From an archaeon (GTDB lineage: Archaea; Thermoproteota; Nitrososphaeria; Nitrososphaerales; Gagatemarchaeaceae): a DNA stretch of 64,000 nt. Position 1 is the first letter of the stretch, and every line of letters begins with the position of its first letter. The notes beneath the pieces were generated by a model. It searched no databases. It was not told the origin of the DNA and was given only the letters and a program-made list of their open reading frames with translations. Positions 1-64,000 of the stretch are shown piece after piece. Location: contig JAKASK010000005.1 of NCBI GenBank assembly GCA_021819105.1, forward strand, positions 1 to 64,000, given 5' to 3'. The position numbers and the translations under genes are program-made.

Positions 1-261
1 AGTAGCCTCGTCTCAGCGGCCCCGTCATTGTCCATTGGGACAAGGCGTCAGGAGGGTGACTTCGATACGCTTGTCCCTCCCTGTCCGGTCCTTGCCGTCG
101 CAGAAACGGACGCGGGCACCCACCCAGTAAAATCTAAATACGCGACAAAAATCGCCTCTCATGGGGCCCTGTTACGTGTATTGTTCGCGCCACTTAGTCT
201 GTATTATCAATGGGGGTAAGACGGCATAGTAACCACCAAGAAGACGGTCAGACGGAAGAAG
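1..261. other. Left-edge region upstream of rpoH, no gene supported
   Basis: I see no convincing gene here; the short open frames have no recognisable protein character. Two A/T-rich stretches could be promoters for the polymerase operon, one near 128-140 and one near 201-209. The second would start transcription at about 230, roughly 30 bases before the rpoH start. The window edge may cut a gene that I cannot see. Confidence 0.4.
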
Positions 262-513
262 GTGGAGGACGAAGTTCCAGCCTTCAAGGTCAGCACCCAC
301 TTCTTGATCCCCAAGCACGAGCTGCTCACCAAGGAAGAGGCGGCCCAGGTCGTCTCGAGGTTCAACTCCTCTCCGTCCCAGTTCCCCTACATCCAGTCCA
401 CTGACTCGATCGCAAAAGAGGTCGGCGCCAAGCCGGGCGACTTCGTCAGGATCACCAGGTCCAGCGAGACCGCTGGGACGAGCACCTACTACAGGTACGT
501 GGTGGAGGGATAG
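262..513 (+). CDS. rpoH: DNA-directed RNA polymerase subunit H (RpoH/Rpb5)
   Basis: The 83-residue protein matches the small archaeal subunit H, the counterpart of the C-terminal domain of eukaryotic Rpb5. The family signature region is HFLIPKHELL, followed by a conserved tail with DSIAKEVGAKPGD and ITR. It sits at the polymerase jaw and contacts incoming DNA. The start is the GTG at 262. An open frame continues upstream for about 14 codons, rich in Lys and Arg, without a standard start codon, so the shorter form is preferred. The stop is two bases before the rpoB start, so the two are co-transcribed, as is usual in archaea. Confidence 0.93.
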   Translation: MEDEVPAFKVSTHFLIPKHELLTKEEAAQVVSRFNSSPSQFPYIQSTDSIAKEVGAKPGDFVRITRSSETAGTSTYYRYVVEG

Positions 514-515
514 AG

Positions 516-3500
516 TTGAGCAAACAATTCGCGACTTCGAACTACTGGGTCATACTCAGCGACCTGCTGCAGAGGGAAGGGGTCGCGCGCCAGCACCTGA
601 ACAGTTACAACGAGTTCGTCACAAGGGGGCTGCAGAACATCATAGACGAAATCGGGGAGGTCGAAATCGAGACGGTAAGCACTCCCTACAAGATAAAGCT
701 CGGCAGGCTCACACTCGGCTCTCCGCGGGTGGTCGAGATAGACGGCTCCGTCAGCAGCATCCTCCCGATGGAGTCAAGGCTCAGGAACCTGACCTATTCG
801 GCACCGATACTCCTCGAGATGACCATTGAGGAGGAGGGGCTCCCGCGCGACACTACGCGCCAGCACATCGGCGACCTGCCGGTGATGGTAAAGTCAGAGC
901 TCTGCCAGCTGTCCAACCGCACGCGCGAGCAGCTGATCGAATCGGGCGAGGACCCCAACGACCCGGGCGGATACTTCATCATCCACGGAGCCGAAAGGGT
1001 GATCGTCGGCCTCGAGGACCTGTCCCCCAACAAGATTCTGGTCGACGCTGAGAAGCTCGCCGGGGCGACCACCTACAAGTCCAGGGTCTACTCTTCGGTG
1101 GTCGGATACAGGTCAAAGCTTGAGCTCACGCTGAAGCAGGACGGAGCCGTCAACGTCAAGGTTCCGAGCTGCCCGGTGGACCTCCCCTACGTCATCGTCA
1201 TGCGCGCGCTGGGCATAAAGTCGGACAAGGAGATCGCCGACGCCGTCTCCCCGAAGGCAGAGATCCAAGACCTGCTGGAAGTCTCGTTCGACAAGGCCAG
1301 CGAGGCCCCGACGGAGAAGGACGCCCTGGTGTTCATAGGGAACAGGGTGGCCCACGGCATGCTCGAAGAGTTCAGGGTGAAGCGCGCCCAATCGATGCTC
1401 GACTGGGGGCTCCTGCCGCACCTCGGGAAGACGCCCGACAGGCGTTTCGACAAATCGATGTTCATGGGAGAAGCGGCGTGCAAGCTCCTGGAGCTGAGGC
1501 TCGGATGGATCGAGGCGGACGACAAGGACCACTACGGCAACAAGGTGATAAAGTTCGCGGGCCAGATGCTCGCCGACCTCTTCAGGACGGCGTTCCGCAA
1601 CCTGGTCAGGGACATGAAGTACCAGCTGGAGCGGACGGGCCAGAAGCGCGGAGGCAACGTGGTGGGCGCGGCGATCAGGACAGGCATCATCACTGACAAG
1701 CTCAACAACGCCATCGCCACGGGGAACTGGGGCAGGGGAAAGGTCGGGGTGACGCAGCTCCTCGACAGGACCAACTACCTCAGCACCCTCAGCCACCTCA
1801 GGCGCGTCCAGTCGCCGCTCAGCAGGAGCCAGCCGAACTTCGAGGCAAGAGACCTCCACGCGACCCACTTCGGCAGGATCTGTCCCTCCGAGACCCCAGA
1901 AGGGGTGAACTGCGGTCTTGTCAAGAACCTGGCGCTGTCGGCTATCATCTCGGTCAGCGTTCCGTCCCAGGAGGTAGAAGAGAAGCTCTGGGAGCTCGGG
2001 GCCAGGCAAATCCGCGACGCAGACCAGAAGCTCCAGGTGGACGGGTGCAGGATATTCATGGACGGGAGGTTCCTCGGCTACGTCGACGACGGAGAGCGTC
2101 TCGCCAAGGCGTTCAGAAAGCTGAGGAGGGACGGGCAGATCAACCCCAGCGCCAGCGTCCTCTATGTGTCTCCGATCAACGAGAAGGCTTACCCCCGCAT
2201 CTACATCAGCCTCAGCTCGGGCCGAGTCCTCAGGCCGCTCGTGGTGGTCGAGAGCGGGCGCCCACTGCTGAATCCGGAGCTCATCGAGAAGGTGATCAGA
2301 GGCGAATCTTCCTGGAGAGACCTAGTAGATCAAGGAGTCATCGAGCTCATCGACGCCAACGAGGAGGAGAACAGCCTCGTGGCCATGGGGCCGGAGGACG
2401 TCACCACGAAGAACAGCCACATGGAGCTCTTCCCAGCCGCCATGTTCGGCATCGCGGCTTCGATCATCCCCTACCCCGAGCACAACCAGTCGCCGAGGAA
2501 CACCTACGAGTCCGCCATGGCGAAGCAGAGCCTCGGCTTCAGCTCTCCCACCTATCCGATCTCCCCGCACGTCAGGCAGCACCTGCTGGTCAGTCCCCAG
2601 GCGCCCGTCGTCAGGACCAGGACCCTCGACCTCCTCAAGATCGACGAGAGGCCGCTCGGGACCAACTGCGTGGTGGCAGTGCTTTCCTTCGAAGGCTATA
2701 ACATCGAGGACGCCATCATCATGAACAAGTCCAGCGTCGAGCGCGGGATGGCGAGGTCGTTCTTCTACAGGCTCTATGACGGGGAGGCGAAGCAGTACCT
2801 CGGCGGCATGCGCGACACCTTCGAAGTCCCCGCGGCCGAGTCGAACATCAGAGGCTATCGCGGCGAGAAGTTCTACCGCCTCCTCGAAGGAGACGGGGTG
2901 GTCGCCCACGAGTCCCAGGTCGCAGGCGGTGACGTCGTGATCGGAAGGACCAGCCCCCCGAGGTTCATGGAGGAGTACAAGGAGTTCGAGATCAAGGGGC
3001 CCTACAGGCGCGACACGTCGGTAGCGGTGAGGCCTTCCGAGGCAGGCGTGGTCGACTCCATCTTCATGACCGAGAACGTCGAGGGAGGCAAGATGTTCAA
3101 GGTCAGGGTGAGGGACATGAGGACTCCGGAGATAGGTGACAAGTTCGCTTCCAGGCACGGACAGAAGGGGGTGATCGGGCTCGTGGTCCCCCAGGAGGAC
3201 ATGCCATACACGGCAGAGGGCATAGTCCCGGACGTCATCATCAACCCGCACGCGTTTCCGTCCAGGATGACGGTGGGACAGTTCATCGAGTCTATCGCGG
3301 GCAAGGCGGCGGCATTCCGCGGCTCGCCGGTCGACGGGTCCGCCTTCGCAGGCGAGAGCATAGATGAGATGGAAAAGGTGCTCAGGGGCAAGGGGTTCGA
3401 GCCGACGGGCAGAGAGGTCATGTACGACGGGAAGACCGGCAAGAAGTTCGCGGCCGACGTCTTCGTCGGCGTCGTCTACTACCAGAAGCTGCACCACATG

Positions 3501-3872
3501 GTCGCAGACAAGATTCACGCGAGGGCCAGGGGTCAGGTGCAGATGCTCACCAAGCAACCCACCGAAGGCAGGGCCAGGGGCGGAGGCCTGAGGTTCGGCG
3601 AGATGGAGAGGGACTGCCTGATCGCCTATGGGGCTTCCATGGTGCTGAAGGACAGGCTGCTCGACGAGGCGGACAAGTCAGAGATCTACGTCTGCGAGAA
3701 GTGCGGGCTCATAGCCTACTACGACGCCAAGCAGAGGAAGTACACCTGCAAGATCGACGGAGACCAGGCAAAGATCTCCACCGTGGTCGTCGCCTACGCG
3801 TTCAAGCTGCTGCTGCAGGAGATGATGAGCCTAAACATCGCGCCCAGGCTGCAGCTGAAGGACAAGGTGTAG
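516..3872 (+). CDS. rpoB: DNA-directed RNA polymerase subunit B, unsplit (RpoB)
   Basis: At 1118 residues this is a complete, unsplit second-largest polymerase subunit; methanogens and some other euryarchaea split it into B' and B''. It forms one side of the active centre. The hybrid-binding block GDKFASRHGQKG lies near residue 875. A C-terminal zinc ribbon begins at about residue 1060 with CEKCG; its second half reads CKIDG where family members normally have a CxxC pair, so the fourth ligand appears to be Asp. The start is a TTG two bases after the rpoH stop, and the next gene starts four bases after its stop, so translation along the operon is probably coupled. Confidence 0.97.
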   Translation: MSKQFATSNYWVILSDLLQREGVARQHLNSYNEFVTRGLQNIIDEIGEVEIETVSTPYKIKLGRLTLGSPRVVEIDGSVSSILPMESRLRNLTYSAPILLEMTIEEEGLPRDTTRQHIGDLPVMVKSELCQLSNRTREQLIESGEDPNDPGGYFIIHGAERVIVGLEDLSPNKILVDAEKLAGATTYKSRVYSSVVGYRSKLELTLKQDGAVNVKVPSCPVDLPYVIVMRALGIKSDKEIADAVSPKAEIQDLLEVSFDKASEAPTEKDALVFIGNRVAHGMLEEFRVKRAQSMLDWGLLPHLGKTPDRRFDKSMFMGEAACKLLELRLGWIEADDKDHYGNKVIKFAGQMLADLFRTAFRNLVRDMKYQLERTGQKRGGNVVGAAIRTGIITDKLNNAIATGNWGRGKVGVTQLLDRTNYLSTLSHLRRVQSPLSRSQPNFEARDLHATHFGRICPSETPEGVNCGLVKNLALSAIISVSVPSQEVEEKLWELGARQIRDADQKLQVDGCRIFMDGRFLGYVDDGERLAKAFRKLRRDGQINPSASVLYVSPINEKAYPRIYISLSSGRVLRPLVVVESGRPLLNPELIEKVIRGESSWRDLVDQGVIELIDANEEENSLVAMGPEDVTTKNSHMELFPAAMFGIAASIIPYPEHNQSPRNTYESAMAKQSLGFSSPTYPISPHVRQHLLVSPQAPVVRTRTLDLLKIDERPLGTNCVVAVLSFEGYNIEDAIIMNKSSVERGMARSFFYRLYDGEAKQYLGGMRDTFEVPAAESNIRGYRGEKFYRLLEGDGVVAHESQVAGGDVVIGRTSPPRFMEEYKEFEIKGPYRRDTSVAVRPSEAGVVDSIFMTENVEGGKMFKVRVRDMRTPEIGDKFASRHGQKGVIGLVVPQEDMPYTAEGIVPDVIINPHAFPSRMTVGQFIESIAGKAAAFRGSPVDGSAFAGESIDEMEKVLRGKGFEPTGREVMYDGKTGKKFAADVFVGVVYYQKLHHMVADKIHARARGQVQMLTKQPTEGRARGGGLRFGEMERDCLIAYGASMVLKDRLLDEADKSEIYVCEKCGLIAYYDAKQRKYTCKIDGDQAKISTVVVAYAFKLLLQEMMSLNIAPRLQLKDKV

Positions 3873-3876
3873 AGAA

Positions 3877-6800
3877 ATGTCGATGGAACAGGCGCTCAAG
3901 ACGATCGGGGGGATCAACTTCGCGGTGTTCTCTCCGGCGGAAGTGAGGAAGTACTCGGTAGCAGAGATCACCCAGCCCGAGACCTACGACGAGGACGGGA
4001 TGCCCGTCCAGGGGGGCCTGATGGACAGCAGGCTGGGCACCCTGGAGCCTGGACAGAAGTGCGGCACCTGCGGGAGCACGGCAGGGAGGTGCCCTGGGCA
4101 CTTCGGCCACATCGAGCTCGCCGAGCCAGTGCTCCACATCGCGTTCGTCGATGAAATCAACAGGCTGGTTCAGACCACCTGCAGGTCCTGCGGAAGGATA
4201 CTCCTCCCTCAGCAGGAACTGGACGCCTATCACGTCAAACTGACCAGCAAGAGCGACTTCACCCCGTCGCTGGTGGAGGGGGTCGCCAAGGAGATAGCGG
4301 TGAAGGCGAAGAAGGTCAAGCTCTGCCCGCACTGCGGCAAGCAGCAGTACCAGATCGAGTTCACAAAGCCCACGATTTTCCACGAAATCACCGAGGAGGG
4401 GGGCGCCACGCGGCTTCTCCCCGTCGCCATCCGCGAGAGGCTCGAGAGGATCAACAACGAAGACCTCCAGCTCCTCGAATTCAATTCGAAGGCTGCGAGG
4501 CCGGAGTGGTTCGTCCTCCAGGTCCTGCCTGTCCCGCCGCTCACGGTCAGGCCGTCCATCACCCTCGAGTCAGGAATCCGGTCCGAGGACGACCTCACCC
4601 ACAAAGTCGTGGACATACTCAGGGTCAACCAGAGGGTCCGCGAATCCAAGGAGTCGGGTACCCCACACCTGATTGTCCAGGACCTCGTCGACCTGCTCCA
4701 CTACCACGTTACCACTTACTTCGACAACGAAGTCTCCGGTATCCCTCAGGCTCACCACCGCTCCGGGAGGCCGCTGAAGACCCTCAGCCAGAGGCTGAAG
4801 GGGAAGGAAGGCCGGTTCAGGGGGTCGCTCTCCGGCAAGAGGGTGGACTTCTCCAGCCGCACAGTCATCAGCCCAGACCCGAACCTCGACATCGGCGAAG
4901 TCGGAGTGCCCTTCGAGGTCGCCAAGAAGCTGACCATCCCGGAGAAGGTGTCTCCGTTCAACATCGAGAACCTGAAGGCGCTGGTCAACAGGGGGCCCTT
5001 CGAGCACCCCGGCGCAAACTACGTCATCAGGCCGGACGGAGTAAAGATCAGGCTGGACTTCGCCAGCGACAGGAAGGCCCTGGCCGACTCCCTCGTGCCG
5101 GGCTACATCGTCGAAAGGCACCTGATGGACGGAGACGTCGTCCTGTTCAACAGGCAGCCTTCGCTCCACAGGATGTCCGTCATGGCGCACTTCGTGCGCG
5201 TCCTCCCGTTCAGGACCTTCAGGCTGCACCCGTCCGTCTGCCCGCCCTACAACGCAGACTTCGACGGCGACGAGATGAACCTACACGTCCCGCAGAGCGA
5301 GGAATCCAGGTCGGAAGCGCTCATGCTGATGCGGGTCCAGGACCAGATCCTCTCCCCGAGGTACGGTGGACCCATCATAGGCGGGATCAGGGACTTCATC
5401 ACCGGCGCGTTCATGCTCACCAGAGACGAGACCATGCTAACCCCGGGCGAGTTCTCCAACCTCGCCCTCGTGGGGGACTACGACGGAGACCTCCCTGAAC
5501 CGGCTTCGAAGGGAGCCCACCCCATGTACACTGGCAAGCAGCTCTTCTCACTCTTCCTCCCGAAGGGGATGAACTACGTGCTCACCTCGAAGTGGGCGAA
5601 GGCCCAGAGGACGGGGACTACCAACGACGTAGTCATCAGAGACGGCGAGCTCGTATCGGGTGTGGTCGACAAGGCGGTCATCGGGGCCGAAGAGCCCGAC
5701 TCTCTCCTGCACAGGATCGCCAAGGACTACGGGAATGAGGAGGCCCGCAACTTCCTCAACTCCGTCCTCAAGGTGCTGAAGACCTACCTCACGAGGAGGG
5801 GGTTCACCTACGGTTTCAACGAGCTGGAGCTCCCCACGGAGGCCAAGAAGGGCATCACCGACTCTCTGGACGAGGCCTACGTCAACGTCACCGACCTCCA
5901 GAAGAAGTACAGGGCCGGGACGCTTCAGCTCACCAGGGGACTTTCGGCCGAGGACACCCTCGAGGCCTACATAGTCAACGAGCTGGCGAAGGCCAGGGAC
6001 AAGGCGGGGAGGATAGCGGACAGGGCGTTCCCTGCCGAGAACTCGGGGATGATAATGGCAAGGACCGGCGCAAGAGGCTCCAGCCTCAACGTGGGCCAGA
6101 TGACCGCAGCGCTGGGCCAGCAGTCGGTCCGCGGTAAGAGGATCAGCCACGGCCTGAGAGGCAGGGCTCTGAGCCACTTCCCCTGGGACGACCCCTCGCC
6201 CACCGCCAAGGGTTTCGTCAAGAGCAACTACAGGGATGGGCTTTCCCCGACTGAGTTCTTCTTCCACGCGATGGGCGGCCGCGAGGGGTTGGTGGACACC
6301 GCAGTCAGGACCCAGCAGAGCGGCTACATGCAGAGAAGGCTCGTCAACGCCCTCGAGCACCTGAAGGTGGAGTACGACCTGACGGTCAGGGACCCCCACG
6401 GGCACATCATCCAGTTCCTATACGGCGAAGACGGCGTAGACCCTGCGAAGAGCGACCACGGCCGCCCCATCAACCTCGACAGGCTGATCGAGACCGAGGA
6501 GCTCCTCCACAAGTCGAAAGCGAAGGGGAGCGAGGAGGAGCTCGAGAAGCTGCTCAAGAAGAACCAGGGCTCGCTAAACGAGAGGCTCAACAAGGAGCTG
6601 AAGGAAAAGCTTGGCGGTTCGCACCTCACCGACGAAGGCCTCCGGGAGACCATGGAGAAGGTCGACGAAGCCCTCGACTACTCCAGGGTGGAGCCGGGAG
6701 AGGCCTCTGGCATCGTCGCGGCCCAGTCCATCGGCGAGCCGGGCACCCAGATGACCCTCAGGACCTTCCACTTCGCAGGCGTCAGGGAGAGAGACGTCAC

Positions 6801-7665
6801 CCTCGGCCTGCCGAGGCTCATGGAGCTGGTGGACGCAAGGAAGATCCCGGCCACCCCGTCCATGGACATCTACCTCACCAAGGACTACGCGGCGCAGAAC
6901 GAGAAGGCGGTGAAGGTTGCCAAGGAGATACTCTTCACGAAGGTCGGGAACGTGGTCTCCTTCAGCGAGGTGGACCCCACCGAGGGCATCAAGCTCCATC
7001 TCAGCCCCGAGATGATGGCGGACAGGGACACCACCCCAGAGGAGATCGCAAAGGTGGTCGAGACAGGGAAGAGGAAGGTCCAGCAGGACAAGAGGAACCC
7101 CAACGTCATCCACGTGAGCATGCCCGAGGCGGACCTTTCTGCCCTGTTCACCCTCAGGAACAAGATACTCAACATGAAGCTGAAGGGGATCCCCGGCATC
7201 ACCCGGGTCACCGTAGTAAAGGAGGGGGAGGAGTGGTTCATCCAGACCGCCGGCTCCAACCTCGGCAAGGTCGTCCAGGTCCAGGGGGTCGACCCCACCA
7301 GGGTCTACACCAACAACGTCCATGAAGTGGCTCAGGTCCTCGGGATCGAGGCCGCCCGGGCGACCCTGGTCAGGGAGCTCATGAGCACCCTGGACGAGCA
7401 GGGGCTCGAGGTGGACATCCGCCACATATTCCTGGTGGCCGACCTGATGACCTCCAAGGGTTACATCCAGCAGATAGGAAGGCACGGCATCGCCGGAACC
7501 AAGAGCAGCGTCCTTGCAAGGGCCGCCTTCGAGATCACCGTCCCGACCCTGGCCGAGGCCGCGGTGAAGGGCGAGGTGGAGGACCTCAAGGGGGTCACCG
7601 AGAACGTCATCGTCGGGCTCCCGATACCCCTGGGGACCGGGATGATCGACCTGTACATGAGCTGA
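3877..7665 (+). CDS. rpoA: DNA-directed RNA polymerase subunit A, fused A'-A'' (RpoA)
   Basis: This 1262-residue chain is the largest polymerase subunit. Zinc-binding cysteines occur near residue 62 (CGTCG...CPGHFGH) and near 105-150 (CRSCG, CPHCG). The catalytic magnesium loop NADFDGDE starts at residue 459. The part that other archaea encode separately as A'' follows in the same frame, with GEPGTQMTLRTFHFAGV near residue 953. No stop or new start separates the halves. Crenarchaeota and Euryarchaeota encode A' and A'' as two genes, whereas Thaumarchaeota and Aigarchaeota keep one, so this gene is the best lineage marker in the window. It starts at the ATG four bases after rpoB. Confidence 0.97.
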   Translation: MSMEQALKTIGGINFAVFSPAEVRKYSVAEITQPETYDEDGMPVQGGLMDSRLGTLEPGQKCGTCGSTAGRCPGHFGHIELAEPVLHIAFVDEINRLVQTTCRSCGRILLPQQELDAYHVKLTSKSDFTPSLVEGVAKEIAVKAKKVKLCPHCGKQQYQIEFTKPTIFHEITEEGGATRLLPVAIRERLERINNEDLQLLEFNSKAARPEWFVLQVLPVPPLTVRPSITLESGIRSEDDLTHKVVDILRVNQRVRESKESGTPHLIVQDLVDLLHYHVTTYFDNEVSGIPQAHHRSGRPLKTLSQRLKGKEGRFRGSLSGKRVDFSSRTVISPDPNLDIGEVGVPFEVAKKLTIPEKVSPFNIENLKALVNRGPFEHPGANYVIRPDGVKIRLDFASDRKALADSLVPGYIVERHLMDGDVVLFNRQPSLHRMSVMAHFVRVLPFRTFRLHPSVCPPYNADFDGDEMNLHVPQSEESRSEALMLMRVQDQILSPRYGGPIIGGIRDFITGAFMLTRDETMLTPGEFSNLALVGDYDGDLPEPASKGAHPMYTGKQLFSLFLPKGMNYVLTSKWAKAQRTGTTNDVVIRDGELVSGVVDKAVIGAEEPDSLLHRIAKDYGNEEARNFLNSVLKVLKTYLTRRGFTYGFNELELPTEAKKGITDSLDEAYVNVTDLQKKYRAGTLQLTRGLSAEDTLEAYIVNELAKARDKAGRIADRAFPAENSGMIMARTGARGSSLNVGQMTAALGQQSVRGKRISHGLRGRALSHFPWDDPSPTAKGFVKSNYRDGLSPTEFFFHAMGGREGLVDTAVRTQQSGYMQRRLVNALEHLKVEYDLTVRDPHGHIIQFLYGEDGVDPAKSDHGRPINLDRLIETEELLHKSKAKGSEEELEKLLKKNQGSLNERLNKELKEKLGGSHLTDEGLRETMEKVDEALDYSRVEPGEASGIVAAQSIGEPGTQMTLRTFHFAGVRERDVTLGLPRLMELVDARKIPATPSMDIYLTKDYAAQNEKAVKVAKEILFTKVGNVVSFSEVDPTEGIKLHLSPEMMADRDTTPEEIAKVVETGKRKVQQDKRNPNVIHVSMPEADLSALFTLRNKILNMKLKGIPGITRVTVVKEGEEWFIQTAGSNLGKVVQVQGVDPTRVYTNNVHEVAQVLGIEAARATLVRELMSTLDEQGLEVDIRHIFLVADLMTSKGYIQQIGRHGIAGTKSSVLARAAFEITVPTLAEAAVKGEVEDLKGVTENVIVGLPIPLGTGMIDLYMS

Positions 7666-7670
7666 TTCTC

Positions 7671-7973
7671 ATGGTGGAAAGCGCACAGCTCTCCAAGGTA
7701 CTGAAGGACGCCATGAAGGGCGCCAAGTCGGCCTTCGGGGCGAAGGAGAGCATAGCGGCGGTGAAGGGTAGCAAGGGGATCCTCGTCACCAAATCCATCC
7801 CTCCAGCCCTGGACGCGAAACTGAGGGAAGAGGCCAAGAAGCACAACGTCCCTGTGATCGAGCTGACGCAGTCGTCCGTCGAGCTCGCACGGATGGTCGG
7901 GAGGCCCTACAAGGTCTCAGCCATGGCCCTCCGCAACGTGAGCGACACGGACGTCAAGCAGCTGGTGAAGTGA
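7671..7973 (+). CDS. rpl30e: Ribosomal protein L30e (eL30)
   Basis: The 100-residue product has the L7Ae/L30e/S12e fold pattern: an N-terminal helix, the strand KGILVTKSIPP, then VPVIELTQSSVELARMVGRP, which resembles the RNA-contacting loop of the family. It is a component of the archaeal large ribosomal subunit. It follows rpoA by five bases and precedes nusA by seven, the classic archaeal order rpoA-rpl30e-nusA-rps12-rps7, so it is part of the polymerase operon. Confidence 0.93.
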   Translation: MVESAQLSKVLKDAMKGAKSAFGAKESIAAVKGSKGILVTKSIPPALDAKLREEAKKHNVPVIELTQSSVELARMVGRPYKVSAMALRNVSDTDVKQLVK

Positions 7974-7980
7974 TAGCCGG

Positions 7981-8424
7981 GTGCCAGAGATCAAGCTATC
8001 TTCAGACGAGCTCTCTCTGATGTCCATGTTCCAGGGGATGACCGGGGCCACGGCCCGTGACTGCGTCATCGACGAGAAGAGGGACAGGGTGATCTTCGTG
8101 ATAGCGCAGGGCCAGATGGGGCTCGCGATAGGGAAGGAGGGCTCGTCGGTCAAGAAGATAGAGAGGGCGGTCAGGCGGCCCGTGGAAGTGGTCGAGTGGG
8201 CGGACGACGTCGAAGGGCTGGTCAGGAACTCCCTTGGCGCCAGGTTCGTCCAGGAGGTGAGGGTCAGCGAAAGGCTCGACGGAACCAAGGGGGTGGTGGT
8301 CGTGGTCGACTCCAAGAAGAAGGGCGCAGTCCTCGGCCTGGGGGGGAAGAACGCCGAGAAGGTGAGGCTGCTGGCCAAGCGCTACTTCGACGTGAGCAAC
8401 GTCCAGATAACGTCAGAGCTCTGA
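7981..8424 (+). CDS. nusA: Archaeal NusA-type KH-domain transcription factor
   Basis: The 147-residue protein holds two KH RNA-binding domains and little else, as archaeal NusA does; bacterial NusA has extra N-terminal and S1 domains. GXXG-type loops are visible as AIGKEGSSV (about residues 46-54) and GLGGKNAEKV (about 120-129). It is thought to bind nascent RNA and act in elongation or termination. The start is the GTG at 7981, a few bases after the L30e stop. Its position between rpl30e and rps12 supports the call. Confidence 0.92.
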   Translation: MPEIKLSSDELSLMSMFQGMTGATARDCVIDEKRDRVIFVIAQGQMGLAIGKEGSSVKKIERAVRRPVEVVEWADDVEGLVRNSLGARFVQEVRVSERLDGTKGVVVVVDSKKKGAVLGLGGKNAEKVRLLAKRYFDVSNVQITSEL

Positions 8425-8462
8425 AACGGCTAAATACGATGAGAAAAGGCGGCGACTGAAGC

Positions 8463-8900
8463 ATGTCAGGTTCACCACGCGGGGAGTTCGCTGCGAGACA
8501 GATCTCGCTGAAGCGCCAGAGGCTCCGCTGGTCCAACAAGTGGTACAAGAGGCGGAAGCTCGGCCTGGACTACAAGGCCGACCCGCTGGAAGGCGCACCG
8601 CAGGCGAGGGGCATCGTGCTCGAGAAGGTGGGGGTGGAGTCGAAGCAGCCGAACTCTGCCATCAGGAAGTGCGTCCGCTGCCAGATCGTGAAGAACGGCA
8701 AGCAGATTACGGCTTTCCTCCCCGGGGACGGGGCGCTCAACTTCGTGGACGAGCACGACGAGGTGATGCTCCAAGGGATCGGTGGGTCCATGAAACGGGC
8801 CATGGGCGACATCCCAGGAGTCCGCTGGACGGTCTTCAAGGTAAACGGCGTATCCCTCAATGAGCTCGTCTACGGCCGGAAGGAGAAGCCAAGGAGATAG
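8463..8900 (+). CDS. rps12: Ribosomal protein S12 (uS12)
   Basis: The 145-residue protein is the decoding-centre protein S12. Conserved signatures include [17 protein letters not shown] (about residues 58-74), which corresponds to the loop around the universally conserved PNSA motif, and the GDIPGVRW segment near the C-terminus. The N-terminus is basic, as expected for rRNA contact. The start ATG follows the nusA stop by 38 bases. S7 follows two bases after its stop. Confidence 0.96.
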
Positions 8901-8902
8901 AC

Positions 8903-9514
8903 ATGAGCAGACAGTCGCTCGACTACCCCAACCTGCTCCTGTGGGAGAGGTGGGACCTCACCGGGGTCAAGGTAGAGGACCCGGGCCTCCTGAACGTCAT
9001 CAGCGTCAAACCGATACTCATCCCCCATTCGGGCGGGAGGCACGAGCACAAGAAGTTCGGAAAGACCAGGGTGAACATAGTCGAGAGGCTGGTCAACGAG
9101 ATGATGCACTTCGGGAAGAAGTACGCCAAGAACACCGGGCGGATGGGGGGCAAGAAGCAGAAGGCGATGAGCGTAGTGAAGACCGCCTTCGCGATCATAG
9201 AGCTCAGGACAGGCCAGAACCCCGTGCAGCAGCTTGTGAAGGCCATCGAGAACGCTTCTCCCAACGAGGACACGACCAGGCTGAGCTACGGCGGCGTCGT
9301 CTACCACCAGTCGGTCGACATCTCGCCGGTCAGGAGAGTGGACATCGCGCTCAGATTCATATCGGAGGGGGTGAGGGAAGCGGCGTTCAACTCCCCCAAG
9401 ACGGTCGAGGAAGTGCTCGCCGACGAGATTGTACAGGCGGCGTCCGGTGACGCGAACGGCTACGCCGTGAAGAAGAAGAACGAGCAAGAGCGCGTCGCGA
9501 TGGCCTCGAGATAG
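8903..9514 (+). CDS. rps7: Ribosomal protein S7 (uS7)
   Basis: The 203-residue product is S7, which nucleates assembly of the 30S head and lines the exit site. Conserved segments include VERLVNEMMHFGKK, GRMGGKKQKAM and the PVRRVDIALRFISEGVR block. It is the last gene of the operon. In many archaea EF-2 or EF-1-alpha and S10 follow nearby; here the strand switches after S7, EF-1-alpha lies about 8 kb away, and no S10 follows it. Confidence 0.96.
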   Translation: MSRQSLDYPNLLLWERWDLTGVKVEDPGLLNVISVKPILIPHSGGRHEHKKFGKTRVNIVERLVNEMMHFGKKYAKNTGRMGGKKQKAMSVVKTAFAIIELRTGQNPVQQLVKAIENASPNEDTTRLSYGGVVYHQSVDISPVRRVDIALRFISEGVREAAFNSPKTVEEVLADEIVQAASGDANGYAVKKKNEQERVAMASR

Positions 9515-9599
9515 GCGACCGGTTACAGACTTCCGCAGCGACCGACCTAGAAGCGTTCAGCGAGGGTGCCTCAGCACAGGGCCTGGTCCGACTGTCGAC

Positions 9600-10337
9600 C
9601 TAGCCCTTCTTCCAGATCTTTCCGTCCTTCTCGTCTTCCTTCCTGAGGGCTTGCCCCTTGAGCTCGTTCTCCACTTCCGGGGGTTCTGCTATCATCCCGG
9701 CCGGGTTGGAGAGGAACGACCTCGCCAGCTGAAGCACCTGGGGCGCCCTGAACTTCTGCAGCCTGTGCGACATGCGGAAGTCGTAGCGAGGGTCCCTGGC
9801 CACGCTGTCCAGGACTTCCAGCCTGGACGTCCCTATGGCGTCTCGTAGGAGGTATCCGGCTTTGAGCTGGGTCACCATGTCGTCCTCGGCGTATATGACG
9901 AGGGTCGGCTTCCTCAGCTTCTGGAGCCTCGGGAGCTGCTCCGTGTCGTAGGCGCTGGCGACGAGGACCAGCGAGCTCACGCTGTCCGGCCATTGGAGGG
10001 CGACCTCAAGGGCCACCTGGCCCCCCCAGCCCCCTCCCATCAGCGCGGCCGAGCGAATCCCGAGCTTGTCCATGAAGTCGCGGAGCATCAGCGCCTGGGC
10101 CTTGTAGCCCGGGGTCTCGTCGGTCCTGGTCGACCTTCCGTGACCAAGAAGGTCAGGGATGATGAGCTTGCGCGAATCCCCCAGGGCCAGAAGGGGCTCC
10201 CAGACGCGCCAGTTCTCTCCGGGCTCGCTCCCATGGATGAGGACGAGCGGGTCGCCGCTCCCAGCACTGGCGTAGTTTACGGTGAATTCTCCGACTGAAA
10301 TCTGCTTCTCGGCAGGCTCCAACTTTGGCACACCCAA
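9600..10337 (-). CDS. Alpha/beta-hydrolase fold protein with no catalytic serine
   Basis: The 245-residue protein has the alpha/beta-hydrolase plan: an oxyanion-region HGSEPGENW near residue 35, GHGRST near 65, and the nucleophile elbow near 100. The elbow reads M-G-G-G-W-G-G, so the Ser of the usual G-x-S-x-G is Gly (residue 103). The acid position looks kept (YAEDDMV), but the region where the catalytic His should fall (ARDPRYDF) has no obvious candidate. I infer a non-hydrolytic binding protein or a dead enzyme. It starts at a TTG 34 bases after the adenosine deaminase-like gene and is probably the last gene of that operon. Confidence 0.75.
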   Translation of the reverse strand: MGVPKLEPAEKQISVGEFTVNYASAGSGDPLVLIHGSEPGENWRVWEPLLALGDSRKLIIPDLLGHGRSTRTDETPGYKAQALMLRDFMDKLGIRSAALMGGGWGGQVALEVALQWPDSVSSLVLVASAYDTEQLPRLQKLRKPTLVIYAEDDMVTQLKAGYLLRDAIGTSRLEVLDSVARDPRYDFRMSHRLQKFRAPQVLQLARSFLSNPAGMIAEPPEVENELKGQALRKEDEKDGKIWKKG

Positions 10338-10371
10338 TCGCTCGCCTTTTCAAGCCTTTTCCTTGACGCCG

Positions 10372-11355
10372 CTACCTTACGAACGACGCTTTGAAGGCGT
10401 CCCTGTTCGCTGCCAGCACTTCTGATTCGCTGAGCACCCCCTTCTCCATGAGGAAGCTGATTTCGCCGCGGAGGTTTGTCCGCAGCATTTCCGGCCCGTC
10501 TGTGTTGATGGTGAACCTTGTGCCGCTCTCCTTCAGCTTTTCGAAGACGCGTTTCAGCTCCGGCACCCCCTTCAGGACCCCAGTGTTGAGGTTGGAGGTG
10601 GGACAGACCTCCAGGACGGCTCCGCTCCTTTCGAGGAGTTCCATTGTCCGGCTGTCCTCGGTCGCCCTCACCCCGTGGCCGATCCGGTCCGGTTCGAGGT
10701 GCTCCAGCACCCTTCGCACCGAGTCGTGCCCTTCGTCCTCCCCCGCGTGGACCGTGAGCCCGAGCCCCTCCTTCCTTGCGCGCCTGTAGATGGAGGAGTA
10801 GCTCTCGTACCTGAACCCCTTTCTTGCCGGCCCTGCCATGTCGATGCCCACCACGCCCCTGTTCGAGAAGTGGATCGCCTTCTCGAGGAGGATTTCGTTC
10901 AGCTTGACGTCGAAGGTCCTGTCGAGGCAGACGATGAGGCCCGTCTTTACGGGGTACTCCAGCGAGGCCCTGTCGATTCCCCTCACCGCCGCCATCATGA
11001 TCTGGTCGAGGTCCTGCTCCCCTCCTCTGTTCCTCTTCATGGGGTTGAAGCGAAGCTCCATCAGGGTGATGTTGTTCTTCCGGTAACCGCCGGCGATGGT
11101 CTGGTAGACCGACCTCTCGATGGCCAGGGGGCTGGACTGGATGAGCTCAGTCCAGTGGAAGAGCGCCAGGTAGCCCTCGAAGGACTTCTCCTTGCCCCTG
11201 TCGACCGTCACGAGGTCGACGAACTTCCAGTATTCCTTTGTCGGGAGCCTGATCCCCTGGGCGTGGGCTATCTCCCACATCACCGCCGGGTCCACGGACC
11301 CCCCGAGGTGCACGTGCAGCTCCGCCAGCTCCGTCGAGGGACTGATGTTCTTCAT
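10372..11355 (-). CDS. Adenosine/adenine deaminase family amidohydrolase
   Basis: The 327-residue protein belongs to the metal-dependent adenosine deaminase family. Metal and catalytic motifs are HVHLGG (residues 14-19), TVHAGE, IGHGVR, CPTSN and INTDGP. Family members hydrolyse the 6-amino group of adenosine, adenine or related purines. The motif normally reads N-T/S-D-D-P; here the second Asp is Gly, so the exact substrate is uncertain. It follows guaA by six bases and so sits in a guaB-guaA operon, which fits purine interconversion: deamination yields hypoxanthine-type bases that feed IMP and then GMP synthesis. Confidence 0.85.
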   Translation of the reverse strand: MKNISPSTELAELHVHLGGSVDPAVMWEIAHAQGIRLPTKEYWKFVDLVTVDRGKEKSFEGYLALFHWTELIQSSPLAIERSVYQTIAGGYRKNNITLMELRFNPMKRNRGGEQDLDQIMMAAVRGIDRASLEYPVKTGLIVCLDRTFDVKLNEILLEKAIHFSNRGVVGIDMAGPARKGFRYESYSSIYRRARKEGLGLTVHAGEDEGHDSVRRVLEHLEPDRIGHGVRATEDSRTMELLERSGAVLEVCPTSNLNTGVLKGVPELKRVFEKLKESGTRFTINTDGPEMLRTNLRGEISFLMEKGVLSESEVLAANRDAFKASFVR

Positions 11356-11361
11356 CGGGGT

Positions 11362-12906
11362 TCACTGAGGCTCTATGGTCGCCGGGGGCTTGGAAGAGAT
11401 GGAGTACGCCACAGCCACGACGCCCGGGACTTCGTTGGTGATCCTGTCTGAGATCCTTTCGAGCGCTCCCGGGTCCACCCTGCTCCAGTCTGCCGTCATC
11501 GCGTCCACCGATTCCACGATCTTCACCGTCACCTGGTGACCGAGCTTCCGTTGGTCGCCCAGCACGCCGGTCAACAGGTCGTCTCCCACGAACGCGAACG
11601 CCTGCCATACCTTCGGATAGATCCCTTCCTCGTCCAGTACCTGCTCGACGATGGCGCTGGCTTCCCTGGCGATCCTCAGCTTCTCTCCGGTCACCTCCCC
11701 AACGACCCTTACTGCAAGCCCCGGCCCCGGGAATGGGTGCCTCTCCACGACCTCCTTCGGGAGACCTAGAAGTTTGCCGAGTTCCCTGACCTCGTCCTTG
11801 TAGAGCTCCCTCAGGGGCTCGACCAGCTCCATCGACAGGCCGGGCGGGAGGCCGCCGACGTTGTGGTGCGTCTTGATCACCGAGGCGGGCCCGGCCGACC
11901 TTCCGCTCTCGATCACGTCGGGGTACAGCGTCCCCTGGGCGAGGTAGCCGAAGGGGCCCCTCGTCCTTGCAAACTCCTCGAAAACGTCAGCAAACACCCT
12001 GCCCGTTATCTTCCTCTTCTGCTCGGGGTCCGAGACGCCGGCCAGTGACTTCAGGAACCTGTCCGAAGCGTCCACGAACTCGACCCTCACGCCGAGCCCC
12101 CGACCAAGGAGCTCTCCAACATTCGCAGCCTCCCCCTTCCTCAGCAGCCCCGTGTCGATGAACACGCACTGGAGCCTGTCCGCGATCGCCCTGTTCAGGA
12201 GGGCCGCGGTCACCGAGGAGTCTACTCCGCCGGATACGGCGCACAGGACCCGCCCTTCGAGCTTCGACAGCGACCCGACAGAGTCTCTGAGGAACCCCTC
12301 CATGCTCCATCTCTTCGCGGCGCCGCACACGCCGAACACGAAGTTCGAAAGCACCTCATGTCCCCGCTCGGTGTGCGACACCTCGGGGTGAAACTGCACC
12401 CCGTACTGGCGGGCGCCCACGAGCCTCACGGCGGCGTAGGGTGACCCCTCGCTGGCCGCCAGGACCTCCATCGAAGGGGGTATGCTCGTGGCCGAGTCGG
12501 AGTGGCTCATCCAGCAGATGAGCCTGTCCTCGAGGCCGTCAAAGAGGCCCCCTCCGTCGATGACCTTCAGGTTGGACCTGCCATACTCTCTGCTCTCCGA
12601 CCTCACGACGTCGCCGCCGTGCGCCTTGACCATGAGCTGGTAGCCGTAGCAGATCCCCAGCACCGGGAGCTTACCCTGGAACAGCGCAGGGTCCGCCTTG
12701 GGCGCGCCCTCCGCGTAGACGCTCGCGGGCCCCCCCGAAAGGACCACCCCCGCGACCTTCATCCTTTCGAGCTCCTCCAGCTTGGTGCCGTGGGGGAGGA
12801 GCTCTGAGTATACCCCGAGCGAGCGAATCCTCCTGCAGATGAGGTGCGCGTACTGCCCGCCGAAGTCGAGGACGGCGACGCCTCCGGCCAGGTCGGGCGC
12901 CGTCAC
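11362..12906 (-). CDS. guaA: GMP synthase (glutamine-hydrolysing)
   Basis: The 514-residue enzyme converts XMP to GMP using glutamine and ATP. The N-terminal glutamine amidotransferase domain shows FGGQYAHL, the nucleophile elbow GICYGYQ and VQFHPEV. The ATP pyrophosphatase domain has the P-loop AVSGGVDSSVTA, and a C-terminal dimerisation domain follows. The two activities are on one chain, unlike the two-subunit form of many euryarchaea. I place the start at the GTG at 12906: it overlaps the guaB stop in a GTGA arrangement and puts the conserved first strand (VAVLDFGGQ) near the N-terminus. A longer frame reaches 12984 but would lie entirely over guaB coding sequence. Confidence 0.94.
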   Translation of the reverse strand: MTAPDLAGGVAVLDFGGQYAHLICRRIRSLGVYSELLPHGTKLEELERMKVAGVVLSGGPASVYAEGAPKADPALFQGKLPVLGICYGYQLMVKAHGGDVVRSESREYGRSNLKVIDGGGLFDGLEDRLICWMSHSDSATSIPPSMEVLAASEGSPYAAVRLVGARQYGVQFHPEVSHTERGHEVLSNFVFGVCGAAKRWSMEGFLRDSVGSLSKLEGRVLCAVSGGVDSSVTAALLNRAIADRLQCVFIDTGLLRKGEAANVGELLGRGLGVRVEFVDASDRFLKSLAGVSDPEQKRKITGRVFADVFEEFARTRGPFGYLAQGTLYPDVIESGRSAGPASVIKTHHNVGGLPPGLSMELVEPLRELYKDEVRELGKLLGLPKEVVERHPFPGPGLAVRVVGEVTGEKLRIAREASAIVEQVLDEEGIYPKVWQAFAFVGDDLLTGVLGDQRKLGHQVTVKIVESVDAMTADWSRVDPGALERISDRITNEVPGVVAVAYSISSKPPATIEPQ

Positions 12907-14066
12907 TTCTTCACCTCGAGCGAATGCGCCCCCAGCTCCGTAGCGCCTGCTGGGGTCACCAGCCCGAATGATGCCCTGCTCCACATGTTTTGGACGCTCG
13001 ATGCCCCTGCGTACCCGAACGCCGCCCTCAGCCCGTTCTCCATGTTGGCTACTACTTTCTGTGCCTTCCCGACGCAGGGGACGAACGCTTCAACCCCCTC
13101 GTCCAGTCCCTTTGCGGGGACGCTGTAGCGGTCGACGGCGAACCTGACCTTCCGTGCGGCTGCGCTGGCCATGCCCCGGTGCGTCTTGTATCTAACCCCA
13201 CCCCTTACGACTACCTTGCTCGGCGCCTCGTCCGTCCCGGCCAGCATCGACCCGAGCATTACCGTCGACGCGCCCGCTGCGAAGGCGAGCGCCGCATCCC
13301 CCGGACCCCGGACCCCGCCGTCCGCGATCACAGGGATCTCCGCCTTCCTCTCCTGGAGGGCGGTGGCTACCTCGGCCACGGCGTACAGCGTCGGCGCCCC
13401 TACGCGGGTGACCTCCGACGTGATGCAGATAGACCCAGACCCAATCCCTGCCCTGAACCCGTCCACCCTGGGGAGCTCGTCGAGGATGTCGAGGGCAGCC
13501 TTGCTCGTCCCCACGTTACCTGCGACGAAGTCGGCGCTCAGGTCAGGGACGAGCCTCCTGGCGGCGTCCATCACTTTTGTCGTGTGGAAGTGCGCGACGT
13601 CGGCCACCAGGAAGTCGGCCACGCGGTCAAGTGCGACGCATCGCTCCCTGTCGAGCGGGGAGACGGAGGCGCCCACGAGGGGCCTCCCTCTGTCGTCGAT
13701 GCTCGCCGCCTCGACCTTCGCTGACTTTACCTTCTTCGCCTGTTCCACCTGCCTGCCTATGGGCATGTTTCGGTGGATGGTCCCCGCCCCGCCGAGCTTC
13801 GCCATCTCCAGCGCAAGGTTCCACTCCGTCACCGTGTCCATGGGAGACGAGACGAGGGGGACCTTGAGCCTGATGTTCCTCGTCAGCTTGGAGGAGAGCG
13901 CTATCTCGCCGGGCTCGACTTCGCTCCGCCCCGGAAGCAGTATGAAATCCCTGAAGGTGAATACGTTCCGCGCCCCATTCAGCTTGGAGAGAAAACCGCT
14001 TGGCAAGGTGGTGGCCTTGCCGAAGTTGGGATTCTGGTTAGGTATATCAACGCTCCCACGGGTCAC
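12903..14066 (-). CDS. guaB: IMP dehydrogenase lacking CBS domains
   Basis: The enzyme oxidises IMP to XMP with NAD+, the step before GuaA. From the GTG at 14066 it is 387 residues. The N-terminal block LPGRSEV...VSSPMDTVTE, the catalytic cysteine loop GSGSICITS, the phosphate-binding DGGVRGPGD and MLGSMLAG are all present. The CBS pair normally inserted after the second strand is missing: IHRNMPIG runs almost directly into the core. GMP reductase also lacks CBS domains, but the N-terminal block and the overlap with guaA favour IMP dehydrogenase. The frame stays open upstream to about 14306, but that extension has no family resemblance and overlaps the divergent hydrolase gene. Confidence 0.88.
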   Translation of the reverse strand: MTRGSVDIPNQNPNFGKATTLPSGFLSKLNGARNVFTFRDFILLPGRSEVEPGEIALSSKLTRNIRLKVPLVSSPMDTVTEWNLALEMAKLGGAGTIHRNMPIGRQVEQAKKVKSAKVEAASIDDRGRPLVGASVSPLDRERCVALDRVADFLVADVAHFHTTKVMDAARRLVPDLSADFVAGNVGTSKAALDILDELPRVDGFRAGIGSGSICITSEVTRVGAPTLYAVAEVATALQERKAEIPVIADGGVRGPGDAALAFAAGASTVMLGSMLAGTDEAPSKVVVRGGVRYKTHRGMASAAARKVRFAVDRYSVPAKGLDEGVEAFVPCVGKAQKVVANMENGLRAAFGYAGASSVQNMWSRASFGLVTPAGATELGAHSLEVKK

Positions 14067-14163
14067 TAATTGTTGACCGCGTCCGGACAGTTTCAGCGAA
14101 CCCTCCGCCGTGGCGCAGGGGCCCTCTCCTGTGGCTAAATACCGGAAGTTGATGGGTTCCTCG

Positions 14164-14865
14164 ATGACAAAGTTCGTGCTGATACCCGGTGCCTGGCTCG
14201 GCGCCTGGGCATGGAAACCCGTCGTCTCCAACCTCGAGAAGGAGGGGCACTCGGCATATCCGGTGACACTGACAGGGATGGGCGAGCGGGTCCACCTGGC
14301 CACCAAGGACGTGGGCCTGGAGACGGCCGTTCAGGACGTCCTCAACATGATAAAGTACAACGAGCTCGACGACTTCGTGCTCGTGGGCCACAGCTTCGCA
14401 GGAAAGGTGGCCGCCGTCGTCGCAGACCGAGCCCACGACAGGGTGAAGAAGGTGGTCTATCTCGACTCGTTCAGGCCTGATAAGGTCGATACGCCTCAGG
14501 GAGGGTTCGACCCCACAAGAGAGTTCGGCGCCCAACCTCCGGGCGCGTTCGCGGTGCCGCTGAGCGAGGAGACTGTGGACCGCATAGGCAAGGACGTGAA
14601 GGGGGCAGCCAGGACCCGGATGATGTCGCTCGCCACTCCTTGGCCCATGAAGATGGCCATGGACGCCCTCACCCTGTCAAAGAACTACGACTGGGCAAAG
14701 GAGACATACGTCTTCTGCACCCTCTCTGGGGACCCTGTGGACGAAATAGTCGCCGGCAAATGGGGGGAGCTCAACGGCCCCTACAAGCTGATGGAGACCG
14801 GCCACTGGCCCATGGTGACCAAGCCGGAAGAGACCGCGCAGAACCTGGTGGCCCTTTCAAAGTAG
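14164..14865 (+). CDS. Alpha/beta-hydrolase, esterase/hydroxynitrile lyase-like
   Basis: The 233-residue protein begins with the strand FVLIPGAWLGAWAW typical of plant methylesterase, hydroxynitrile lyase and EstC-like hydrolases. The nucleophile elbow is GHSFAG (Ser77) and the catalytic His lies in TGHWPM near the C-terminus, so the enzyme looks active. Its substrate cannot be read from the sequence; small esters are usual for the group. I chose the ATG at 14164 because a TATA-like box (GCTAAATAC, about 14133-14141) lies about 27 bases upstream and because the family starts at this strand. Longer starts at 14110 and 14152 are possible. Confidence 0.85.
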   Translation: MTKFVLIPGAWLGAWAWKPVVSNLEKEGHSAYPVTLTGMGERVHLATKDVGLETAVQDVLNMIKYNELDDFVLVGHSFAGKVAAVVADRAHDRVKKVVYLDSFRPDKVDTPQGGFDPTREFGAQPPGAFAVPLSEETVDRIGKDVKGAARTRMMSLATPWPMKMAMDALTLSKNYDWAKETYVFCTLSGDPVDEIVAGKWGELNGPYKLMETGHWPMVTKPEETAQNLVALSK

Positions 14866-14943
14866 CTTCCTCGAGGGCGGCGAAGCAGATGGAGCAGGCG
14901 TCCACAACCGTTAATAGGCCTGAGAGGGCTTTTTGGGGCGGAG

Positions 14944-15114
14944 TTGCCCAAGGACCCCGGGTCGATATTCGGCGGGCTCTTCAACGTCTGCGTCAGCGAC
15001 GAGTATCTTAGGGAGCGGAAGATCCTCACGGAAGGGGTCATCTTCGCCTTTCTCGGGCTGGTGAGCAGCTTCGTGACCGCCTACGTGCTGTCAGCGGCGG
15101 GCCTCCTGCTCTAA
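14944..15114 (+). CDS. Small predicted membrane protein, 56 residues
   Basis: This short frame runs from a TTG at 14944 to a TAA. The product has a polar N-terminal half with charged residues (DEYLRERK) and one hydrophobic C-terminal segment, a single membrane helix ending in LLL. A TATA-like box (GTTAATAG, about 14910-14917) is centred some 30 bases upstream, the same spacing as at other genes here, which supports real expression from a leaderless transcript. I do not recognise a family. The topology resembles small tail-anchored proteins such as SecE or Sec61-beta, but no family signature is visible. Confidence 0.55.
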   Translation: MPKDPGSIFGGLFNVCVSDEYLRERKILTEGVIFAFLGLVSSFVTAYVLSAAGLLL

Positions 15115-15176
15115 ACATTTCAACCAAGCCGTAAAGTAATACTGTCCACGGCCAATTTACCGACTCTGAGGATGAT

Positions 15177-15404
15177 ATGGTCCATCGAAACAGCATGGGA
15201 AGAAAACTCGTACTGTTCGGATTCTGGCTCCTGGGTTACGCCCTAGGTTTCTTCGCCTGGCTCGTCAGGGCCCCGGTGATCTCGTTCATCGAGAACTTCG
15301 GGATCAACGCTGACGCCGCAGGCGCGCTCATAACCGGCTTCGCCGGGTCTCTGGTGATGCTGGTGGGCGTGATCATGTGGAGCTACCTGTCAGGTTCGAG
15401 CTAG
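15177..15404 (+). CDS. Small membrane protein with two predicted helices
   Basis: The 75-residue product has two hydrophobic segments, about residues 11-33 and 49-70, joined by a short loop with a few acidic residues. The second ATG at 15195 is also possible and would begin MGRKLVL. A/T-rich stretches at about 15131-15142 and 15153-15160 could serve as the promoter for either start. I do not recognise the family. It lies alone between the upstream 56-residue membrane protein and a convergent methyltransferase. Confidence 0.6.
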   Translation: MVHRNSMGRKLVLFGFWLLGYALGFFAWLVRAPVISFIENFGINADAAGALITGFAGSLVMLVGVIMWSYLSGSS

Positions 15405-15479
15405 GACGCAGGTATCAGAGCGTAGAGCGGGAAGCTCGACCCTGCTCGCGCTCCCGCATTTTCTCTGCCTATGCAGCTC

Positions 15480-16505
15480 TCAGGGAGCCAGGGTTGGAGC
15501 TCCTTCGATGAGGTCCAGCGACTTCCCCGTCTTCACTATCTTCGACACCGCGAGGCCCGCCTCGGCGAAGAGGCTTCTCCACTCCCGCTCGGTCCTCTCC
15601 ATCCCTCCCAGCATGAAGAGCATCGTCAGGTCCCGCTCCTTGGCGAAGGACGGCGCATCCCCCTCGGGGATGACCGCCTCGACGACGAGCACCCTCCCCC
15701 CGTCCGCCATGGCCTTCCTGCAGTTCAGAAGGATCGCCTTCGCATCTTCGTCCGACCAGTCGTGGAGGACCCTGGAAAGGACGTACACGTCCCCGCCAGG
15801 AGGCACGGCGTCGAAGAACGAACCGCTGACCACCTGGCAGCGGCCGCCCACCCCCGCCCCCTCAAGGTAGGCCCTCGCCTCCGCGACCCCCTGGGGGAGG
15901 TCGTACAGCACCCCCTTCAGCGCCGGGTTGGCGGCCAAGACCTTCGCGATGAGCGTCCCCTGCCCGCCCCCCACGTCCACGACGAGTGTCTTGCTTGTGA
16001 AGTCGTATGACTCCAGGGCGTCCCCTCCCCTCCTGAGCCCCTGGGCCATGAACAGGTTGAATGCCCTGCTCGCCTCAGGGTTCTCAGCCAGGTACTCGAA
16101 ATGACTCTTCCCATAGAGGTACCTGAAGGCGACCTCTCCGGTCCTGACGGTATGCAGGAGCTCCCCTGCCGCCCTGTAGCTTTCTTCGCCGACAGAAATC
16201 GCGAAGTACCGCAGCGAGTCCGGGACGTCCGTCCGAAGGAGCTGGCCGACAGGGGTGAGCCCGAACCTGTCGGAGGTGTCTTGGGTGAAGACCCCCTGGG
16301 CCGCGAGGGCCCTCATCACGCGGAAGAGGGGACGCTGTTGCACCCCGAGCTCGTTCGCCAGTTCCTTGCACCGCGCTGGTCCCCTGACCAGGAGGTCAGC
16401 CACCCCAAGCTTTGCGACGACGTACAGCGCCTGGGTGTTGCGGTATCCAAATGTCATCTTCGTGATGGCGTCGGTCGGCGACTCGGAGCCCACCGGCAAG
16501 TTCAT
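15480..16505 (-). CDS. SAM-dependent O-methyltransferase, plant/actinobacterial type 2 family
   Basis: The 341-residue protein has the two-domain layout of the O-methyltransferase family that includes hydroxyindole and carminomycin O-methyltransferases. An N-terminal helical dimerisation/winged-helix domain (about residues 1-110, with ADLLVRGPARCKELANELGV) is followed by a Rossmann domain with the SAM motif VVDVGGGQGTL near residue 174. Downstream come the expected acidic motif DLPQGV and HDWSDEDA, where the general-base His usually lies. The methyl acceptor is unknown; in archaea such genes may act on quinones, phenolics or secondary metabolites. A TATA-like box centred near 16532 fits the ATG at 16505. 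Confidence 0.85.
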   Translation of the reverse strand: MNLPVGSESPTDAITKMTFGYRNTQALYVVAKLGVADLLVRGPARCKELANELGVQQRPLFRVMRALAAQGVFTQDTSDRFGLTPVGQLLRTDVPDSLRYFAISVGEESYRAAGELLHTVRTGEVAFRYLYGKSHFEYLAENPEASRAFNLFMAQGLRRGGDALESYDFTSKTLVVDVGGGQGTLIAKVLAANPALKGVLYDLPQGVAEARAYLEGAGVGGRCQVVSGSFFDAVPPGGDVYVLSRVLHDWSDEDAKAILLNCRKAMADGGRVLVVEAVIPEGDAPSFAKERDLTMLFMLGGMERTEREWRSLFAEAGLAVSKIVKTGKSLDLIEGAPTLAP

Positions 16506-16612
16506 CTGAAGCCTGGCCAGTCTGACTGATTAGGTTTCCGGGGCCCGTCCTGCGGAGCGGGCGGGACCCTGCGGTCCCCGGGTGCGGCTTGCTGCCCTGG
16601 CGAGCCTCGCCG

Positions 16613-17014
16613 CTATCTTGGGGTCAGGGCGACCACCGGGATGACCCTCTTTGTATTCCGCTCGTAGTCCCCGAACTGCGGATAAAGTGAGGCTTGGCGA
16701 GCATAGTGCCTGTCCCTTTCCGCCCTTTCGAGCTCTTCGGCATGAACCTTGATGGTCTCGTCTCCCACTTCGATCTCCACGTCCGGGTGCGCCCTCAGGT
16801 TGTGGTACCAATCGGGATTGCGTAGGTGCCCTCCCTTCGTTGCGAAGATCAGGTAGCGGTCCCCGTCTTTGAGGTACATGACCGGGTTGACCCTCTGCCT
16901 GCCTGTCCGCGCTCCTCTGTGGTGAAGGAGAAGGAGCGGCGCCCCCTTGAAGTTCCCTCCCACCTTCCCGTGGTTCTTGCGGAACTCTTCAATGACCCCC
17001 TCGTTCCAGCTCAT
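16613..17014 (-). CDS. F420-dependent nitroreductase (Ddn)-family oxidoreductase
   Basis: The product belongs to the deazaflavin (F420)-dependent nitroreductase family, split beta-barrel proteins typified by mycobacterial Ddn. The N-terminal signature KVGGNFKGAPLLLLHHRGARTG and the later HLRNPDWYHNLRAHPDVEIEVG are characteristic; the latter is shared with F420-binding members. I use the ATG at 17014 (133 residues, MSWNEGVIEEF) because family members begin at this helix; an ATG at 17047 would add 11 residues. It lies just downstream of a dihydrofolate reductase-like gene on the same strand and is probably co-transcribed. Electron acceptor unknown. Confidence 0.85.
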   Translation of the reverse strand: MSWNEGVIEEFRKNHGKVGGNFKGAPLLLLHHRGARTGRQRVNPVMYLKDGDRYLIFATKGGHLRNPDWYHNLRAHPDVEIEVGDETIKVHAEELERAERDRHYARQASLYPQFGDYERNTKRVIPVVALTPR

Positions 17015-17067
17015 GGCCCGGAAGTCCAGGGGGGTGCAAAAATCCACCGGGGACCAGCCAAGGTCCC

Positions 17068-17631
17068 TCAGCGCGCCGGGTCATAGTGCAGCGCCAGGAC
17101 GCCGTTTTGGAACGGCCTGGCGGAGACCAGCTTGAGCGGATGCCTCGCGTCGGGGTCCGAGAAGAGCGGCCTGCCTGCACCCAGTATGATCGGGCGGACC
17201 CGGATGCGGTACTCGTCCACTAGCCCGCCCCTGACCAGGGCCGAAACAAGGGTCCCGCTCCCGACGACGACCATGTCCTTTCCGGGTTCCTGCTTGAGTT
17301 TGGCGACGGTCGCGACCGGGTCTTCGCGGACCAGCTTCGCGGGCTTCCAGGGGGTGTCTGCGAGCGTGCGCGAGAAGACGATCTTCATCGTCCCGTTAAG
17401 TTGCCCGATGATCTCGGCGTCGAAGCCACCCGGGCTCGGGGACGCCTTCGGCCAGAAGCCGCTGAAATCCTGGTAGGTGACCCGCCCATACAGCATGGTG
17501 TCGACCCTGCGGAGTATCTCCTTGGACCACTCTATCTCGTCCTGGTCGAAATCAAACCAGTCGATCTCGCCCTTTGGGCTGGTGTAGTATCCGTCAAGCG
17601 AGATTATGGTGTCGAGGATTACCTTTCGCAT
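17068..17631 (-). CDS. Dihydrofolate reductase/RibD-C family protein
   Basis: The 187-residue protein matches the RibD C-terminal/dihydrofolate reductase-like family: an N-terminal strand with ISLDGYY, MLYGRVTYQDFSGFWP, then the NADP-binding strand MVVVGSGTLVSALV and a C-terminal RPIILGAGRPLF. Such proteins reduce pteridine- or flavin-precursor-like substrates with NADPH, but many have no known substrate. It is shorter and more divergent than classical FolA, so I avoid a gene symbol. A TATA-like CCTTAAGC centred at about 17657 suits the ATG at 17631. The downstream F420-type oxidoreductase gene suggests a small redox operon. Confidence 0.85.
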   Translation of the reverse strand: MRKVILDTIISLDGYYTSPKGEIDWFDFDQDEIEWSKEILRRVDTMLYGRVTYQDFSGFWPKASPSPGGFDAEIIGQLNGTMKIVFSRTLADTPWKPAKLVREDPVATVAKLKQEPGKDMVVVGSGTLVSALVRGGLVDEYRIRVRPIILGAGRPLFSDPDARHPLKLVSARPFQNGVLALHYDPAR

Positions 17632-17706
17632 GACGAGGGTTGCATGGCTGGAGCCTTAAGCTCATCTCTCCGGCGACACATCAAATGTCCCTTTCACCTC
17701 GCTAAC

Positions 17707-17714
17707 CTTATATA
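17707..17714 (+). promoter_or_regulatory. TATA box of the EF-1-alpha gene
   Basis: CTTATATA lies in the spacer before the elongation factor gene. A start site about 26 bases downstream would fall near 17737 and give a leader of about 18 bases. This is one of the clearest archaeal TATA boxes in the window. An AAGGA motif precedes the ATG by about 10 bases and could serve as a Shine-Dalgarno site. Confidence 0.7.
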
Positions 17715-17754
17715 CGCTCGGGGAGGGTCGTTTCATTGTAAGGAACGAGCTAGT

Positions 17755-19080
17755 ATGGCGAATAAGCCGCACCTGAACCTGATAGTCACAGGCCACGTGG
17801 ACAACGGAAAGTCCACGACCATGGGGCACTTCCTGTTCGACCTCGGCGTCGTCGATCAGAGGATGATCGAGGAGTTCGCGAAGGAGTCTGAGAAGACCGG
17901 AGCGGGCGACTCTTTCAAGTACGCGTGGGTCCTCGACCAGCTGAAGGACGAGAGGGAGAGGGGTGTGACCATCGACCTCGCCTTCCAGAGGTTCGAGACT
18001 CCGAAGTACTTCTACACACTCATCGACGCCCCCGGCCACAAGGACTTCATCAAGAACATGATCACTGGCGCCTCAGAGGCAGACGCCGCTGTACTCGTCG
18101 TCTCTGCCAAGAAGGGAGAAGGTGACGCGGCCCTCGCGGCAGGAGGCCAGGCGAGGGAGCATGCCTTCCTGCTCAGGACCCTGGGCGTCACCCAGCTGGT
18201 GGTCTGCGTCAACAAGATGGACGACCAGACGGTAAAGTACTCCGAACAGCGCTACAACGAGGCAAAGCAGGACATCGAGAACCTGCTGAAGACCGTGGGC
18301 TACAACGTATCCAAGATTCGCTTCGTCCCGGTGTCCGGCTGGACCGGCGAGAACCTGGTGAAGCCTTCTACCAACATGCCGTGGTACAAGGGGCCGATCC
18401 TCCTCCAGGCGCTGGACGAATTCGTCGAGCCTCCAAAGCCCATCGACAAGCCGCTCAGGCTCCCGGTGCAGGACGTATACACCATCACCGGCGTAGGCAC
18501 GGTGCCCGTCGGCAGGGTTGAGACCGGCAAGATCAAGGTCGGGGACGCCGTTTCGATCATGCCTGAAGGGCTGACGGCTGAAGTAAAGTCAATCGAGACC
18601 CACCACACCCAGATGCAGGAGGCGCTCGCTGGCGACAACATTGGGTTCAACCTGAGGGGCGTCGCGAAGGGCGACTTCCGCAGGGGCTCGGTGCTCGGCC
18701 CGACCAACAACCCGCCGACCATCGCGAAGGAGTTCAGGGCCCAGATCATCGTCGTCTTCCATCCGACGGCCATTGCCGCGGGATACACGCCAGTGCTGCA
18801 CGCGCACACGGCGCAGGTTGCTGCGACCATATCTGAGCTCGTCGCCAAGATCGACCCGAGGACCGGGCAGCCCACCGAGGAGAAGCCGAAGACCCTCAAG
18901 ACGGGCGACTCGGCCATAGTGAAGATCACTCCTCTGAGGCCGATCGTCCTGGAGACGTTCAAGGAGTTCTCGGAGCTTGGAAGGTTCGCTCTTCGAGACT
19001 CTGGAAGCACGGTAGCCGCCGGCATAGTCCAGGAAATCACCCAGAAAGGCTCAGCCGAGAAGGTCGCCGCGAAGGCATAG
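17755..19080 (+). CDS. tuf: Translation elongation factor 1-alpha (aEF1A/EF-Tu)
   Basis: The 441-residue GTPase delivers aminoacyl-tRNA to the ribosome. The G motifs are GHVDNGKS (residues 13-20), DAPGH near 91 and NKMD near 150, followed by the two beta-barrel domains (VGTVPVGRVETG near 245). I start at the ATG at 17755, which gives the standard N-terminus KPHLNLIVTGHVD; the frame is open further upstream but that part is not family-like. In many archaea rps10 follows this gene; here an ABC exporter does, so the ancestral arrangement has been broken. Confidence 0.97.
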   Translation: MANKPHLNLIVTGHVDNGKSTTMGHFLFDLGVVDQRMIEEFAKESEKTGAGDSFKYAWVLDQLKDERERGVTIDLAFQRFETPKYFYTLIDAPGHKDFIKNMITGASEADAAVLVVSAKKGEGDAALAAGGQAREHAFLLRTLGVTQLVVCVNKMDDQTVKYSEQRYNEAKQDIENLLKTVGYNVSKIRFVPVSGWTGENLVKPSTNMPWYKGPILLQALDEFVEPPKPIDKPLRLPVQDVYTITGVGTVPVGRVETGKIKVGDAVSIMPEGLTAEVKSIETHHTQMQEALAGDNIGFNLRGVAKGDFRRGSVLGPTNNPPTIAKEFRAQIIVVFHPTAIAAGYTPVLHAHTAQVAATISELVAKIDPRTGQPTEEKPKTLKTGDSAIVKITPLRPIVLETFKEFSELGRFALRDSGSTVAAGIVQEITQKGSAEKVAAKA

Positions 19081-19203
19081 GCTAGCCGGCCCGACAACCT
19101 CTTCGCCGATTCGGCTCCGTTGCGTTCCAGTTCCGTCGGTTGTCTTCGGGGTCCAACGGTCGAGCCTAGCTTTTATCTGCGGCGCTGACGGCGGCTCTGT
19201 CCT

Positions 19204-20139
19204 CTGGAGCGAGCTGACACGATAGAGACCAAGGACCTGACGAAGAAGTTCGGTGACCTCACCGCGGTGGACGGAGTCACCCTCAACGTGGCCGAGGGGG
19301 AGGTCTTCGGGTTCCTGGGGCCCAACGGCGCAGGGAAGACAACGACAGTAAGGATGCTCTGCTGCCTGATCTCAAAGACATCCGGGGAGGCGCGGGTCGG
19401 AGGGTATGAGGTGGGGAACGACGGCGACTCCCTAAAGATAAGGCAGATGATCGGGCTCGTCCCAGACAACGTCGGGCTCTACGAGTCGCTCAGCGCCTAC
19501 AGGAACCTTGACATCTATGGGAGGCTCTACGGCATGACCGACGCAGCTCGCAGGGAGAGCATCCAGCGCACCCTGACGATGCTGGGGCTCTGGGAGAAGA
19601 GGGACGTGGCCGCCGGGACATTCTCGAAGGGGATGAAGCAGAAGCTGGCCATAGCACGCGCGCTCATCCACGATCCCCAGGTCCTCATAATGGACGAGCC
19701 CACCGCGAACTTGGACCCCGAGTCGGCCAAGACGGTGCGTGACTTCATCTTGGACCTGAAGAAGGAGAAGAGGACCATATTCCTGAACACCCACAACCTC
19801 GACGAGGTCACGAGGATCTGCGACAGGGCAGCCATCCTGAACACCAGGCTCATGGCCACGGGGACCCTGGGGGAGCTGGAGGGGCTCGTCGGAGGACGGA
19901 AGGTCGTCGTGGTCCTTGCCCGAGAGGACGCGGCAGTCAGGTCCGCCCTCGAGAAGAAGTTCGGTCAGGGGGTGGCGTCGGACGGCCCGAAGCTGACCCT
20001 GGCGGTCTCAGACCCTGACGGCCAGGTCCCAGACATAGTCGATGCGGTCGTGAGGGCTGGGGGACGCGTCCGCTACGCTGGGGTCGAAGGGTCGACCCTG
20101 GAAGACACCTATCTGAAGCTCGTCAGGAGGGACACCTAG
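19204..20139 (+). CDS. ABC-2 exporter ATPase, probable CTG start
   Basis: The protein is an ABC ATPase of the DrrA/NatA type, with Walker A GPNGAGKTT, signature FSKGMKQKL, Walker B VLIMDEP and the switch His in LNTHNLDE. The first ATG/GTG/TTG in frame (GTG at 19267) would remove the conserved first strand IETKDLTKKFGD. That strand is encoded in frame upstream, where no standard start exists back to the stop at 19186. A TATA-like CTTTTATC (19170-19177) predicts a transcript start near 19200, so I place the start at the CTG at 19204 (311 residues). An ATA at 19222 is the alternative. The permease gene follows without a gap. Confidence 0.82.
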   Translation: MERADTIETKDLTKKFGDLTAVDGVTLNVAEGEVFGFLGPNGAGKTTTVRMLCCLISKTSGEARVGGYEVGNDGDSLKIRQMIGLVPDNVGLYESLSAYRNLDIYGRLYGMTDAARRESIQRTLTMLGLWEKRDVAAGTFSKGMKQKLAIARALIHDPQVLIMDEPTANLDPESAKTVRDFILDLKKEKRTIFLNTHNLDEVTRICDRAAILNTRLMATGTLGELEGLVGGRKVVVVLAREDAAVRSALEKKFGQGVASDGPKLTLAVSDPDGQVPDIVDAVVRAGGRVRYAGVEGSTLEDTYLKLVRRDT

Positions 20140-20883
20140 GTGAGGCTCTCCCAGGCCTGGATCGTCGCGTCGAAGGACTTCGCCACCTTCACGAAGAAGA
20201 AGAACATCATCTATTCGACCTTCGTCCTCCCGTTCGTCGTTTCTATAGGCCTGCCAGGGGTCATCTGGTATGCGATGCACAAGAGCGGCGGGAGCATCTC
20301 GCCCCCCGAGCTCACCATCCTCCTTCCTGCGCTTACCTTCTTCTTCATGGTCATCGCGGGCCTCATCCCCACTACGATAGCGTCCTACAGCATGGTGGGC
20401 GAGAAGGTGGAGAAGAGCATAGAGCCACTGCTCGCCACTCCGACCACCGACGGCGAGGTCCTCCTAGGAAAAGGGGTGGCGGCATTCCTTCCTCCCATGG
20501 GCGCCATCCTGGCGGCGTCGGGGGTGTACATGTTCCTGATGGACGTGTTCACGCACGGCGTCCTCGGCACCTACTACTTCCCCAACTGGAACGACGCCGT
20601 GCTCCTTTTCCTGATGGTCCCCCTGGCGGTAGTCATGAGCGTCGAGTGGAACGTCTTCGTCTCCTCCAGGGTGAGCGACGTCAGGATATCGCAGCAGGTG
20701 GGGATGCTCCTGGTGCTCCCACTCGGCGGGACCTATGTGGCCGGAGAGCTCGGCATCGTCCCCCTCGGAGACGTCAACACCTCCCTCTACATCGCTGGAA
20801 TCCTCGCCGTCATCGACCTTCTCCTTCTGTACGTGGTAAGGGTCACCTTCCAGAGGGACGCGATACTCACGAAGTGGAAGTAG
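20140..20883 (+). CDS. ABC-2 type transporter permease
   Basis: The 247-residue membrane protein has about six hydrophobic segments and the ABC-2/NatB-like layout, including the cytoplasmic EKVEKSIEPLLATPTTDGEVLLGK segment that normally couples to the ATPase. It begins with a GTG directly after the ATPase stop and is clearly co-transcribed with it. The pair would form an exporter; the substrate is unknown. It is shorter than many two-domain exporters and probably works as a homodimer. Confidence 0.85.
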   Translation: MRLSQAWIVASKDFATFTKKKNIIYSTFVLPFVVSIGLPGVIWYAMHKSGGSISPPELTILLPALTFFFMVIAGLIPTTIASYSMVGEKVEKSIEPLLATPTTDGEVLLGKGVAAFLPPMGAILAASGVYMFLMDVFTHGVLGTYYFPNWNDAVLLFLMVPLAVVMSVEWNVFVSSRVSDVRISQQVGMLLVLPLGGTYVAGELGIVPLGDVNTSLYIAGILAVIDLLLLYVVRVTFQRDAILTKWK

Positions 20884-20964
20884 GGGACTCCTCGACCTCG
20901 GGGTGGTCCTGCCCGGGCCCGGGGCCGCCCCGAAGCAGGGCCAGGATGCGCCTGACCTGAGGGC

Positions 20965-21174
20965 CTATCTCCCCTTGGCCCTCGTCGGATCAACTCCCCC
21001 TTCCACCAGTTCGAGGAGGCAGCCGGGACAGACCGGCTTCTTGAAGATCAGGCCGACCTTCTTCGGCGGCGTGCACCCCTGGCACAGGACCTCTCTGCAC
21101 TTGGGACACTGCCAGATGACGGGCCTGAATAGACCCCCCACCTGCCTCCCGCAGCGGGAGCAGAATCCGCGCAA
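20965..21174 (-). CDS. Small zinc-ribbon protein
   Basis: The 69-residue product carries three cysteine pairs: CSRCG near residue 5, CPKCREVLCQGC around 23-34, and CPGC near 49-52, enough for one or two structural zinc sites. The rest is basic or hydrophobic. The start is a TTG at 21174; a TATA-like GATATAAC lies about 30 bases upstream on this strand (about 21201-21208), which supports expression. The cysteine spacing resembles treble-clef or ribbon modules, but I cannot assign a family or partner. Confidence 0.65.
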   Translation of the reverse strand: MRGFCSRCGRQVGGLFRPVIWQCPKCREVLCQGCTPPKKVGLIFKKPVCPGCLLELVEGGVDPTRAKGR

Positions 21175-21381
21175 TATCTCTCTTCTTTGATCGCTTCAGG
21201 CGATATAACGCCCCACCCGTATCAGCTTCCGTCCGCGGCTCTTCCATGGACGACCCGGGCTGGTTCACGTCGAAGGGGGAACATCACACTTCGTGAAACT
21301 TCAGCCCAACGTTCGGCGAGCTGCCGCGGCAGATCTCGGGCCGGACGCCGCCCGGGGTGACAGGGCCCGCCAGGGCCGGCT

Positions 21382-22281
21382 TCACATCCCCTTCGGGCGC
21401 GAGCGCGAGAGGACACCCCTCCGGTCTCCGGGGGCCTCGTCAGCCTGGACCTTGGCATGGAGGAGCCCTCGCGTGCGGGCGATCTGTCTTCTGACAAGGA
21501 TCGACGCGACAGAGGGGTCGCCGGTCGAGCGGAGGACGTACAGCGCCTTTATGGGGGTCTTGTACAGCAGGCGCCTGATTTCAGTGCCCGGCTTCATGAA
21601 TCCCAGGTTGTATGCGCACACCGCCGACTCATACATCTCCTGCAGCCTCGCCCCCTTCCGCCCCCAGTGCCAGTAGTCGGGGCGCCGAGACCTGAGCCAG
21701 GAGTATCCCCTCGACTCGATGTGGCGGCGAATGTATTCGTCCTCGTACCAGATCGTGTTGGGGATGCGTATCCCCTTCACGGCGTCCGTGCGGATGAGGG
21801 TAGCCCCGGTGAAGGCGCGCTCGACCCGGTCGAGGAAGTGCCCTCGACCGAGGCGCACACCGATGCCGTCCATGGCCGCGTTCAGCTCGTTGATCCTTGG
21901 GTCCCCATATCCCACCGGCCTCCCCTCGACGGCGCCCACCTTCGGGCCGACGAGAGACGACGCATCTTCAAACCACCAAGGGTAGATCACCACATCCGAG
22001 TCGACGAACACGAAGAACTCCGTCTCCACCCTGTCGATCAGGTTCTGGCGCGCGGGCCCCCTCGGCAGCCCGATGACAGTCAGCAGCCTGTTGACCGGTA
22101 TGGTCTCCTCGATGTTCCTGACCAGTTTTTCGGGGAGCGCCTCGAGGCTGGGCACGCAGACATCCACCTTGCCTATGCTTGGCGGCTTGGCCGAAGGCCC
22201 CTCGCTCTGGTAGCCCCCCGAAGCAGCCGGCGAAGCATAGTTGGGAGTCGTTTCGCTCAAATAGTTCAGCTCAGCCTCCAT
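21382..22281 (-). CDS. Glycosyltransferase family 2-like protein
   Basis: The 299-residue protein has a GT-A-like core: VDVCVPSLEALPEKLVR at the first strand, GLPRGPARQNLIDRVETEFFVFVDSDV with the metal-binding DSD near residue 115, and a later ED (WYEDEYIRRH) at the place of the usual catalytic base. It lacks a membrane segment, so it probably works on the cytoplasmic face. The first 35 residues are low-complexity and could be a linker or an over-long start. It lies just outside the main glycan cluster and may serve the same pathway. Confidence 0.75.
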   Translation of the reverse strand: MEAELNYLSETTPNYASPAASGGYQSEGPSAKPPSIGKVDVCVPSLEALPEKLVRNIEETIPVNRLLTVIGLPRGPARQNLIDRVETEFFVFVDSDVVIYPWWFEDASSLVGPKVGAVEGRPVGYGDPRINELNAAMDGIGVRLGRGHFLDRVERAFTGATLIRTDAVKGIRIPNTIWYEDEYIRRHIESRGYSWLRSRRPDYWHWGRKGARLQEMYESAVCAYNLGFMKPGTEIRRLLYKTPIKALYVLRSTGDPSVASILVRRQIARTRGLLHAKVQADEAPGDRRGVLSRSRPKGM

Positions 22282-22531
22282 CTCTTCCTCATCCTGAGGT
22301 CCTCTAGCTTCCTAGGCTGTCCCGGGCCGGACGCGGAGTGTCTTTCTGCCTGCCGACCCAGTCCTTCGACATTCTTCGCCTTACACCGAAAAGCGCTATT
22401 AAGATATTTCTTTGAATTTCGACGCCGCTCCCCTTGGAGGGGGTCAGAAGGGTCGAGGCTCGCGGAGAACCGTCCCAGGGAACCCGACGCCAAGGGAACC
22501 GTTTTCTAGCCGGAGACCTGAGTACGGTCAG

Positions 22532-23365
22532 TTGACGTTCTTACGGGTGGTCGAGGTCCTCCCCCCCAGATTCAAGTCCCGCCGTGACCTCCGCGGTGCC
22601 CGCGAGGGCCTGGACCATTTCACCGCCGGAGTCCGCGACCTCAGGGGGTATGCGGACCTTATCCTCGTCGCCAATTCGAAAGACCAGGGGTACTACAAAC
22701 CCGATACCCTCCAGGTCGCGTCAGGTCTGAAAAGGGACCTCCGTATCGCGACCGCTCCCGTGGTCGTCGTCAGGGACCAGAACCGACCGCAGTTCCTTTC
22801 AACGGTGCTGTCAGCGTTCATGGCCGGGATGAAGTCAGTCATGGTCGCCTGGGGGGACGACTATCCAGGCGGCTCCGCGTCAAACGTCCGAGATTTTCGG
22901 AGCCTTGCGGGGGCGATCGCCGAGGCGGCGAGAATCCGCGAAATGGCGGGGCCGTCGGCGAGCATCTTCGCCCCAGTGAACCTGAACCTGCTTTCCAGTC
23001 CGACCGGCGCGTCGATGGCGAAGGGGCGCATCGCCGCAGGGGCTGACCTCCTGATGGCGCAGCCTCCCACCACTGACCCGGGAGACACCTTCACAAGGCA
23101 CCTGGCTCTGATCGACAACTGCGACCTCCGGCAGGAGGTGCTCTTCAACGTCTTCCCGTTCAAGGACCGCGCGGACGTCCTCCACTACGAGCGCATCTTC
23201 GGGTGGAAGCTCCCCCGGGCGCTCCACGCAGCTGCGCGGGGCGGCCGGGCACCGCTCCTGGGGCTTGAAAGGGACGTCGTGAGCCGGATCCGAAGGGAAG
23301 GCTTGCCCGGGGTCTACATCTCGACCCGCGGGGACCTCGGACTCGCAAGGGAGATCCTCTCTTAG
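22532..23365 (+). CDS. Methylenetetrahydrofolate reductase-like TIM-barrel protein
   Basis: From the TTG at 22532 the product is 277 residues and resembles the MTHFR/MetF family: an early VVEVLPP strand (family E-x-x-PP region), VVVVRDQNRP, MVAWGDDYPGGS, which matches the GD-x-P flavin/substrate loop, and a C-terminal LFNVFPFKD. MTHFR reduces methylene- to methyl-tetrahydrofolate (or methanopterin) with flavin. The match is partial; I would not claim a methionine-pathway role without comparison. The frame is open upstream to 22412, but those residues are not family-like, so the start is uncertain. Confidence 0.65.
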   Translation: MTFLRVVEVLPPRFKSRRDLRGAREGLDHFTAGVRDLRGYADLILVANSKDQGYYKPDTLQVASGLKRDLRIATAPVVVVRDQNRPQFLSTVLSAFMAGMKSVMVAWGDDYPGGSASNVRDFRSLAGAIAEAARIREMAGPSASIFAPVNLNLLSSPTGASMAKGRIAAGADLLMAQPPTTDPGDTFTRHLALIDNCDLRQEVLFNVFPFKDRADVLHYERIFGWKLPRALHAAARGGRAPLLGLERDVVSRIRREGLPGVYISTRGDLGLAREILS

Positions 23366-23454
23366 CTCTGCTCGCCGCTAGGCAAGCATCTTCGCTTCAG
23401 GATGTGTTCCTTCCACAATCGTTATATTGCCGCCTTGAGAACGGATGCTGTTTC

Positions 23455-23721
23455 ATGGCCAACGACAGAGCTATTGGCGGAGGAATCTTCGCAGGGAGCA
23501 TCATCGGGATCATCGTCTACGCCCTGCTGCTGTGGTACTGGGGTCCGCTCATCGTTGAGATCACAGCATTCGTCGGGGTCTTCGTGCTCCTGGCCATCCT
23601 CGCGTGGATCGGGTACACCATGGCCACGACCCCGCCCCCGGAGCCGATAACAGACATACCGGAGATGGCCCCCGAGAAGCCGTCCGCCGAGCCAGGCACA
23701 CCGACAGCCGAGAAGAAGTAG
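23455..23721 (+). CDS. Small membrane protein with proline-rich tail
   Basis: From the ATG at 23455 this is an 88-residue protein with two hydrophobic helices (about residues 8-28 and 35-54) and a Pro/Glu-rich cytoplasmic or external tail ending in KK. A clear TATA-like GTTATATT (about 23421-23428) is centred about 30 bases before the ATG, so a leaderless transcript is likely. Upstream in-frame codons would add a cysteine-rich stretch but lie before the predicted transcript start. Family unknown. Confidence 0.6.
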   Translation: MANDRAIGGGIFAGSIIGIIVYALLLWYWGPLIVEITAFVGVFVLLAILAWIGYTMATTPPPEPITDIPEMAPEKPSAEPGTPTAEKK

Positions 23722-23941
23722 CACCCGGTGCCGACGGAAGCCCATCTTTTCCAGCTACCTCTTTGAGCCCCAGCCGGGGAATGTGAGAACCGAGTCGTTC
23801 CGCCGTGCCTCCCACCCCTCATGGGCCGCTTCGTGCATCGCGAAAAGACAATATTACTCACGTGATGAGGGCTGTCAGAGCCTTGCTCAAGCCTTCCCCC
23901 CGGTGCGGTCGCGGGAGAACCTGTAGGGTGTCTGACCGCTA

Positions 23942-25429
23942 GTGGCAGCCATCGCCCCCCGCCGCACCGGCGCCGTGGTCTTCGGCGCGAGGGTGCTCAG
24001 CATCGTCACCGGGCTGCTGTTCATACTGATGGTCACCCACGCGCTGTCCACATCCCAGTTCGGCCTCCTGGAGGTCATAACCGACATCGTGGTCTTCTCG
24101 ACCTACCCCCTGGGGGTCATCAACTTCTGGGTGTCCAGGGACACAGCCAGGGGCAAGGTGGTCGGGAGGTCGGCGGTGACCTCCAACATGTTCCTCTCCA
24201 TCCTCGGGGTCGCCATCTTCGTGGTCCTGGCCTTCGTCCGCGGGAACGCGGTTGCGTCGAGCGTGACGCTGTTCGCCATCGCCCTGATGTTGGTCCCCAT
24301 CAGCTACTGGTACTCCACGGTCAACGCACTGCTCTCCGTGCACTTCCCGCAGGGCGCGGGCTACACGCTCCTGACCGCAGAGGGGGTGAAGCTCCTCTCC
24401 GCCTACCTCCTCCTCTACGTCGCCAGGGCGGGGCTCCCCGGCGTCCTAGCCTCCCTCGCCGTCTCCAACCTCGCCCAGGGGGCGCTTGCCTCCTATCTCG
24501 TCAAGGACACCTTCGCCGGTTCGTTCTCGTTTGGCCCATGGAAAGAGTGGGTCCGGAGCGCCTGGCTGCCAGCCCTCAACTCCACTCCGTATATTCTGGG
24601 CATCGCAGACACCTACGTCGCCTTCCTCGTCACCGGCGGGTACACCCTGACAGGTTACTACCAGGCTGCCTTCACGGTCGCCGCAATAGTCGGGTACTGC
24701 GGCTACCTTTCCTACGCCCTCTACCCCCTCCTGCTGCGCGGGGGGGCCGAAAGGATGATCGGCCTGCTCTTCGACTTCACCATGATGCTAGGCATCCCGA
24801 TGGCCGTGGGGGTCGCCGCCCTCTCCCCTCAGCTGCTCTACCTGCTCTCGAAGAAGTACATCGTAACCTCCACCCCGCTTGAGATACTCGCCTTTTCAGC
24901 CCTCGTCGTCGCATTCAGCTCCCTGATTGACACCTCCCTGATGGGGAAGGACACCTCTGACCTCGTCGAGGGGAGCAAGTTCAGGAGCCTCCTGAGGGGG
25001 AACCTCTTCTTCGTCCCCATGGCCAACCTGCTCTACGGGGCACTCTACATCACTTCTGTCGCCGCCATCGCCCACTTCGGGACCGCCGCCTCGCTCTCCT
25101 ATCCGGAGATAATCGACTACTGGGCCGCGGCCCAGCTCGGACTCGCCGTGCTCGTCGCCCTCATCAAGCTGCGGAGGCTCGGGCTGAGCGCCCTCGCGGG
25201 GGTAAAGAGCTCGCTCCTGTACTACATCGTCTCGGCGGTCGTGATGGGAGCCGCCGTCTACGAAGCGGCGCCCCTGCTGTTGAACTTCAGCATGACCGCG
25301 GTGAACTTCGGGCTGAGGCTCGCGGTGATCGTGGTCCTCGGCGGAGCAGTCTACTTCGGGTTCCTCGCAGCCGTGGACGCCAAGGCTAGGGAGCGGCTGA
25401 TCAACATCTCGGGTGCGTTCCTCCCGTGA
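23942..25429 (+). CDS. Polysaccharide/lipid-linked oligosaccharide flippase (Wzx/MATE-like)
   Basis: The 495-residue protein has about 14 hydrophobic segments. Its N-terminal pattern RTGAVVFGARVLSIVTGLLFILMVTHALS...FGLLEV is typical of MOP-superfamily polysaccharide flippases, which turn lipid-linked glycans across the membrane. It starts at the GTG at 23942. The next gene overlaps its stop in a GTGA arrangement, so the two are coupled. This is the first gene of the surface-glycan region. A 25-codon frame (23865-23942) ends on the same base as this gene begins and might be a leader peptide, though this is weakly supported. Confidence 0.82.
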   Translation: MAAIAPRRTGAVVFGARVLSIVTGLLFILMVTHALSTSQFGLLEVITDIVVFSTYPLGVINFWVSRDTARGKVVGRSAVTSNMFLSILGVAIFVVLAFVRGNAVASSVTLFAIALMLVPISYWYSTVNALLSVHFPQGAGYTLLTAEGVKLLSAYLLLYVARAGLPGVLASLAVSNLAQGALASYLVKDTFAGSFSFGPWKEWVRSAWLPALNSTPYILGIADTYVAFLVTGGYTLTGYYQAAFTVAAIVGYCGYLSYALYPLLLRGGAERMIGLLFDFTMMLGIPMAVGVAALSPQLLYLLSKKYIVTSTPLEILAFSALVVAFSSLIDTSLMGKDTSDLVEGSKFRSLLRGNLFFVPMANLLYGALYITSVAAIAHFGTAASLSYPEIIDYWAAAQLGLAVLVALIKLRRLGLSALAGVKSSLLYYIVSAVVMGAAVYEAAPLLLNFSMTAVNFGLRLAVIVVLGGAVYFGFLAAVDAKARERLINISGAFLP

Positions 25430-26844
25430 GCGGCGGGGCACCTGGGGCCGAGTTCGTCCTCCTGCTCGCCGGGGTCACTCTGGCGACCTTCGCGGTCAGG
25501 GCCAGCTTCATCTCGGGGGGGAGGTGGGTGAAGGGGGACTCCCTCTACCACCTGGCCATAGCCCGCGAGACCAGGCGCCTGGGGCACCTCCCTGCAACCA
25601 TCGACCGTTTCATCCTCCCTGAGACCTACGCCTATCCGCCGCTGCACCATCTCATCATATCGAGGATCCCGGGACGCTGGGACCTGCAGACGCAGAAGGT
25701 CGGCTTCGCCTACGACGCCCTGACCACCTTCGCCGTGGGGTATGCAGGGTACGCCCTCGGAGGCTGGGAGGCGGGCCTGGTCGCTCCCCTCGTCTACGTC
25801 CTTTCCCCCTTCCCCCTCACCAGCTGCCTGGCCACCTCCCCACAGCCACTGGGGGTCTTCTTCGTGGCCGCCTTCGCCCTGTCGGCCGCATCCCTGCCGT
25901 CAGCTCCAGGCTCTGCCTTCTTGCCCCTCTTCGTCCTCTCGGGGGCCGCAGCCGCGGGGGCGATGCTTTCGCACAGGTCGACATCCCAGGCACTGATCCC
26001 GCTCGCAGCGGCCGAGTCCCTTGCCTACGGGCCCCTGGACTTCGTTGGGCCGCTCCTGCTCGGCTCCCTGATCGCCCTACTGCTGTTCAGGGAGAGGTTT
26101 TTGGCGCAGGTCAGGGAACACGTCAAGTTCGTCGTCCTGCAGGGAGGGCACCAGCTGAACGTCCTCTCTGGGCTCCTGAAGCAGAGGAGGTTCGCCCGGG
26201 CGCTGGAGGTGCACTTCATGCCAAGGGTGGTCGCCGCGAACTTCCCGCTCGTCGTGCTGGTCCCGCTGCTGCTCCTCTTCGTCCCCGGGGCGCCGCTCTA
26301 CCTGCTGCTCTGGGCCGCCGGGGTCATCGCGATGTACCTCCTCTGGCTCCCCGGCCGTGGATACCGCCACCTCGCCGCCGCCGTCCCGGCTCTCAGCCTC
26401 CTCTCCGCCTGGGCCATCGGGGCGTCCCCCCTGGCCGCCGTCCCACTGATCGGCGTCCCCCTCGCCCTTTCCGCCGCGAAGTACCTTCGGACAGTACGAA
26501 GAGGGAAGATATTCCTGACCTCCCAGTCGCTTTCGGCATGCGCCGCGCTGGACAGACTGGCATCCGACGGCGACATGGTCCTCGTGATACCCTTCAGCGA
26601 GTCATACACCGCACTGTACTTCTCAAGGTGCAAGATCCTCCAGGGGAGCGGCGGGGACCCGGAGGGGCTGATGTTCAACAGGCGCCTCGACCAGCTGATC
26701 TCCCAGGAGGGAGGGGTCGAGGCCCTGGTGCGACAGTACGGGCCCAGGTTCGTCCTCCTGAGCAGCGCGGCGGAGGCGAAGGTGGCAGGTACGGTCCTCT
26801 TCGAGAACGAGGGGTACCGGATCATCGGCGTCGGCTCGCACTAG
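25426..26844 (+). CDS. Multi-helix membrane protein, GT-C glycosyltransferase-like
   Basis: The 472-residue product has about 10-11 hydrophobic segments followed by a soluble C-terminal domain of roughly 110 residues. The first loop contains KGDSLYHLAIARE, resembling the acidic catalytic loop of GT-C glycosyltransferases such as PMT, ArnT and oligosaccharyltransferases. It overlaps the flippase stop by four bases, so it is probably involved in assembling or transferring the same lipid-linked glycan. The family call rests on topology, the D-x2-YH loop and context, not on a full domain match. A convergent gene overlaps its end by four bases. Confidence 0.6.
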   Translation: MSGGAPGAEFVLLLAGVTLATFAVRASFISGGRWVKGDSLYHLAIARETRRLGHLPATIDRFILPETYAYPPLHHLIISRIPGRWDLQTQKVGFAYDALTTFAVGYAGYALGGWEAGLVAPLVYVLSPFPLTSCLATSPQPLGVFFVAAFALSAASLPSAPGSAFLPLFVLSGAAAAGAMLSHRSTSQALIPLAAAESLAYGPLDFVGPLLLGSLIALLLFRERFLAQVREHVKFVVLQGGHQLNVLSGLLKQRRFARALEVHFMPRVVAANFPLVVLVPLLLLFVPGAPLYLLLWAAGVIAMYLLWLPGRGYRHLAAAVPALSLLSAWAIGASPLAAVPLIGVPLALSAAKYLRTVRRGKIFLTSQSLSACAALDRLASDGDMVLVIPFSESYTALYFSRCKILQGSGGDPEGLMFNRRLDQLISQEGGVEALVRQYGPRFVLLSSAAEAKVAGTVLFENEGYRIIGVGSH

Positions 26845-27839
26845 CCCCGGGAGCTGTAGACCCTGCGGCGGAGGTCGCCGGGGTCGAGGGTCTCGGTGAT
26901 GACCCCCTGGTCCAGAAGGCTCTTCAACGAGGCCTGCACCGTCCTCCTGTTCAGGCCTGTGAGGCGGACGAGGCGGCTCTGGTCTATGGGCCCGTGGGCA
27001 GAGACCACGAAGTAGAGGAACTTGGCCCCCGGACCCCCGCTCACCTTCTTCGAACCGGGGAGGACGCCGAAGGTGTCGCCGCGCAGCCCCCTCCGCTGGG
27101 TCTCGAGTGCCCCGATGCTTCTGAGGTCCACGTTCCCAAGGTTGACCTGGGGCCCGATGTGCATGATGAGCTCCGTCTGCTGGGTCTCCATCGGGGCTTC
27201 GAACAGCAGCTTCTGCGGGCGGCTCGTCTCCTCCAGCCTGGTCACCCAGTCCCACTTGACCTTCCCTTCGCCGTCGTAGATGCCCACGCTCCGCCCGGTC
27301 TCCCTCCCTTCGATTATGACAAGGCTCGGGTCGAGGTCGAGCGACTGTTCCACCCTCGACGCCGTCTCTTCCAGGCTGAGCTGGTTCTTGGGGTTCTTCC
27401 TGCCGACTTCCACGCAGAGCATGAATCCGCGGGAGTGCGCGAAGTCGGCGACCGCCTTCTTCACCCTCCAGGGGATGTCGATCACCCCTTCGCTCAGCTC
27501 GACCGTGTCGAAGCCGGCCCCGGCGAGCCGGCCTAGGGCTGCCGTCTCCTTCCCCTTGGAGACGCAAATCTCGAGGAGCGTCCCTCCATTGGAAACGCTG
27601 ATTCCGTGGTGCCTGTACGTCCTGACGCGCGCGACCAGCGCTTTCTCTTCGACGAGGAAGGGGAGCCCCCATCCTATCTTCGCAATGTCCGCGTACGGGC
27701 CGACCAGCCCGAGCAGATCGTCAAGGGGTTGGGCCAGCCTGTCGAGGACCATCGTCTTCCCTGACTCGCCCGGGCGGGGCGCGCCCAGTACCTCGCTGAG
27801 GAACGTCTTTGCCAAGCCGGGTGCCTCTGGCCGTGGCAT
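26841..27839 (-). CDS. Phosphosulfolactate synthase (ComA) domain fused to winged-helix domain
   Basis: The 332-residue protein has two parts. Residues about 25-250 match ComA, which joins sulfite to phosphoenolpyruvate in coenzyme M synthesis: GKTMVLDRL, the strand IAKIGWG, GGTLLE (86-91), VEVGRK (143-148) and IIEGRETG (175-182) followed by GIYDGEG. Residues about 270-331 form a winged helix-turn-helix (LVRLTGLNRRTVQASLKSLLDQGVI, then a YSSR wing). ComA proteins usually end at about 250-270 residues. It is divergent from a YeiH-type exporter with 103 bases between them. I infer either an enzyme with a DNA-binding tail or a sulfite/PEP-sensing regulator derived from ComA. A TATA-like box lies near 27850-27858; the TTG at 27815 is an alternative start. 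Confidence 0.82.
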   Translation of the reverse strand: MPRPEAPGLAKTFLSEVLGAPRPGESGKTMVLDRLAQPLDDLLGLVGPYADIAKIGWGLPFLVEEKALVARVRTYRHHGISVSNGGTLLEICVSKGKETAALGRLAGAGFDTVELSEGVIDIPWRVKKAVADFAHSRGFMLCVEVGRKNPKNQLSLEETASRVEQSLDLDPSLVIIEGRETGRSVGIYDGEGKVKWDWVTRLEETSRPQKLLFEAPMETQQTELIMHIGPQVNLGNVDLRSIGALETQRRGLRGDTFGVLPGSKKVSGGPGAKFLYFVVSAHGPIDQSRLVRLTGLNRRTVQASLKSLLDQGVITETLDPGDLRRRVYSSRG

Positions 27840-27844
27840 GGTTC

Positions 27845-27914
27845 ATGCGTAATATATGCATACACCTCGCCAATCAATACGCAGGACAGGCCTGACTTCC
27901 GCTTTGTTATGCGC
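27845..27914. promoter_or_regulatory. Palindrome and related half-sites between comA-HTH and yeiH
   Basis: The divergent spacer contains ATGCGTA-ATA-TATGCAT (27845-27861), an imperfect palindrome whose centre is also the TATA-like box of the reverse gene. Related hexamers recur as TACGCA (27878-27883) and TATGCGC (27908-27914). Such a spread of half-sites between a DNA-binding protein gene and its divergent neighbour is the usual layout of an autoregulated operator. The sites are seen directly; the regulatory role is inferred. Confidence 0.4.
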
Positions 27915-27942
27915 ACTCCTCCACCATTAAATCCGCCCCTCG

Positions 27943-29319
27943 ATGCGGGGGCGGCCGAGGGGTGCATTCACACTGCAGGAAGGGGAGCCAAGGAAGAAGC
28001 GCATAGACTGGTCTTCCCTCTACAGGAAGGAGGACTGGTGGGCCGTCTGGCTCGGGCTCCTCATCCTCGTCCTCTCTGTCCCGTCCTACCTTGGGGTCTA
28101 TGTCATGGGCTGGGACCCGGCTGCGGTTTCCTGGACCAGCATCGCCTCCGCCCTGTCAGCCAGGTCGCTCAACCCCTGGGCTGGCCTGGCGCTCAGCTTC
28201 TTCTTCATCGCCCTCCTATTGGTGCCGGCGACCCGGGCGAACGGAGTTAGGACCAGGGACTGGCTGAAGGGGTTCGCAATCATCTTCCTCCTGTCCTGGG
28301 CGGTCTGGATCGTGGCCAACTACTCCCCGGTCGTGAAGGCGATGGGGAGCCCGGAGGTGGGGTTCGTGTTCGCCCTGGTCGCCGGAATCGCCATAGCCAA
28401 CTTGACCGAGGTCCCCAGGTGGTTATTGGACTCGGCGCGGGTCGAGCTGTTCATCAAGGTGGCGATTGTGCTGCTCGGGGCGAAGATACTCCTGACGACC
28501 TTCGCCACCAGCGCCGGCGGGATCCTCCTCGCTGTCTTCCTCTCGTTTCCTGCCGTGTGGCTGTTCGCGTTCTTCACTTCGAGGCGTTCGGGCCTTGACA
28601 GGGACCTCTCGGCGACCCTCTCCTCTGGGGTAGGGGTCTGCGGCATAGCCGCTTCGATAGCGACCGCCGCCGCCATCGACGCTCCTCCGATCTATGCCAG
28701 CCTGATGTCGTCGGTCATCGTGGTCTTCTCCGCCGTGGAGATAATCGCCATGCCGTTCCTCGCGGCGGCGGTCTTCCCTGGTCACTACCAGGCGGCCGGG
28801 GTCTGGATGGGTCTGAGCGTGAAGACCGACGGGGCTGCGTCCGCCAGCGGCTCGGTGGTGGACGGGCTGCTGAACGCCAACGGCTCGTCCCTGGCTGCGG
28901 CCGTCCAGACAAAGGTCATGATTGACATCTGGATAGGGCTCATAGCCTTCGTGCTGGCGACGGTCTGGGCCTACAAGTTCGGAAGGAAGACCGGGGAGGG
29001 GAGGTCCCCCAGGGTGGTGTGGTACAGGTTCCCGAAGTTCGTGCTCGGCTACTTCGCCGCCAGCGCCCTCATCACCGCGATAGCGCTCACCTACCCGACG
29101 GCGGCTGCGGGGGCCAAAGCCGTCGCTCCGATCATATCCAGCGGCACCGACCCGCTCAGGACGATCTTCTTCGCCTTCACCTTCCTCTCCATCGGGCTGA
29201 ACACGAAGTTCTCGAAGTTCAGGGAGATCGGGATCGGCAAGCCCGCCCTCATCTACGGGGTTTCGCTGGCCTTCGCGATCCTCTGGGGAGGGGTCGTGGC
29301 CTACCTTATCTTCGGCTAG
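27943..29319 (+). CDS. YeiH-family (UPF0324) putative sulfate/sulfite-type exporter
   Basis: The 458-residue membrane protein has about 11-12 hydrophobic segments and the YeiH/UPF0324 pattern: a long hydrophilic N-terminus, IKVAIVLLGAKILL, LSSGVGVCGIAASIATAAAI (the conserved GxGxCG region) and FLSIGLNTKFSKFREIG near the end. Relatives in sulfonate-degrading bacteria are proposed to export sulfite or sulfate. Here it diverges from the ComA-winged helix gene and converges with UDP-sulfoquinovose synthase, whose reactions both involve sulfite, which supports sulfite as cargo. It begins at the ATG at 27943; GTTATGCG at about 27906-27913 is a possible TATA element. Confidence 0.82.
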   Translation: MRGRPRGAFTLQEGEPRKKRIDWSSLYRKEDWWAVWLGLLILVLSVPSYLGVYVMGWDPAAVSWTSIASALSARSLNPWAGLALSFFFIALLLVPATRANGVRTRDWLKGFAIIFLLSWAVWIVANYSPVVKAMGSPEVGFVFALVAGIAIANLTEVPRWLLDSARVELFIKVAIVLLGAKILLTTFATSAGGILLAVFLSFPAVWLFAFFTSRRSGLDRDLSATLSSGVGVCGIAASIATAAAIDAPPIYASLMSSVIVVFSAVEIIAMPFLAAAVFPGHYQAAGVWMGLSVKTDGAASASGSVVDGLLNANGSSLAAAVQTKVMIDIWIGLIAFVLATVWAYKFGRKTGEGRSPRVVWYRFPKFVLGYFAASALITAIALTYPTAAAGAKAVAPIISSGTDPLRTIFFAFTFLSIGLNTKFSKFREIGIGKPALIYGVSLAFAILWGGVVAYLIFG

Positions 29320-29343
29320 GGCCGCGCTGCGAGGAGAAGCTTG

Positions 29344-30534
29344 TCAGGCCGGGCCCAGCGGCCCGTGCCCCTTCTTCCCTTCCTTCCAGGTGACCGTGGG
29401 GGCGATGTGCTCCTTCTTCTCCTCGATCCTGCTCTTGTATCTGACGCAGTCGCCCAGCATGATCTCCAGCTCCTCCTCCAACGACCTGGTCGGCTTGAAC
29501 CCCAGGTCCTTGAGGTGCTGGTTGTCGACGGAGTAGAAGTGCTCCTGCATTTCGATTCTGGGGTCTTCTATTCCTTTGACCTCGGTCTTCAGCCCGAGTT
29601 TCTCCCTGGCGACCTTCGCCACCTTCTGGGCCAGCTCCCCTATCCCGTAGACCTCGTCAAGCTGGTTGAACACCCTGTACTCGCCCTCCCTGGGGGGGTG
29701 CTCGATGGCCAGGGTCATGCACTGGATCGAGTCAACGAGGGCGATGAACCCGCGCTTCATCTGGCCCGTCCCGTAGGGGCTCATGGGGTACCCTATGGCT
29801 GCCTGGGCGCAGAACCTGTTGACCGCTGTCCCGAAGGCCTCGTCGAAGTCGAACCTGGTCAGCAGCCTTTCGTCAGACATCTCCGGCGTGCGCGTGCCAT
29901 AGACGACCCCCTGCATGATGTCGGTCGACCTGAGGCCCCAGATCTTGCAGGCGAATGCGACGTTCCCCGTGTCATGGACCTTGCTCCAGTGGTACCAGCT
30001 CCCCGCCTGGCGTGGGAACGGGAGGGTGTCCTTCCTCCCCCTGTACTCTACGTCGAAGAAACCCTCGGGGATGGCGACGTTGGGGGTCCCGTACTCCCCC
30101 ATGGTCCCGAGCTTCACAAGCTGTGCGCCTCTCGCATACTCCCTCATCTCGAACAGGAGGTTCAGGGTGCCTATGACGTTGTTCTGCTGCGTGTAGACCG
30201 CGTGCTCCCTGTCCATCATGCTGTAGGGGGCGGACGGCTGCTCCGCGAGGTGCACTATCGCATCCGGCTTGGACTCCTTCAGGACGTCGCGGAGGTAGCC
30301 GTAGTCGAGGGTGCTCCCCCGTCCGAACCTCATCTTCAGTCCGTGGACCTCCTTGGCTGCCTTCACCCTGTTCTCCATGTTCTGGATCGGGGTCATGCTC
30401 TGCGACCCAATCTCGGCCACGACTGACCTCCGGCTGAAGTTGTCGAATCCGGCTACCTCGTGGCCTCGCTTGGCGAGGTGGAGGGCGAGGGACCACCCCA
30501 GGTACCCATCCATACCGCAGATTAGGACTCTCAT
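29344..30534 (-). CDS. agl3: UDP-sulfoquinovose synthase (SQD1/Agl3 type)
   Basis: The 396-residue SDR enzyme converts UDP-glucose and sulfite to UDP-sulfoquinovose. It matches plant SQD1 and Sulfolobus Agl3 almost throughout: GMDGYLGW (residues 7-14, NAD binding), EQPSAPYSMMDR, YTQQNNVIGTLN, TMGEYGTP with the catalytic Thr, YHWSKVHD with the Tyr-Lys pair, QGVVYG, and FNQLDE. In Sulfolobus this activity supplies a sulfonated sugar for N-glycans of S-layer and other surface proteins. In bacteria and plants it serves sulfolipid. The surrounding glycosyltransferases and flippase favour the glycan role. The gene ends 24 bases from the convergent YeiH-type exporter. Confidence 0.93.
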   Translation of the reverse strand: MRVLICGMDGYLGWSLALHLAKRGHEVAGFDNFSRRSVVAEIGSQSMTPIQNMENRVKAAKEVHGLKMRFGRGSTLDYGYLRDVLKESKPDAIVHLAEQPSAPYSMMDREHAVYTQQNNVIGTLNLLFEMREYARGAQLVKLGTMGEYGTPNVAIPEGFFDVEYRGRKDTLPFPRQAGSWYHWSKVHDTGNVAFACKIWGLRSTDIMQGVVYGTRTPEMSDERLLTRFDFDEAFGTAVNRFCAQAAIGYPMSPYGTGQMKRGFIALVDSIQCMTLAIEHPPREGEYRVFNQLDEVYGIGELAQKVAKVAREKLGLKTEVKGIEDPRIEMQEHFYSVDNQHLKDLGFKPTRSLEEELEIMLGDCVRYKSRIEEKKEHIAPTVTWKEGKKGHGPLGPA

Positions 30535-30807
30535 CTCAGGACCCTCCGAATTTGGCCGCTTCCCGCTCTAAGCTAGAAAAGCGTTTGGGGCAAGAAGCCT
30601 GAGCAGTGCCCGCCTCGCTTGGGTCCGATTCCCTCGCCTGGCCGGGGTGGGTCCCAATGGAGGCCCCGCTACGTTGTCTTGCGCCTCAGAGCGGCCATGT
30701 CGCGCCCCCGCTCGCCATCGGCGCGGTTCTCAATGCCGGCCTCCACTCGCGGGAGGGAGAGTCCCAGGTTCCGGGGAGCCGTCTCCGGCAAGCCTCCCTC
30801 ATGCTCC

Positions 30808-31557
30808 TCAGAACGCGAGCCCCCTGAACCAGTACCAGCCCCATCGGATGGAATTCGCAGTAATCGACAGATTGCCCGTTGCGAAGCCGGCTTCCACCCC
30901 CGACAGGACGCAGGCTCCGGAGTTCCTCAAGGCAGTCTTCAGATTGTGATACTGGGGCACCCCGGCGAGCCCCTTCACGCCCTTGCGAATGTGGCTCCAG
31001 AACTCCTGCGTGTCGCCGTAGGCCAGCCTATGTTCGCATTCGATGGCGACCCGCAGCCTCCGGTAACCCTTGTCTGTGACATGGGCGCTCATGAGCAGAT
31101 CTTCCGAACCAAAACCCAGGTACTCCCCGGCCGGGTAATGCCAGTCGCTCAAAGCATCCCGTTTCACGATCGCGCAGCAGTTGAAGCTCCTTTCATTCGG
31201 GCCCAAGTCCCAGACGGTCCTCTTTGCGACATCCTTTGCGAACCGCCAGTGACTCCACTGTGCATACCAGGGCGGGGTCGAAGGGACCGCAAGGCTCTCA
31301 AGCCAGCCAATCTTCGCGTCGTTCCAAAACGCCATCAAGGAGTCATACCAGCCCTGAGGCAGATACACGTCATCGTCGAGCCACACAAACCTGTCCGTGC
31401 TCGACCTTTGGATTGCCCTTTCTCTCGCGGGGCCCAAGGGGTACGATTTCTCAACTATTATTTCATGAACCGGGACCGCTTCTTTGATCATCTCCTCGAA
31501 CTCTGGGGAGATGTCGTTCTTTGTGACTACCAGGACGTCAACCGATGTGTCCGACAT
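30808..31557 (-). CDS. Glycosyltransferase family 2 protein
   Basis: The 249-residue protein shows a GT-A fold: VDVLVVTKND, LGPARERAIQRSS, then the metal-binding WLDDDVYLP near residue 78 and a GSEDLLMSAHV motif with the likely catalytic acidic pair. No membrane helix is evident. It follows the sugar epimerase gene on the same strand by 22 bases and probably uses the sugar that enzyme makes. By eye this gene and the epimerase have clearly lower GC than the genes on either side, a hint of later acquisition. Confidence 0.82.
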   Translation of the reverse strand: MSDTSVDVLVVTKNDISPEFEEMIKEAVPVHEIIVEKSYPLGPARERAIQRSSTDRFVWLDDDVYLPQGWYDSLMAFWNDAKIGWLESLAVPSTPPWYAQWSHWRFAKDVAKRTVWDLGPNERSFNCCAIVKRDALSDWHYPAGEYLGFGSEDLLMSAHVTDKGYRRLRVAIECEHRLAYGDTQEFWSHIRKGVKGLAGVPQYHNLKTALRNSGACVLSGVEAGFATGNLSITANSIRWGWYWFRGLAF

Positions 31558-31579
31558 TTCGCCACTTATCTTGAGCCGG

Positions 31580-32563
31580 TCACCCGGCGGGCCGGCCGAG
31601 TTTCTGTCTCCAAAAGGCGATGGTCTTCTTCAGACCTGTCTCCAGGGGGACATTCGCAGACCATCCCAGCGTTTCTCTTGCCTTGTCCGAGTTCAAGCTG
31701 TGGTCTGTTATGTCGAGGGGGCGCTTCGGTATGCTGTGCTTTGCAAGTTCGCCTTCAAAGTGAGTCAGCCGTGCGGCCAGCTTGATCACTTCATTCAACG
31801 TGAGCGGCTTGCCCGTCGAGAAGTTGAAGATCTCGCCAATAGACTTCTCCCTCTGAGAAAGAACCGAGAGGTAAGCGCCAACGTGGTCGTCGATGTACAT
31901 GAACTCCCTTATGGCTTCGTCGTCTCCCATCATGACCTCGCCCTTCGGATTGGCGATCATCTGGGTGACGATCTTCTCGATAAAGAAGTGCGTGTCATTG
32001 GTCCGGCCATAGGTGTTGGTGCAGCGGATTATCGTCGCCGGGAAGTCGTATGCGAGGTGCATGTACTCCAGGTATTTCGATCCTGCGTATTTCGAAATCG
32101 AATATGGCGAGTTCGGGATGCACCGGCTAGTCTCCTTTGCAGGCCTCTCGGGCGTCGCCCCGTATTCCTCCGTCGTCCCCGCATAAACGAAGTGCTTGAA
32201 CGACGGGATCAGCTCCCGGCAGCTTTCAGCCAGGTTGACGGTCCCCATGAGATTGTTCTCGATCACCTCCTGTGGATGTTCGTAGCTGTAACTTACAGGA
32301 CTTATCGCGGCCATGTGGACCACGACGTCTGGCTGGACGCGCTTCAGCACCGTCCTCACCGAATTCGCGTCTCTCAGGTCGACGAAGTGGGTCTCGACGG
32401 TTCTCCCGAGATTGGCGTATCTGCCGGTCACATAGCGTTCTACGGGATGCACTTCATACTGGTCCTGAGCCACAAGCTGCCTGACCAGCTGGGACCCTAC
32501 AAACCCAAGCCCTCCAGTTATCAGAAGTTTCGGCTTTCTCTCAGACACATCCGGTTCCAACAA
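31580..32563 (-). CDS. NAD-dependent nucleotide-sugar epimerase/dehydratase
   Basis: The 327-residue extended SDR has the NAD motif TGGLGFVGS (about residues 16-24), HMAAISPVSYSYEHP, the catalytic TTEEYG and YSISKYAG (Tyr-x3-Lys), and CTNTYGR. It is closest in pattern to GDP-mannose 4,6-dehydratase/UDP-glucose 4-epimerase-like enzymes; the substrate cannot be settled. The start is a TTG pair at 32563. It leads a two-gene unit with the downstream glycosyltransferase. Base composition is lower in GC than its neighbours. Confidence 0.85.
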   Translation of the reverse strand: MLEPDVSERKPKLLITGGLGFVGSQLVRQLVAQDQYEVHPVERYVTGRYANLGRTVETHFVDLRDANSVRTVLKRVQPDVVVHMAAISPVSYSYEHPQEVIENNLMGTVNLAESCRELIPSFKHFVYAGTTEEYGATPERPAKETSRCIPNSPYSISKYAGSKYLEYMHLAYDFPATIIRCTNTYGRTNDTHFFIEKIVTQMIANPKGEVMMGDDEAIREFMYIDDHVGAYLSVLSQREKSIGEIFNFSTGKPLTLNEVIKLAARLTHFEGELAKHSIPKRPLDITDHSLNSDKARETLGWSANVPLETGLKKTIAFWRQKLGRPAG

Positions 32564-32708
32564 AGCGTCCTAAGATGCCAGCAGATAAACGATTTTCCTC
32601 GTAACATGGCATGTGATGGCAGAAGTGGAACTGGGGTTTCCCGACTTGCCCCCGGTCTCGCCCTTCCTCAACTTTTAGTACTTCCGCGGGGCAGCATTCG
32701 TGGTTCTA

Positions 32709-34553
32709 ATGTGCGGCATAGGTGGATGCATAGGAGAACAGGCCACCACTGAGCTCGTAAGGAGAATGTCCGCCCTTACGAAGCACCGGGGACCCGACGA
32801 CTACGGCGAGTACGTCGACAGGGGTGCTGCGCTCTTCTCGAACCGGCTTAGCATCATAGACGTGGAAGGGGGGCACCAGCCTATCTTCAACGAAGACGGG
32901 ACCCTCGCCATCGTTTTCAACGGAGAGATATACAACTTCGCAGGCATCAGGGAGGAGCTTGAGAAGAAGGGGCACCGCTTCAGCACCCGGTCTGACACCG
33001 AGGTGATACTGCACGGGTTCGAGGAGTACGGCCCGGCGGTGTTCGGCATGCTCGACGGCATGTTCGCCGTCGCAATCTGGGACGTCAAGACGAAGAGGCT
33101 CACCCTCGCGCGAGACCGGGTCGGGATAAAGCCGCTCTTCTACGCCAAGACTCCACGGGGGGACCTCGTCTTTTGCAGCGAGGTCAAGGGGGTGCTCGCC
33201 CACCCCGACGTCAAGGCCGGGGTGAACACCGACGGGCTCTATTACCTGATGTCGCTCTACTACATCCCCTTCGAGGCGACCCTCTTCTCGGGGGTGTGGA
33301 AGGTCCCGCCGGGCTCGTACTACGACTCTTCGACCGGGGCCGTGTCCACCTACTGGTCCCCTCCCAGGATAGAACCCGGGCCGCCTCCCGACCCCGCCGT
33401 GATAAGGGACGCCCTCGAGCAGTCCGTCGAGCGCCAGCTCGTCTCCGACGTCGAGGTGAGCACATTCCTTTCCGGCGGGCTGGACTCTTCGACAGTCACC
33501 GCCTTCGCTTCAAAGCACTACCCTCAGAAGCTGAAGACCTTCTGCCTGGGATTCGGCCACGACGACGACGAGCTGGCTGACGCGAAGATGGTGGCAGAGC
33601 ACTTCGGGACGGACCACCACGAGTTGACCATCTCCGACAGGATGGAGCTCGACCTCTACCCTAAGATGATCTGGCACACAGAGGAGCCGAAGCTCAACAC
33701 CTACGGCTGGTTCGTCAACCAGTTCGCCAGCAGGTACGTGAAGGTCTGCCTCAGCGGGCTCGGCGGGGACGAGCTCTTCTTCGGGTACCCGACGTCGGCT
33801 AGGTTCACCTCCTTCAGGAGGGCGCAGGGGCTGATGAAGTACCGCGGCGCTTCCCTCCTCTCAGCCTTCTCGTCCGGAAAGAGGAAGGCTGTGCTCTCGA
33901 ATGTAAAGGACAGGACCTCCACCTACCTGACCCTCGTCTCGCCGGTGTACAGGTCCATCGACGACGCTGTCTTCTCCGCCCCGGTCACTGGCGCGAGGGG
34001 GAAGTTGACCGAAAGGATGCGGGGGCAGTTCTTCGGAGACCCGGGGGCCGAATTCGTACAGCAGGCAGTGAGGGCGGAGTTCGGGACGAAGCTGACCGAC
34101 GACTTCCTGCTGGTGGAGGACGCCATGTCCATGGCCCACTCCCTTGAGGCCAGGGTCCCCCTCCTGGACAACCAGCTCCTTGACCTCATGCTCCCGGTCC
34201 CCTACCGGTTCAACTACGAAAACGACGTCGGGAAGGTGCTCCTCAGGAAGGCCATGACCGGCATCCTCCCCCCCGAGTGCTTCGAGAAGCCGAAGCACGG
34301 CTTCAGCCTGAACATCGTCAAGTGGTGGTCGGGGGAGTTCGGGGAGGAGATCAGGAACGCGCTTTCCGGGTCGGAGGCGGTCAAGCGGTACTTCAACGCC
34401 GAAGCCCTGAGGAAGCTCATACCTGCCGCCAAGGATTCCTACAGCACGGTGTCGTTCCTCTGGCACGTCTACGGCTTCCACATCTGGCACGGGCTGTTCC
34501 TGGAGGGGGGGAAGGACAAACTCAGGGCCCCGGCGCCTGGACTCGCGAAGTGA
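32709..34553 (+). CDS. asnB: Glutamine-dependent asparagine synthetase (AsnB) family amidotransferase
   Basis: The 614-residue enzyme has an N-terminal class II glutaminase domain starting MCGIGG, where Cys2 becomes the nucleophile after Met removal, which fixes the start at the ATG at 32709. RLSIID, NGEIYN and SDTEV follow. The synthetase domain has the PPi loop FLSGGLDSS near residue 257. AsnB makes asparagine from aspartate, but homologues within glycan clusters often amidate sugar uronic acids, as WbpS does in O-antigen synthesis. The adjacent nucleotide-sugar dehydrogenase, which makes uronic acids, fits that second role. A TATA-like box (32671-32680) is placed for a leaderless transcript. 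Confidence 0.9.
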   Translation: MCGIGGCIGEQATTELVRRMSALTKHRGPDDYGEYVDRGAALFSNRLSIIDVEGGHQPIFNEDGTLAIVFNGEIYNFAGIREELEKKGHRFSTRSDTEVILHGFEEYGPAVFGMLDGMFAVAIWDVKTKRLTLARDRVGIKPLFYAKTPRGDLVFCSEVKGVLAHPDVKAGVNTDGLYYLMSLYYIPFEATLFSGVWKVPPGSYYDSSTGAVSTYWSPPRIEPGPPPDPAVIRDALEQSVERQLVSDVEVSTFLSGGLDSSTVTAFASKHYPQKLKTFCLGFGHDDDELADAKMVAEHFGTDHHELTISDRMELDLYPKMIWHTEEPKLNTYGWFVNQFASRYVKVCLSGLGGDELFFGYPTSARFTSFRRAQGLMKYRGASLLSAFSSGKRKAVLSNVKDRTSTYLTLVSPVYRSIDDAVFSAPVTGARGKLTERMRGQFFGDPGAEFVQQAVRAEFGTKLTDDFLLVEDAMSMAHSLEARVPLLDNQLLDLMLPVPYRFNYENDVGKVLLRKAMTGILPPECFEKPKHGFSLNIVKWWSGEFGEEIRNALSGSEAVKRYFNAEALRKLIPAAKDSYSTVSFLWHVYGFHIWHGLFLEGGKDKLRAPAPGLAK

Positions 34554-34589
34554 CGCTGTCGAAGGCGGACCTGCGGTCAGTTCCCTCGG

Positions 34590-36014
34590 TCAGCCCGGCG
34601 TCCTGAGGTTCCGGCCCACCCCGCAGTAGACGAACCCGGCCGCGGCAGCGGACTCAGGGCTGACCGCGTCCCTTGCGTCAACGAAGGCAGGCGCCTTCCT
34701 CATCCCCTTGGAGAGTGCCGCGAGGTCGAGCTTCTTGAACTCCGAGTGGGCGGTCCCCAGAACGATGCAGTCCGCGCCCTTCGACGCCTCAGATGCGGCC
34801 GTGGAGACCCTGTATCCCAGCGCCGTCTCCCCCTTGTACATCGGGTCGTAGACGGAGATCTCTGCCCCCATGGCGGCGAGCCTCCTGATCGTCTTCTCCA
34901 CCGGGGTCAGCTGCACGTCCTTGACTTCCGGCTTGTACGCTATCCCAAAGATTGCCACCTTGGACCCTTTCACGGTCTTCCCGACCATGTTGAGCGCCTC
35001 CGAGGTGAGCTCCACGACATGGTCGGGCATCCTGTCGTTGATCTCCCTGGCCATCCGGATCAGGTAGGGGGTGTCCCCCGACTTCAGAGCCTCGGCTATC
35101 ATGTAGTATGAATTGGACGGGAGGCAGGGCCCGCCCACCCCGATGCCGGGGTAGTGTGGCACGAAGTTGTACTTGGTTGCGCAGGCGTCAATGACCTCCT
35201 TGGCGTCGATTCCAAGTTCCTCGAACATCACCGCGAACTCGTTGGAGAGGGCTATGTTCACGTCGCGGAAGATGTTCTCTGTTAGCTTCACGGCGTTGGC
35301 GGTCCGCGGCGAAGTCACCTGCAGCGGCTCCACCCCAAGCGCCTCCCTGTAGAGCTCCACCACGGTCGCGGCGCACTTCGGTCCCGTCGCTCCGATGATC
35401 CTCGGCAGGGTCTTCATGTCCTTCAAGATCTTCCCTGGGTCCGACCTCTCGGGGCAGGCGGCCAGCCCGAAGTCTCTCGTCGCCCTGAGGCCCGACTCCT
35501 TCTCCAGTATCGGGCATATCAGCCCCTCGACGATTCCAGGGCCCACCGTGCTCTCGGTTATCACCACTGTCCCCTTCTTCAACCTCCGACCGATGTCTTC
35601 GGAGGCCCTGCGGATCGCCAGGTAGTCCGGGACCTTCCCCTGGTCCACCGGGGTAGGCACGCAGATTACAACGAAGTCCGAGTCGAACGCCGCCTCCGGC
35701 GACCCCGTCGCCCTCAGGCTCCCGGCCTTCGCGTGCTTCGCCACCAGCTCGCCCAGGCCAGGCTCGTCGACGAACTTGCACCGACCGGCGTTTGTGTCTT
35801 CCACGACCTTCACGTCGACGTCGTACCCCTTCACCTTCGCCCCCGCCTCCGCGAAGAGGGCGGCCGTCGGCAGCCCTATCCTCCCCAGCCCCACAACCGT
35901 GACGGACACCTTCCCTTGCTTCAGCGCCGGGGCGACCTTCCCGGGAGGATGGTTGAGGGCCTCGACTTCCTTCCCCGCCGAATACTGTGCCAAGCGACTC
36001 TGCAGCCGCGCCAT
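34590..36014 (-). CDS. UDP-sugar 6-dehydrogenase (UDP-ManNAc dehydrogenase-like)
   Basis: The 474-residue enzyme belongs to the UDP-glucose/GDP-mannose dehydrogenase family. The NAD motif VVGLGRIGLPTA starts near residue 40, VPTPVD and TVGPG follow, and the catalytic Cys is in GVGGPCLP. The HYPGIGVGGPCLP context resembles WecC-type UDP-N-acetylmannosamine dehydrogenases. It oxidises the sugar C6 alcohol twice to a uronic acid with NAD+. About 35 residues precede the Rossmann fold, so the start may be shorter; a TTG at 35993 is possible. It shares a 34-base divergent promoter region with the next glycosyltransferase gene. Confidence 0.88.
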   Translation of the reverse strand: MARLQSRLAQYSAGKEVEALNHPPGKVAPALKQGKVSVTVVGLGRIGLPTAALFAEAGAKVKGYDVDVKVVEDTNAGRCKFVDEPGLGELVAKHAKAGSLRATGSPEAAFDSDFVVICVPTPVDQGKVPDYLAIRRASEDIGRRLKKGTVVITESTVGPGIVEGLICPILEKESGLRATRDFGLAACPERSDPGKILKDMKTLPRIIGATGPKCAATVVELYREALGVEPLQVTSPRTANAVKLTENIFRDVNIALSNEFAVMFEELGIDAKEVIDACATKYNFVPHYPGIGVGGPCLPSNSYYMIAEALKSGDTPYLIRMAREINDRMPDHVVELTSEALNMVGKTVKGSKVAIFGIAYKPEVKDVQLTPVEKTIRRLAAMGAEISVYDPMYKGETALGYRVSTAASEASKGADCIVLGTAHSEFKKLDLAALSKGMRKAPAFVDARDAVSPESAAAAGFVYCGVGRNLRTPG

Positions 36015-36048
36015 CGGTGCACTTTATTATCATTGTCGCGGGTTCCGC

Positions 36049-36912
36049 ATGGTGCGTCGCGGTCCAAGCGGGGGCGCCCCCGCGGTGGGGGTCTTCATCG
36101 CGGTCCGCAACGAGAAGGCCCTCGGCAGGGTGCTCGAGTCTCTCGGTGCCCAGACCTCCCCACCTGCCGTCGTCGCCGTGGTCGACGACGGGTCGACGGA
36201 CGGCACCTCTGGTTTCCTGACTTCGGCCAGGGGTACGTTCCCCTTCGCCCTCGAGACGGTCCGCCTTCAGCCCCACGCCGCCAGCTACGTGGGCCGCCCC
36301 GAGCTCGCCAGGGTCCTCAACTCCGGGTTGGAGGTCCTTCGCCGTTGGGCTCCGCCCTTGAAGTACGTCATGAAGTTGGACGGGGACCACGCCCTCCCCG
36401 CCGGGTACCTGACCAGCGTCGTGGAGAGGATGGAGGCCGACCCGCGCCTCGCAGTGGCCAGCGGCTACATAGCCGGCGAGCGGTTCACCGAGCTGTCTCC
36501 GAGGGGGTCGGGGATGGTGGTCAGGAGGGACTTCTGGGAAAAGGCCAACGGGATGAGGTTCCCCCTGGAGTACGGCTGGGAGAGCTGGCTGTACCTCAGG
36601 GCGCGCGCGTCCGGCTTCGGCACCAGGTCGTTCCCCGATGTCGTCAGCAGGGTCTCAAGGCCCACCTCCTTCTCGAAGGGGGTCCTCTACGGCAGGGCCA
36701 TGTACGCCCTTGGGTACTTCTGGCCCTACGCAATCGCCAGGTGCATCGTCCTGGCCCCACGTTCGCCCGACGGGGCCCTGCAGATGCTGCGCGGGTTCGT
36801 GGACCACAGAGGGGTGAGCCGACTGGATGTGGCCGGGTGGGTGGGGAGGATGCAGAGGAAGGCGCTGCTGAAGAGAGGCGCGAGGACAGTGGCGAAGCTC
36901 GGGGTCAGGTAA
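36049..36912 (+). CDS. Glycosyltransferase family 2 protein
   Basis: The 287-residue protein has the standard GT2 core: VGVFIAVRNEKALGRVLESL, VVDDGSTDGTSG, and KLDGDHALPAGYL with the metal-binding DGD near residue 108. The segment GYGWESWLYLRA-like near residue 180 follows the usual spacing for the catalytic region. A weak hydrophobic segment near residue 220 could touch the membrane. The ATG at 36049 lies about 23 bases from the centre of a TATA-like TTTATTATC (36023-36031), which also sits in the promoter region of the divergent dehydrogenase gene. It converges with, and overlaps by eight bases, the phosphatase gene. Confidence 0.85.
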   Translation: MVRRGPSGGAPAVGVFIAVRNEKALGRVLESLGAQTSPPAVVAVVDDGSTDGTSGFLTSARGTFPFALETVRLQPHAASYVGRPELARVLNSGLEVLRRWAPPLKYVMKLDGDHALPAGYLTSVVERMEADPRLAVASGYIAGERFTELSPRGSGMVVRRDFWEKANGMRFPLEYGWESWLYLRARASGFGTRSFPDVVSRVSRPTSFSKGVLYGRAMYALGYFWPYAIARCIVLAPRSPDGALQMLRGFVDHRGVSRLDVAGWVGRMQRKALLKRGARTVAKLGVR

Positions 36913-37720
36913 AGGCTCCCCTGCAGAGCTCGAGGACCTTCCTGTGCATCGTGGGGTTCGCCGACGCGACGAAGCTGAACCTGTGCTTCAGGTCGAAGGG
37001 GAGGGACAGCCCCCTCCCGCCGGGACCGGTCACCACCGCCCCCGCCTCCCTGGCGATTAGGGCCGCGGCAGCGAAGTCGGTGATCCTCATCCGGCCCCTT
37101 AGGTCGACGAACGAATCTGTCTTCCCCTCCGCCAGGTAGCAGAGCTCGAGGGCGTTTGCACCGAAGTGCACCTGCCTCTTCACCCCTTCCATCAGCCCTG
37201 CGAGCGCGGCGGCCAGCCCAGGCGGACCCCTGCTCAGGTCCACCCCGACGACCGCCTTGGCGGGGTCTGTCATCCGGCTCGTCCCAATTGGCTTGCCGTT
37301 CTTCCTAGCCCCGCGCCCCTTCCTGGCCGTGTAGACGTCCCCGTTGACCAGGTCCCTGACCACACCGACCTCGACGTCCTCGGCGCTGTCCCCTGCAGCG
37401 ATGGCGACAGACGTGCAGTAGAACGGGATCCCATGCTCGAAGTTGGAAGACCCGTCGAGGGGGTCGACGACGGCGATGGTGCGGGCGCCTTCGTCCCCGA
37501 GAGAACCGGCCTCTTCGCTCAGCAGGCGGAGCGGCCCCCGCTTACTCAGCGCCGTCAGGATGATGTCCTCGGCGAGCTTGTCGGCGAAGATGGTCTGGTC
37601 CCCGGCTGCCCCGACCCCCACGACCCTGCCCCGCCTGCCTCGCTCCGCCAGGGGCCCGACCTTCAGCCAGACCTTCTCCGTCGCGGCGAGGAGGACCTGC
37701 TCCCACTCCGCTTCCTTCAC
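36905..37720 (-). CDS. Inositol-phosphatase/fructose-1,6-bisphosphatase family phosphatase
   Basis: The 271-residue metal-dependent phosphatase carries the family motifs LLSEEAG (metal-binding Glu), VVDPLDGSSNFEHGIP (about residues 88-103) and ITDFAAAALIAREAG, which takes the place of the usual W-D-x-A-A motif. Archaeal members act on inositol-1-phosphate and often fructose-1,6-bisphosphate, so the enzyme could serve lipid headgroup or sugar metabolism. The GTG start overlaps the stop of the upstream kinase gene in a GTGA arrangement, so the two are coupled. Confidence 0.88.
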   Translation of the reverse strand: MKEAEWEQVLLAATEKVWLKVGPLAERGRRGRVVGVGAAGDQTIFADKLAEDIILTALSKRGPLRLLSEEAGSLGDEGARTIAVVDPLDGSSNFEHGIPFYCTSVAIAAGDSAEDVEVGVVRDLVNGDVYTARKGRGARKNGKPIGTSRMTDPAKAVVGVDLSRGPPGLAAALAGLMEGVKRQVHFGANALELCYLAEGKTDSFVDLRGRMRITDFAAAALIAREAGAVVTGPGGRGLSLPFDLKHRFSFVASANPTMHRKVLELCRGAFT

Positions 37721-38307
37721 GCGACCATCACTTTGCGCCGCCCGAGGACCCCGACGACGGTCTCCAAGGTCGCTCCGACGTCCGAGTCCGTCTCCACCAC
37801 TTCGGTCGCCTCTTCGTTCAGCTCCCTGTGAATCTCCTCCAGCGCCGTGTAGTAGCGCGTCCTGAAGATGTCGGTCATGTTCCTCTCCCTCTCGTCTTTC
37901 CCCTGCTGCCTGTGGCTGATAGTCTCGTCCCCCGCCTTCAGCAGTATGTAGAGGTCGGGCCTCAGGGAAGGCTCCTCCATGATGCGCTTGACCATGGTCA
38001 GCATCGACGGGTAGGCGTCGCTCTTCTTCAACTCGAACCTTATCTTCGCGTAGGCCAGGTCCGACAGCAGGTACCCCTCCGACACGATGTTCCTGACCCC
38101 CCTGAGCTTGGAGATGACGGAGCAGTAGGCCATGGTTGCGCCGAGGAGGCTGAAGTCCGCGGAAGTGTCCGCCCTGTCAGCCAGCGGGACGTCCCTGGGG
38201 ACCGCGTGGGCGGACTCCTGCAGCCTCAGCCACCCCATCCCCTCCAGCCCCTGGGCGATCGACGTCTTCCCCGTCCCGGAAAAACCCTCGATGACGATGA
38301 ATGTCAC
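37717..38307 (-). CDS. P-loop nucleoside/nucleotide kinase-like protein
   Basis: The 196-residue protein begins with the strand FIVIEG and the P-loop GFSGTGKTS (residues 8-16), followed by a thymidylate kinase-like layout (NIVSEGYLLSDLAYAK, then DLYILLKAGDETISHRQQGKDERER, a lid-like Arg-rich stretch). It probably phosphorylates a nucleotide or small molecule, but the substrate is not clear. It is translationally coupled to the phosphatase gene downstream. A TATA-like AATTTAAC centred near 38335 suits a leaderless start at the ATG at 38307. Confidence 0.75.
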   Translation of the reverse strand: MTFIVIEGFSGTGKTSIAQGLEGMGWLRLQESAHAVPRDVPLADRADTSADFSLLGATMAYCSVISKLRGVRNIVSEGYLLSDLAYAKIRFELKKSDAYPSMLTMVKRIMEEPSLRPDLYILLKAGDETISHRQQGKDERERNMTDIFRTRYYTALEEIHRELNEEATEVVETDSDVGATLETVVGVLGRRKVMVA

Positions 38308-38352
38308 AGCCGCGGCCAGCGTCTTGCGGCGCGAATTTAACCTGTCTTGTGT

Positions 38353-38970
38353 CTAAGGGAGCGAAGCGAAGACGCCATAGTTCAACGCGATAAGATAGAC
38401 CACGTAGGCCGCGTAGCCAATCCCAAGGTAGGCGACCGTCGGCACCCCGTACTTCACCTCCACCATGGCGTCCGGCGCATTGGCAGCCACCACCTCGTCC
38501 CGGGCCACGTTCACATCGCCGCTCACTTCGGTCCTCGCTCCCCCCGCGATTATCGCCCTGGGGATCCAGCACTGCTCCTTCAGGAACCGGGCCATGGGGA
38601 CCGTCTTCGTCCCTCGGGCGTTGCCGTTGCCCAACTCGTACCCGATGTGGCCCAGCGCCACCACTGCAGCCGCCAGCAGCGGGATGAGGGGGGAGAGGAC
38701 GTAGGGGTCGGCAGCTACCAGGGCTATGGCAATCCCGTCGGCCTGGCCCACATAGCCCAGTAGCGTGAAGCCGACGGCGATGCCCCCGATTAGGGCGAGC
38801 TTGATCACGTAGAACCCGAGGTCAGGTGCTGCTCCTGCGTAGAACGAATACAGGATGTACCCGAAGCCGATGGCCGCAGGGATCCAGACCAGGTCGCTGA
38901 CGGCCCTTTCCTTCACGTCCTGGTATGCGGCCGCTGCGAAGGATACGGCTATGAGCAGCTGGGCGTACAC
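38353..38970 (-). CDS. A24-family prepilin/prearchaellin peptidase
   Basis: The 205-residue membrane protein has about six hydrophobic segments. The first catalytic Asp lies in AAYQDVKER (Asp18), and the second in GQADG (Asp78), a variant of the G-x-G-D motif. Such peptidases (PibD, FlaK, EppA) cut the signal peptide of archaeal type IV pilins and archaellins at the cytoplasmic face. No pilin or archaellum gene is visible in the window. A TATA-like ATTTAAGG centred at about 38997 suits the ATG at 38970. Confidence 0.82.
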   Translation of the reverse strand: MYAQLLIAVSFAAAAYQDVKERAVSDLVWIPAAIGFGYILYSFYAGAAPDLGFYVIKLALIGGIAVGFTLLGYVGQADGIAIALVAADPYVLSPLIPLLAAAVVALGHIGYELGNGNARGTKTVPMARFLKEQCWIPRAIIAGGARTEVSGDVNVARDEVVAANAPDAMVEVKYGVPTVAYLGIGYAAYVVYLIALNYGVFASLP

Positions 38971-38996
38971 TCCGTCTCCTCGTCCGCAGACCGCAT

Positions 38997-40685
38997 TTAA
39001 GGTGCAGAGGAGTCCTGGGCTCGGCGTGCATCCAGCTTGAGCTTCTGGCCGTCGAATATCTTCTCGACCTTCACCAGGTCGTCTATGTCTGCCGGGCCCT
39101 TGTCGGTCCTTATCCTCTTTATCCTCGGGAACCTCAGGGCGTACCCCCCGTCATGCCTTTCGCTCCTCTGGATGCTGTCGAAGGCCACCTCGACCACTAT
39201 CTCTGGCTTCACCTCCCGCCTGTAGCCGTGGTCAGCCACTGTGATCTCCTTCAGCCTCCTGGTCATCTCGCCGATCTCCGTGTCGGTCAGCCCGCTGTAG
39301 GCCTTCCCTACCGTCTTCAGCTCGTCCCCGTCCCTGACGGCGAAGGTGTAGTCCGAGATGACCCCTGCCCTCTTGCCGTGGCCGTACTCCGCAGCCACTA
39401 TCACGACGTCGAGGGTGTCCAGCTCCTCCTTCAGCTTCACCCACCCCGATCCGCGCTTCCCCATGCCGTAGAGGCTCTCCGGGTCCTTCACCACGAGGCC
39501 TTCGTATCCCAGGTCCCTACTCCTCCTGAAGGCAGCCTGCACCTCTTCCTCTGTCTTCACGTCGAAGGTCTCAGCGGTCTTCGCCTCCGTGCCGGCGACA
39601 ATCGAACGCAGCAGCTCCCTCCTCTCTGACAGGGGGAGGCCCACCGTCTCCCTACCGTCCAGCAGCAGGACGTCGAAGGCGAAGTAGGTTACGGGGGCGT
39701 TCTTCGCCGCCTCTTCGAAGCCCTCCATCCTCCTGAGCCTCCGCTGGAGGAGCTGGAAGGGGAGCGGGCGGCCCCCGGCGAAGGGGACGGCCTCGCCGTC
39801 GAGGATGAACTCTCCCTTCGCATCCTCGAAAGCGGCGACGATCTCAGGGAAGGTGGACGTTATCTCCTCAAGCCTCCGGGAGAAGACCTTGACCACCCTC
39901 CCAGACCTGTGGACCTGGGCCCTGATGCCGTCGTACTTGTACTCGGCATAGACCTGCCTCCCGAAGTGCTCTGCGATTTCAGCCGCGGTGGCGAACGGCT
40001 CCGCTAGCATGAAGTTCACCGGCCTGAACGGGACCATCTGCACTTCGGCCGCCTTGCCGCTCGCCGCCACGCGGGCGAAGGTCCCCATGTCCCCTAGCAA
40101 CATGTGCCCCCTGGCTGCGGCCTCCTCAGACAGGCCGTAGGCGTCGGCTATGGCCTCCTCGAGCAGCCCCGAGACCATCCCTGTCCTCATTTCGCCCGTC
40201 AGGACCTTGACGATGTACTTCCCTTCCAGGGGAGTGGCCGCCAGCAGCAGGGACTTCAATATGCCCCGCTTCGCGGCCGAAGACCCCTTGCCCTTGGTCG
40301 AACGGAGCCTCGCAAAGGCGTCGTCCACGGCTGCGAGGGTCAGCTCCTCGCTGAAGAGCGTCTGCTCCTTCTTCTCCCCCAGGAGCTCCTCGGCGACCTC
40401 CCCCAGGTCCCCGTGCCTCAGGTAGACCTTCGACACATCTGACTCGCTGGCTCCGGTCACCCCGCGCAACACGTCGAGGAGGGTCGAGTACCCGACCTGA
40501 GCCTCGTCCCTGCTCCCCCTCTCAGAGGACCTCCCTGACACGATTCGCGCAGCCACCTCGGCGTCTCGTGGCTGGAGCCCCTTCAGGACCTCGGCGACGA
40601 GCGCAACCTTCTCGTTCTTGCTCGAGGTCGCCCTGACCTTCTCCAGCGCCTCGGCCAGCCTGATGAACGGGACGCTTCTCTTCAA
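38997..40685 (-). CDS. lig: ATP-dependent DNA ligase
   Basis: The 562-residue enzyme seals nicks in replication and repair. An N-terminal DNA-binding domain (about 1-210) is followed by the adenylation domain with the nucleophile motif KYDGIR near residue 248, FILDGEAV and LVVKDPES, and the C-terminal OB domain with motif V and RFPRIKRIRTDK near 515. The length is typical for archaeal ligases. The start is a TTG overlapping the stop of the acetyltransferase gene (TTGA), so the two are coupled. Confidence 0.95.
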   Translation of the reverse strand: MKRSVPFIRLAEALEKVRATSSKNEKVALVAEVLKGLQPRDAEVAARIVSGRSSERGSRDEAQVGYSTLLDVLRGVTGASESDVSKVYLRHGDLGEVAEELLGEKKEQTLFSEELTLAAVDDAFARLRSTKGKGSSAAKRGILKSLLLAATPLEGKYIVKVLTGEMRTGMVSGLLEEAIADAYGLSEEAAARGHMLLGDMGTFARVAASGKAAEVQMVPFRPVNFMLAEPFATAAEIAEHFGRQVYAEYKYDGIRAQVHRSGRVVKVFSRRLEEITSTFPEIVAAFEDAKGEFILDGEAVPFAGGRPLPFQLLQRRLRRMEGFEEAAKNAPVTYFAFDVLLLDGRETVGLPLSERRELLRSIVAGTEAKTAETFDVKTEEEVQAAFRRSRDLGYEGLVVKDPESLYGMGKRGSGWVKLKEELDTLDVVIVAAEYGHGKRAGVISDYTFAVRDGDELKTVGKAYSGLTDTEIGEMTRRLKEITVADHGYRREVKPEIVVEVAFDSIQRSERHDGGYALRFPRIKRIRTDKGPADIDDLVKVEKIFDGQKLKLDARRAQDSSAP

Positions 40686-41182
40686 TGGCCCACGGGCGTA
40701 GCCATTACCAGTGCGGCTTCCCCGTCCTTGTAATACGCCTCCAGCCGCCCCGAGGTCTTGTATCCGAGCTTCAGGTACAGGTTGATTGCCTCCTGGTTTG
40801 ATACCCTGACCTCGAGGTACGACTCCGTCGCACCCCTCGCTGCCATGGCCTCCTGCGCCTTCCGCATCAGGAACGACCCGATCCCCTTCCCCCGATGCTG
40901 CTCGCTCACCGCTATCGACACGATGTGCCCCTTCCTGGACAGCCCAAGCTTCTTCAGGTGCGAGAAGCCGTACTCCATCCGCGCCATGACGTATCCGACG
41001 ATGGCGCCCCCCACTTCGGCCACCAGGAACGCCTCAGGGAACTCCGCCAGTATCTCGTAGTAGAAGTAGTCCGAGTAGTGCTCAGGCAGCGTCTCTGCGT
41101 TTATCCTTATGACCGCGGGCACGTCGCCCCCCTCGCACCCCCTGACCTGATAGTCGCCCACCCTCCCGACGATGGCCTGCAA
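40682..41182 (-). CDS. N-alpha-acetyltransferase (RimI/Ard1-like)
   Basis: The 166-residue GNAT protein resembles archaeal Ard1/RimI, which acetylates protein N-termini. Motifs include HYSDYFYYEIL (peptide-binding region), VGYVMARMEYG, HIVSIAVSEQHRGKGIGSFLM with the acetyl-CoA loop, and YLEVRVSNQEAINLYLKLGYK. The last segment is the standard RimI tail. It starts at a TTG; the TATA-like GGTTAAACA near 41208-41216 is correctly placed. It precedes and overlaps the DNA ligase gene. Confidence 0.88.
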   Translation of the reverse strand: MQAIVGRVGDYQVRGCEGGDVPAVIRINAETLPEHYSDYFYYEILAEFPEAFLVAEVGGAIVGYVMARMEYGFSHLKKLGLSRKGHIVSIAVSEQHRGKGIGSFLMRKAQEAMAARGATESYLEVRVSNQEAINLYLKLGYKTSGRLEAYYKDGEAALVMATPVGH

Positions 41183-41267
41183 CTGCTGTCCCAGGTGCTC
41201 CGAGGTTGGTTAAACATTGCTCGCTCTTGCGACAGCTTATTACCCGTAGGAGTCGGCCTTCGTTCGC

Positions 41268-42380
41268 TTGTCAGGCACCCCTGCAGACCCCGAGAAGCTC
41301 GTCGCTGGGCTCTTCAGGATAGAGGAGTCCTTCGCCCTTCCCGACGGCGAGCTGGAGTTCCGGGTCGCCTACGGCGAAGAGACGAAGCGGAAGTTCGAAC
41401 TGCTCAAGGGACGAGTCGCGCCCCTCGGCTTGAGGCCGGAGCTCACGGGCTCGGCAGAGGAGTGCGTACTTACGCTCAGGAGGACAGAAGCTGCCAAGAA
41501 GAAGCTCTCTCGGCTCCCGGTGATCTTCGCACTGTTCACAACCGTCGCGGTCGTCGTCTCGGCCCTGCTCCAGGAGGGGGTGTATCAGGAACTGGTGCCT
41601 TCCTGGCCCTACTACCCCACGCTCCTGGCGTTCGGCCTTTCTGTCGCAGTCCTCCTGGGGGCCCACGAGCTTGGCCAGCGGCTCATGGCCAGGGCAAGGG
41701 ACGCGGGCCGCGCCAACAGCTACTGGATCCCCGGCGTCCCCTTCATCCCGCCCTTCCTCCCCTCACTCGGCTTCGCAACCTCACAGCGGGAGCCCGCGCT
41801 CAACAGGGACAGCCTCTTCGACACCGTCCTGGCCGGTCCCCTGGTCATGCTTGCTTTCGCAGTCCTCCTGGCTGCGGTGGGGGACGTCACCGCCGTGCAG
41901 TCGTCCGTCCCGTTCGCAAGCACAAACCTGATCAACTCCACGGTGGTGATCAACGCCAACGCGATACAGCTGGCCATCGGGACGGTGCTGGGTCAGTTCG
42001 CGCATCCCATCGCATCCGGCTACATCGCCGTGTCCCCGCTCGAAGACGGGGCGGTCGTAGGGTTCATCCTCGTGTTCCTCTCGCTCCTCCCGATGGCGTC
42101 CTACGACGGCGGGATCCTTGCGACCGTCGCCTGGGGCCAGAAGGCAGCGAGGGCGGCGAGCTACGTGTCGATCCTCGCTCTGCTCGTCCTCGACACCTGG
42201 ACCTACTGGGGAATCGCGGTGATAGTGCTGCTTCTTGTGGGGAGGCCCTACCAGCTTAAGCTTGAAGACGAGGTGTCGCCGCTGTCGGCGTCGAGGAAGT
42301 GGCTCTTCGCAGGGATGATCGTGCTGGCCTTCCTCTGTCTTCCGATCCCTCACAACATCGCGACGCTGCCCCTACGCTGA
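41268..42380 (+). CDS. Site-2 protease (M50)-like membrane protein with altered zinc motif
   Basis: The 370-residue protein has a soluble N-terminal domain (about residues 1-80) and about seven hydrophobic segments in the archaeal M50/S2P layout, including NRDSLFDTVLAGPLVM. The zinc motif HExxH reads H133-E-L-G-Q137: the second His is Gln, a one-base change (CAC to CAG). The third ligand Asp in SYDGG (Asp280) is kept. I infer reduced or no protease activity, perhaps a membrane scaffold. The TTG start at 41268 is about 28 bases from the centre of a TATA-like CTTATTACC, fitting a leaderless transcript. Confidence 0.82.
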   Translation: MSGTPADPEKLVAGLFRIEESFALPDGELEFRVAYGEETKRKFELLKGRVAPLGLRPELTGSAEECVLTLRRTEAAKKKLSRLPVIFALFTTVAVVVSALLQEGVYQELVPSWPYYPTLLAFGLSVAVLLGAHELGQRLMARARDAGRANSYWIPGVPFIPPFLPSLGFATSQREPALNRDSLFDTVLAGPLVMLAFAVLLAAVGDVTAVQSSVPFASTNLINSTVVINANAIQLAIGTVLGQFAHPIASGYIAVSPLEDGAVVGFILVFLSLLPMASYDGGILATVAWGQKAARAASYVSILALLVLDTWTYWGIAVIVLLLVGRPYQLKLEDEVSPLSASRKWLFAGMIVLAFLCLPIPHNIATLPLR

Positions 42381-43472
42381 CTCGAGTAGGCACTCGGCAG
42401 CCCGGGGGACCACGTTGACCTTCCCAGACCTGCCCACCCTGTTCAGTATCCTCCCCACCGCCTCCCCCGAGCCCTTCGCCGTCGCGAACCCCAGCTTGGA
42501 GCTGGCGTAGGTCTCGGGGAGCCCGGAGAGTAGAAGGACGTCGTACTCCTCCTTGAGCTTGTTCAGATAGAACACGTCCTCTATCCCCTCCACGTACCTT
42601 TCTCTCCTCCCCTCGCCCATCCTCCCGCTGACGAGCATCTCGAGCGCGGTGGATCCGACCCCTTCCGCGCACTCGGCTATGAGAAGCACCGACCCCCCCT
42701 TTCTGACCCCGTCGATGACGTTCCATACTCCTCTGATGGCCGACGAAAGCGTGTCGTCGTACCCCGCCCCTCCGCTCCCGATGACGATCCCCCTCGCCGG
42801 GGCGAGCGAGGTCTTCGCAAACGCGTTCTTGATGGCGTCGAAGGGCGCGTCTTCCAAGGCCGCCCTCGGTCTGCCCCCCCTCGGCACCACGGTCACGAAC
42901 CTGGCTTCCGGTATCTTCTCGGCGAGACCCTCCATGGCTTCGTAGGCGTCGGTCTTCTGGAAGGGGCTCGGCTCCATCTCCTTCCTCGGTCCGAGCGCCG
43001 CCTTCGCCCTGGCTATCCAGTTCAAGCATGCCTCGCTCCTCGCGTCCATCAGGCCGAACAACGGGTCAGGGCGGGCTGACCCGAGGAAGAGCTTGGCACC
43101 CCCTCCCGTGAGCTCCTGGGAGTAGACGGGCTCAGCGCCGTCCTCCGGGCGAAGAGGCGGGGGGAGGGTGGTGACCTTTCCCTTGAGCTGGGGGACCGCG
43201 CCCTCGACGCGCCTGGGGGCGGCGGAAAACAGCTGGATGTCTTGGCGGTCCACAAGCGCAGGTGCGAGCGACTTCATGACTTCGAGGGTCGCCGGGGTCG
43301 CGTCGCAGATGAACAACCTGGACGAACCCTTCGCGACTTCGCCGACCCTCTCCAGGTCGAGGGCCCCGCCCTCCTGGGGAAGGTCCAGAACCGCCCCCAG
43401 GTTCTCCGCCTGTATTGTGATGAGGGTCTCCACGCCCCCATAGGGGATCCACAGCTCCGGCATGTCCAACAT
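42372..43472 (-). CDS. LarA-like (lactate racemase family/DUF2088) protein
   Basis: The 366-residue protein resembles the LarA family in outline: an N-terminal strand pair with PYGGVETLITIQAENLGAVLDLP, GIVIGSGGAGYDDTLSSAIRGVWNVIDGV in the middle, then LLIAECAEGVGSTALEMLVSGRM. LarA racemases use a nickel-pincer cofactor made by LarB, LarC and LarE, none of which is in the window, and the chain is some 50 residues shorter than typical LarA. Many LarA homologues act on other 2-hydroxy acids. The fit is moderate. The ATG at 43463 is an alternative start given the shared TATA box. Confidence 0.5.
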   Translation of the reverse strand: MLDMPELWIPYGGVETLITIQAENLGAVLDLPQEGGALDLERVGEVAKGSSRLFICDATPATLEVMKSLAPALVDRQDIQLFSAAPRRVEGAVPQLKGKVTTLPPPLRPEDGAEPVYSQELTGGGAKLFLGSARPDPLFGLMDARSEACLNWIARAKAALGPRKEMEPSPFQKTDAYEAMEGLAEKIPEARFVTVVPRGGRPRAALEDAPFDAIKNAFAKTSLAPARGIVIGSGGAGYDDTLSSAIRGVWNVIDGVRKGGSVLLIAECAEGVGSTALEMLVSGRMGEGRRERYVEGIEDVFYLNKLKEEYDVLLLSGLPETYASSKLGFATAKGSGEAVGRILNRVGRSGKVNVVPRAAECLLESA

Positions 43473-43488
43473 CTTCCCTCAGAGTTAG

Positions 43489-43496
43489 TTTTTAAG
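43489..43496. promoter_or_regulatory. Shared TATA-like box between the LarA-like gene and pyrE
   Basis: TTTTTAAG is the only A/T-rich stretch in the 46 bases between these divergent genes. Its centre is about 27 bases from the pyrE ATG and about 20-30 bases from the two possible starts of the reverse gene. One element therefore probably serves both directions or the two genes use overlapping boxes. Confidence 0.5.
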
Positions 43497-43518
43497 CGCA
43501 AGACCCACGCCAGCCTCC

Positions 43519-44139
43519 ATGGCCTGGCGGAAGCGGAGCTCGCGGCTCAATGAACTTGCGGAAGGACTGGTGAAGGTGGGTGCCCTGCAGTTCGGCACCT
43601 TCTCCCTCCCTGGCGGCAAGGACAGCTCCTACTACGTGAACCTGAGGGGCCTCCCTAGCTACCCGGGCGTCTACGGCCTGGCGGTCCAAGCGATCGCAGA
43701 CGTGATCTCGAAGAAGGTCCCCAAGGCGGACGCCGTCTGCGCGACGCCTCTGACGGGACTCATCTTCGCGTCCCCGGTCGCGGTCGCCCTGAAGAAGCCC
43801 CTGGTCTACACAAGGATGGAGAAGCAAGACAACGAAAGGCTGGTCGAAGGCGAGGTGAGGCCGGGGTGGAACGTGGTGGTGGTAGGGGACCTTACTACTT
43901 CTGGAAGGACGGTCATGAGCGCAGCCGAGGCAATCAAGGACGAGGGAGGGGAGGTGAGCGCCGCGGTGGTCCTGATCGACCGGCTTGAGGGCGCGAGGGA
44001 GAAGCTGAGCAAGAGGGGGATAGCGCTCCACGCGGTCACCGACATGATTGAGCTCGCGGACACCCTGCACTCCATGGAGCTGATCACCAAGGACAACCTC
44101 AAGGCGATAACAAAGTCCGTCGGCCGACGCGCCCCCTGA
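43519..44139 (+). CDS. pyrE: Orotate phosphoribosyltransferase
   Basis: The 206-residue type I phosphoribosyltransferase converts orotate and PRPP to OMP in pyrimidine synthesis. Visible are the N-terminal GALQFGTFSLPGGKDSSYYVNLR (family F-x-L-x-S-G-x-x-S-x-x-Y-x-(D/N)), ATPLTGLIFASPVA, and the PRPP loop VVVVGDLTTSGRT near residue 115. The PRPP loop has G-D where D-D is more usual. No other pyrimidine gene is adjacent. The ATG at 43519 is placed for a leaderless transcript. Confidence 0.92.
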   Translation: MAWRKRSSRLNELAEGLVKVGALQFGTFSLPGGKDSSYYVNLRGLPSYPGVYGLAVQAIADVISKKVPKADAVCATPLTGLIFASPVAVALKKPLVYTRMEKQDNERLVEGEVRPGWNVVVVGDLTTSGRTVMSAAEAIKDEGGEVSAAVVLIDRLEGAREKLSKRGIALHAVTDMIELADTLHSMELITKDNLKAITKSVGRRAP

Positions 44140-44164
44140 AACCCCGGCCGGGGGGAGCCTAGGT

Positions 44165-44616
44165 TTGTTCAGGGTCAGTAGGCTGGAGGCCCTCAGGACC
44201 GACAGCGCCGCATTCGGGAGCTCCTACTAGGAAGAGTTCCGATACCCCCAGGAGGTATGGGAGAGCAGGATCAAGGACTGCCTCTTCGCGATGTCGGGGG
44301 ACCGGCCGGTGGGGATGATCAGCCTGGCCTTCAACGAGAGGGTCAAGACGAGGCATGTGGCCAACATCTACGGGTTCTACGTTTCGCCTGCGGCCCGAGG
44401 GAGGGGGATCGGGATGTCCGTGCTGAAAGCGGCCGTTTCGCTTGCCAGGAGGAACAAGGGCATCGTCAAAGTGCGGCCAAGCGTCAATCCCCGCTTTCGG
44501 GCTGCGTCGTCGCTCTACGAGGAAGCAGGGTCCGGGGTCACCGGCGCGGCCAGGAGGGAGCTGAAGGTGGGAGCAGGTTCTACGACATGCTGAACATGGA
44601 GCTTCAGGTCAGGTAG
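44165..44616 (+). pseudogene. GNAT acetyltransferase, broken by a stop and a frameshift
   Basis: Conceptual translation from a TTG at 44165 gives a typical GNAT start (RLEALRTDSAAFGSSY), then TAG at 44228-44230, then EEFRYPQEVWESRIKD continuing in the same frame where relatives have Glu. The acetyl-CoA motif is intact (FYVSPAARGRGIGMSVL). Near 44570-44580 the frame slips: the expected ending (RFYDMLNMELQVR) is encoded in another frame and ends at 44616. Two independent lesions mark a decaying gene. An intact product of about 100 residues from 44291 is possible but would lack the N-terminal part. It lies directly after pyrE. Confidence 0.8.
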
Positions 44617-44642
44617 CGGGACAAATGGGGAAGAGGAACCTC

Positions 44643-45200
44643 TCAGTACACCATGAGGTTCTTCTCTTCGAGGGTGACGTGCAGGTTGTTGACAGCTCTG
44701 TAGACTTCACTTTCCTTCTTGGCGCCCGTGCAGACCAGCTTCCCTGACGCGAAGAGGAGGATCACTGTCTTGGGGTCTGCCATCCTGTGTATGAGGCCCG
44801 GGAACTGCTCAGGCTCGTACATGGACTTTGGAAGGACCCTGGCCGCTTCTTCGAGGTGAACCTTCCCTCCCAGGCTGGCCGAGGCCACGATGTTCTGGAT
44901 CTCCACCACCGCTTCGTTCTTGATGGGGATCTTCCCTTTCTTGAGCTGCCTGACCACTTCTTCGACCGCCTTCCTTGCCTGCTCCTCCGACTTCGCGCCG
45001 GTGCAGACCATCTTCCCCGAGCTGAAGATCAGGGTCGCGGTCTTCGGGTTCCTGAGCCTGAACACCAGGCCCGGAAACTGGTCAGGGTGGTACTCGACTG
45101 TGACGAAGTTCTTGGTGATGAGGTTCAGGTCTACTGTCTGGTTGATGGACGCCGAAGCGACCACGTTCTCAATGCTGACTATGGCTTTTGTCTGTGGCAT
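44643..45200 (-). CDS. tbp: TATA-box-binding protein
   Basis: The 185-residue protein is archaeal TBP, which nucleates the transcription preinitiation complex. It consists of two imperfect repeats: the first with IENVVASASINQTVDL, QFPGLVFRL and IFSSGKMVCTGAKS, the second with IQNIVASASLGGKVHLEE, QFPGLIHRM and LFASGKLVCTGAK. The conserved Phe pairs that kink DNA lie within these segments. The ATG at 45200 is preceded by two tandem TATA boxes. Confidence 0.97.
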   Translation of the reverse strand: MPQTKAIVSIENVVASASINQTVDLNLITKNFVTVEYHPDQFPGLVFRLRNPKTATLIFSSGKMVCTGAKSEEQARKAVEEVVRQLKKGKIPIKNEAVVEIQNIVASASLGGKVHLEEAARVLPKSMYEPEQFPGLIHRMADPKTVILLFASGKLVCTGAKKESEVYRAVNNLHVTLEEKNLMVY

Positions 45201-45221
45201 TCGTGGCTGGGCGAATTCTCT

Positions 45222-45247
45222 CAGTATTTAAAGGAGTATTTAAAGGC
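45222..45247 (-). promoter_or_regulatory. Tandem duplicated TATA boxes of tbp
   Basis: On the reverse strand the 11-base sequence CCTTTAAATAC occurs twice, 14 bases apart, each copy with its own BRE-like purine/C flank. The proximal copy would start transcription within a few bases of the tbp ATG; the distal copy about 14 bases earlier. Two high-affinity sites in front of the gene for TBP itself suggest autoregulation, either by promoter choice or by TBP occupying one box. Confidence 0.65.
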
Positions 45248-45558
45248 GGGAAGGAGGGACTGGTAACTTGGCGGCCTACCGGGTGGCAGAAACCCTCCGT
45301 TACCAAGTCAGCTGACTACGAAGACCATGCCTACCAGGGACTCGCTTTTTGGAGAAGATGACTCGGCCGCGGATGGCCAAGCTGCCCGAACAAGGCAAAC
45401 TGAAGAGCTCGAAACCTCTCCTGCAAGGAGCCAACGCCAAGGCTCCATCGAAAGCGGGATGGCGCTCGCCGGTGTGCTGGCGCCTGTCTTCCTAAACTTC
45501 CAAGGACTGGTCCCACAAATCAGCGAGACTTATCTTGGCGACTCCGGACGCCCATGTC
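45248..45558. other. Intergenic stretch between tbp promoter and small membrane gene
   Basis: No supported gene. Short open frames on both strands have no recognisable features. An inverted pair around GGTAAC and GTTACC (about 45262-45305) could form a weak hairpin. The right end holds a TATA-like ACTTATCTT (45528-45536) that serves the next gene. Confidence 0.4.
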
Positions 45559-45813
45559 ATGACCCGCCGTAGGGGCATAGGCGCCCTCCTCGTGGTGGCC
45601 ATCATAGCGACCGTGTTCGCCGCCTCCGGGCTCGTCGCCGCCGTCTACGAGTTCGGCAGGGCGGGCTACTGGTGCAGCGTGCCGCAGCCACTCGACCACC
45701 CGCTCATCTGCGCGGACACCCAGCGGCTCGCCGCAGGGACCGCCATTGTCGGGGTGATAGGGACGCTCGTGGCTCTGTTCGCCTGGATCTGGGTCCGGGA
45801 AGAATACAGCTGA
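45559..45813 (+). CDS. Small membrane protein with two predicted helices
   Basis: From the ATG at 45559 the product is 84 residues with hydrophobic helices at about residues 7-31 and 58-79. The loop between them has two cysteines (WCSVPQP and ICADTQ), which could form a disulfide outside the cell. A TATA-like box centred about 27 bases upstream supports this start over the earlier in-frame start at 45535. Family unknown. It converges with the signal peptidase gene. Confidence 0.6.
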   Translation: MTRRRGIGALLVVAIIATVFAASGLVAAVYEFGRAGYWCSVPQPLDHPLICADTQRLAAGTAIVGVIGTLVALFAWIWVREEYS

Positions 45814-45828
45814 CCGTCCGCGGCTTTG

Positions 45829-46365
45829 CTACGTCTCCCTGTTCGGTGCCTGAGCCAGCGGCTCGCTCTTCTTCCTCTCCCCTTCTTGGAGGAGGATCGA
45901 CGCAACCACGACCAGGAGTATCAGGAGGGACGGGACGTAGTTGAGCCACTGCGGCAGGCCGTGCGAGTCGATGTAGTACGCGAGCAGCTCCACGTAGGGG
46001 ATGACGAACACCACCTTCCCCTCGAGGCATTTGGAAGTGATCGGTCCCGAGGCTATGCCCAAGGACTGATCTGTCCCGGGGTTGTTGTCACCTTCGGTGA
46101 TCAGGCCCCCTACTGTGACCGCCACCACCCTGTGCACCACTGAGAGCCCGCTAGTCGAGCAGAGGCTGTTGTAGACGACGATGTCTCCCACGTGCACCTG
46201 GGCAAGGGGGACGCTCTGGATGACGACCAGGTCCCCGCCCTCCAGCGTGGGGAGCATGCTGGTGCCGTCCACCCGCCTCGTGTCTGACTGGACGAAGTAC
46301 GCCCAGAAGATCAGGGCTGCGATGGCGACCACGTAGATGACGTTGGACTTGGTCGCCACCCTCAT
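45829..46365 (-). CDS. Signal peptidase I (archaeal/ER type)
   Basis: The 178-residue S26 protease has an N-terminal membrane helix, the nucleophile motif GTSMLPTL (Ser36), a second box GDLVVI, and VVHRVVAV, where His replaces the bacterial catalytic Lys as in ER and archaeal enzymes. The GDNNPGTD motif carries the acidic residues of the family. A C-terminal helix near residues 143-160 gives a second anchor. It removes Sec signal peptides on the outer face. A TATA-like GTTAAATG centred about 31 bases upstream fits the ATG at 46365. Confidence 0.9.
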   Translation of the reverse strand: MRVATKSNVIYVVAIAALIFWAYFVQSDTRRVDGTSMLPTLEGGDLVVIQSVPLAQVHVGDIVVYNSLCSTSGLSVVHRVVAVTVGGLITEGDNNPGTDQSLGIASGPITSKCLEGKVVFVIPYVELLAYYIDSHGLPQWLNYVPSLLILLVVVASILLQEGERKKSEPLAQAPNRET

Positions 46366-46443
46366 TTGCGAAGCAGGCGGCGAGGTCGTCGGTTAAATGT
46401 TTGAGTGATTGGCTTTTATCCGGCCCGGTGCTGCCTGGGCGAT

Positions 46444-46782
46444 GTGAAGAGGTACCTTGCGGTCGTGCTGTTGGACGCCGTCCTGCTCGTAGCCCTGTTC
46501 TACGTGTTGGGGGACATCCAGTGGCGCGCGGCCTACGCAGGTTCCGCACACGCTCGCACCACCGGCTACGCTGTCTCGATATCTTACTCGCTCTTCACCA
46601 AGGTCTTCACCATGGCGGGCAACGGCGTCACCCTTGCCAGTCCCCTGACCCTTGACTGGGTGCAGGTGCTCGCAGGTGTGCTGGTAGCGGCGAACGCATG
46701 GCTGCTCTACAACATGTACGTCGGGCGGACCAGGAGGGGTCACAGGGGCCCGACAGACCAAGGGCCGGCACGGACCCAATAG
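46444..46782 (+). CDS. Small membrane protein, about three helices
   Basis: From the GTG at 46444 the 112-residue product has hydrophobic segments at about residues 4-22, 45-60 and 76-94 and a basic tail. A TATA-like GCTTTTATCC (46412-46421) centred about 28 bases upstream supports this start rather than the in-frame ATG at 46405, which precedes the box. Family and role unknown. It is divergent from the signal peptidase gene, with 78 bases between them. Confidence 0.55.
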   Translation: MKRYLAVVLLDAVLLVALFYVLGDIQWRAAYAGSAHARTTGYAVSISYSLFTKVFTMAGNGVTLASPLTLDWVQVLAGVLVAANAWLLYNMYVGRTRRGHRGPTDQGPARTQ

Positions 46783-46836
46783 TCTCACTCTACCCCCTGC
46801 CAACGACGAGACCGTCCCTGCTACATTCAATAGGCC

Positions 46837-47424
46837 TTGCCGACCCCGGGCCGAAGCGTGCCCGGTCCGTTGTTCCGGATGTTGGAAAGGAAGGCGGGCT
46901 CTGCCGAGGGGGCCTCTGAAGCCATCTCCCGAGTAGCCGGGCTTCTGGGGACCGTCGCACCCAGCCCCCAGGACGAGCAGTTGGCAGGCTTCGCGCTCTG
47001 CTACAGGGGGGAAACGCCGGAGGTGGTCTCGAAGTACCTCGACTGGAAGGATTTTGAACGCTTCGCCTCGAGCATCATGAGGGCGAAGGGGTTCAGGGTC
47101 AGGGAAGACGTGCACCTGAGGGGGCCCCGGGCCCAGATCGACGTATTCGGGATCTCCGACCTGGTCTCGGTGGCGGTGGACTGCAAGCACTGGAAGCGTC
47201 CGCCGGGCCACCAGGCGCTCGTCGACCTGGTGGAGGCGCAGAAGGGGAGGGCGCGGCGGCTCCACGACTCCTTGGACGAAGTGGGCCCCATAGCCGCCGT
47301 GATTCTCGTCCTCGTCGACCCGGGCGAGAGGTTCGTCTCCGGGGGTGCGGTCGTGCCGATTTTCGCGTTCGCTGACTTCCTCGACAACCTGGCGGCGCAC
47401 TCCGCCTACGCGGAGCTCGTCTGA
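46837..47424 (+). CDS. Mrr-like PD-(D/E)XK nuclease-fold protein
   Basis: The product (up to 195 residues) has a C-terminal domain like Mrr-type restriction endonucleases: YLDWKDFERFASSIMRAKGFRV (the helix and strand typical of Mrr_cat), then IDVFG and VDCKHW, giving the D-x12-D-x-K catalytic pattern (Asp102, Asp115, Lys117). Such folds occur in restriction enzymes and in repair or Holliday-junction proteins. No methyltransferase or specificity subunit is nearby, so a repair role is as likely as restriction. Start candidates are TTG 46837, GTG 46858 and ATG 46879; a TATA-like stretch near 46824 favours the second. Its end overlaps the next, convergent gene by 19 bases. Confidence 0.7.
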   Translation: MPTPGRSVPGPLFRMLERKAGSAEGASEAISRVAGLLGTVAPSPQDEQLAGFALCYRGETPEVVSKYLDWKDFERFASSIMRAKGFRVREDVHLRGPRAQIDVFGISDLVSVAVDCKHWKRPPGHQALVDLVEAQKGRARRLHDSLDEVGPIAAVILVLVDPGERFVSGGAVVPIFAFADFLDNLAAHSAYAELV

Positions 47425-47891
47425 GGGGATTCGCCCGCCGGGGCGGCGGCATACGGTCCCAGCGAGTCGGATATCTGGGACATCAGCTCCGTGGGGTCTG
47501 GCAAGTCCCTCAGCTGCATCACGCTTACCCCTGCGAGCGACTTGTGGGTCCCCTTCCCTTGCTTGAGCTCGATGTATACCGTGCCGCATTTGAAGCGCCT
47601 CGCCAGCATCCCCTGGGAGAAGCCGAGCCCCTGGATGTTGCCGTAGGTGACCGTCAGCTCCTTCCGCCAGAGCCTCTTGATGCTGATCCCCGATTCGCCG
47701 ACCCTGTACTCCGTCCCCTCCTTGTTGAGCATGTAGACGCCCACGAACAGGTAGTAAGCGCCTAGGAACAGAAGGTAATTGGGGATGTGAGCCCAGCTGA
47801 GCTCGAGGAAGGGGGTAAGAATCGCCATGGCTATGGTAGCCTTCACCAGGCTCTTCGCGACGTTCGCTCTCAGGACTTTCTCTGGTTCCAA
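47406..47891 (-). CDS. Bacterial PH-domain (YdbS/DUF304-like) membrane protein
   Basis: From the TTG at 47891 the 161-residue product has two N-terminal hydrophobic helices (about residues 17-36 and 40-56) and a soluble bPH2-like domain: EGTEYRVGESGISIKRLWRKELTVTYGNIQGLG, then TVYIELKQG. These domains are often found on membrane-associated proteins of unknown role. A longer frame reaches 48005 but would overlap the transporter ATPase gene. It follows that ATPase by eight bases, so it may be the last gene of the peptide-transporter operon. Confidence 0.65.
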   Translation of the reverse strand: MEPEKVLRANVAKSLVKATIAMAILTPFLELSWAHIPNYLLFLGAYYLFVGVYMLNKEGTEYRVGESGISIKRLWRKELTVTYGNIQGLGFSQGMLARRFKCGTVYIELKQGKGTHKSLAGVSVMQLRDLPDPTELMSQISDSLGPYAAAPAGESPQTSSA

Positions 47892-47899
47892 TCTCGAGG

Positions 47900-48868
47900 T
47901 CAGTAGAGCCAGCACGCCGCCTGCTCGTCGCCCACGTTCCTGAGCTCCGGCTCTTTCTCCTTGCAGACGTCCATCACATAGGGGCAGCGCGGATGGAAGC
48001 GGCAACCTGAAGGCAGCGCGACAAGGCTGGGGACTTCGCCGCTGGGGGGCACCAGGTCGTGCGAAGTGATCGTCGGGACCGACTTCAGGAGGGCCTGGGT
48101 GTAGGGGTGCTTCGGGCTCGCGATCACCTGCTCCGTGGGCCCCGTCTCCACCACCTTCCCGGCGTACATCACGGCGATCCTGTCTGAGATGAACCGTGCC
48201 ACGGCTATGTTGTGGGTGATGAACAGGTAGGTGAGCTTCAGTTCGTCGTGGATCTTTGCCAGGAGGTTCAGGACCTGCGCCTGCACCGACGCGTCCAGCG
48301 CTGAGGTAGGCTCGTCAAGGACTATGAAAGTGGGATTCCCGATGATCGCTCTTGCCACCGCGATGCGCTGCCTCTGGCCTCCGGAGAGGTCTCTGCTCCT
48401 CCTCTGGGCGAAGGTGTTCGCGTCCAGGCCGACGAGGTCCAGCGCCGACGCGAACTGGGCCTGCTTGTCCGCACTGCTCACCCCGGCCTTGTGCAGAGGC
48501 TCTGTGACGATGTCCTTGATTGGCATCCTCGGGTCAAGGCTGTCCGTGGGGTTCTGGAAGACCATCTGCACCTGGCGTCTGACGCTCCTCCAGCGCTTCT
48601 TGGTCACCTTCTCGTTCATGAAGTAGATCTCTCCCTTCGTGGTCGTCTCAAGGGTCGCCAGCATCCGGCCGAAGGTGGTCTTTCCGCTTCCGCTCTCGCC
48701 GACTAGGGCAAGCACTTCTCCCGGGGCTATCTCGATGTCGATGCCGTCCACGGCCCGCACCCAAAGCTTCGGTTCGCGCGAAATCAGTGACTGGATGAAC
48801 CCTCTCCTCGACGCTTCGAACCACTTCGTGGCACCCACCGTCTTGAACACTGCGGCTGACTCAGTCAA
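47900..48868 (-). CDS. dppF: Peptide ABC transporter ATPase, OppF/DppF type
   Basis: The 322-residue ATPase has Walker A GESGSGKTT, signature LSGGQRQRI, Walker B FIVLDEPTSALD and the switch His ITHN. The C-terminal extension with three cysteines (GCRFHPRCPYVMDVC) is the iron-sulfur-type tail of Opp/Dpp ATPases. It starts at a TTG eight bases inside the end of the dppD-like gene, so the two are coupled. With DppD it energises the DppB-DppC channel. Confidence 0.92.
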   Translation of the reverse strand: MTESAAVFKTVGATKWFEASRRGFIQSLISREPKLWVRAVDGIDIEIAPGEVLALVGESGSGKTTFGRMLATLETTTKGEIYFMNEKVTKKRWRSVRRQVQMVFQNPTDSLDPRMPIKDIVTEPLHKAGVSSADKQAQFASALDLVGLDANTFAQRRSRDLSGGQRQRIAVARAIIGNPTFIVLDEPTSALDASVQAQVLNLLAKIHDELKLTYLFITHNIAVARFISDRIAVMYAGKVVETGPTEQVIASPKHPYTQALLKSVPTITSHDLVPPSGEVPSLVALPSGCRFHPRCPYVMDVCKEKEPELRNVGDEQAACWLY

Positions 48869-49826
48869 AGAGATGGCACCTCAACAGCCTACCCCCAACC
48901 TCCTTTTCCAAGGGGTCCTCCGTGCGGCATATGTCCATCACTTGGGGGCACCTTGGATGGAATCTGCACCCTGTAGGGGGTGCGAGCATGTTGGGAGGAG
49001 AGCCGGGTATCGCGACCAGTTTGCCTTCCTTCCGTGACTTGTTGGGGATGCTGTTCACAAGCGCGACGCTGTAAGGGTGTAGCGGCTTGGACACCACATC
49101 GTTGACCGGCCCTAGCTCAGAGAGTTGTCCCGCATACATCACAAGGAACCTGTCCGCGATGGTGTAAGCCACTGCCATGTCGTGGGTGATGAATATCACG
49201 GACATCCCGTACTCCTTCTTCAGGTCCTTGATGAGCTTGATCACCTGAGCCTGGATCGTCACGTCCAGGGCGGACGTGGGTTCGTCTGCGATGAGGAGCT
49301 TCGGCTTCATCACCAGCGCCATCGCGATCACGATCCTCTGGATCTGGCCCCCGGACAGCTGGTGCGGATAGCGTCTGAGTATCACCTCGGGGTCAGGCAT
49401 CCTGACTCCGTTCAGGCCGTCAATGATGTCCTTCAGGGCGTCCTCCCTGTCGAACTCCCTCCCTGCGATCTGCTCTCGCATCCCAACTGCCTCGAGCATC
49501 TGGTCGTCGACGCGCTTGACTGGGTTGAGGCTGTTGAGAGGGTCCTGGAAGATCATGAAGACTTCGCCTCCCCTGTACATCCTCAGGGCCTTCCCCTTCA
49601 AAGCGAAGACGTCCTTGCCGTCCAGAATGACCTTCCCCTCGTACTTTGCGTTGGGCGGGAGGAGCCTCACGAGGGAGTGCCCGAGGGTGGACTTTCCGCA
49701 CCCGCTCTCGCCCACCACCGCGACAGTTTCACCCTTCTCCACGGAGAGATCCAGGCTCTTTACAGCTTCAAGGTTCCCGTAGACAGTACGATAGTTGATT
49801 TTGAGCCCCTTCACGTCCAGGAACAT
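48861..49826 (-). CDS. dppD: Peptide ABC transporter ATPase, OppD/DppD type
   Basis: The 321-residue ATPase carries Walker A GESGCGKST, the DppD-specific FMIFQDPLNSLNPV, signature LSGGQIQRI, Walker B LLIADEPTSALD and the switch ITHD. The tail GCRFHPRCPQVMDIC is again the cysteine-rich oligopeptide-transporter extension. It starts at the ATG directly after the stop of the DppC-type gene. Confidence 0.92.
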   Translation of the reverse strand: MFLDVKGLKINYRTVYGNLEAVKSLDLSVEKGETVAVVGESGCGKSTLGHSLVRLLPPNAKYEGKVILDGKDVFALKGKALRMYRGGEVFMIFQDPLNSLNPVKRVDDQMLEAVGMREQIAGREFDREDALKDIIDGLNGVRMPDPEVILRRYPHQLSGGQIQRIVIAMALVMKPKLLIADEPTSALDVTIQAQVIKLIKDLKKEYGMSVIFITHDMAVAYTIADRFLVMYAGQLSELGPVNDVVSKPLHPYSVALVNSIPNKSRKEGKLVAIPGSPPNMLAPPTGCRFHPRCPQVMDICRTEDPLEKEVGGRLLRCHLFD

Positions 49827-50831
49827 CTAGTATGAAATCCTCCCGCCAACCAGATCCTGTATCCTGTCCCCAAGGAGCGAGAAACAGACCACCACGGCCA
49901 TGATTGCGATGCTAGGGAAGAGGGCGAACCACCACACGTGGGGGACGTACTGCAGCCCCGAGGCGCTCATCGACCCCCACTCAGGGCTCCCCACCTCAGC
50001 TCCTATGCCGAGGAATGCCAGGACCGAGTAGGTGAGGACCACGTTCCCAAAGTCCAGGGTGGCGATGGCTACGATGGGGTCGATGGAGTTAGGGAATATG
50101 TGCCTGATTATTATCCTGAAGGAGCTGAGCCCGCTCAGCCTGGACGCCTCGACATAGCCCCGGTTCTTCAGGCTGAGAGCCTGGGCTCTGAAGAACCTTG
50201 CGTAGGTCGGCCACCAGATGACGACCAAGGCCACGAGCACCACCTGATATCCGTTCCCGAGGACCAGCGCCAGCGCGATGGCGAGCAGAATGAGCGGGAA
50301 CGCGAGGAACGCGTCCGTCACCCTCATCAGGACTTCGTCGGCCCATCCGCCGATATATCCTGCGGTTATCCCCAGCAGCATCCCAATCACTATTGCCGAG
50401 GTAACCACAAGGATGGCCGCGAGCGCGTCCTTCGGAGCGGCGTAGAGGATTCTCGAAAGGATGCTCCTCCCCGTCGCATCATATCCCATCAGACCCACCG
50501 GGAAGTTGGCCAAGCTTGGGGGAGCCAGGACCAACTTGAAGTTGAAGGCGAAGGGGTTCGACGGAAGAAGGATGTACGCGAGGGTCGTATCATTCAGGTA
50601 GCCGCTAAGCTGCTCCAGTATCCCTTGTATCACCGACCACATTACGAATATCGCGATCCCGATGGTCCCGGCGAGCGCAATCTTGTCTCTCCGCACGTAC
50701 CCCATGATGAAGTTCAGTCCGCTGGACTCGCCAAGCGGTGCCTCAGCCTCGGTCACCGCTCCGCTCGAGGACTTGTGCCTCCCCCTGAACAACCTGAATC
50801 TTTCCAGCCACTTCTGCGCTCCGTCGCTCAC
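49827..50831 (-). CDS. dppC: Peptide ABC transporter permease, DppC type
   Basis: The 334-residue membrane protein has the DppC layout: a cytoplasmic N-terminus of about 50 residues, a first helix, a long external loop with LMGYDATGRSILSRILYAAPKDAL, and the EAA-like coupling loop YVEASRLSGLSSFRIIIRHIFPN that contacts the ATPases. The loop GTDxxGRDxxSR of the family reads GYDATGRSILSR here. It begins with a GTG immediately after the DppB stop. Confidence 0.92.
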   Translation of the reverse strand: MSDGAQKWLERFRLFRGRHKSSSGAVTEAEAPLGESSGLNFIMGYVRRDKIALAGTIGIAIFVMWSVIQGILEQLSGYLNDTTLAYILLPSNPFAFNFKLVLAPPSLANFPVGLMGYDATGRSILSRILYAAPKDALAAILVVTSAIVIGMLLGITAGYIGGWADEVLMRVTDAFLAFPLILLAIALALVLGNGYQVVLVALVVIWWPTYARFFRAQALSLKNRGYVEASRLSGLSSFRIIIRHIFPNSIDPIVAIATLDFGNVVLTYSVLAFLGIGAEVGSPEWGSMSASGLQYVPHVWWFALFPSIAIMAVVVCFSLLGDRIQDLVGGRISY

Positions 50832-51860
50832 CTAGGTCAACCTCACCCTCGGGTCCATTACCCCATACAATATGTCCGCGATGAAGTTGGCTACAATCAC
50901 CGACGCCCCCACTATGATGGTGATCGCCAGGATAGCCGGATAGTCCAGGTCGTAGGCCGCAGTCACGGCGAAGAACCCAATGCCATGGTAGGCGAACACG
51001 TCCTCCACCACTACGGCCCCGCCGACCGAGAACGCGAAGGTTATGGCGAGTAGGGTGATTATCGGTATTATGGCGTTCCTGAACGCGGTCCCCCAGATCA
51101 CCTTCCTGCGAGGGAGGCCCTTCATGTACGCCAGCTTGACGTAGTCCTTGTCTAGCGCGTCGACCATCGTCGCCCTGGTCAGCCGGGTGATGCTCCCGAA
51201 GCTGATCAACCCAATGGTGAGAGCCGGGAGGATCAGGTGCTGGATGTAGCTGTAGAGGTAGACCCAGTTCTGGGCCAGTATCGAGTCCACCAATGGTAGC
51301 CCGGTGACCACGGCCGGGTGGAGGAGTATCGGGTCGGCGACCCCGGTCGTCGGGAGGAGGCCTAGGTCGTAGGCTAGAATCAGCTGCAGCACCACACCCA
51401 CCAGGAACGGCGGAGCCGCCCACGTCCCCAGGTATAGGGCCTTGATGCCGTAGTCAGGTGCGGTGTTCCTGTTGGACGCGGCGATCGCGCCGGTGAAAAT
51501 CCCAAGTCCTACTCCCAGAAAGGTCCCGATCAGGACCATGTCGATGGTGACTGGGAAGTACTCCTGGATGACCAGGATCTCCGGTATGCCGTAGATGGTG
51601 TCGGTACCGAAGTTACCCTGGAAGAACCCCACGACGTAGTTGTAGAACTGGACGTACAGCGGCTGGTCGAACCCCAACCTGTGCGCTATCTGGACGAGCT
51701 GCTGAAGGTTGAAGTGGGATCCGACGTACAGCCGGGCCATGTCCGTGGGCGACGGAGCCACCAGATGGATGATCATGAATATGAGCGCAATCATGATGAT
51801 GATGGTCACGAGTGCGTTCACGCCTCTCCTCACGACGAAGAACAGGAACCGTGATGCCAA
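50832..51860 (-). CDS. dppB: Peptide ABC transporter permease, DppB type
   Basis: The 342-residue membrane protein has six predicted helices and DppB signatures: FDQPLYVQFYNYVVGFFQGNFGTD near residue 65, ITRLTRATMVDALDKDYVKLAYMKGLPRRKV (the coupling loop) and FAYHGIGFFAVTAAYDLDYP. It is the first gene of the reverse operon dppB-dppC-dppD-dppF. The start is a TTG at 51860; a TATA-like TCTTATAG lies near 51894-51901 and predicts a leader of about 13 bases. Confidence 0.92.
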   Translation of the reverse strand: MASRFLFFVVRRGVNALVTIIIMIALIFMIIHLVAPSPTDMARLYVGSHFNLQQLVQIAHRLGFDQPLYVQFYNYVVGFFQGNFGTDTIYGIPEILVIQEYFPVTIDMVLIGTFLGVGLGIFTGAIAASNRNTAPDYGIKALYLGTWAAPPFLVGVVLQLILAYDLGLLPTTGVADPILLHPAVVTGLPLVDSILAQNWVYLYSYIQHLILPALTIGLISFGSITRLTRATMVDALDKDYVKLAYMKGLPRRKVIWGTAFRNAIIPIITLLAITFAFSVGGAVVVEDVFAYHGIGFFAVTAAYDLDYPAILAITIIVGASVIVANFIADILYGVMDPRVRLT

Positions 51861-52039
51861 TCGACTGGTTCGCTCGCTCCCCCCCTCCCGCCCTCTTATA
51901 GATTGTTAACACACGAGTCACTCCGCGCTTCTCCACCTCCGGTCGTCATCTTCCGTTTTGACTTTGCAGATCATTGGCACAAGGGCTGACCTCGAGGAAC
52001 TTGCGGTGAGCTTTAGGCGAAACGGCTATATTTTGCGGA

Positions 52040-52318
52040 ATGAACGTGTTGCGACCTGATTTGGCTGTAGGAGACGGGCTCTCGGTCAAGGGGCCGTTCA
52101 GATTCAGGCTCCTCTACCACCTGATAGGGAGGTCGCGCACGCCGACGGAGCTAGCGCTCCTCGAGAACAAGCACCTGAGCGACATCAGCAGGGGACTAGG
52201 CGTGCTGCGGAAGGAAGGCCTTGTCCGCTACGAGTCAAGCGGTGCAAGGGAGAGGTACTACGAGCTCACCCAGGAAGGTTACATCATCCTCTACGCCAAC
52301 CTCCGCATGAACAGATAG
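52040..52318 (+). CDS. Small winged-helix transcription regulator
   Basis: The 92-residue protein is a winged helix of the ArsR/MarR-like kind: FRLLYHLIGRSRTPTELALLENKHLSDISRGLGVLRKEGLVRYE with the recognition helix around residues 45-60, then the wing ERYYELTQEGY. It has no obvious ligand domain. It sits between the dppBCDF operon and the gene for the binding protein, so it is a good candidate regulator of peptide uptake. The TATA-like CTATATTTT lies only a few bases before the ATG at 52040, so the in-frame TTG at 52061 may be the true start. Confidence 0.72.
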   Translation: MNVLRPDLAVGDGLSVKGPFRFRLLYHLIGRSRTPTELALLENKHLSDISRGLGVLRKEGLVRYESSGARERYYELTQEGYIILYANLRMNR

Positions 52319-52370
52319 GGCCGCGTTTCACGGCCATCATGGACTTGGCGGCGTCCATCTCTGCTAACAA

Positions 52371-52380
52371 TTCTTATATA
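52371..52380 (+). promoter_or_regulatory. TATA box of the solute-binding protein gene
   Basis: TTCTTATATA is a strong archaeal TATA box. A start site about 26 bases downstream of its centre falls at about 52403, four bases before the ATG at 52407, consistent with a nearly leaderless, highly expressed transcript. Confidence 0.7.
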
Positions 52381-52406
52381 ACGTGAGAGGGGTTCGAAGT
52401 CCGAGA

Positions 52407-54725
52407 ATGAAAGTTACAGAACGCAGAGCTATTTCCACTTCAGCAACTGTTGCTATCATCGTAGTCATCCTCGTCATCGCTGGTGTCGCGGCCTACTTCG
52501 TCCTGGTTCCACAGGGCGGGCAGACTACGACGACTACCACGACCACGACCACCCAGCACACGACGACCACGACTACGACCACAACGCATACCACTACTAC
52601 GACCACGACTACTACCACTCAACAGCAGACCCCTCTGACGGTGGCGTCATGCACTGGAGCGATACCTGGGACGGTACCTCCGACTCAGGCCTTCTCATAT
52701 GTTGCGAACACCACTGCAGAGAACTACAACTATCCTGTGACCGCCTCTCCGCCGACCACCCCAACTGGCTACTACGGGCCCAAGAACTCGAGTATCTTGA
52801 CTGATGAGTCAATCGGGACTCCACCAGACTACCTCGACCCGGCGGCTGGCTTCTATTCGCAGGATGTCACCTACAACAACGCGGTTTACCAGAACCTGGT
52901 GATGTACAACGGTAACAGCGGCACCCAGATTCTGCCAATCCTAGCGGACCAGTACTGGATCACCAACGGGGGCTGCACCAACGTCTTCCACATCAGGTCG
53001 ATCGCAACGTTCTCTGACGGGACTCCCGTCACGGGCTTCGACCAGTGGTTCTCGATTGTGCGCACCCAGTTCATCAACGCGCCGTCAGGCATCAGCTTCT
53101 ACAACTGGAACCAGGTGTCGTACAACGCCACTAAGGGCGCCTCGTACGGCTCCGGCAGCTACTCTTACAACACCATGGGGGCTCAGCTCCCGTGGGGTCT
53201 GAGGATAGCCATCCAGTCTGCGACTGGCCTCCAGACGGCCGCTGACACTCCAGCAGCTGTGAACCTCGCTGTCCAGGTGCTCAACCAGATGCTCTCGAAC
53301 TTCAACCCATCCAACTCCACTCAGGCGGCCATCATGGCCTACCCTGAACAGGCTTATGTTGCCAACTCCACCTTCTTCACCTCCAACTATCTGAGGACCC
53401 TAGGTCCGTTCGGGCCTCAGATTTGGGCAGGGTTTGACGGCCAGCAGGTCGTCGAACCGGCCTCAGTCGACACCCACGGCGGAGTCACCAACAACACCGC
53501 GAATGCGTACGTCGACACCCACGGTGCGATCGGGACCGGACCATATACTGTGCGATCAGTCGGCGTGGGCAACAACCCAGTCGTCCTGACTGCGACGCCC
53601 AACTACTGGGCCGGTAAGTCGAGCGCGACCAACATCCCAGTCATGGCCAGGCCAGCGAGCATCAACACCGTCATCATGGCGCCGTTCTCGACCGACTCGC
53701 AGGCAGAGGGTGACTTCGGGTCACGCGCTGCGGACATATCCGCCGAGTCTGCCCTGAACTTCGGGGCCATGTACTCCTCGCTGCCAGCGAGCGTGAGGGC
53801 GCACTTCACCTTCGCACAGATCCACCAAGCAGTCGGAGCATACGACTTCGCCCTGTTCATGCAGTTCAACACCTACCAGAACCCGACTAACAGCTCCCTG
53901 TTCAGGAAGGGACTGGCCAACGCCATGAACTACACGGCGCTGAACCAGCCAAACCTCTACAACGGGACCTACTACGCAGGCATGTTCGTCGGCCCACTCA
54001 CTCCGGCATACGCCTACTACAACTCGCAGAACTACCCACTCCCAACCCAGAACACCACAGCAGCAGCCAATTACTTCCAGGAGTTCGGCATGCAGACCCA
54101 CCAGTTCATGGTGATCCCGAGCGACCTGACCCTGAGTAACGGGACAACCCTGAAGGCCGGGACGGTCCTCGGCGATGCGAGCGGTGCACAGCTCCAGCCG
54201 TTCAAGATGTACTACTCCGTCCCATTGACTGGGGCGCTGGAAGTCACCTTGACGGTCATACAGCAGTCGCTGTCTCAGTTCGGAGTCACTGCGGTTCCGT
54301 TCGGGACGACCACTACTGAGCTGGACATCCTCGACTCGAGCCCACAGACCTATCCGGCTGTACAGCTCGTAGGCTGGGGCGCGGACTTCAACGACCCATT
54401 CCTGGGCATGTTCTACCCACTCATGTACCCGTCTCCGTACAACGGGTTCTTCACCAACGCAACCGTGACTGCCGAAGTGCTGGCATGTGTGTTCCCGGCC
54501 TCAACCGCCGCGGCACAGGCCTGCGCTGACAGCCTCAACAAGATGGCACAGGACAACCAGATTTGGATCTACACCCCAATCCCAGAAGTCCCGGCAGGGC
54601 AGCCTAACGCAGGCTTCCCGACCAACTTCTTCTTCATTCAGCCCTACGTGCAAGGTTGGAACTTCAACCAGTACGTGGGCGGCTTCTACAACCAAGTCTA
54701 CTACCAACCAGTTAACGTCTCGTAG
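52407..54725 (+). CDS. dppA: Peptide/solute-binding lipoprotein-like protein, ABC transporter family 5
   Basis: The 772-residue protein is the extracytoplasmic binding component for the adjacent peptide transporter. It has an N-terminal membrane helix (about residues 15-34), a threonine tract of some 30 residues (about 40-71, broken by His and Gln) and then an SBP_bac_5 fold, visible in EPASVDTHGG, GAIGTGPYTVRSVG...LTATPNYWAG and the FRKGLANAMNY region. The Thr tract looks like an O-glycosylated stalk; about 13 N-x-S/T sequons mark it as a probable N-glycoprotein. No lipobox Cys is seen, so it is held by the helix. I chose the ATG at 52407 from the TATA spacing; an earlier in-frame start exists at 52383. 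Confidence 0.9.
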   Translation: MKVTERRAISTSATVAIIVVILVIAGVAAYFVLVPQGGQTTTTTTTTTTQHTTTTTTTTTHTTTTTTTTTTQQQTPLTVASCTGAIPGTVPPTQAFSYVANTTAENYNYPVTASPPTTPTGYYGPKNSSILTDESIGTPPDYLDPAAGFYSQDVTYNNAVYQNLVMYNGNSGTQILPILADQYWITNGGCTNVFHIRSIATFSDGTPVTGFDQWFSIVRTQFINAPSGISFYNWNQVSYNATKGASYGSGSYSYNTMGAQLPWGLRIAIQSATGLQTAADTPAAVNLAVQVLNQMLSNFNPSNSTQAAIMAYPEQAYVANSTFFTSNYLRTLGPFGPQIWAGFDGQQVVEPASVDTHGGVTNNTANAYVDTHGAIGTGPYTVRSVGVGNNPVVLTATPNYWAGKSSATNIPVMARPASINTVIMAPFSTDSQAEGDFGSRAADISAESALNFGAMYSSLPASVRAHFTFAQIHQAVGAYDFALFMQFNTYQNPTNSSLFRKGLANAMNYTALNQPNLYNGTYYAGMFVGPLTPAYAYYNSQNYPLPTQNTTAAANYFQEFGMQTHQFMVIPSDLTLSNGTTLKAGTVLGDASGAQLQPFKMYYSVPLTGALEVTLTVIQQSLSQFGVTAVPFGTTTTELDILDSSPQTYPAVQLVGWGADFNDPFLGMFYPLMYPSPYNGFFTNATVTAEVLACVFPASTAAAQACADSLNKMAQDNQIWIYTPIPEVPAGQPNAGFPTNFFFIQPYVQGWNFNQYVGGFYNQVYYQPVNVS

Positions 54726-54751
54726 AATCCTGGGCCGAAGTGCCTAGGATT
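54726..54751 (+). terminator. Hairpin directly after the binding-protein gene
   Basis: Ten bases (AATCCTGGGC) right after the stop codon pair with GCCTAGGATT after a six-base loop; nine pairs are Watson-Crick and one is G-T. A short T-rich stretch (GTTTT) follows about 11 bases later. This could end or stabilise an abundant transcript. Archaea mostly use T-runs, so a stability role is equally possible. Confidence 0.5.
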
Positions 54752-54825
54752 CATCCTCCTGTTTTCAGGAAACCAGCGGAGGCTCTGAACGTTTTTAGCG
54801 AACGACGAAATATGAGGGATCGCTA

Positions 54826-55185
54826 ATGGCAAGAAACAAGAAAGGCTCCGGAGGGGAGCCGGCGCCCCAGCCCGCTGTGGCGCGGGTCTGGCACGGAGTC
54901 ACGCCAAAGGTAAAGCGGGACGAGTTCGTGAAGTACGTCAGCAAGACGGGGATCCGGGACCTCAGGAAGACGAAGGGGAACCTGGGCTCATACCTTTTCA
55001 CCAGGGACGTGGGAGACAACACCGAGTTCCTGCTGGTCTCACTTTGGGAGTCGGAGGACTCGATAAAGAAGTTCGCAGGCGACGACATAAAGAAGCCAAG
55101 GTACTACAAGAGGGACAGCGAGCTCCTCGCCGAGCTCGAGCCCACCGTCGCACACTTCCAGGTGGCAGAGGTCCGGACCGACTAG
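54826..55185 (+). CDS. Dimeric alpha/beta-barrel (antibiotic biosynthesis monooxygenase-like) protein
   Basis: The 119-residue protein resembles the ABM family of dimeric ferredoxin-like barrels: ARVWHGVTPKVKRDEFVKYV, GNLGSYLFTRDVGDNTEFLLVSLWES, IKKFAGDDI, and a closing strand VAHFQVAEV. Members act as small monooxygenases, haem-degrading enzymes or have no known activity. The first 17 residues are a polar, basic extension. A TATA-like GTTTTTAG (54791-54798) is placed for the ATG at 54826. No partner gene suggests its role. Confidence 0.72.
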   Translation: MARNKKGSGGEPAPQPAVARVWHGVTPKVKRDEFVKYVSKTGIRDLRKTKGNLGSYLFTRDVGDNTEFLLVSLWESEDSIKKFAGDDIKKPRYYKRDSELLAELEPTVAHFQVAEVRTD

Positions 55186-55194
55186 GCGCCTGGG

Positions 55195-56454
55195 CTACCT
55201 GAAGGGCTCTGAGGCCTGCGCCAGCCGTTCCTCCCCTCCAGAGACGACGACCACGGCGGGGGTGGGGCGCATGTTGTAGTGGCTTGCCATCGATATGCCG
55301 TAGGCGCCGGTGTCCAGTATGGCAAGCAGGTCCCCCTGGCGGAGCTTCACCCCCAGGCGCCGCCCGGAACCGAAGGTGTCCGTGGTCTCGCACACGGGGC
55401 CCCCGATGTCATAGGCCGCTGCGGACCTGCGACCGTCGGCCACCTTCGCCGGCACGATCTCGTGGCGGGCTCCATAGAGCGCCGGGCGGAGGAAGTCGTT
55501 CATCCCCGCGTCTACCAGGGCCCACTCAACCGCTCCCGCGGCCTTGACGTAGTTCACCCTGGTGAGGAACACCGTGGAGTCTGCCACGATGGACCTTCCC
55601 AGCTCGAAGACGAGCCTGGGGCGGCTCCCCTTCCACCGCCGTGCGAAGGTCCCGGCCGTGGCCTCGGCGTACTGCTCGAAGGACAGTTCGCCCTCTCCGT
55701 TCCCATAGTCGATTCCCAGGCCGCCCCCGAAGTTGAACTCTCGAATCCTGGTCCCGAGCTCAGAAAGCTCGGCGCCGAGGCTAGCCATCTCCCCGGCCAG
55801 CTTCCTGAACACCGAAGGGTCGGAGATCTGCGACCCGACGTGGGAGTGCATGCCCGACAGCTCCACGCGCTTCAGCCTCCCGGCATCCCGCTTGCAGAAC
55901 TTCACGACCTCGTCCCTGGCCACCCCGAACTTGTGCTCACGTGACCCTGTCGCCAGCCCCGCGTGGGTCGCCGCCTCTATCCCGAAGTTGACCCTGAACC
56001 CGACCCGGCACCCCCTGACCTTCAGCCCGGCGCAGAGCGCCTCGATGTCCAGCACCTCCTGGGTCGACTCCGCGTTGATCATCCCGACTCCTGCCTCGAT
56101 AGCTGCGGCGAGCTCCTCCTTCGACTTGCTCGGCCCGTCGAAGACGACCTTCGCCGGATCCACCCCGGACCTCCCAGCCAGCTCCAACCCTGCCACAGAG
56201 ACGACCGTCGCCCCCGCCCCCCTCTTCGCAAGCGCTTCCGTTATGTCCCGGGTAGAGTTGGACTTGTAGGCGAAGGCGATGCTCGAGTCTCCATACTTCC
56301 CCCTCAGGGCGCGGAGCGCAGCGTCGAAGCGGCTGGCAACCCTGTCGAGGTCTGTGACGTAGAGGGGGGTCCCGTACTTCTCCGCCAACGACCCCGCGGA
56401 GAATCCGCCTATCTTCAGCGAGCTGCGCGTGCGGGAGATGTGGGGTCTTGCCAT
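55195..56454 (-). CDS. lysA: Diaminopimelate decarboxylase
   Basis: The 419-residue PLP enzyme makes lysine from meso-diaminopimelate. The PLP lysine is in AFAYKSNS (Lys64); HSHVGSQ, FNFGGGLGIDYG, ELGRS, and the substrate/dimer motif GGPVCETTDTF follow in the expected order. The start is the ATG at 56454, which begins just before the family fold; the frame is open further upstream but not family-like. No other lysine-pathway gene is in the window except a DapB-like dehydrogenase, so the enzyme may instead consume imported diaminopimelate. It is divergent from the NlpC/P60 gene. Confidence 0.92.
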   Translation of the reverse strand: MARPHISRTRSSLKIGGFSAGSLAEKYGTPLYVTDLDRVASRFDAALRALRGKYGDSSIAFAYKSNSTRDITEALAKRGAGATVVSVAGLELAGRSGVDPAKVVFDGPSKSKEELAAAIEAGVGMINAESTQEVLDIEALCAGLKVRGCRVGFRVNFGIEAATHAGLATGSREHKFGVARDEVVKFCKRDAGRLKRVELSGMHSHVGSQISDPSVFRKLAGEMASLGAELSELGTRIREFNFGGGLGIDYGNGEGELSFEQYAEATAGTFARRWKGSRPRLVFELGRSIVADSTVFLTRVNYVKAAGAVEWALVDAGMNDFLRPALYGARHEIVPAKVADGRRSAAAYDIGGPVCETTDTFGSGRRLGVKLRQGDLLAILDTGAYGISMASHYNMRPTPAVVVVSGGEERLAQASEPFR

Positions 56455-56535
56455 GGGTCCCCCGCCGGCGGCCTCGATATTTCTCCGTTCCAGAGGCGCC
56501 CAAGGGTTAAATTTCGACTCCCAGTCGTCCGGGGG

Positions 56536-57234
56536 ATGAAGCGGGTCAACTTCGGCGTCGTCGACCTCAGACGCGGGCCGAGGTTCAGGTCCGAGAGGAC
56601 CTCCCAGCTGATCTACGGGGAGGGGGTCAAGGTGCTCGGGTCCGAGGAAGGGTATCTCAGGGTGGTCGGGGCGGACGGGTACGAAGGGTACGTGCAGAAG
56701 ACCCTGTTGGGCGTGCTCGACGGCGAGCGCGCCTTCAAACTCGCTGCCAGGTTCGTCGGCGACGGGGTGCAGCTCCCGTTCGGTTCCTATCTGAGCGAAG
56801 CGGAAGCAAAGAGCCATGGCATCCCGAAGAAGCTGCTGGTCCCGATCGAAAGGAAGTTCGACCCCACGGCCCTGGCGGAGCGGTTCCTGGGGGTCCCATA
56901 CCTCTGGGGGGGCACCTCGGACTTTGGCTACGACTGCTCGGGGTTCACCCAGAGGCTCTTCAGGTACTCCGGGAAAGAGCTGCCGAGGAACGCAGGCTGG
57001 CAGAGGGACGCCGGCGCGAGGGTGAAGGACTTCGATCACGCGCGCCGCGGAGACCTGGTCTTCTTTAGCGGGCACGTGGCCATGCACCTTGGGGGGCGGA
57101 AGATCATACACGCGAACCTGCGCAACGGCGGCGTGTCCGTGACCGACCTCTCCGACGGGAGCGAGTACTCGCGTTACCTGATGACGATCTTCCAGGGGAT
57201 AAGGCGGTTCGAGGGCGCGAACTTCACTGGATGA
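56536..57234 (+). CDS. Cytoplasmic NlpC/P60 peptidase with SH3-like N-terminus
   Basis: The 232-residue protein has SH3-like beta-rich segments (about residues 1-60) and a C-terminal NlpC/P60 cysteine peptidase domain: GVPYLWGGTSDFGYDCSGF with Cys134, GDLVFFSGHVAMH with His180, and IIHAN with His192. These enzymes cut gamma-D-Glu-diamino acid bonds in peptidoglycan peptides; the SH3-NlpC layout matches YkfC-type muropeptide peptidases. There is no signal peptide or membrane helix, so it should act in the cytoplasm. Archaea of this group have no peptidoglycan, so imported bacterial cell-wall peptides are the likely substrate. The ATG at 56536 fits a TATA-like GTTAAATT at 56506-56513. Confidence 0.85.
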   Translation: MKRVNFGVVDLRRGPRFRSERTSQLIYGEGVKVLGSEEGYLRVVGADGYEGYVQKTLLGVLDGERAFKLAARFVGDGVQLPFGSYLSEAEAKSHGIPKKLLVPIERKFDPTALAERFLGVPYLWGGTSDFGYDCSGFTQRLFRYSGKELPRNAGWQRDAGARVKDFDHARRGDLVFFSGHVAMHLGGRKIIHANLRNGGVSVTDLSDGSEYSRYLMTIFQGIRRFEGANFTG

Positions 57235-58120
57235 GGTCCAGGACCCCGGGGTCCAGCTTCGGGCTCTGCACCCTGACTATCCCCTTCGTGACCTGAACCC
57301 AGCTCTCGTCTTCCCTGCAGACCTCCTTCAGCATCTTCACCCCCTTCTTCACCTCCCTGCCCGAACTGATCAGGCCGATTGCCACCCAGTACTTCGCCTC
57401 CAGCACCTTCGGGAGGAAGCGCATCCCCTGGGAGTAGGCGTCGAGGGCCCCGCCCAGCTTCCCTGAGCTCAGGAGCTCGTCCCCCCTGTTCATCCAGTTG
57501 TATCCGACGTTGTAGCCGACCAGCCGTCTCAGCTCTGCGAGGGGCTCAGGGCTGTCGTCCACCCTCAGGTCGATGATCCTCCCGTCCCATGCACCGGGGC
57601 TCGAGCCGGGGGCCACCACCACCATCGCCGCCGACTGCTTCCCTCTCAGGTCCCCTCCGGCGCCCTGGCCCGCGTCAAGGGCCGCCATCAGCCTGTCATG
57701 GAGCGGGAGGGTGCGCTTGGCCAGGAACTCCCTCGCCATGGCCCCCCAGACCTTGCGGCTCCTCATTATGTTCCCCTGGCAGCTGAACCCGTCGCCCACC
57801 ACGTGCCCTGCCTGCGGGATGCACCTGCTCCCTGTGTGGGCAGCCGCCCGGCCCTTGGCGTCCACCATGGCGACCTGCCTGTCCTGGGATTTTTCGTCGA
57901 CCTTCAGGAGGGCAGCGAGCGCTTCGGCGGCGCTCTTCCCCTTCGCCATCAGCTCGATGCCAAGGGGACCGTAGCTTGCATCGACGTTGGCCTGGGTGGC
58001 AACCGCCCCCACCCCAGCCCTGGCCCAGGAAACAACGGAGCCGACGGCGAACCAGTGCGACTGGACCGCAACTCCGATCTCCCCGGTGTTCGAGTCCCTG
58101 GCGACTATGGAGAAGGTCAG
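57224..58120 (-). CDS. DUF1028-family Ntn-hydrolase-like protein, probable CTG start
   Basis: The product matches DUF1028 proteins (an Ntn-hydrolase fold of unknown substrate): TFSIVARDSNTGEIGVAVQSHWFAVG, VATQANVDASYGP, and QGNIM, followed by a C-terminal tail-like helical domain (about 210-298). Family members begin at MTFSIVA. Here that position is a CTG at 58120. The frame stays open to an ATG at 58180, but a TATA-like box lies inside that extension (58149-58158), and transcription from it would begin near 58126. Starting at the CTG also makes Thr2 the N-terminal residue after Met removal, as an Ntn nucleophile needs. The gene converges with the NlpC/P60 gene, overlapping by 11 bases. Confidence 0.8.
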   Translation of the reverse strand: MTFSIVARDSNTGEIGVAVQSHWFAVGSVVSWARAGVGAVATQANVDASYGPLGIELMAKGKSAAEALAALLKVDEKSQDRQVAMVDAKGRAAAHTGSRCIPQAGHVVGDGFSCQGNIMRSRKVWGAMAREFLAKRTLPLHDRLMAALDAGQGAGGDLRGKQSAAMVVVAPGSSPGAWDGRIIDLRVDDSPEPLAELRRLVGYNVGYNWMNRGDELLSSGKLGGALDAYSQGMRFLPKVLEAKYWVAIGLISSGREVKKGVKMLKEVCREDESWVQVTKGIVRVQSPKLDPGVLDLIQ

Positions 58121-58148
58121 AGGCTGTCGCCCCTGCGGGGGGAAACTC

Positions 58149-58158
58149 GTTATTAAAC
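58149..58158. promoter_or_regulatory. Shared TATA-like box between DUF1028 and dehydrogenase genes
   Basis: GTTATTAAAC is A/T-rich on both strands. Its centre is about 27 bases from the TTG start of the forward gene at 58180 and about 33 bases from the CTG at 58120 on the reverse strand. One box thus accounts for both leaderless starts, which argues that the two genes are expressed together. Confidence 0.55.
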
Positions 58159-58179
58159 GGCCGGCCACAATCCCTCGCA

Positions 58180-59121
58180 TTGGCGAGGGTCGTCCTGTGC
58201 GGGATGGGCGCCATCGGGGCCGAGATTCTCAAGCATCTTCTAGAAAGGGGGCACGAGGTCACCGCGGTCATAGACTCCGACCCGGCCAAGGCGGGCAAGA
58301 CCGTGGCAGAACTGACCGGGCTCCCCCTCGGCGTCAGGGTCCAGCAGTCCGTGCAGCAGGCGCAGTTCGGGGGCGCTGAAGCTGCGGTGTACGCGGCCAG
58401 GTCCAGGGTGGAGGACGTGGCCCTGGACATTGGAGCGCTCCTCTCCGCCGGGCTGGACGTGGTCACCACCTCCGAGGAGATGGCCTACCCGAGCCACGCG
58501 GGGGCAGACGAGGCGGGGAGGCTCGACGCCTTGGCAAAGGAGAAGGGGGTCACGCTCGTCGGGGTCGGGGTCAACCCCGGCTTCATCATGGACTGGGTCC
58601 CGTCTGTTGTCGCCTCAGCGTCCAAGAACCCCACGCGCATCCACGTGGTGAGGAGCGTGGACGTTTCGCGCAGGCGCCAGCAGCTTCAGATGAAGACCGG
58701 TGTGGGGCTGGCGAGGTCGAAGTTCGAGAAGGAGCTCGCCGACGGCAAGCTCGGCCACATCGGGCTCGTCGAGTCCGCCCACCTGGTTGCCCTGTCGCTA
58801 GGCGAAGAGCTGAAGGACGTCAGCCAGGGCGTTTTCCCTGTGATGGGGTCAGAAGACTATGTGATGGGGGTGCGCCAGTTCGCCGAGGGGAAGGCTGGAG
58901 GGTGCCAGATACGCCTGGACCTCGAGATGACCACGACCTCGGCTGACTTCGACGTCATTGAGGTCACCGGGGACCCGGCCATCAAGGTGAGGTTCGAGAA
59001 GGGGGTCTTCGGGGACTCGGCGACCGTCGCGGTGACGGTCCACGCGGTTGAGAGGATCGCGGGGGCGAGGCCCGGTCTGATAACCATCCTCGACCTCCCC
59101 TTGTCCGGTGGCTGGAGCTAG
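58180..59121 (+). CDS. DapB-like / 2,4-diaminopentanoate dehydrogenase-like oxidoreductase
   Basis: The 313-residue protein starts with a Rossmann motif VVLCGMGAIGAEI and resembles the group containing 2,4-diaminopentanoate dehydrogenase and dihydrodipicolinate reductase. The segment GVGVNPGFIMDWVPSVV is typical of the diaminopentanoate type. It probably oxidises or reduces a diamino acid or its imine with NAD(P). The TTG start at 58180 fits the shared TATA box. Neighbouring lysA and NlpC/P60 genes make a diaminopimelate-related substrate plausible. Its stop lies six bases before the inverted repeat of the TnpB element. Confidence 0.75.
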   Translation: MARVVLCGMGAIGAEILKHLLERGHEVTAVIDSDPAKAGKTVAELTGLPLGVRVQQSVQQAQFGGAEAAVYAARSRVEDVALDIGALLSAGLDVVTTSEEMAYPSHAGADEAGRLDALAKEKGVTLVGVGVNPGFIMDWVPSVVASASKNPTRIHVVRSVDVSRRRQQLQMKTGVGLARSKFEKELADGKLGHIGLVESAHLVALSLGEELKDVSQGVFPVMGSEDYVMGVRQFAEGKAGGCQIRLDLEMTTTSADFDVIEVTGDPAIKVRFEKGVFGDSATVAVTVHAVERIAGARPGLITILDLPLSGGWS

Positions 59122-59127
59122 GGGTTC

Positions 59128-59173
59128 TGTCAAGTTGACGGGCCATGCCCCGCGCTGTAAAGCGTCGGGCCAT
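59128..59173 (+). repeat. Left terminal inverted repeat of the TnpB element
   Basis: It begins TGTCAAGT and contains two copies of GGGCCAT, at positions 13-19 and 40-46 of the repeat, with CGTCGGGCCAT at the inner end. A small self-complementary stem (CGCT-GTAA-AGCG) sits between the two copies. The two GGGCCAT copies are conserved in the right repeat at the same spacing and may be protein-binding sites. Confidence 0.7.
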
Positions 59174-60401
59174 TCCTGCCACCTAACTTCGAGGCATCGA
59201 CTCTGAGGATTACCGTCTGCGTCGGGTTCCCCTTCACCGCTTCAACTGCCTCGCCTTTGTCCCCAGCCAGCAAATACACTTGTTGGGAGCGACCTGCTGG
59301 CTGGGGAAGGGAACTGGCGAACCTTGCCAGCCCCCTCTCGGACAGGTTCAGTGCCGCGTTCACATCCCTGTCCGTCCACTTCTTGCACGTCTGACACCAG
59401 AGCATCCTCCTGTGCTCGGCATCGCCCTTCTCAGGGCTGTGGAGCCTCTCCCCGCACGTCGAGCACTCCGATGAGGAGCCGTTGGTTTCAGACTTCGTAA
59501 GTGGAATCACTGTGACGCCTCTCCACGCTGATTTGTATTCGAGCATCTGAGCCGCTTTCCAGTAGGGCCACGAGTTGAGCCTGAACCTGTAGTCCGTTCC
59601 CTGACCGTCCCCCTTCCGATACATCTTCCTGATGTCGGTCAGGTCTTCCAAGGCAAGGGCGGCCTCATTTCTCGACGCCGTTTCGACGGTGAGGTTGGTC
59701 GCCGCATGGAGCATCTGGTTCGTCCTGTCCCTGCATCTCTTCCAGTATTTCGATGCCAGCTTCCTCTTTACCCTCACATCGTTTCGCCTGAACGACTTCA
59801 CTATCTCCCGCGTGGCCTGCCTGATTCTCACCGTCTCCGTCATATCCACCTGCGTCACCGATTCCACATTCCCAAAGGTCAGGTTCTTCTCATTTCTATC
59901 CACGCCGTAGACTGTCCTCACAGGAGAAGGTTCGACCTCTTCCGAGTAGCAGAATGAAAGCGAACCCTGCGTAATCGTCAGGCTCCTAAGCTCATTCCCC
60001 TCAAGCCTTTCTTGGGCATGGTGGTTCAGGACGACATCCGCATACTCGTTCCTTTTCCTCAACGGAATGAACAGCCTCCCCTTCGCGGTGATGAAGAACC
60101 CAGAGATGATGCAGACGGCAGGTTTGAGAGGCGTGGGGTGCCTCGCGTCGACTCCTCTCCTCTCGCTCTTCTTGCGACTGTCAAGGACTGCACAGGCCCT
60201 CGATATGACCGCAACCTTGTAGCAGGACGGTAGTTCGAGGCCCTTCAGCGAACGGTAGAATTCTTTCATCCCCTTCCTGTTCGTGATGCCATTCTCCTGT
60301 CCGTGATGGATGGCATTGTAAGTCAGAGTGAGGCAGTCATAGAGGAGGCTGTTGAGAGAATCATTCTGGAACATCTGAGTAACGCACTTTGTCGCTCCCA
60401 A
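59130..60401 (-). CDS. tnpB: TnpB, RNA-guided nuclease-like transposon protein
   Basis: The 423-residue protein has the RuvC-like core of TnpB/Cas12-related nucleases with all three acidic residues: Asp168 in YGVDRNEKN, Glu252 in LALEDLTDIR and Asp346 in DRDVNAALNL. The zinc ribbon CSTCGERL...CQTC (Cys 313, 316, 336, 339) is intact. TnpB proteins cut DNA guided by an RNA made from the element's 3' end, which here would overlap the gene end and the left inverted repeat. The start is a TTG; an ATG at 60374 is possible. The N-terminus is less family-like than the core. Confidence 0.9.
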   Translation of the reverse strand: MGATKCVTQMFQNDSLNSLLYDCLTLTYNAIHHGQENGITNRKGMKEFYRSLKGLELPSCYKVAVISRACAVLDSRKKSERRGVDARHPTPLKPAVCIISGFFITAKGRLFIPLRKRNEYADVVLNHHAQERLEGNELRSLTITQGSLSFCYSEEVEPSPVRTVYGVDRNEKNLTFGNVESVTQVDMTETVRIRQATREIVKSFRRNDVRVKRKLASKYWKRCRDRTNQMLHAATNLTVETASRNEAALALEDLTDIRKMYRKGDGQGTDYRFRLNSWPYWKAAQMLEYKSAWRGVTVIPLTKSETNGSSSECSTCGERLHSPEKGDAEHRRMLWCQTCKKWTDRDVNAALNLSERGLARFASSLPQPAGRSQQVYLLAGDKGEAVEAVKGNPTQTVILRVDASKLGGRNGPTLYSAGHGPST

Positions 60402-60412
60402 CGTCAGCCGCT

Positions 60413-60458
60413 ATGGCCCGACGTTTTACAAACCCTTCCATGGCCCACAGACTTGACA
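60413..60458 (-). repeat. Right terminal inverted repeat of the TnpB element
   Basis: Read inward on the reverse strand it begins TGTCAAGT and ends CGTCGGGCCAT, matching the left repeat at 34 of 46 positions without gaps. The outer 8 and inner 11 bases are identical between the ends, and so are the two GGGCCAT copies. The outer end abuts the left arm of the next palindromic element. Confidence 0.7.
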
Positions 60459-60780
60459 CAGTAGATGCGAATAAGCGTCCCTATCCGGGCGCCTGGGCTC
60501 AAATCGTGATATGTGGACACTAATTGATCCGCTGGGACGTCGGTTTCTTCAGCTTCGGGAGTCTCTTTTTCCTCGCTCTGTATCTTCGTTTCCTATCTCG
60601 TTCGTACCTCCTAACGAATTTGCGCTCCTTCCTGTTGAGGTGGTTGAAAGGCACCTCGCCAGCGAAGTACTTGACAACCGAAGCGGAAACGGCCTTCCCT
60701 TTGGCATTATGTTCTTCTGTCCACATCCCACATTTAGACCGTCTTCCTGCCCAAGACTGTGCTTATTCGTATCTACTGTG
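60457..60780. mobile_element. MITE-like element with 63-bp inverted arms
   Basis: Arms at 60457-60519 and 60718-60780 are inverted copies of each other in ungapped register. The outer 20 bases match at 19 positions, and the inner ends share ATGTGGACA exactly; the middles have diverged. The 198-base centre plus inner arm ends hold one open frame on the reverse strand. The layout is that of a miniature inverted-repeat element or the remnant of a larger transposon. It touches the right end of the TnpB element, so one may have inserted beside the other or both may be parts of one unit. Confidence 0.6.
60520..60726 (-). CDS. Short basic protein inside the palindromic element
   Basis: The 68-residue frame starts at an ATG in the inner end of the right arm and stops just inside the left arm. 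The product is strongly basic in its second half (RKFVRRYERDRKRRYRARKKR), like a nucleic-acid-binding tail. I recognise no family. The composition (lower GC than the genome) fits mobile DNA. It could be the remnant of a transposase or a chance frame; nothing proves expression. Confidence 0.3.
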   Translation of the reverse strand: MWTEEHNAKGKAVSASVVKYFAGEVPFNHLNRKERKFVRRYERDRKRRYRARKKRLPKLKKPTSQRIN

Positions 60781-60836
60781 ACAGAACTGAGCTAGGCACA
60801 GCTTATATCGCGACAGGCGATTCGGGGGACGGAGCG

Positions 60837-60875
60837 ATGAAGATACAGAGTTACGGGAAGGTCCAGATGTCCTGA
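60837..60875 (+). pseudogene. Promoter followed by a 12-codon frame, possible gene remnant
   Basis: GCTTATATCG (about 60801-60810) is a good TATA-like box, and an ATG lies about 31 bases after its centre. The frame reads MKIQSYGKVQMS and stops. A well-formed promoter driving so short a frame next to mobile DNA suggests a gene truncated by deletion or rearrangement, or a small peptide or RNA gene. I cannot tell which. Confidence 0.3.
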
Positions 60876-60907
60876 AGGCATTAGGCTGAGCTCCACTTTA
60901 GCCGCTT

Positions 60908-61309
60908 CTACGTGCTGTAGATGACGTTGAGGCCGACCCCCTCATCGAACCTCCTGAGCGCCCTGTTGGCTGTCGGCGTCACCACCAGCTCCAAGAGAGG
61001 GGAGACCGTCGCCGACACCACGTGGCCGCCCAGGACCGAGAGGTCGCGCCTGCCAAAGGTCCCGTGGACGTGGACGAAGGGCATGCCGTCCTTGGTCGTG
61101 ACGTTCCCTATCAGGCTGGTGACCTCCAGCTCCTCGTCGAAGTCGTGCTCCTCGTACTTCTTCGTCCGCTTGTTGAAGTAGGCGATCTTCACCTTGCTCA
61201 CCCCGCCTATGGCAGACAGGAGCGCTGTAGGCGTCTTGTCCCGCGATGCGATGGCGGCGATGTCTTCAGGGATCTTCGAACCGGCCCTCAGGCTGTAGAT
61301 CTTGACCAA
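60908..61309 (-). CDS. PPC/DUF296-domain protein
   Basis: From the TTG at 61309 the 133-residue product is a single PPC (plant and prokaryote conserved, DUF296) domain: RAGSKIPEDIAAIASRDK, GGVSKVKIAYFNKRTKKYE, LIGNVTTKDGMPFVHVHGTFG and GGHVVSATVSPLLELVV. The conserved His pair in VHVHG probably binds metal. In plants it is linked to AT-hook DNA-binding proteins; stand-alone prokaryotic copies are trimers of unknown role. A TATA-like GATAAAAG (61332-61339) favours this start over the longer frame to 61420. Confidence 0.8.
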   Translation of the reverse strand: MVKIYSLRAGSKIPEDIAAIASRDKTPTALLSAIGGVSKVKIAYFNKRTKKYEEHDFDEELEVTSLIGNVTTKDGMPFVHVHGTFGRRDLSVLGGHVVSATVSPLLELVVTPTANRALRRFDEGVGLNVIYST

Positions 61310-61418
61310 CGCCCTGCCGGCCAGGCAGGTCGATAAAAGTGTGGGGCGCTCCCCTCTCCCATGAGACAATTTCGTCCACCCCTCCCCGTCCACCCCGTCT
61401 GCGACCGAAGGCTTTTTC

Positions 61419-62459
61419 ATGCCGGCAGAACCGCTCCTTATTTCACGGGAGCAATTGCAGGTCTTGCAAACTTCGAGGGAAGCGGCTACTCAAAAGGCCG
61501 CCATAAGCGTCCAGGGACTCACTCGGGAGTATGTCACGCGCAACTTCTTCGGCGGCGTCTCCAGGACCACCATGGCCCTGTCGGGCATAGACTTCCAGGT
61601 GGGCTACGGCGAGCTGTTCGGTCTGATCGGGCCCAACGGGGCCGGTAAGACCACCACCATCAAGATACTCACGACCCTGCTCACCCCCACCGGGGGCGAC
61701 GCGAAGATCCTCGGGCTCGACGTGAGGAAGGACCTCTATGAAATCAGGCGGAGGATTGGCATCGTCTTCGGGGGAGAGCGCGGGCTCTACAACAGGGTCT
61801 CGGCCTTCGACAACCTGCGCTACTTCTCAGACCTCTACGGGGTGGACCCCGCGGTGGCGCGGAAGCGGATCCCCGAGCTCCTCTCTGTGGTAGGGTTGAC
61901 GGACAGGGCGCAGGAGAAGGTGGAGAAGTACTCCAGGGGGATGAAGCAGCGGCTCCACATCGCGAAGGCGCTGGTCCACGACCCGGAGTTGATTTTCCTC
62001 GACGAGCCGACGATTGGCTTGGACCCAGGGGGCGCCAGGGACATCCGAAACATGGTCAGGGAGCTGAAGGCCCAGGGGAAGACGATACTCCTCACGACCC
62101 ACTACATGTTCGAAGCGGAAGAGCTCTGCCAGAGGATAGCGGTCATCTCCAAGGGGAAGATAGTCGCCCTCGACACCCCGTCGGAGCTGAAGAACATGGT
62201 CAGGGACATTTCGGTTATCGAGCTGCGCACCTACGGCGCCACAATGGAGTACGTCGAGGCGCTGAGGCGGCTCCCCAACGTGGTCAGGGTCGTCGCCGAC
62301 CTTGACTCCGAGCAGCAGTCCATCAGGGTCCAGACCCCGCTGGGCGCCGACCTGCTCCCCATGGTCGCGGCGGCGCTCCCCGCCGGAGCGAAGATGATCG
62401 ACAGGACGATAAAGGAGCCCACCCTGGAAGACGCCTATCTGAGGCTGGTCGAAGAATAA
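61419..62459 (+). CDS. ABC-2 exporter ATPase, DrrA-like
   Basis: The protein (346 residues from the ATG at 61419) is a DrrA/CcmA-type ATPase with Walker A GPNGAGKTT, signature YSRGMKQRL, Walker B IFLDEPTIGLDP and switch His TTHYMFEAEE. A C-terminal domain of about 90 residues ends TLEDAYLRLVEE, as in drug or polysaccharide exporters. The N-terminal 28 residues before AISVQGLTREY are not conserved; a TTG at 61464 is a likely alternative start because a TATA-like CCTTATTTC (61436-61444) is placed for it. Two permease genes follow with overlaps. Confidence 0.88.
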   Translation: MPAEPLLISREQLQVLQTSREAATQKAAISVQGLTREYVTRNFFGGVSRTTMALSGIDFQVGYGELFGLIGPNGAGKTTTIKILTTLLTPTGGDAKILGLDVRKDLYEIRRRIGIVFGGERGLYNRVSAFDNLRYFSDLYGVDPAVARKRIPELLSVVGLTDRAQEKVEKYSRGMKQRLHIAKALVHDPELIFLDEPTIGLDPGGARDIRNMVRELKAQGKTILLTTHYMFEAEELCQRIAVISKGKIVALDTPSELKNMVRDISVIELRTYGATMEYVEALRRLPNVVRVVADLDSEQQSIRVQTPLGADLLPMVAAALPAGAKMIDRTIKEPTLEDAYLRLVEE

Positions 62460-63301
62460 TGGCGTCGATGGGTTCGCTCACCCCCGGGAGGCAGGTGGAG
62501 GGGAGGGTGAACAAAATCATCCAGGTGCTGAAGGCTTCCGTCTTCCTCACCAGCAGGCTGTTCTTCGCCGACCCCCAGTGGCTCATCCCCAACATCATAG
62601 CGCCGTTCATCTTCACCATGGTGGCCTTCTTCCTCTTCCAGGGGCAGACCTCAGGGAGCGCGTTCCTGCTCTACCTGGTCCTGGGGTCGGGGCTCATGGG
62701 CATGTGGGGGACGACCATCTACGCCTCGGCGAACTCAATAGGGTTCGACAGATGGAACGGGACCATGGAGTCGACCCTCGCGGCGCCGGTCCCTCTTTCT
62801 TGGATTGCGCTAGGCCGGGTCCTCTTCAACACGCTGCAGGGGGTCCTCAACGCCGTCTTCATTCTGGTGATCGGGCTTGTCTGGTTCAGGGTGGGCTTCG
62901 GGCTGGTGAACCCTCCGGCGTTCTTCCTCGCCTCCGTGGTCACCTTCATCTCGCTCTCCTCCTTCGGCCTCCTGATGACCACCCTCCTCCTGCTTTCGAG
63001 GAAGGGGGGATTCATCACCAACTCGATGGAGATACCGGTCTACATCGCGACCGGGACCATGTTCCCTGTCATCCTCCTCCCCGTGGTGTACCTTCCTTTC
63101 GCGTTCATGCTGGCCCCGACCTGGGGAATCGAAGCGATCAGGCTGGCGGCGCTTCCGGGCTACGTGGGGCTTCCGACCACCTACTGGGAGGACATGGTGG
63201 TCATGGTCCTCGAGACCTTCGCCTACCTGGGCCTCGCCTTCTTCCTTTTCAAGCGGGTCGAAGCCTACGCAAAGAGGATGGGGACCCTTGAAGAGTACTG
63301 A
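62459..63301 (+). CDS. ABC-2 type transporter permease
   Basis: The 280-residue membrane protein has about six helices and the ABC-2 pattern, including FDRWNGTMESTLAAPVPLSWIALGRVLFNTLQG, the segment that couples to the ATPase. The ATG at 62459 overlaps the ATPase stop by one base (TAATG). It probably forms a heterodimeric channel with the product of the next gene. Confidence 0.87.
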   Translation: MASMGSLTPGRQVEGRVNKIIQVLKASVFLTSRLFFADPQWLIPNIIAPFIFTMVAFFLFQGQTSGSAFLLYLVLGSGLMGMWGTTIYASANSIGFDRWNGTMESTLAAPVPLSWIALGRVLFNTLQGVLNAVFILVIGLVWFRVGFGLVNPPAFFLASVVTFISLSSFGLLMTTLLLLSRKGGFITNSMEIPVYIATGTMFPVILLPVVYLPFAFMLAPTWGIEAIRLAALPGYVGLPTTYWEDMVVMVLETFAYLGLAFFLFKRVEAYAKRMGTLEEY

Positions 63302-64000
63302 GGGCCGCGGGCTGAGCGCCGACTCGAGGCTCCTTATGGCCTGGCGGGTGTTCAGGGGCGCCTTCTTCTTCGGCCGGAAGGGGCTGATAATCTGGGACAG
63401 CTGGGACATGTGGGTGATGCAGATCGTAATCACCCCCATCGCGCAGATCGGGTTCTTCGCCTTCCTTTCGATCTACCTGAAGTACCCGACCTCGGTCACC
63501 CAGTTCATAGTCATCGGGAACGCCCTCCAGTCCATGTCATTCTCCGCGGTCTTCGCGGTGGCCAACATAACCTCCCAGGACAAGTGGCAGGGGACCCTCC
63601 CGAGCACCATGGTGACCCCGGCCAACAGGGTCGCGCTCTTCGTGGGGCGGGCGTGGTTCCAGGTGCTCCTATCCGCCCTGATAGCGGCGGCGGGGCTCCT
63701 CTACGCGGGAGGGATCTTCGGGGTGAGCTTCGCCGAAGCCAACTTCGTGGGCATAGCCGTGGTCGTCCTCCTGACCAGCGCGGCGATGATCAGCTTCGGC
63801 CTGCTCATCAGTGCGGTCGGGCTCTACATGCGGACCGCCCTCATAGTCGCCAACATCTTCCTCTTCGTGACCCTCCTCCTCAGCGGGGTCAACTTCCCCG
63901 TCTCGGAGCTTCCAGGCTGGCTGCAGCCGGTCGCCTGGGTGATCCCGCTCACCTACGGGACCGAGGCGGTCAGGATGGCCATCTCGGGGGCGTCGCTCCA
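63288..64000 (+). CDS. Second ABC-2 permease, cut by the window edge
   Basis: The frame begins at a TTG at 63288, 14 bases before the end of the previous permease gene, and stays open to the window edge (about 237 codons). The product is a membrane protein with the ABC-2 signature SQDKWQGTLPSTMVTPANRVALFVGRAW and a late motif SELPGWLQPVAWVIPLTYGTEAVR, typical of the closing helices of DrrB-like permeases. It is similar in plan to the preceding permease, so the exporter is probably a heterodimer with one ATPase. Confidence 0.82.
   Translation, partial: MKSTEGRGLSADSRLLMAWRVFRGAFFFGRKGLIIWDSWDMWVMQIVITPIAQIGFFAFLSIYLKYPTSVTQFIVIGNALQSMSFSAVFAVANITSQDKWQGTLPSTMVTPANRVALFVGRAWFQVLLSALIAAAGLLYAGGIFGVSFAEANFVGIAVVVLLTSAAMISFGLLISAVGLYMRTALIVANIFLFVTLLLSGVNFPVSELPGWLQPVAWVIPLTYGTEAVRMAISGASL

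Follow-up and report, generated by a model that had tools for sequence, protein, structure and literature searches.

ComA, a (2R)-phospho-3-sulfolactate synthase (PF02679; M. jannaschii 1qwg, B. subtilis 1u83), joins sulfite to PEP, the latter also being bound by the enzyme. Enzyme-derived one-component regulation is known from BirA, in which an enzyme core is joined to a helix-turn-helix and the substrate state reaches the DNA. The Salmonella regulator YeiE binds sulfite and controls the adjacent gene yeiH, which confers sulfite resistance (PMC12880088).

The window, the whole stretch of 64,000 nucleotides of archaeal DNA that was analysed, carries on its minus strand (26841..27839) a gene for a 332 aa protein in which a ComA domain is fused to a C-terminal winged helix and which is here proposed to be a sulfite-responsive regulator. 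The fusion protein shares with ComA the whole barrel, the fold and all conserved positions of M. jannaschii ComA (MjComA) that were compared, but adds the winged helix, falls below the equivalog cut-off and adjoins genes for sulfur uptake or assimilation. As in the YeiE-YeiH pair of Enterobacteria (PMC12880088), the regulator gene in the window adjoins a YeiH-family gene and sulfite is the probable signal; YeiE is however LysR-type while the sensor of the fusion would be the ComA barrel with its C-terminal winged helix, and YeiH partners the fusion in the window genome only. The winged helix is also similar to that of the archaeal regulators MarR, TrmB and MsvR, but no match to their sensor domains was found in the fusion, which has the ComA barrel instead. 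With BirA it has in common an enzyme core together with a domain of DNA-binding type, while the enzyme, the archaeal family and the sulfur regulon differ. Enzyme-based regulators are thus already known, and what is new here is most likely the sensor domain, the lineage and the regulon. We know of no ComA-based enzyme-derived regulator, and a search of the open-access literature for a described regulator of ComA type revealed nothing relevant, in agreement with the first-pass annotation, which had named no described example.

Domains, fold and distribution of the fusion

A Pfam search placed PF02679 at residues 21–255 of the fusion (27075..27779, minus strand), covering positions 5–243 of the 243 in the profile (205.7 bits, E 9.7e-61), and a MarR_2 match at residues 278–325 in the same frame (28.1 bits, cut-off 27, E 2.3e-6). 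The ComA-like domain had been recognised earlier by the motifs GGTLLE, VEVGRK and EGRETG, all three of which are present, and the winged helix that was then read in frame behind it is confirmed by the MarR_2 match and by structure prediction. An AlphaFold2 model made with 73 fusion homologues (mean pLDDT 90.4) shows a TIM barrel and a separate winged helix at residues 270–330 (26850..27032, minus strand), the latter consisting of helices 270–282, 287–294 and 298–311 and strands 314–319 and 322–330. Helix 298–311, with the motif LNRRTVQ, is the putative recognition helix and the strands between 314 and 330 form the wing. The closest PDB structure to the model is that of MjComA, 1qwg (TMt 0.93). 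In the winged helix P270, F274, Q287, T300, Q302 and R324 are invariant across the 73 fusions. TrmB and MsvR match this domain weakly and MarR_2 scores highest, while the LysR helix-turn-helix and substrate domain gave no match in the window fusion (Pfam, NCBIfam). The NCBIfam equivalog for archaeal ComA, TIGR03849, is not passed (220.2 against 280 bits).

Whole-genome searches found the full-length fusion across Nitrososphaerales, in Nitrososphaeraceae and several other families and commonly with two copies per genome, as well as in some Nitrosopumilaceae and in scattered cases elsewhere in the phylum. A scan of named genomes revealed it in many Thermoplasmata, including the complete genome CP009479 (L168) and E-plasma (L238). 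An assembly artefact was rejected as origin of the fusion because the in-frame arrangement recurs in many genomes, and the concern that the fusion might exist in this genome only is likewise answered by the size of the family. The hosts are archaea of soil and acid water. Weak matches to the winged helix only were considered as distant ComA fusions but rejected, those that were read being NAD kinases.

In a quick tree 51 fusion rows split from the stand-alone ComA-like proteins (SH-aLRT 89), the deeper root being uncertain with long branches among the stand-alone proteins. The fusion family is distinct from the stand-alone proteins found in its own genomes, and those adjoining genes of MmgE/PrpD or ThDP enzymes belong to another branch. 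The window fusion and its nearest relative, L071 (61–62% identity), nest in an otherwise Thermoplasmata-side clade with a support of 99, which suggests that the gene has been transferred between the Nitrososphaeria-side and Thermoplasmata-side groups.

The ComA pocket, ComB and possible catalysis

When comparing the window fusion with MjComA, identical residues were found at 22 out of 22 conserved positions, and nearly all residues shared with MjComA are kept in its nearest relatives and in the f14 and main Thermoplasmata copies. Since the pocket in the window matches that of MjComA at every position compared, catalysis may persist there, and its retention in the window branch is possible. The same residues argue for an explanation as a trigger enzyme, in which the window protein would still be an active phosphosulfolactate synthase that reports its turnover or substrate state to the DNA through the winged helix. 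Also in line with this, no ComA other than the fusion was found in the window genome or in nine of the ten Thermoplasmata-side genomes searched, and a ComB homologue was found in four out of five Thermoplasmata-side genomes.

Other observations speak against a conserved catalytic role. The copies in Nitrososphaeraceae carry, in MjComA numbering, the substitutions E133K (66 of 67) and R170N (67 of 67) while the other residues are kept. In a further departure from ComA, no ComB was found when searching 23 Nitrososphaeria-side genomes, the majority of them with the fusion and one of them the window genome (65% complete), and coenzyme M synthesis is therefore unlikely in these; as a role of the fusion in Nitrososphaeria it was rejected. 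On the Thermoplasmata side, the ComB homologues in the two loci that were read are located near ribosomal protein genes with no coenzyme M cluster. A catalytically active reporter in the window is regarded as unlikely, while a role as sensor fits every lineage.

Sulfur genes around the fusion and the proposed regulation

To describe the gene neighbourhoods, the fusions were dereplicated at 80% identity, giving 57 sequences, 47 of them flanked on each side by more than 1.5 kb. Within 4.5 kb of the fusion, 34 of these 47 loci carry Ssu, CysH, Sat, SQD1 or YeiH, and in 22 a sulfur gene diverges from it within 400 bp, while in 13 (e.g. L072, L082, L083, L097, L107 and L109) no recognised sulfur gene is found nearby; these counts come from related genomes and are not independent trials. 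In Nitrososphaeria the fusion adjoins, often divergently, genes for a substrate-binding protein, an ATPase and a permease resembling the sulfonate ABC transporter SsuABC. The binding protein passes the cut-off of the SsuA (aliphatic sulfonate) family with 202.8 against 163.5 bits, and among 11 genomes searched 12 of the 13 SsuA genes above cut-off adjoin a fusion, again a count over related genomes. In Thermoplasmata it is cysH followed by sat that diverge from the fusion, mostly by about 40–140 bp (NCBIfam; CysH 252.8 bits, cut-off 154, and Sat 402 bits, cut-off 387), and in the relative L077 this pair is replaced by sat with an apparent cysC. The partner thus switches by lineage between cysH-sat, ssu and YeiH, all of which handle sulfite or sulfite precursors, and this change is in itself informative despite the kinship of the genomes.

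A similar winged helix is found at the end of NAD kinases across Thermoproteota, so the presence of such a domain is by itself no proof of regulation. The fusion could accordingly be a plain enzyme of sulfonate metabolism whose winged helix serves structure or oligomerisation and does not bind DNA; the NAD kinases of many Thermoproteota, for which regulation is likewise only putative, agree with this, and location close to sulfur genes would be equally compatible. However, the largest clade combines an altered pocket with a conserved winged helix, the divergence from different sulfur operons in each lineage is a layout typical of regulators and no pathway gene is shared downstream of the fusion, which makes a plain enzyme highly improbable.

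The fusion is probably a one-component regulator of sulfur supply, responsive to sulfite, to the sulfite/PEP state or to a sulfonate product, with DNA binding, ligand, direction of control and operator all being predictions, whereas the fusion, its conservation, its fold, the conserved pocket and the neighbourhoods are established by the analysis. The ComA barrel would act as the sensor, binding sulfite, sulfite together with PEP or the sulfonate that the ComA reaction yields, and the C-terminal winged helix would contact DNA in the divergent promoter region, the protein probably being an oligomer assembled through the barrel. In this way the fusion may adjust genes that import, make, consume or expel sulfite, the proposed targets being cysH-sat in Thermoplasmata and the SsuABC-type sulfonate importer in Nitrososphaeria. 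PEP, a carbon or energy signal or the transported sulfonate could serve as ligand instead of sulfite. ComA does bind PEP too, and the Nitrososphaeraceae copies with altered pocket adjoin sulfonate importers, but in every lineage the partners produce, transport or consume sulfite, a set which PEP alone would leave unexplained, and such a ligand is considered unlikely.

To our knowledge no regulator of assimilatory sulfur metabolism has been described for ammonia-oxidising archaea or Thermoplasmata, and the fusion family supplies one candidate by name, for which targets are predicted lineage by lineage. It also offers an example of an enzyme that became a sensor, the stages of this change, with canonical and with altered pocket, being open to comparison, and it suggests how soil archaea may control organosulfur uptake. 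More tentatively, a widespread family of archaeal regulators may have arisen from an enzyme of coenzyme M biosynthesis. Its former active site would sense sulfite, and the family would govern sulfur supply as a master switch in Thermoplasmata and in soil archaea that oxidise ammonia, with some members still catalytic. If this is true, the winged helices of the NAD kinases would point to a wider archaeal practice in which metabolic enzymes are linked to DNA.

The YeiH-like gene and the divergent region in the window

Divergent from the fusion in the window is a gene on the plus strand (27943..29319) encoding a membrane protein of 458 aa. The two open reading frames start at 27839 (minus strand) and 27943 (plus strand) and share an intergenic region of 103 bp (27840..27942). 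The protein matches PF03601 with 95.7 bits against a cut-off of 24.5 (Pfam) and scores 55.2 bits against the 232.6 required for YeiH in NCBIfam (TIGR00698), and the product is therefore referred to as YeiH-like; the divergent layout given in the first-pass annotation stands, while its assignment to YeiH falls short of the NCBIfam cut-off. Relatives of the protein in other Thermoproteota (43–46% identity) closely follow the sulfite reductase genes dsrB and dsrC, which places it, as judged by homology, in a sulfite-linked subfamily. It is probably a sulfite exporter and, in the window, probably a target of the fusion.

When tabulating the neighbours, PF03601 was found beside the fusion in the window and near none of the other surveyed ComA-winged-helix loci. 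Among 52 relatives searched it occurs in a single further genome, where another contig carries it, and it is absent from all 14 Thermoplasmata-side genomes carrying the fusion. YeiH was accordingly rejected as general partner, and the earlier expectation of YeiH as the usual neighbour and target did not hold, the result being close to one in which the homologues never sit beside YeiH. Of the proposal that an enzyme-derived sulfite/PEP sensor controls an exporter, the ComA-derived protein with its winged helix, the regulator-target layout and the link to sulfite are retained and YeiH as the usual target is not. The broader regulatory reading survives the loss of YeiH, since at other loci it is cysH-sat or a sulfonate transporter that diverges from the fusion, and the pairing in the window appears to be one lineage's own use of a shared sulfur signal. 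The support for YeiH as a target comes from a single genome, that of the window.

A further sulfur gene in the window, located at 29344..30534 on the minus strand, encodes a UDP-sulfoquinovose synthase of SQD1/Agl3 type (NF041015, 578.6 bits, cut-off 575; SQD1 1qrr, E 9e-122), an enzyme that consumes sulfite. Homologues are located near the fusion also in L071 and L124, the two nearest relatives of the window. The predicted targets in the window are thus the YeiH-like exporter, probably for sulfite, and possibly this nearby synthase.

In a search for a putative operator upstream of the dereplicated fusions, most members were found to have no TGCGCA and its positions are scattered from -103 to +11. 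This palindrome is nevertheless the most over-represented 6-mer, occurring in 10 of 37–38 regions when 1.3 would be expected from random windows and 1.9 from Markov shuffles, and it serves as a lead only to a candidate operator of the fusion. In the window the element is located at 27910..27915, within the divergent region.

NAD kinases with a C-terminal winged helix

Across Thermoproteota, NAD kinases were found whose C-terminus is a winged helix similar to that of the ComA fusion (in other genomes, at loci L126:6056-7054, L127:5629-6627 and L131:4373-5377, and also at L143, L147-L150, L156, L158 and L161). This is a second enzyme-winged-helix fusion besides ComA, and a literature search found no description of it. 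In ammonia-oxidising archaea these genes are adjoined by pyrG.

Other ComA-like proteins

The genomes of loci L111-L119 harbour a second, stand-alone ComA-like protein without a winged helix, which lacks several conserved ComA residues (the K137 and R170 positions) and is mostly adjoined by MmgE/PrpD genes. Divergent ComA-like proteins in L120 and L121 are flanked by thiamine-diphosphate enzymes resembling acetolactate synthase and, weakly, sulfoacetaldehyde acetyltransferase; these loci perhaps represent a sulfonate pathway.

Genomic setting of the fusion and YeiH

The setting of the fusion and YeiH is a surface-glycan type cluster (window 29344-34553) encoding UDP-sulfoquinovose synthase, glycosyltransferase 2, NDP-sugar dehydratase/epimerase and asparagine synthase. 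YeiH-like genes in other Thermoproteota (L256, L257 and L259) follow the dissimilatory sulfite-reductase genes dsrB/dsrC, which suggests sulfite transport there too. In L071, the closest relative, the UDP-sulfoquinovose synthase (L071:10187-12472, 761 aa) is interrupted by an insertion bearing a LAGLIDADG domain, probably an intein.
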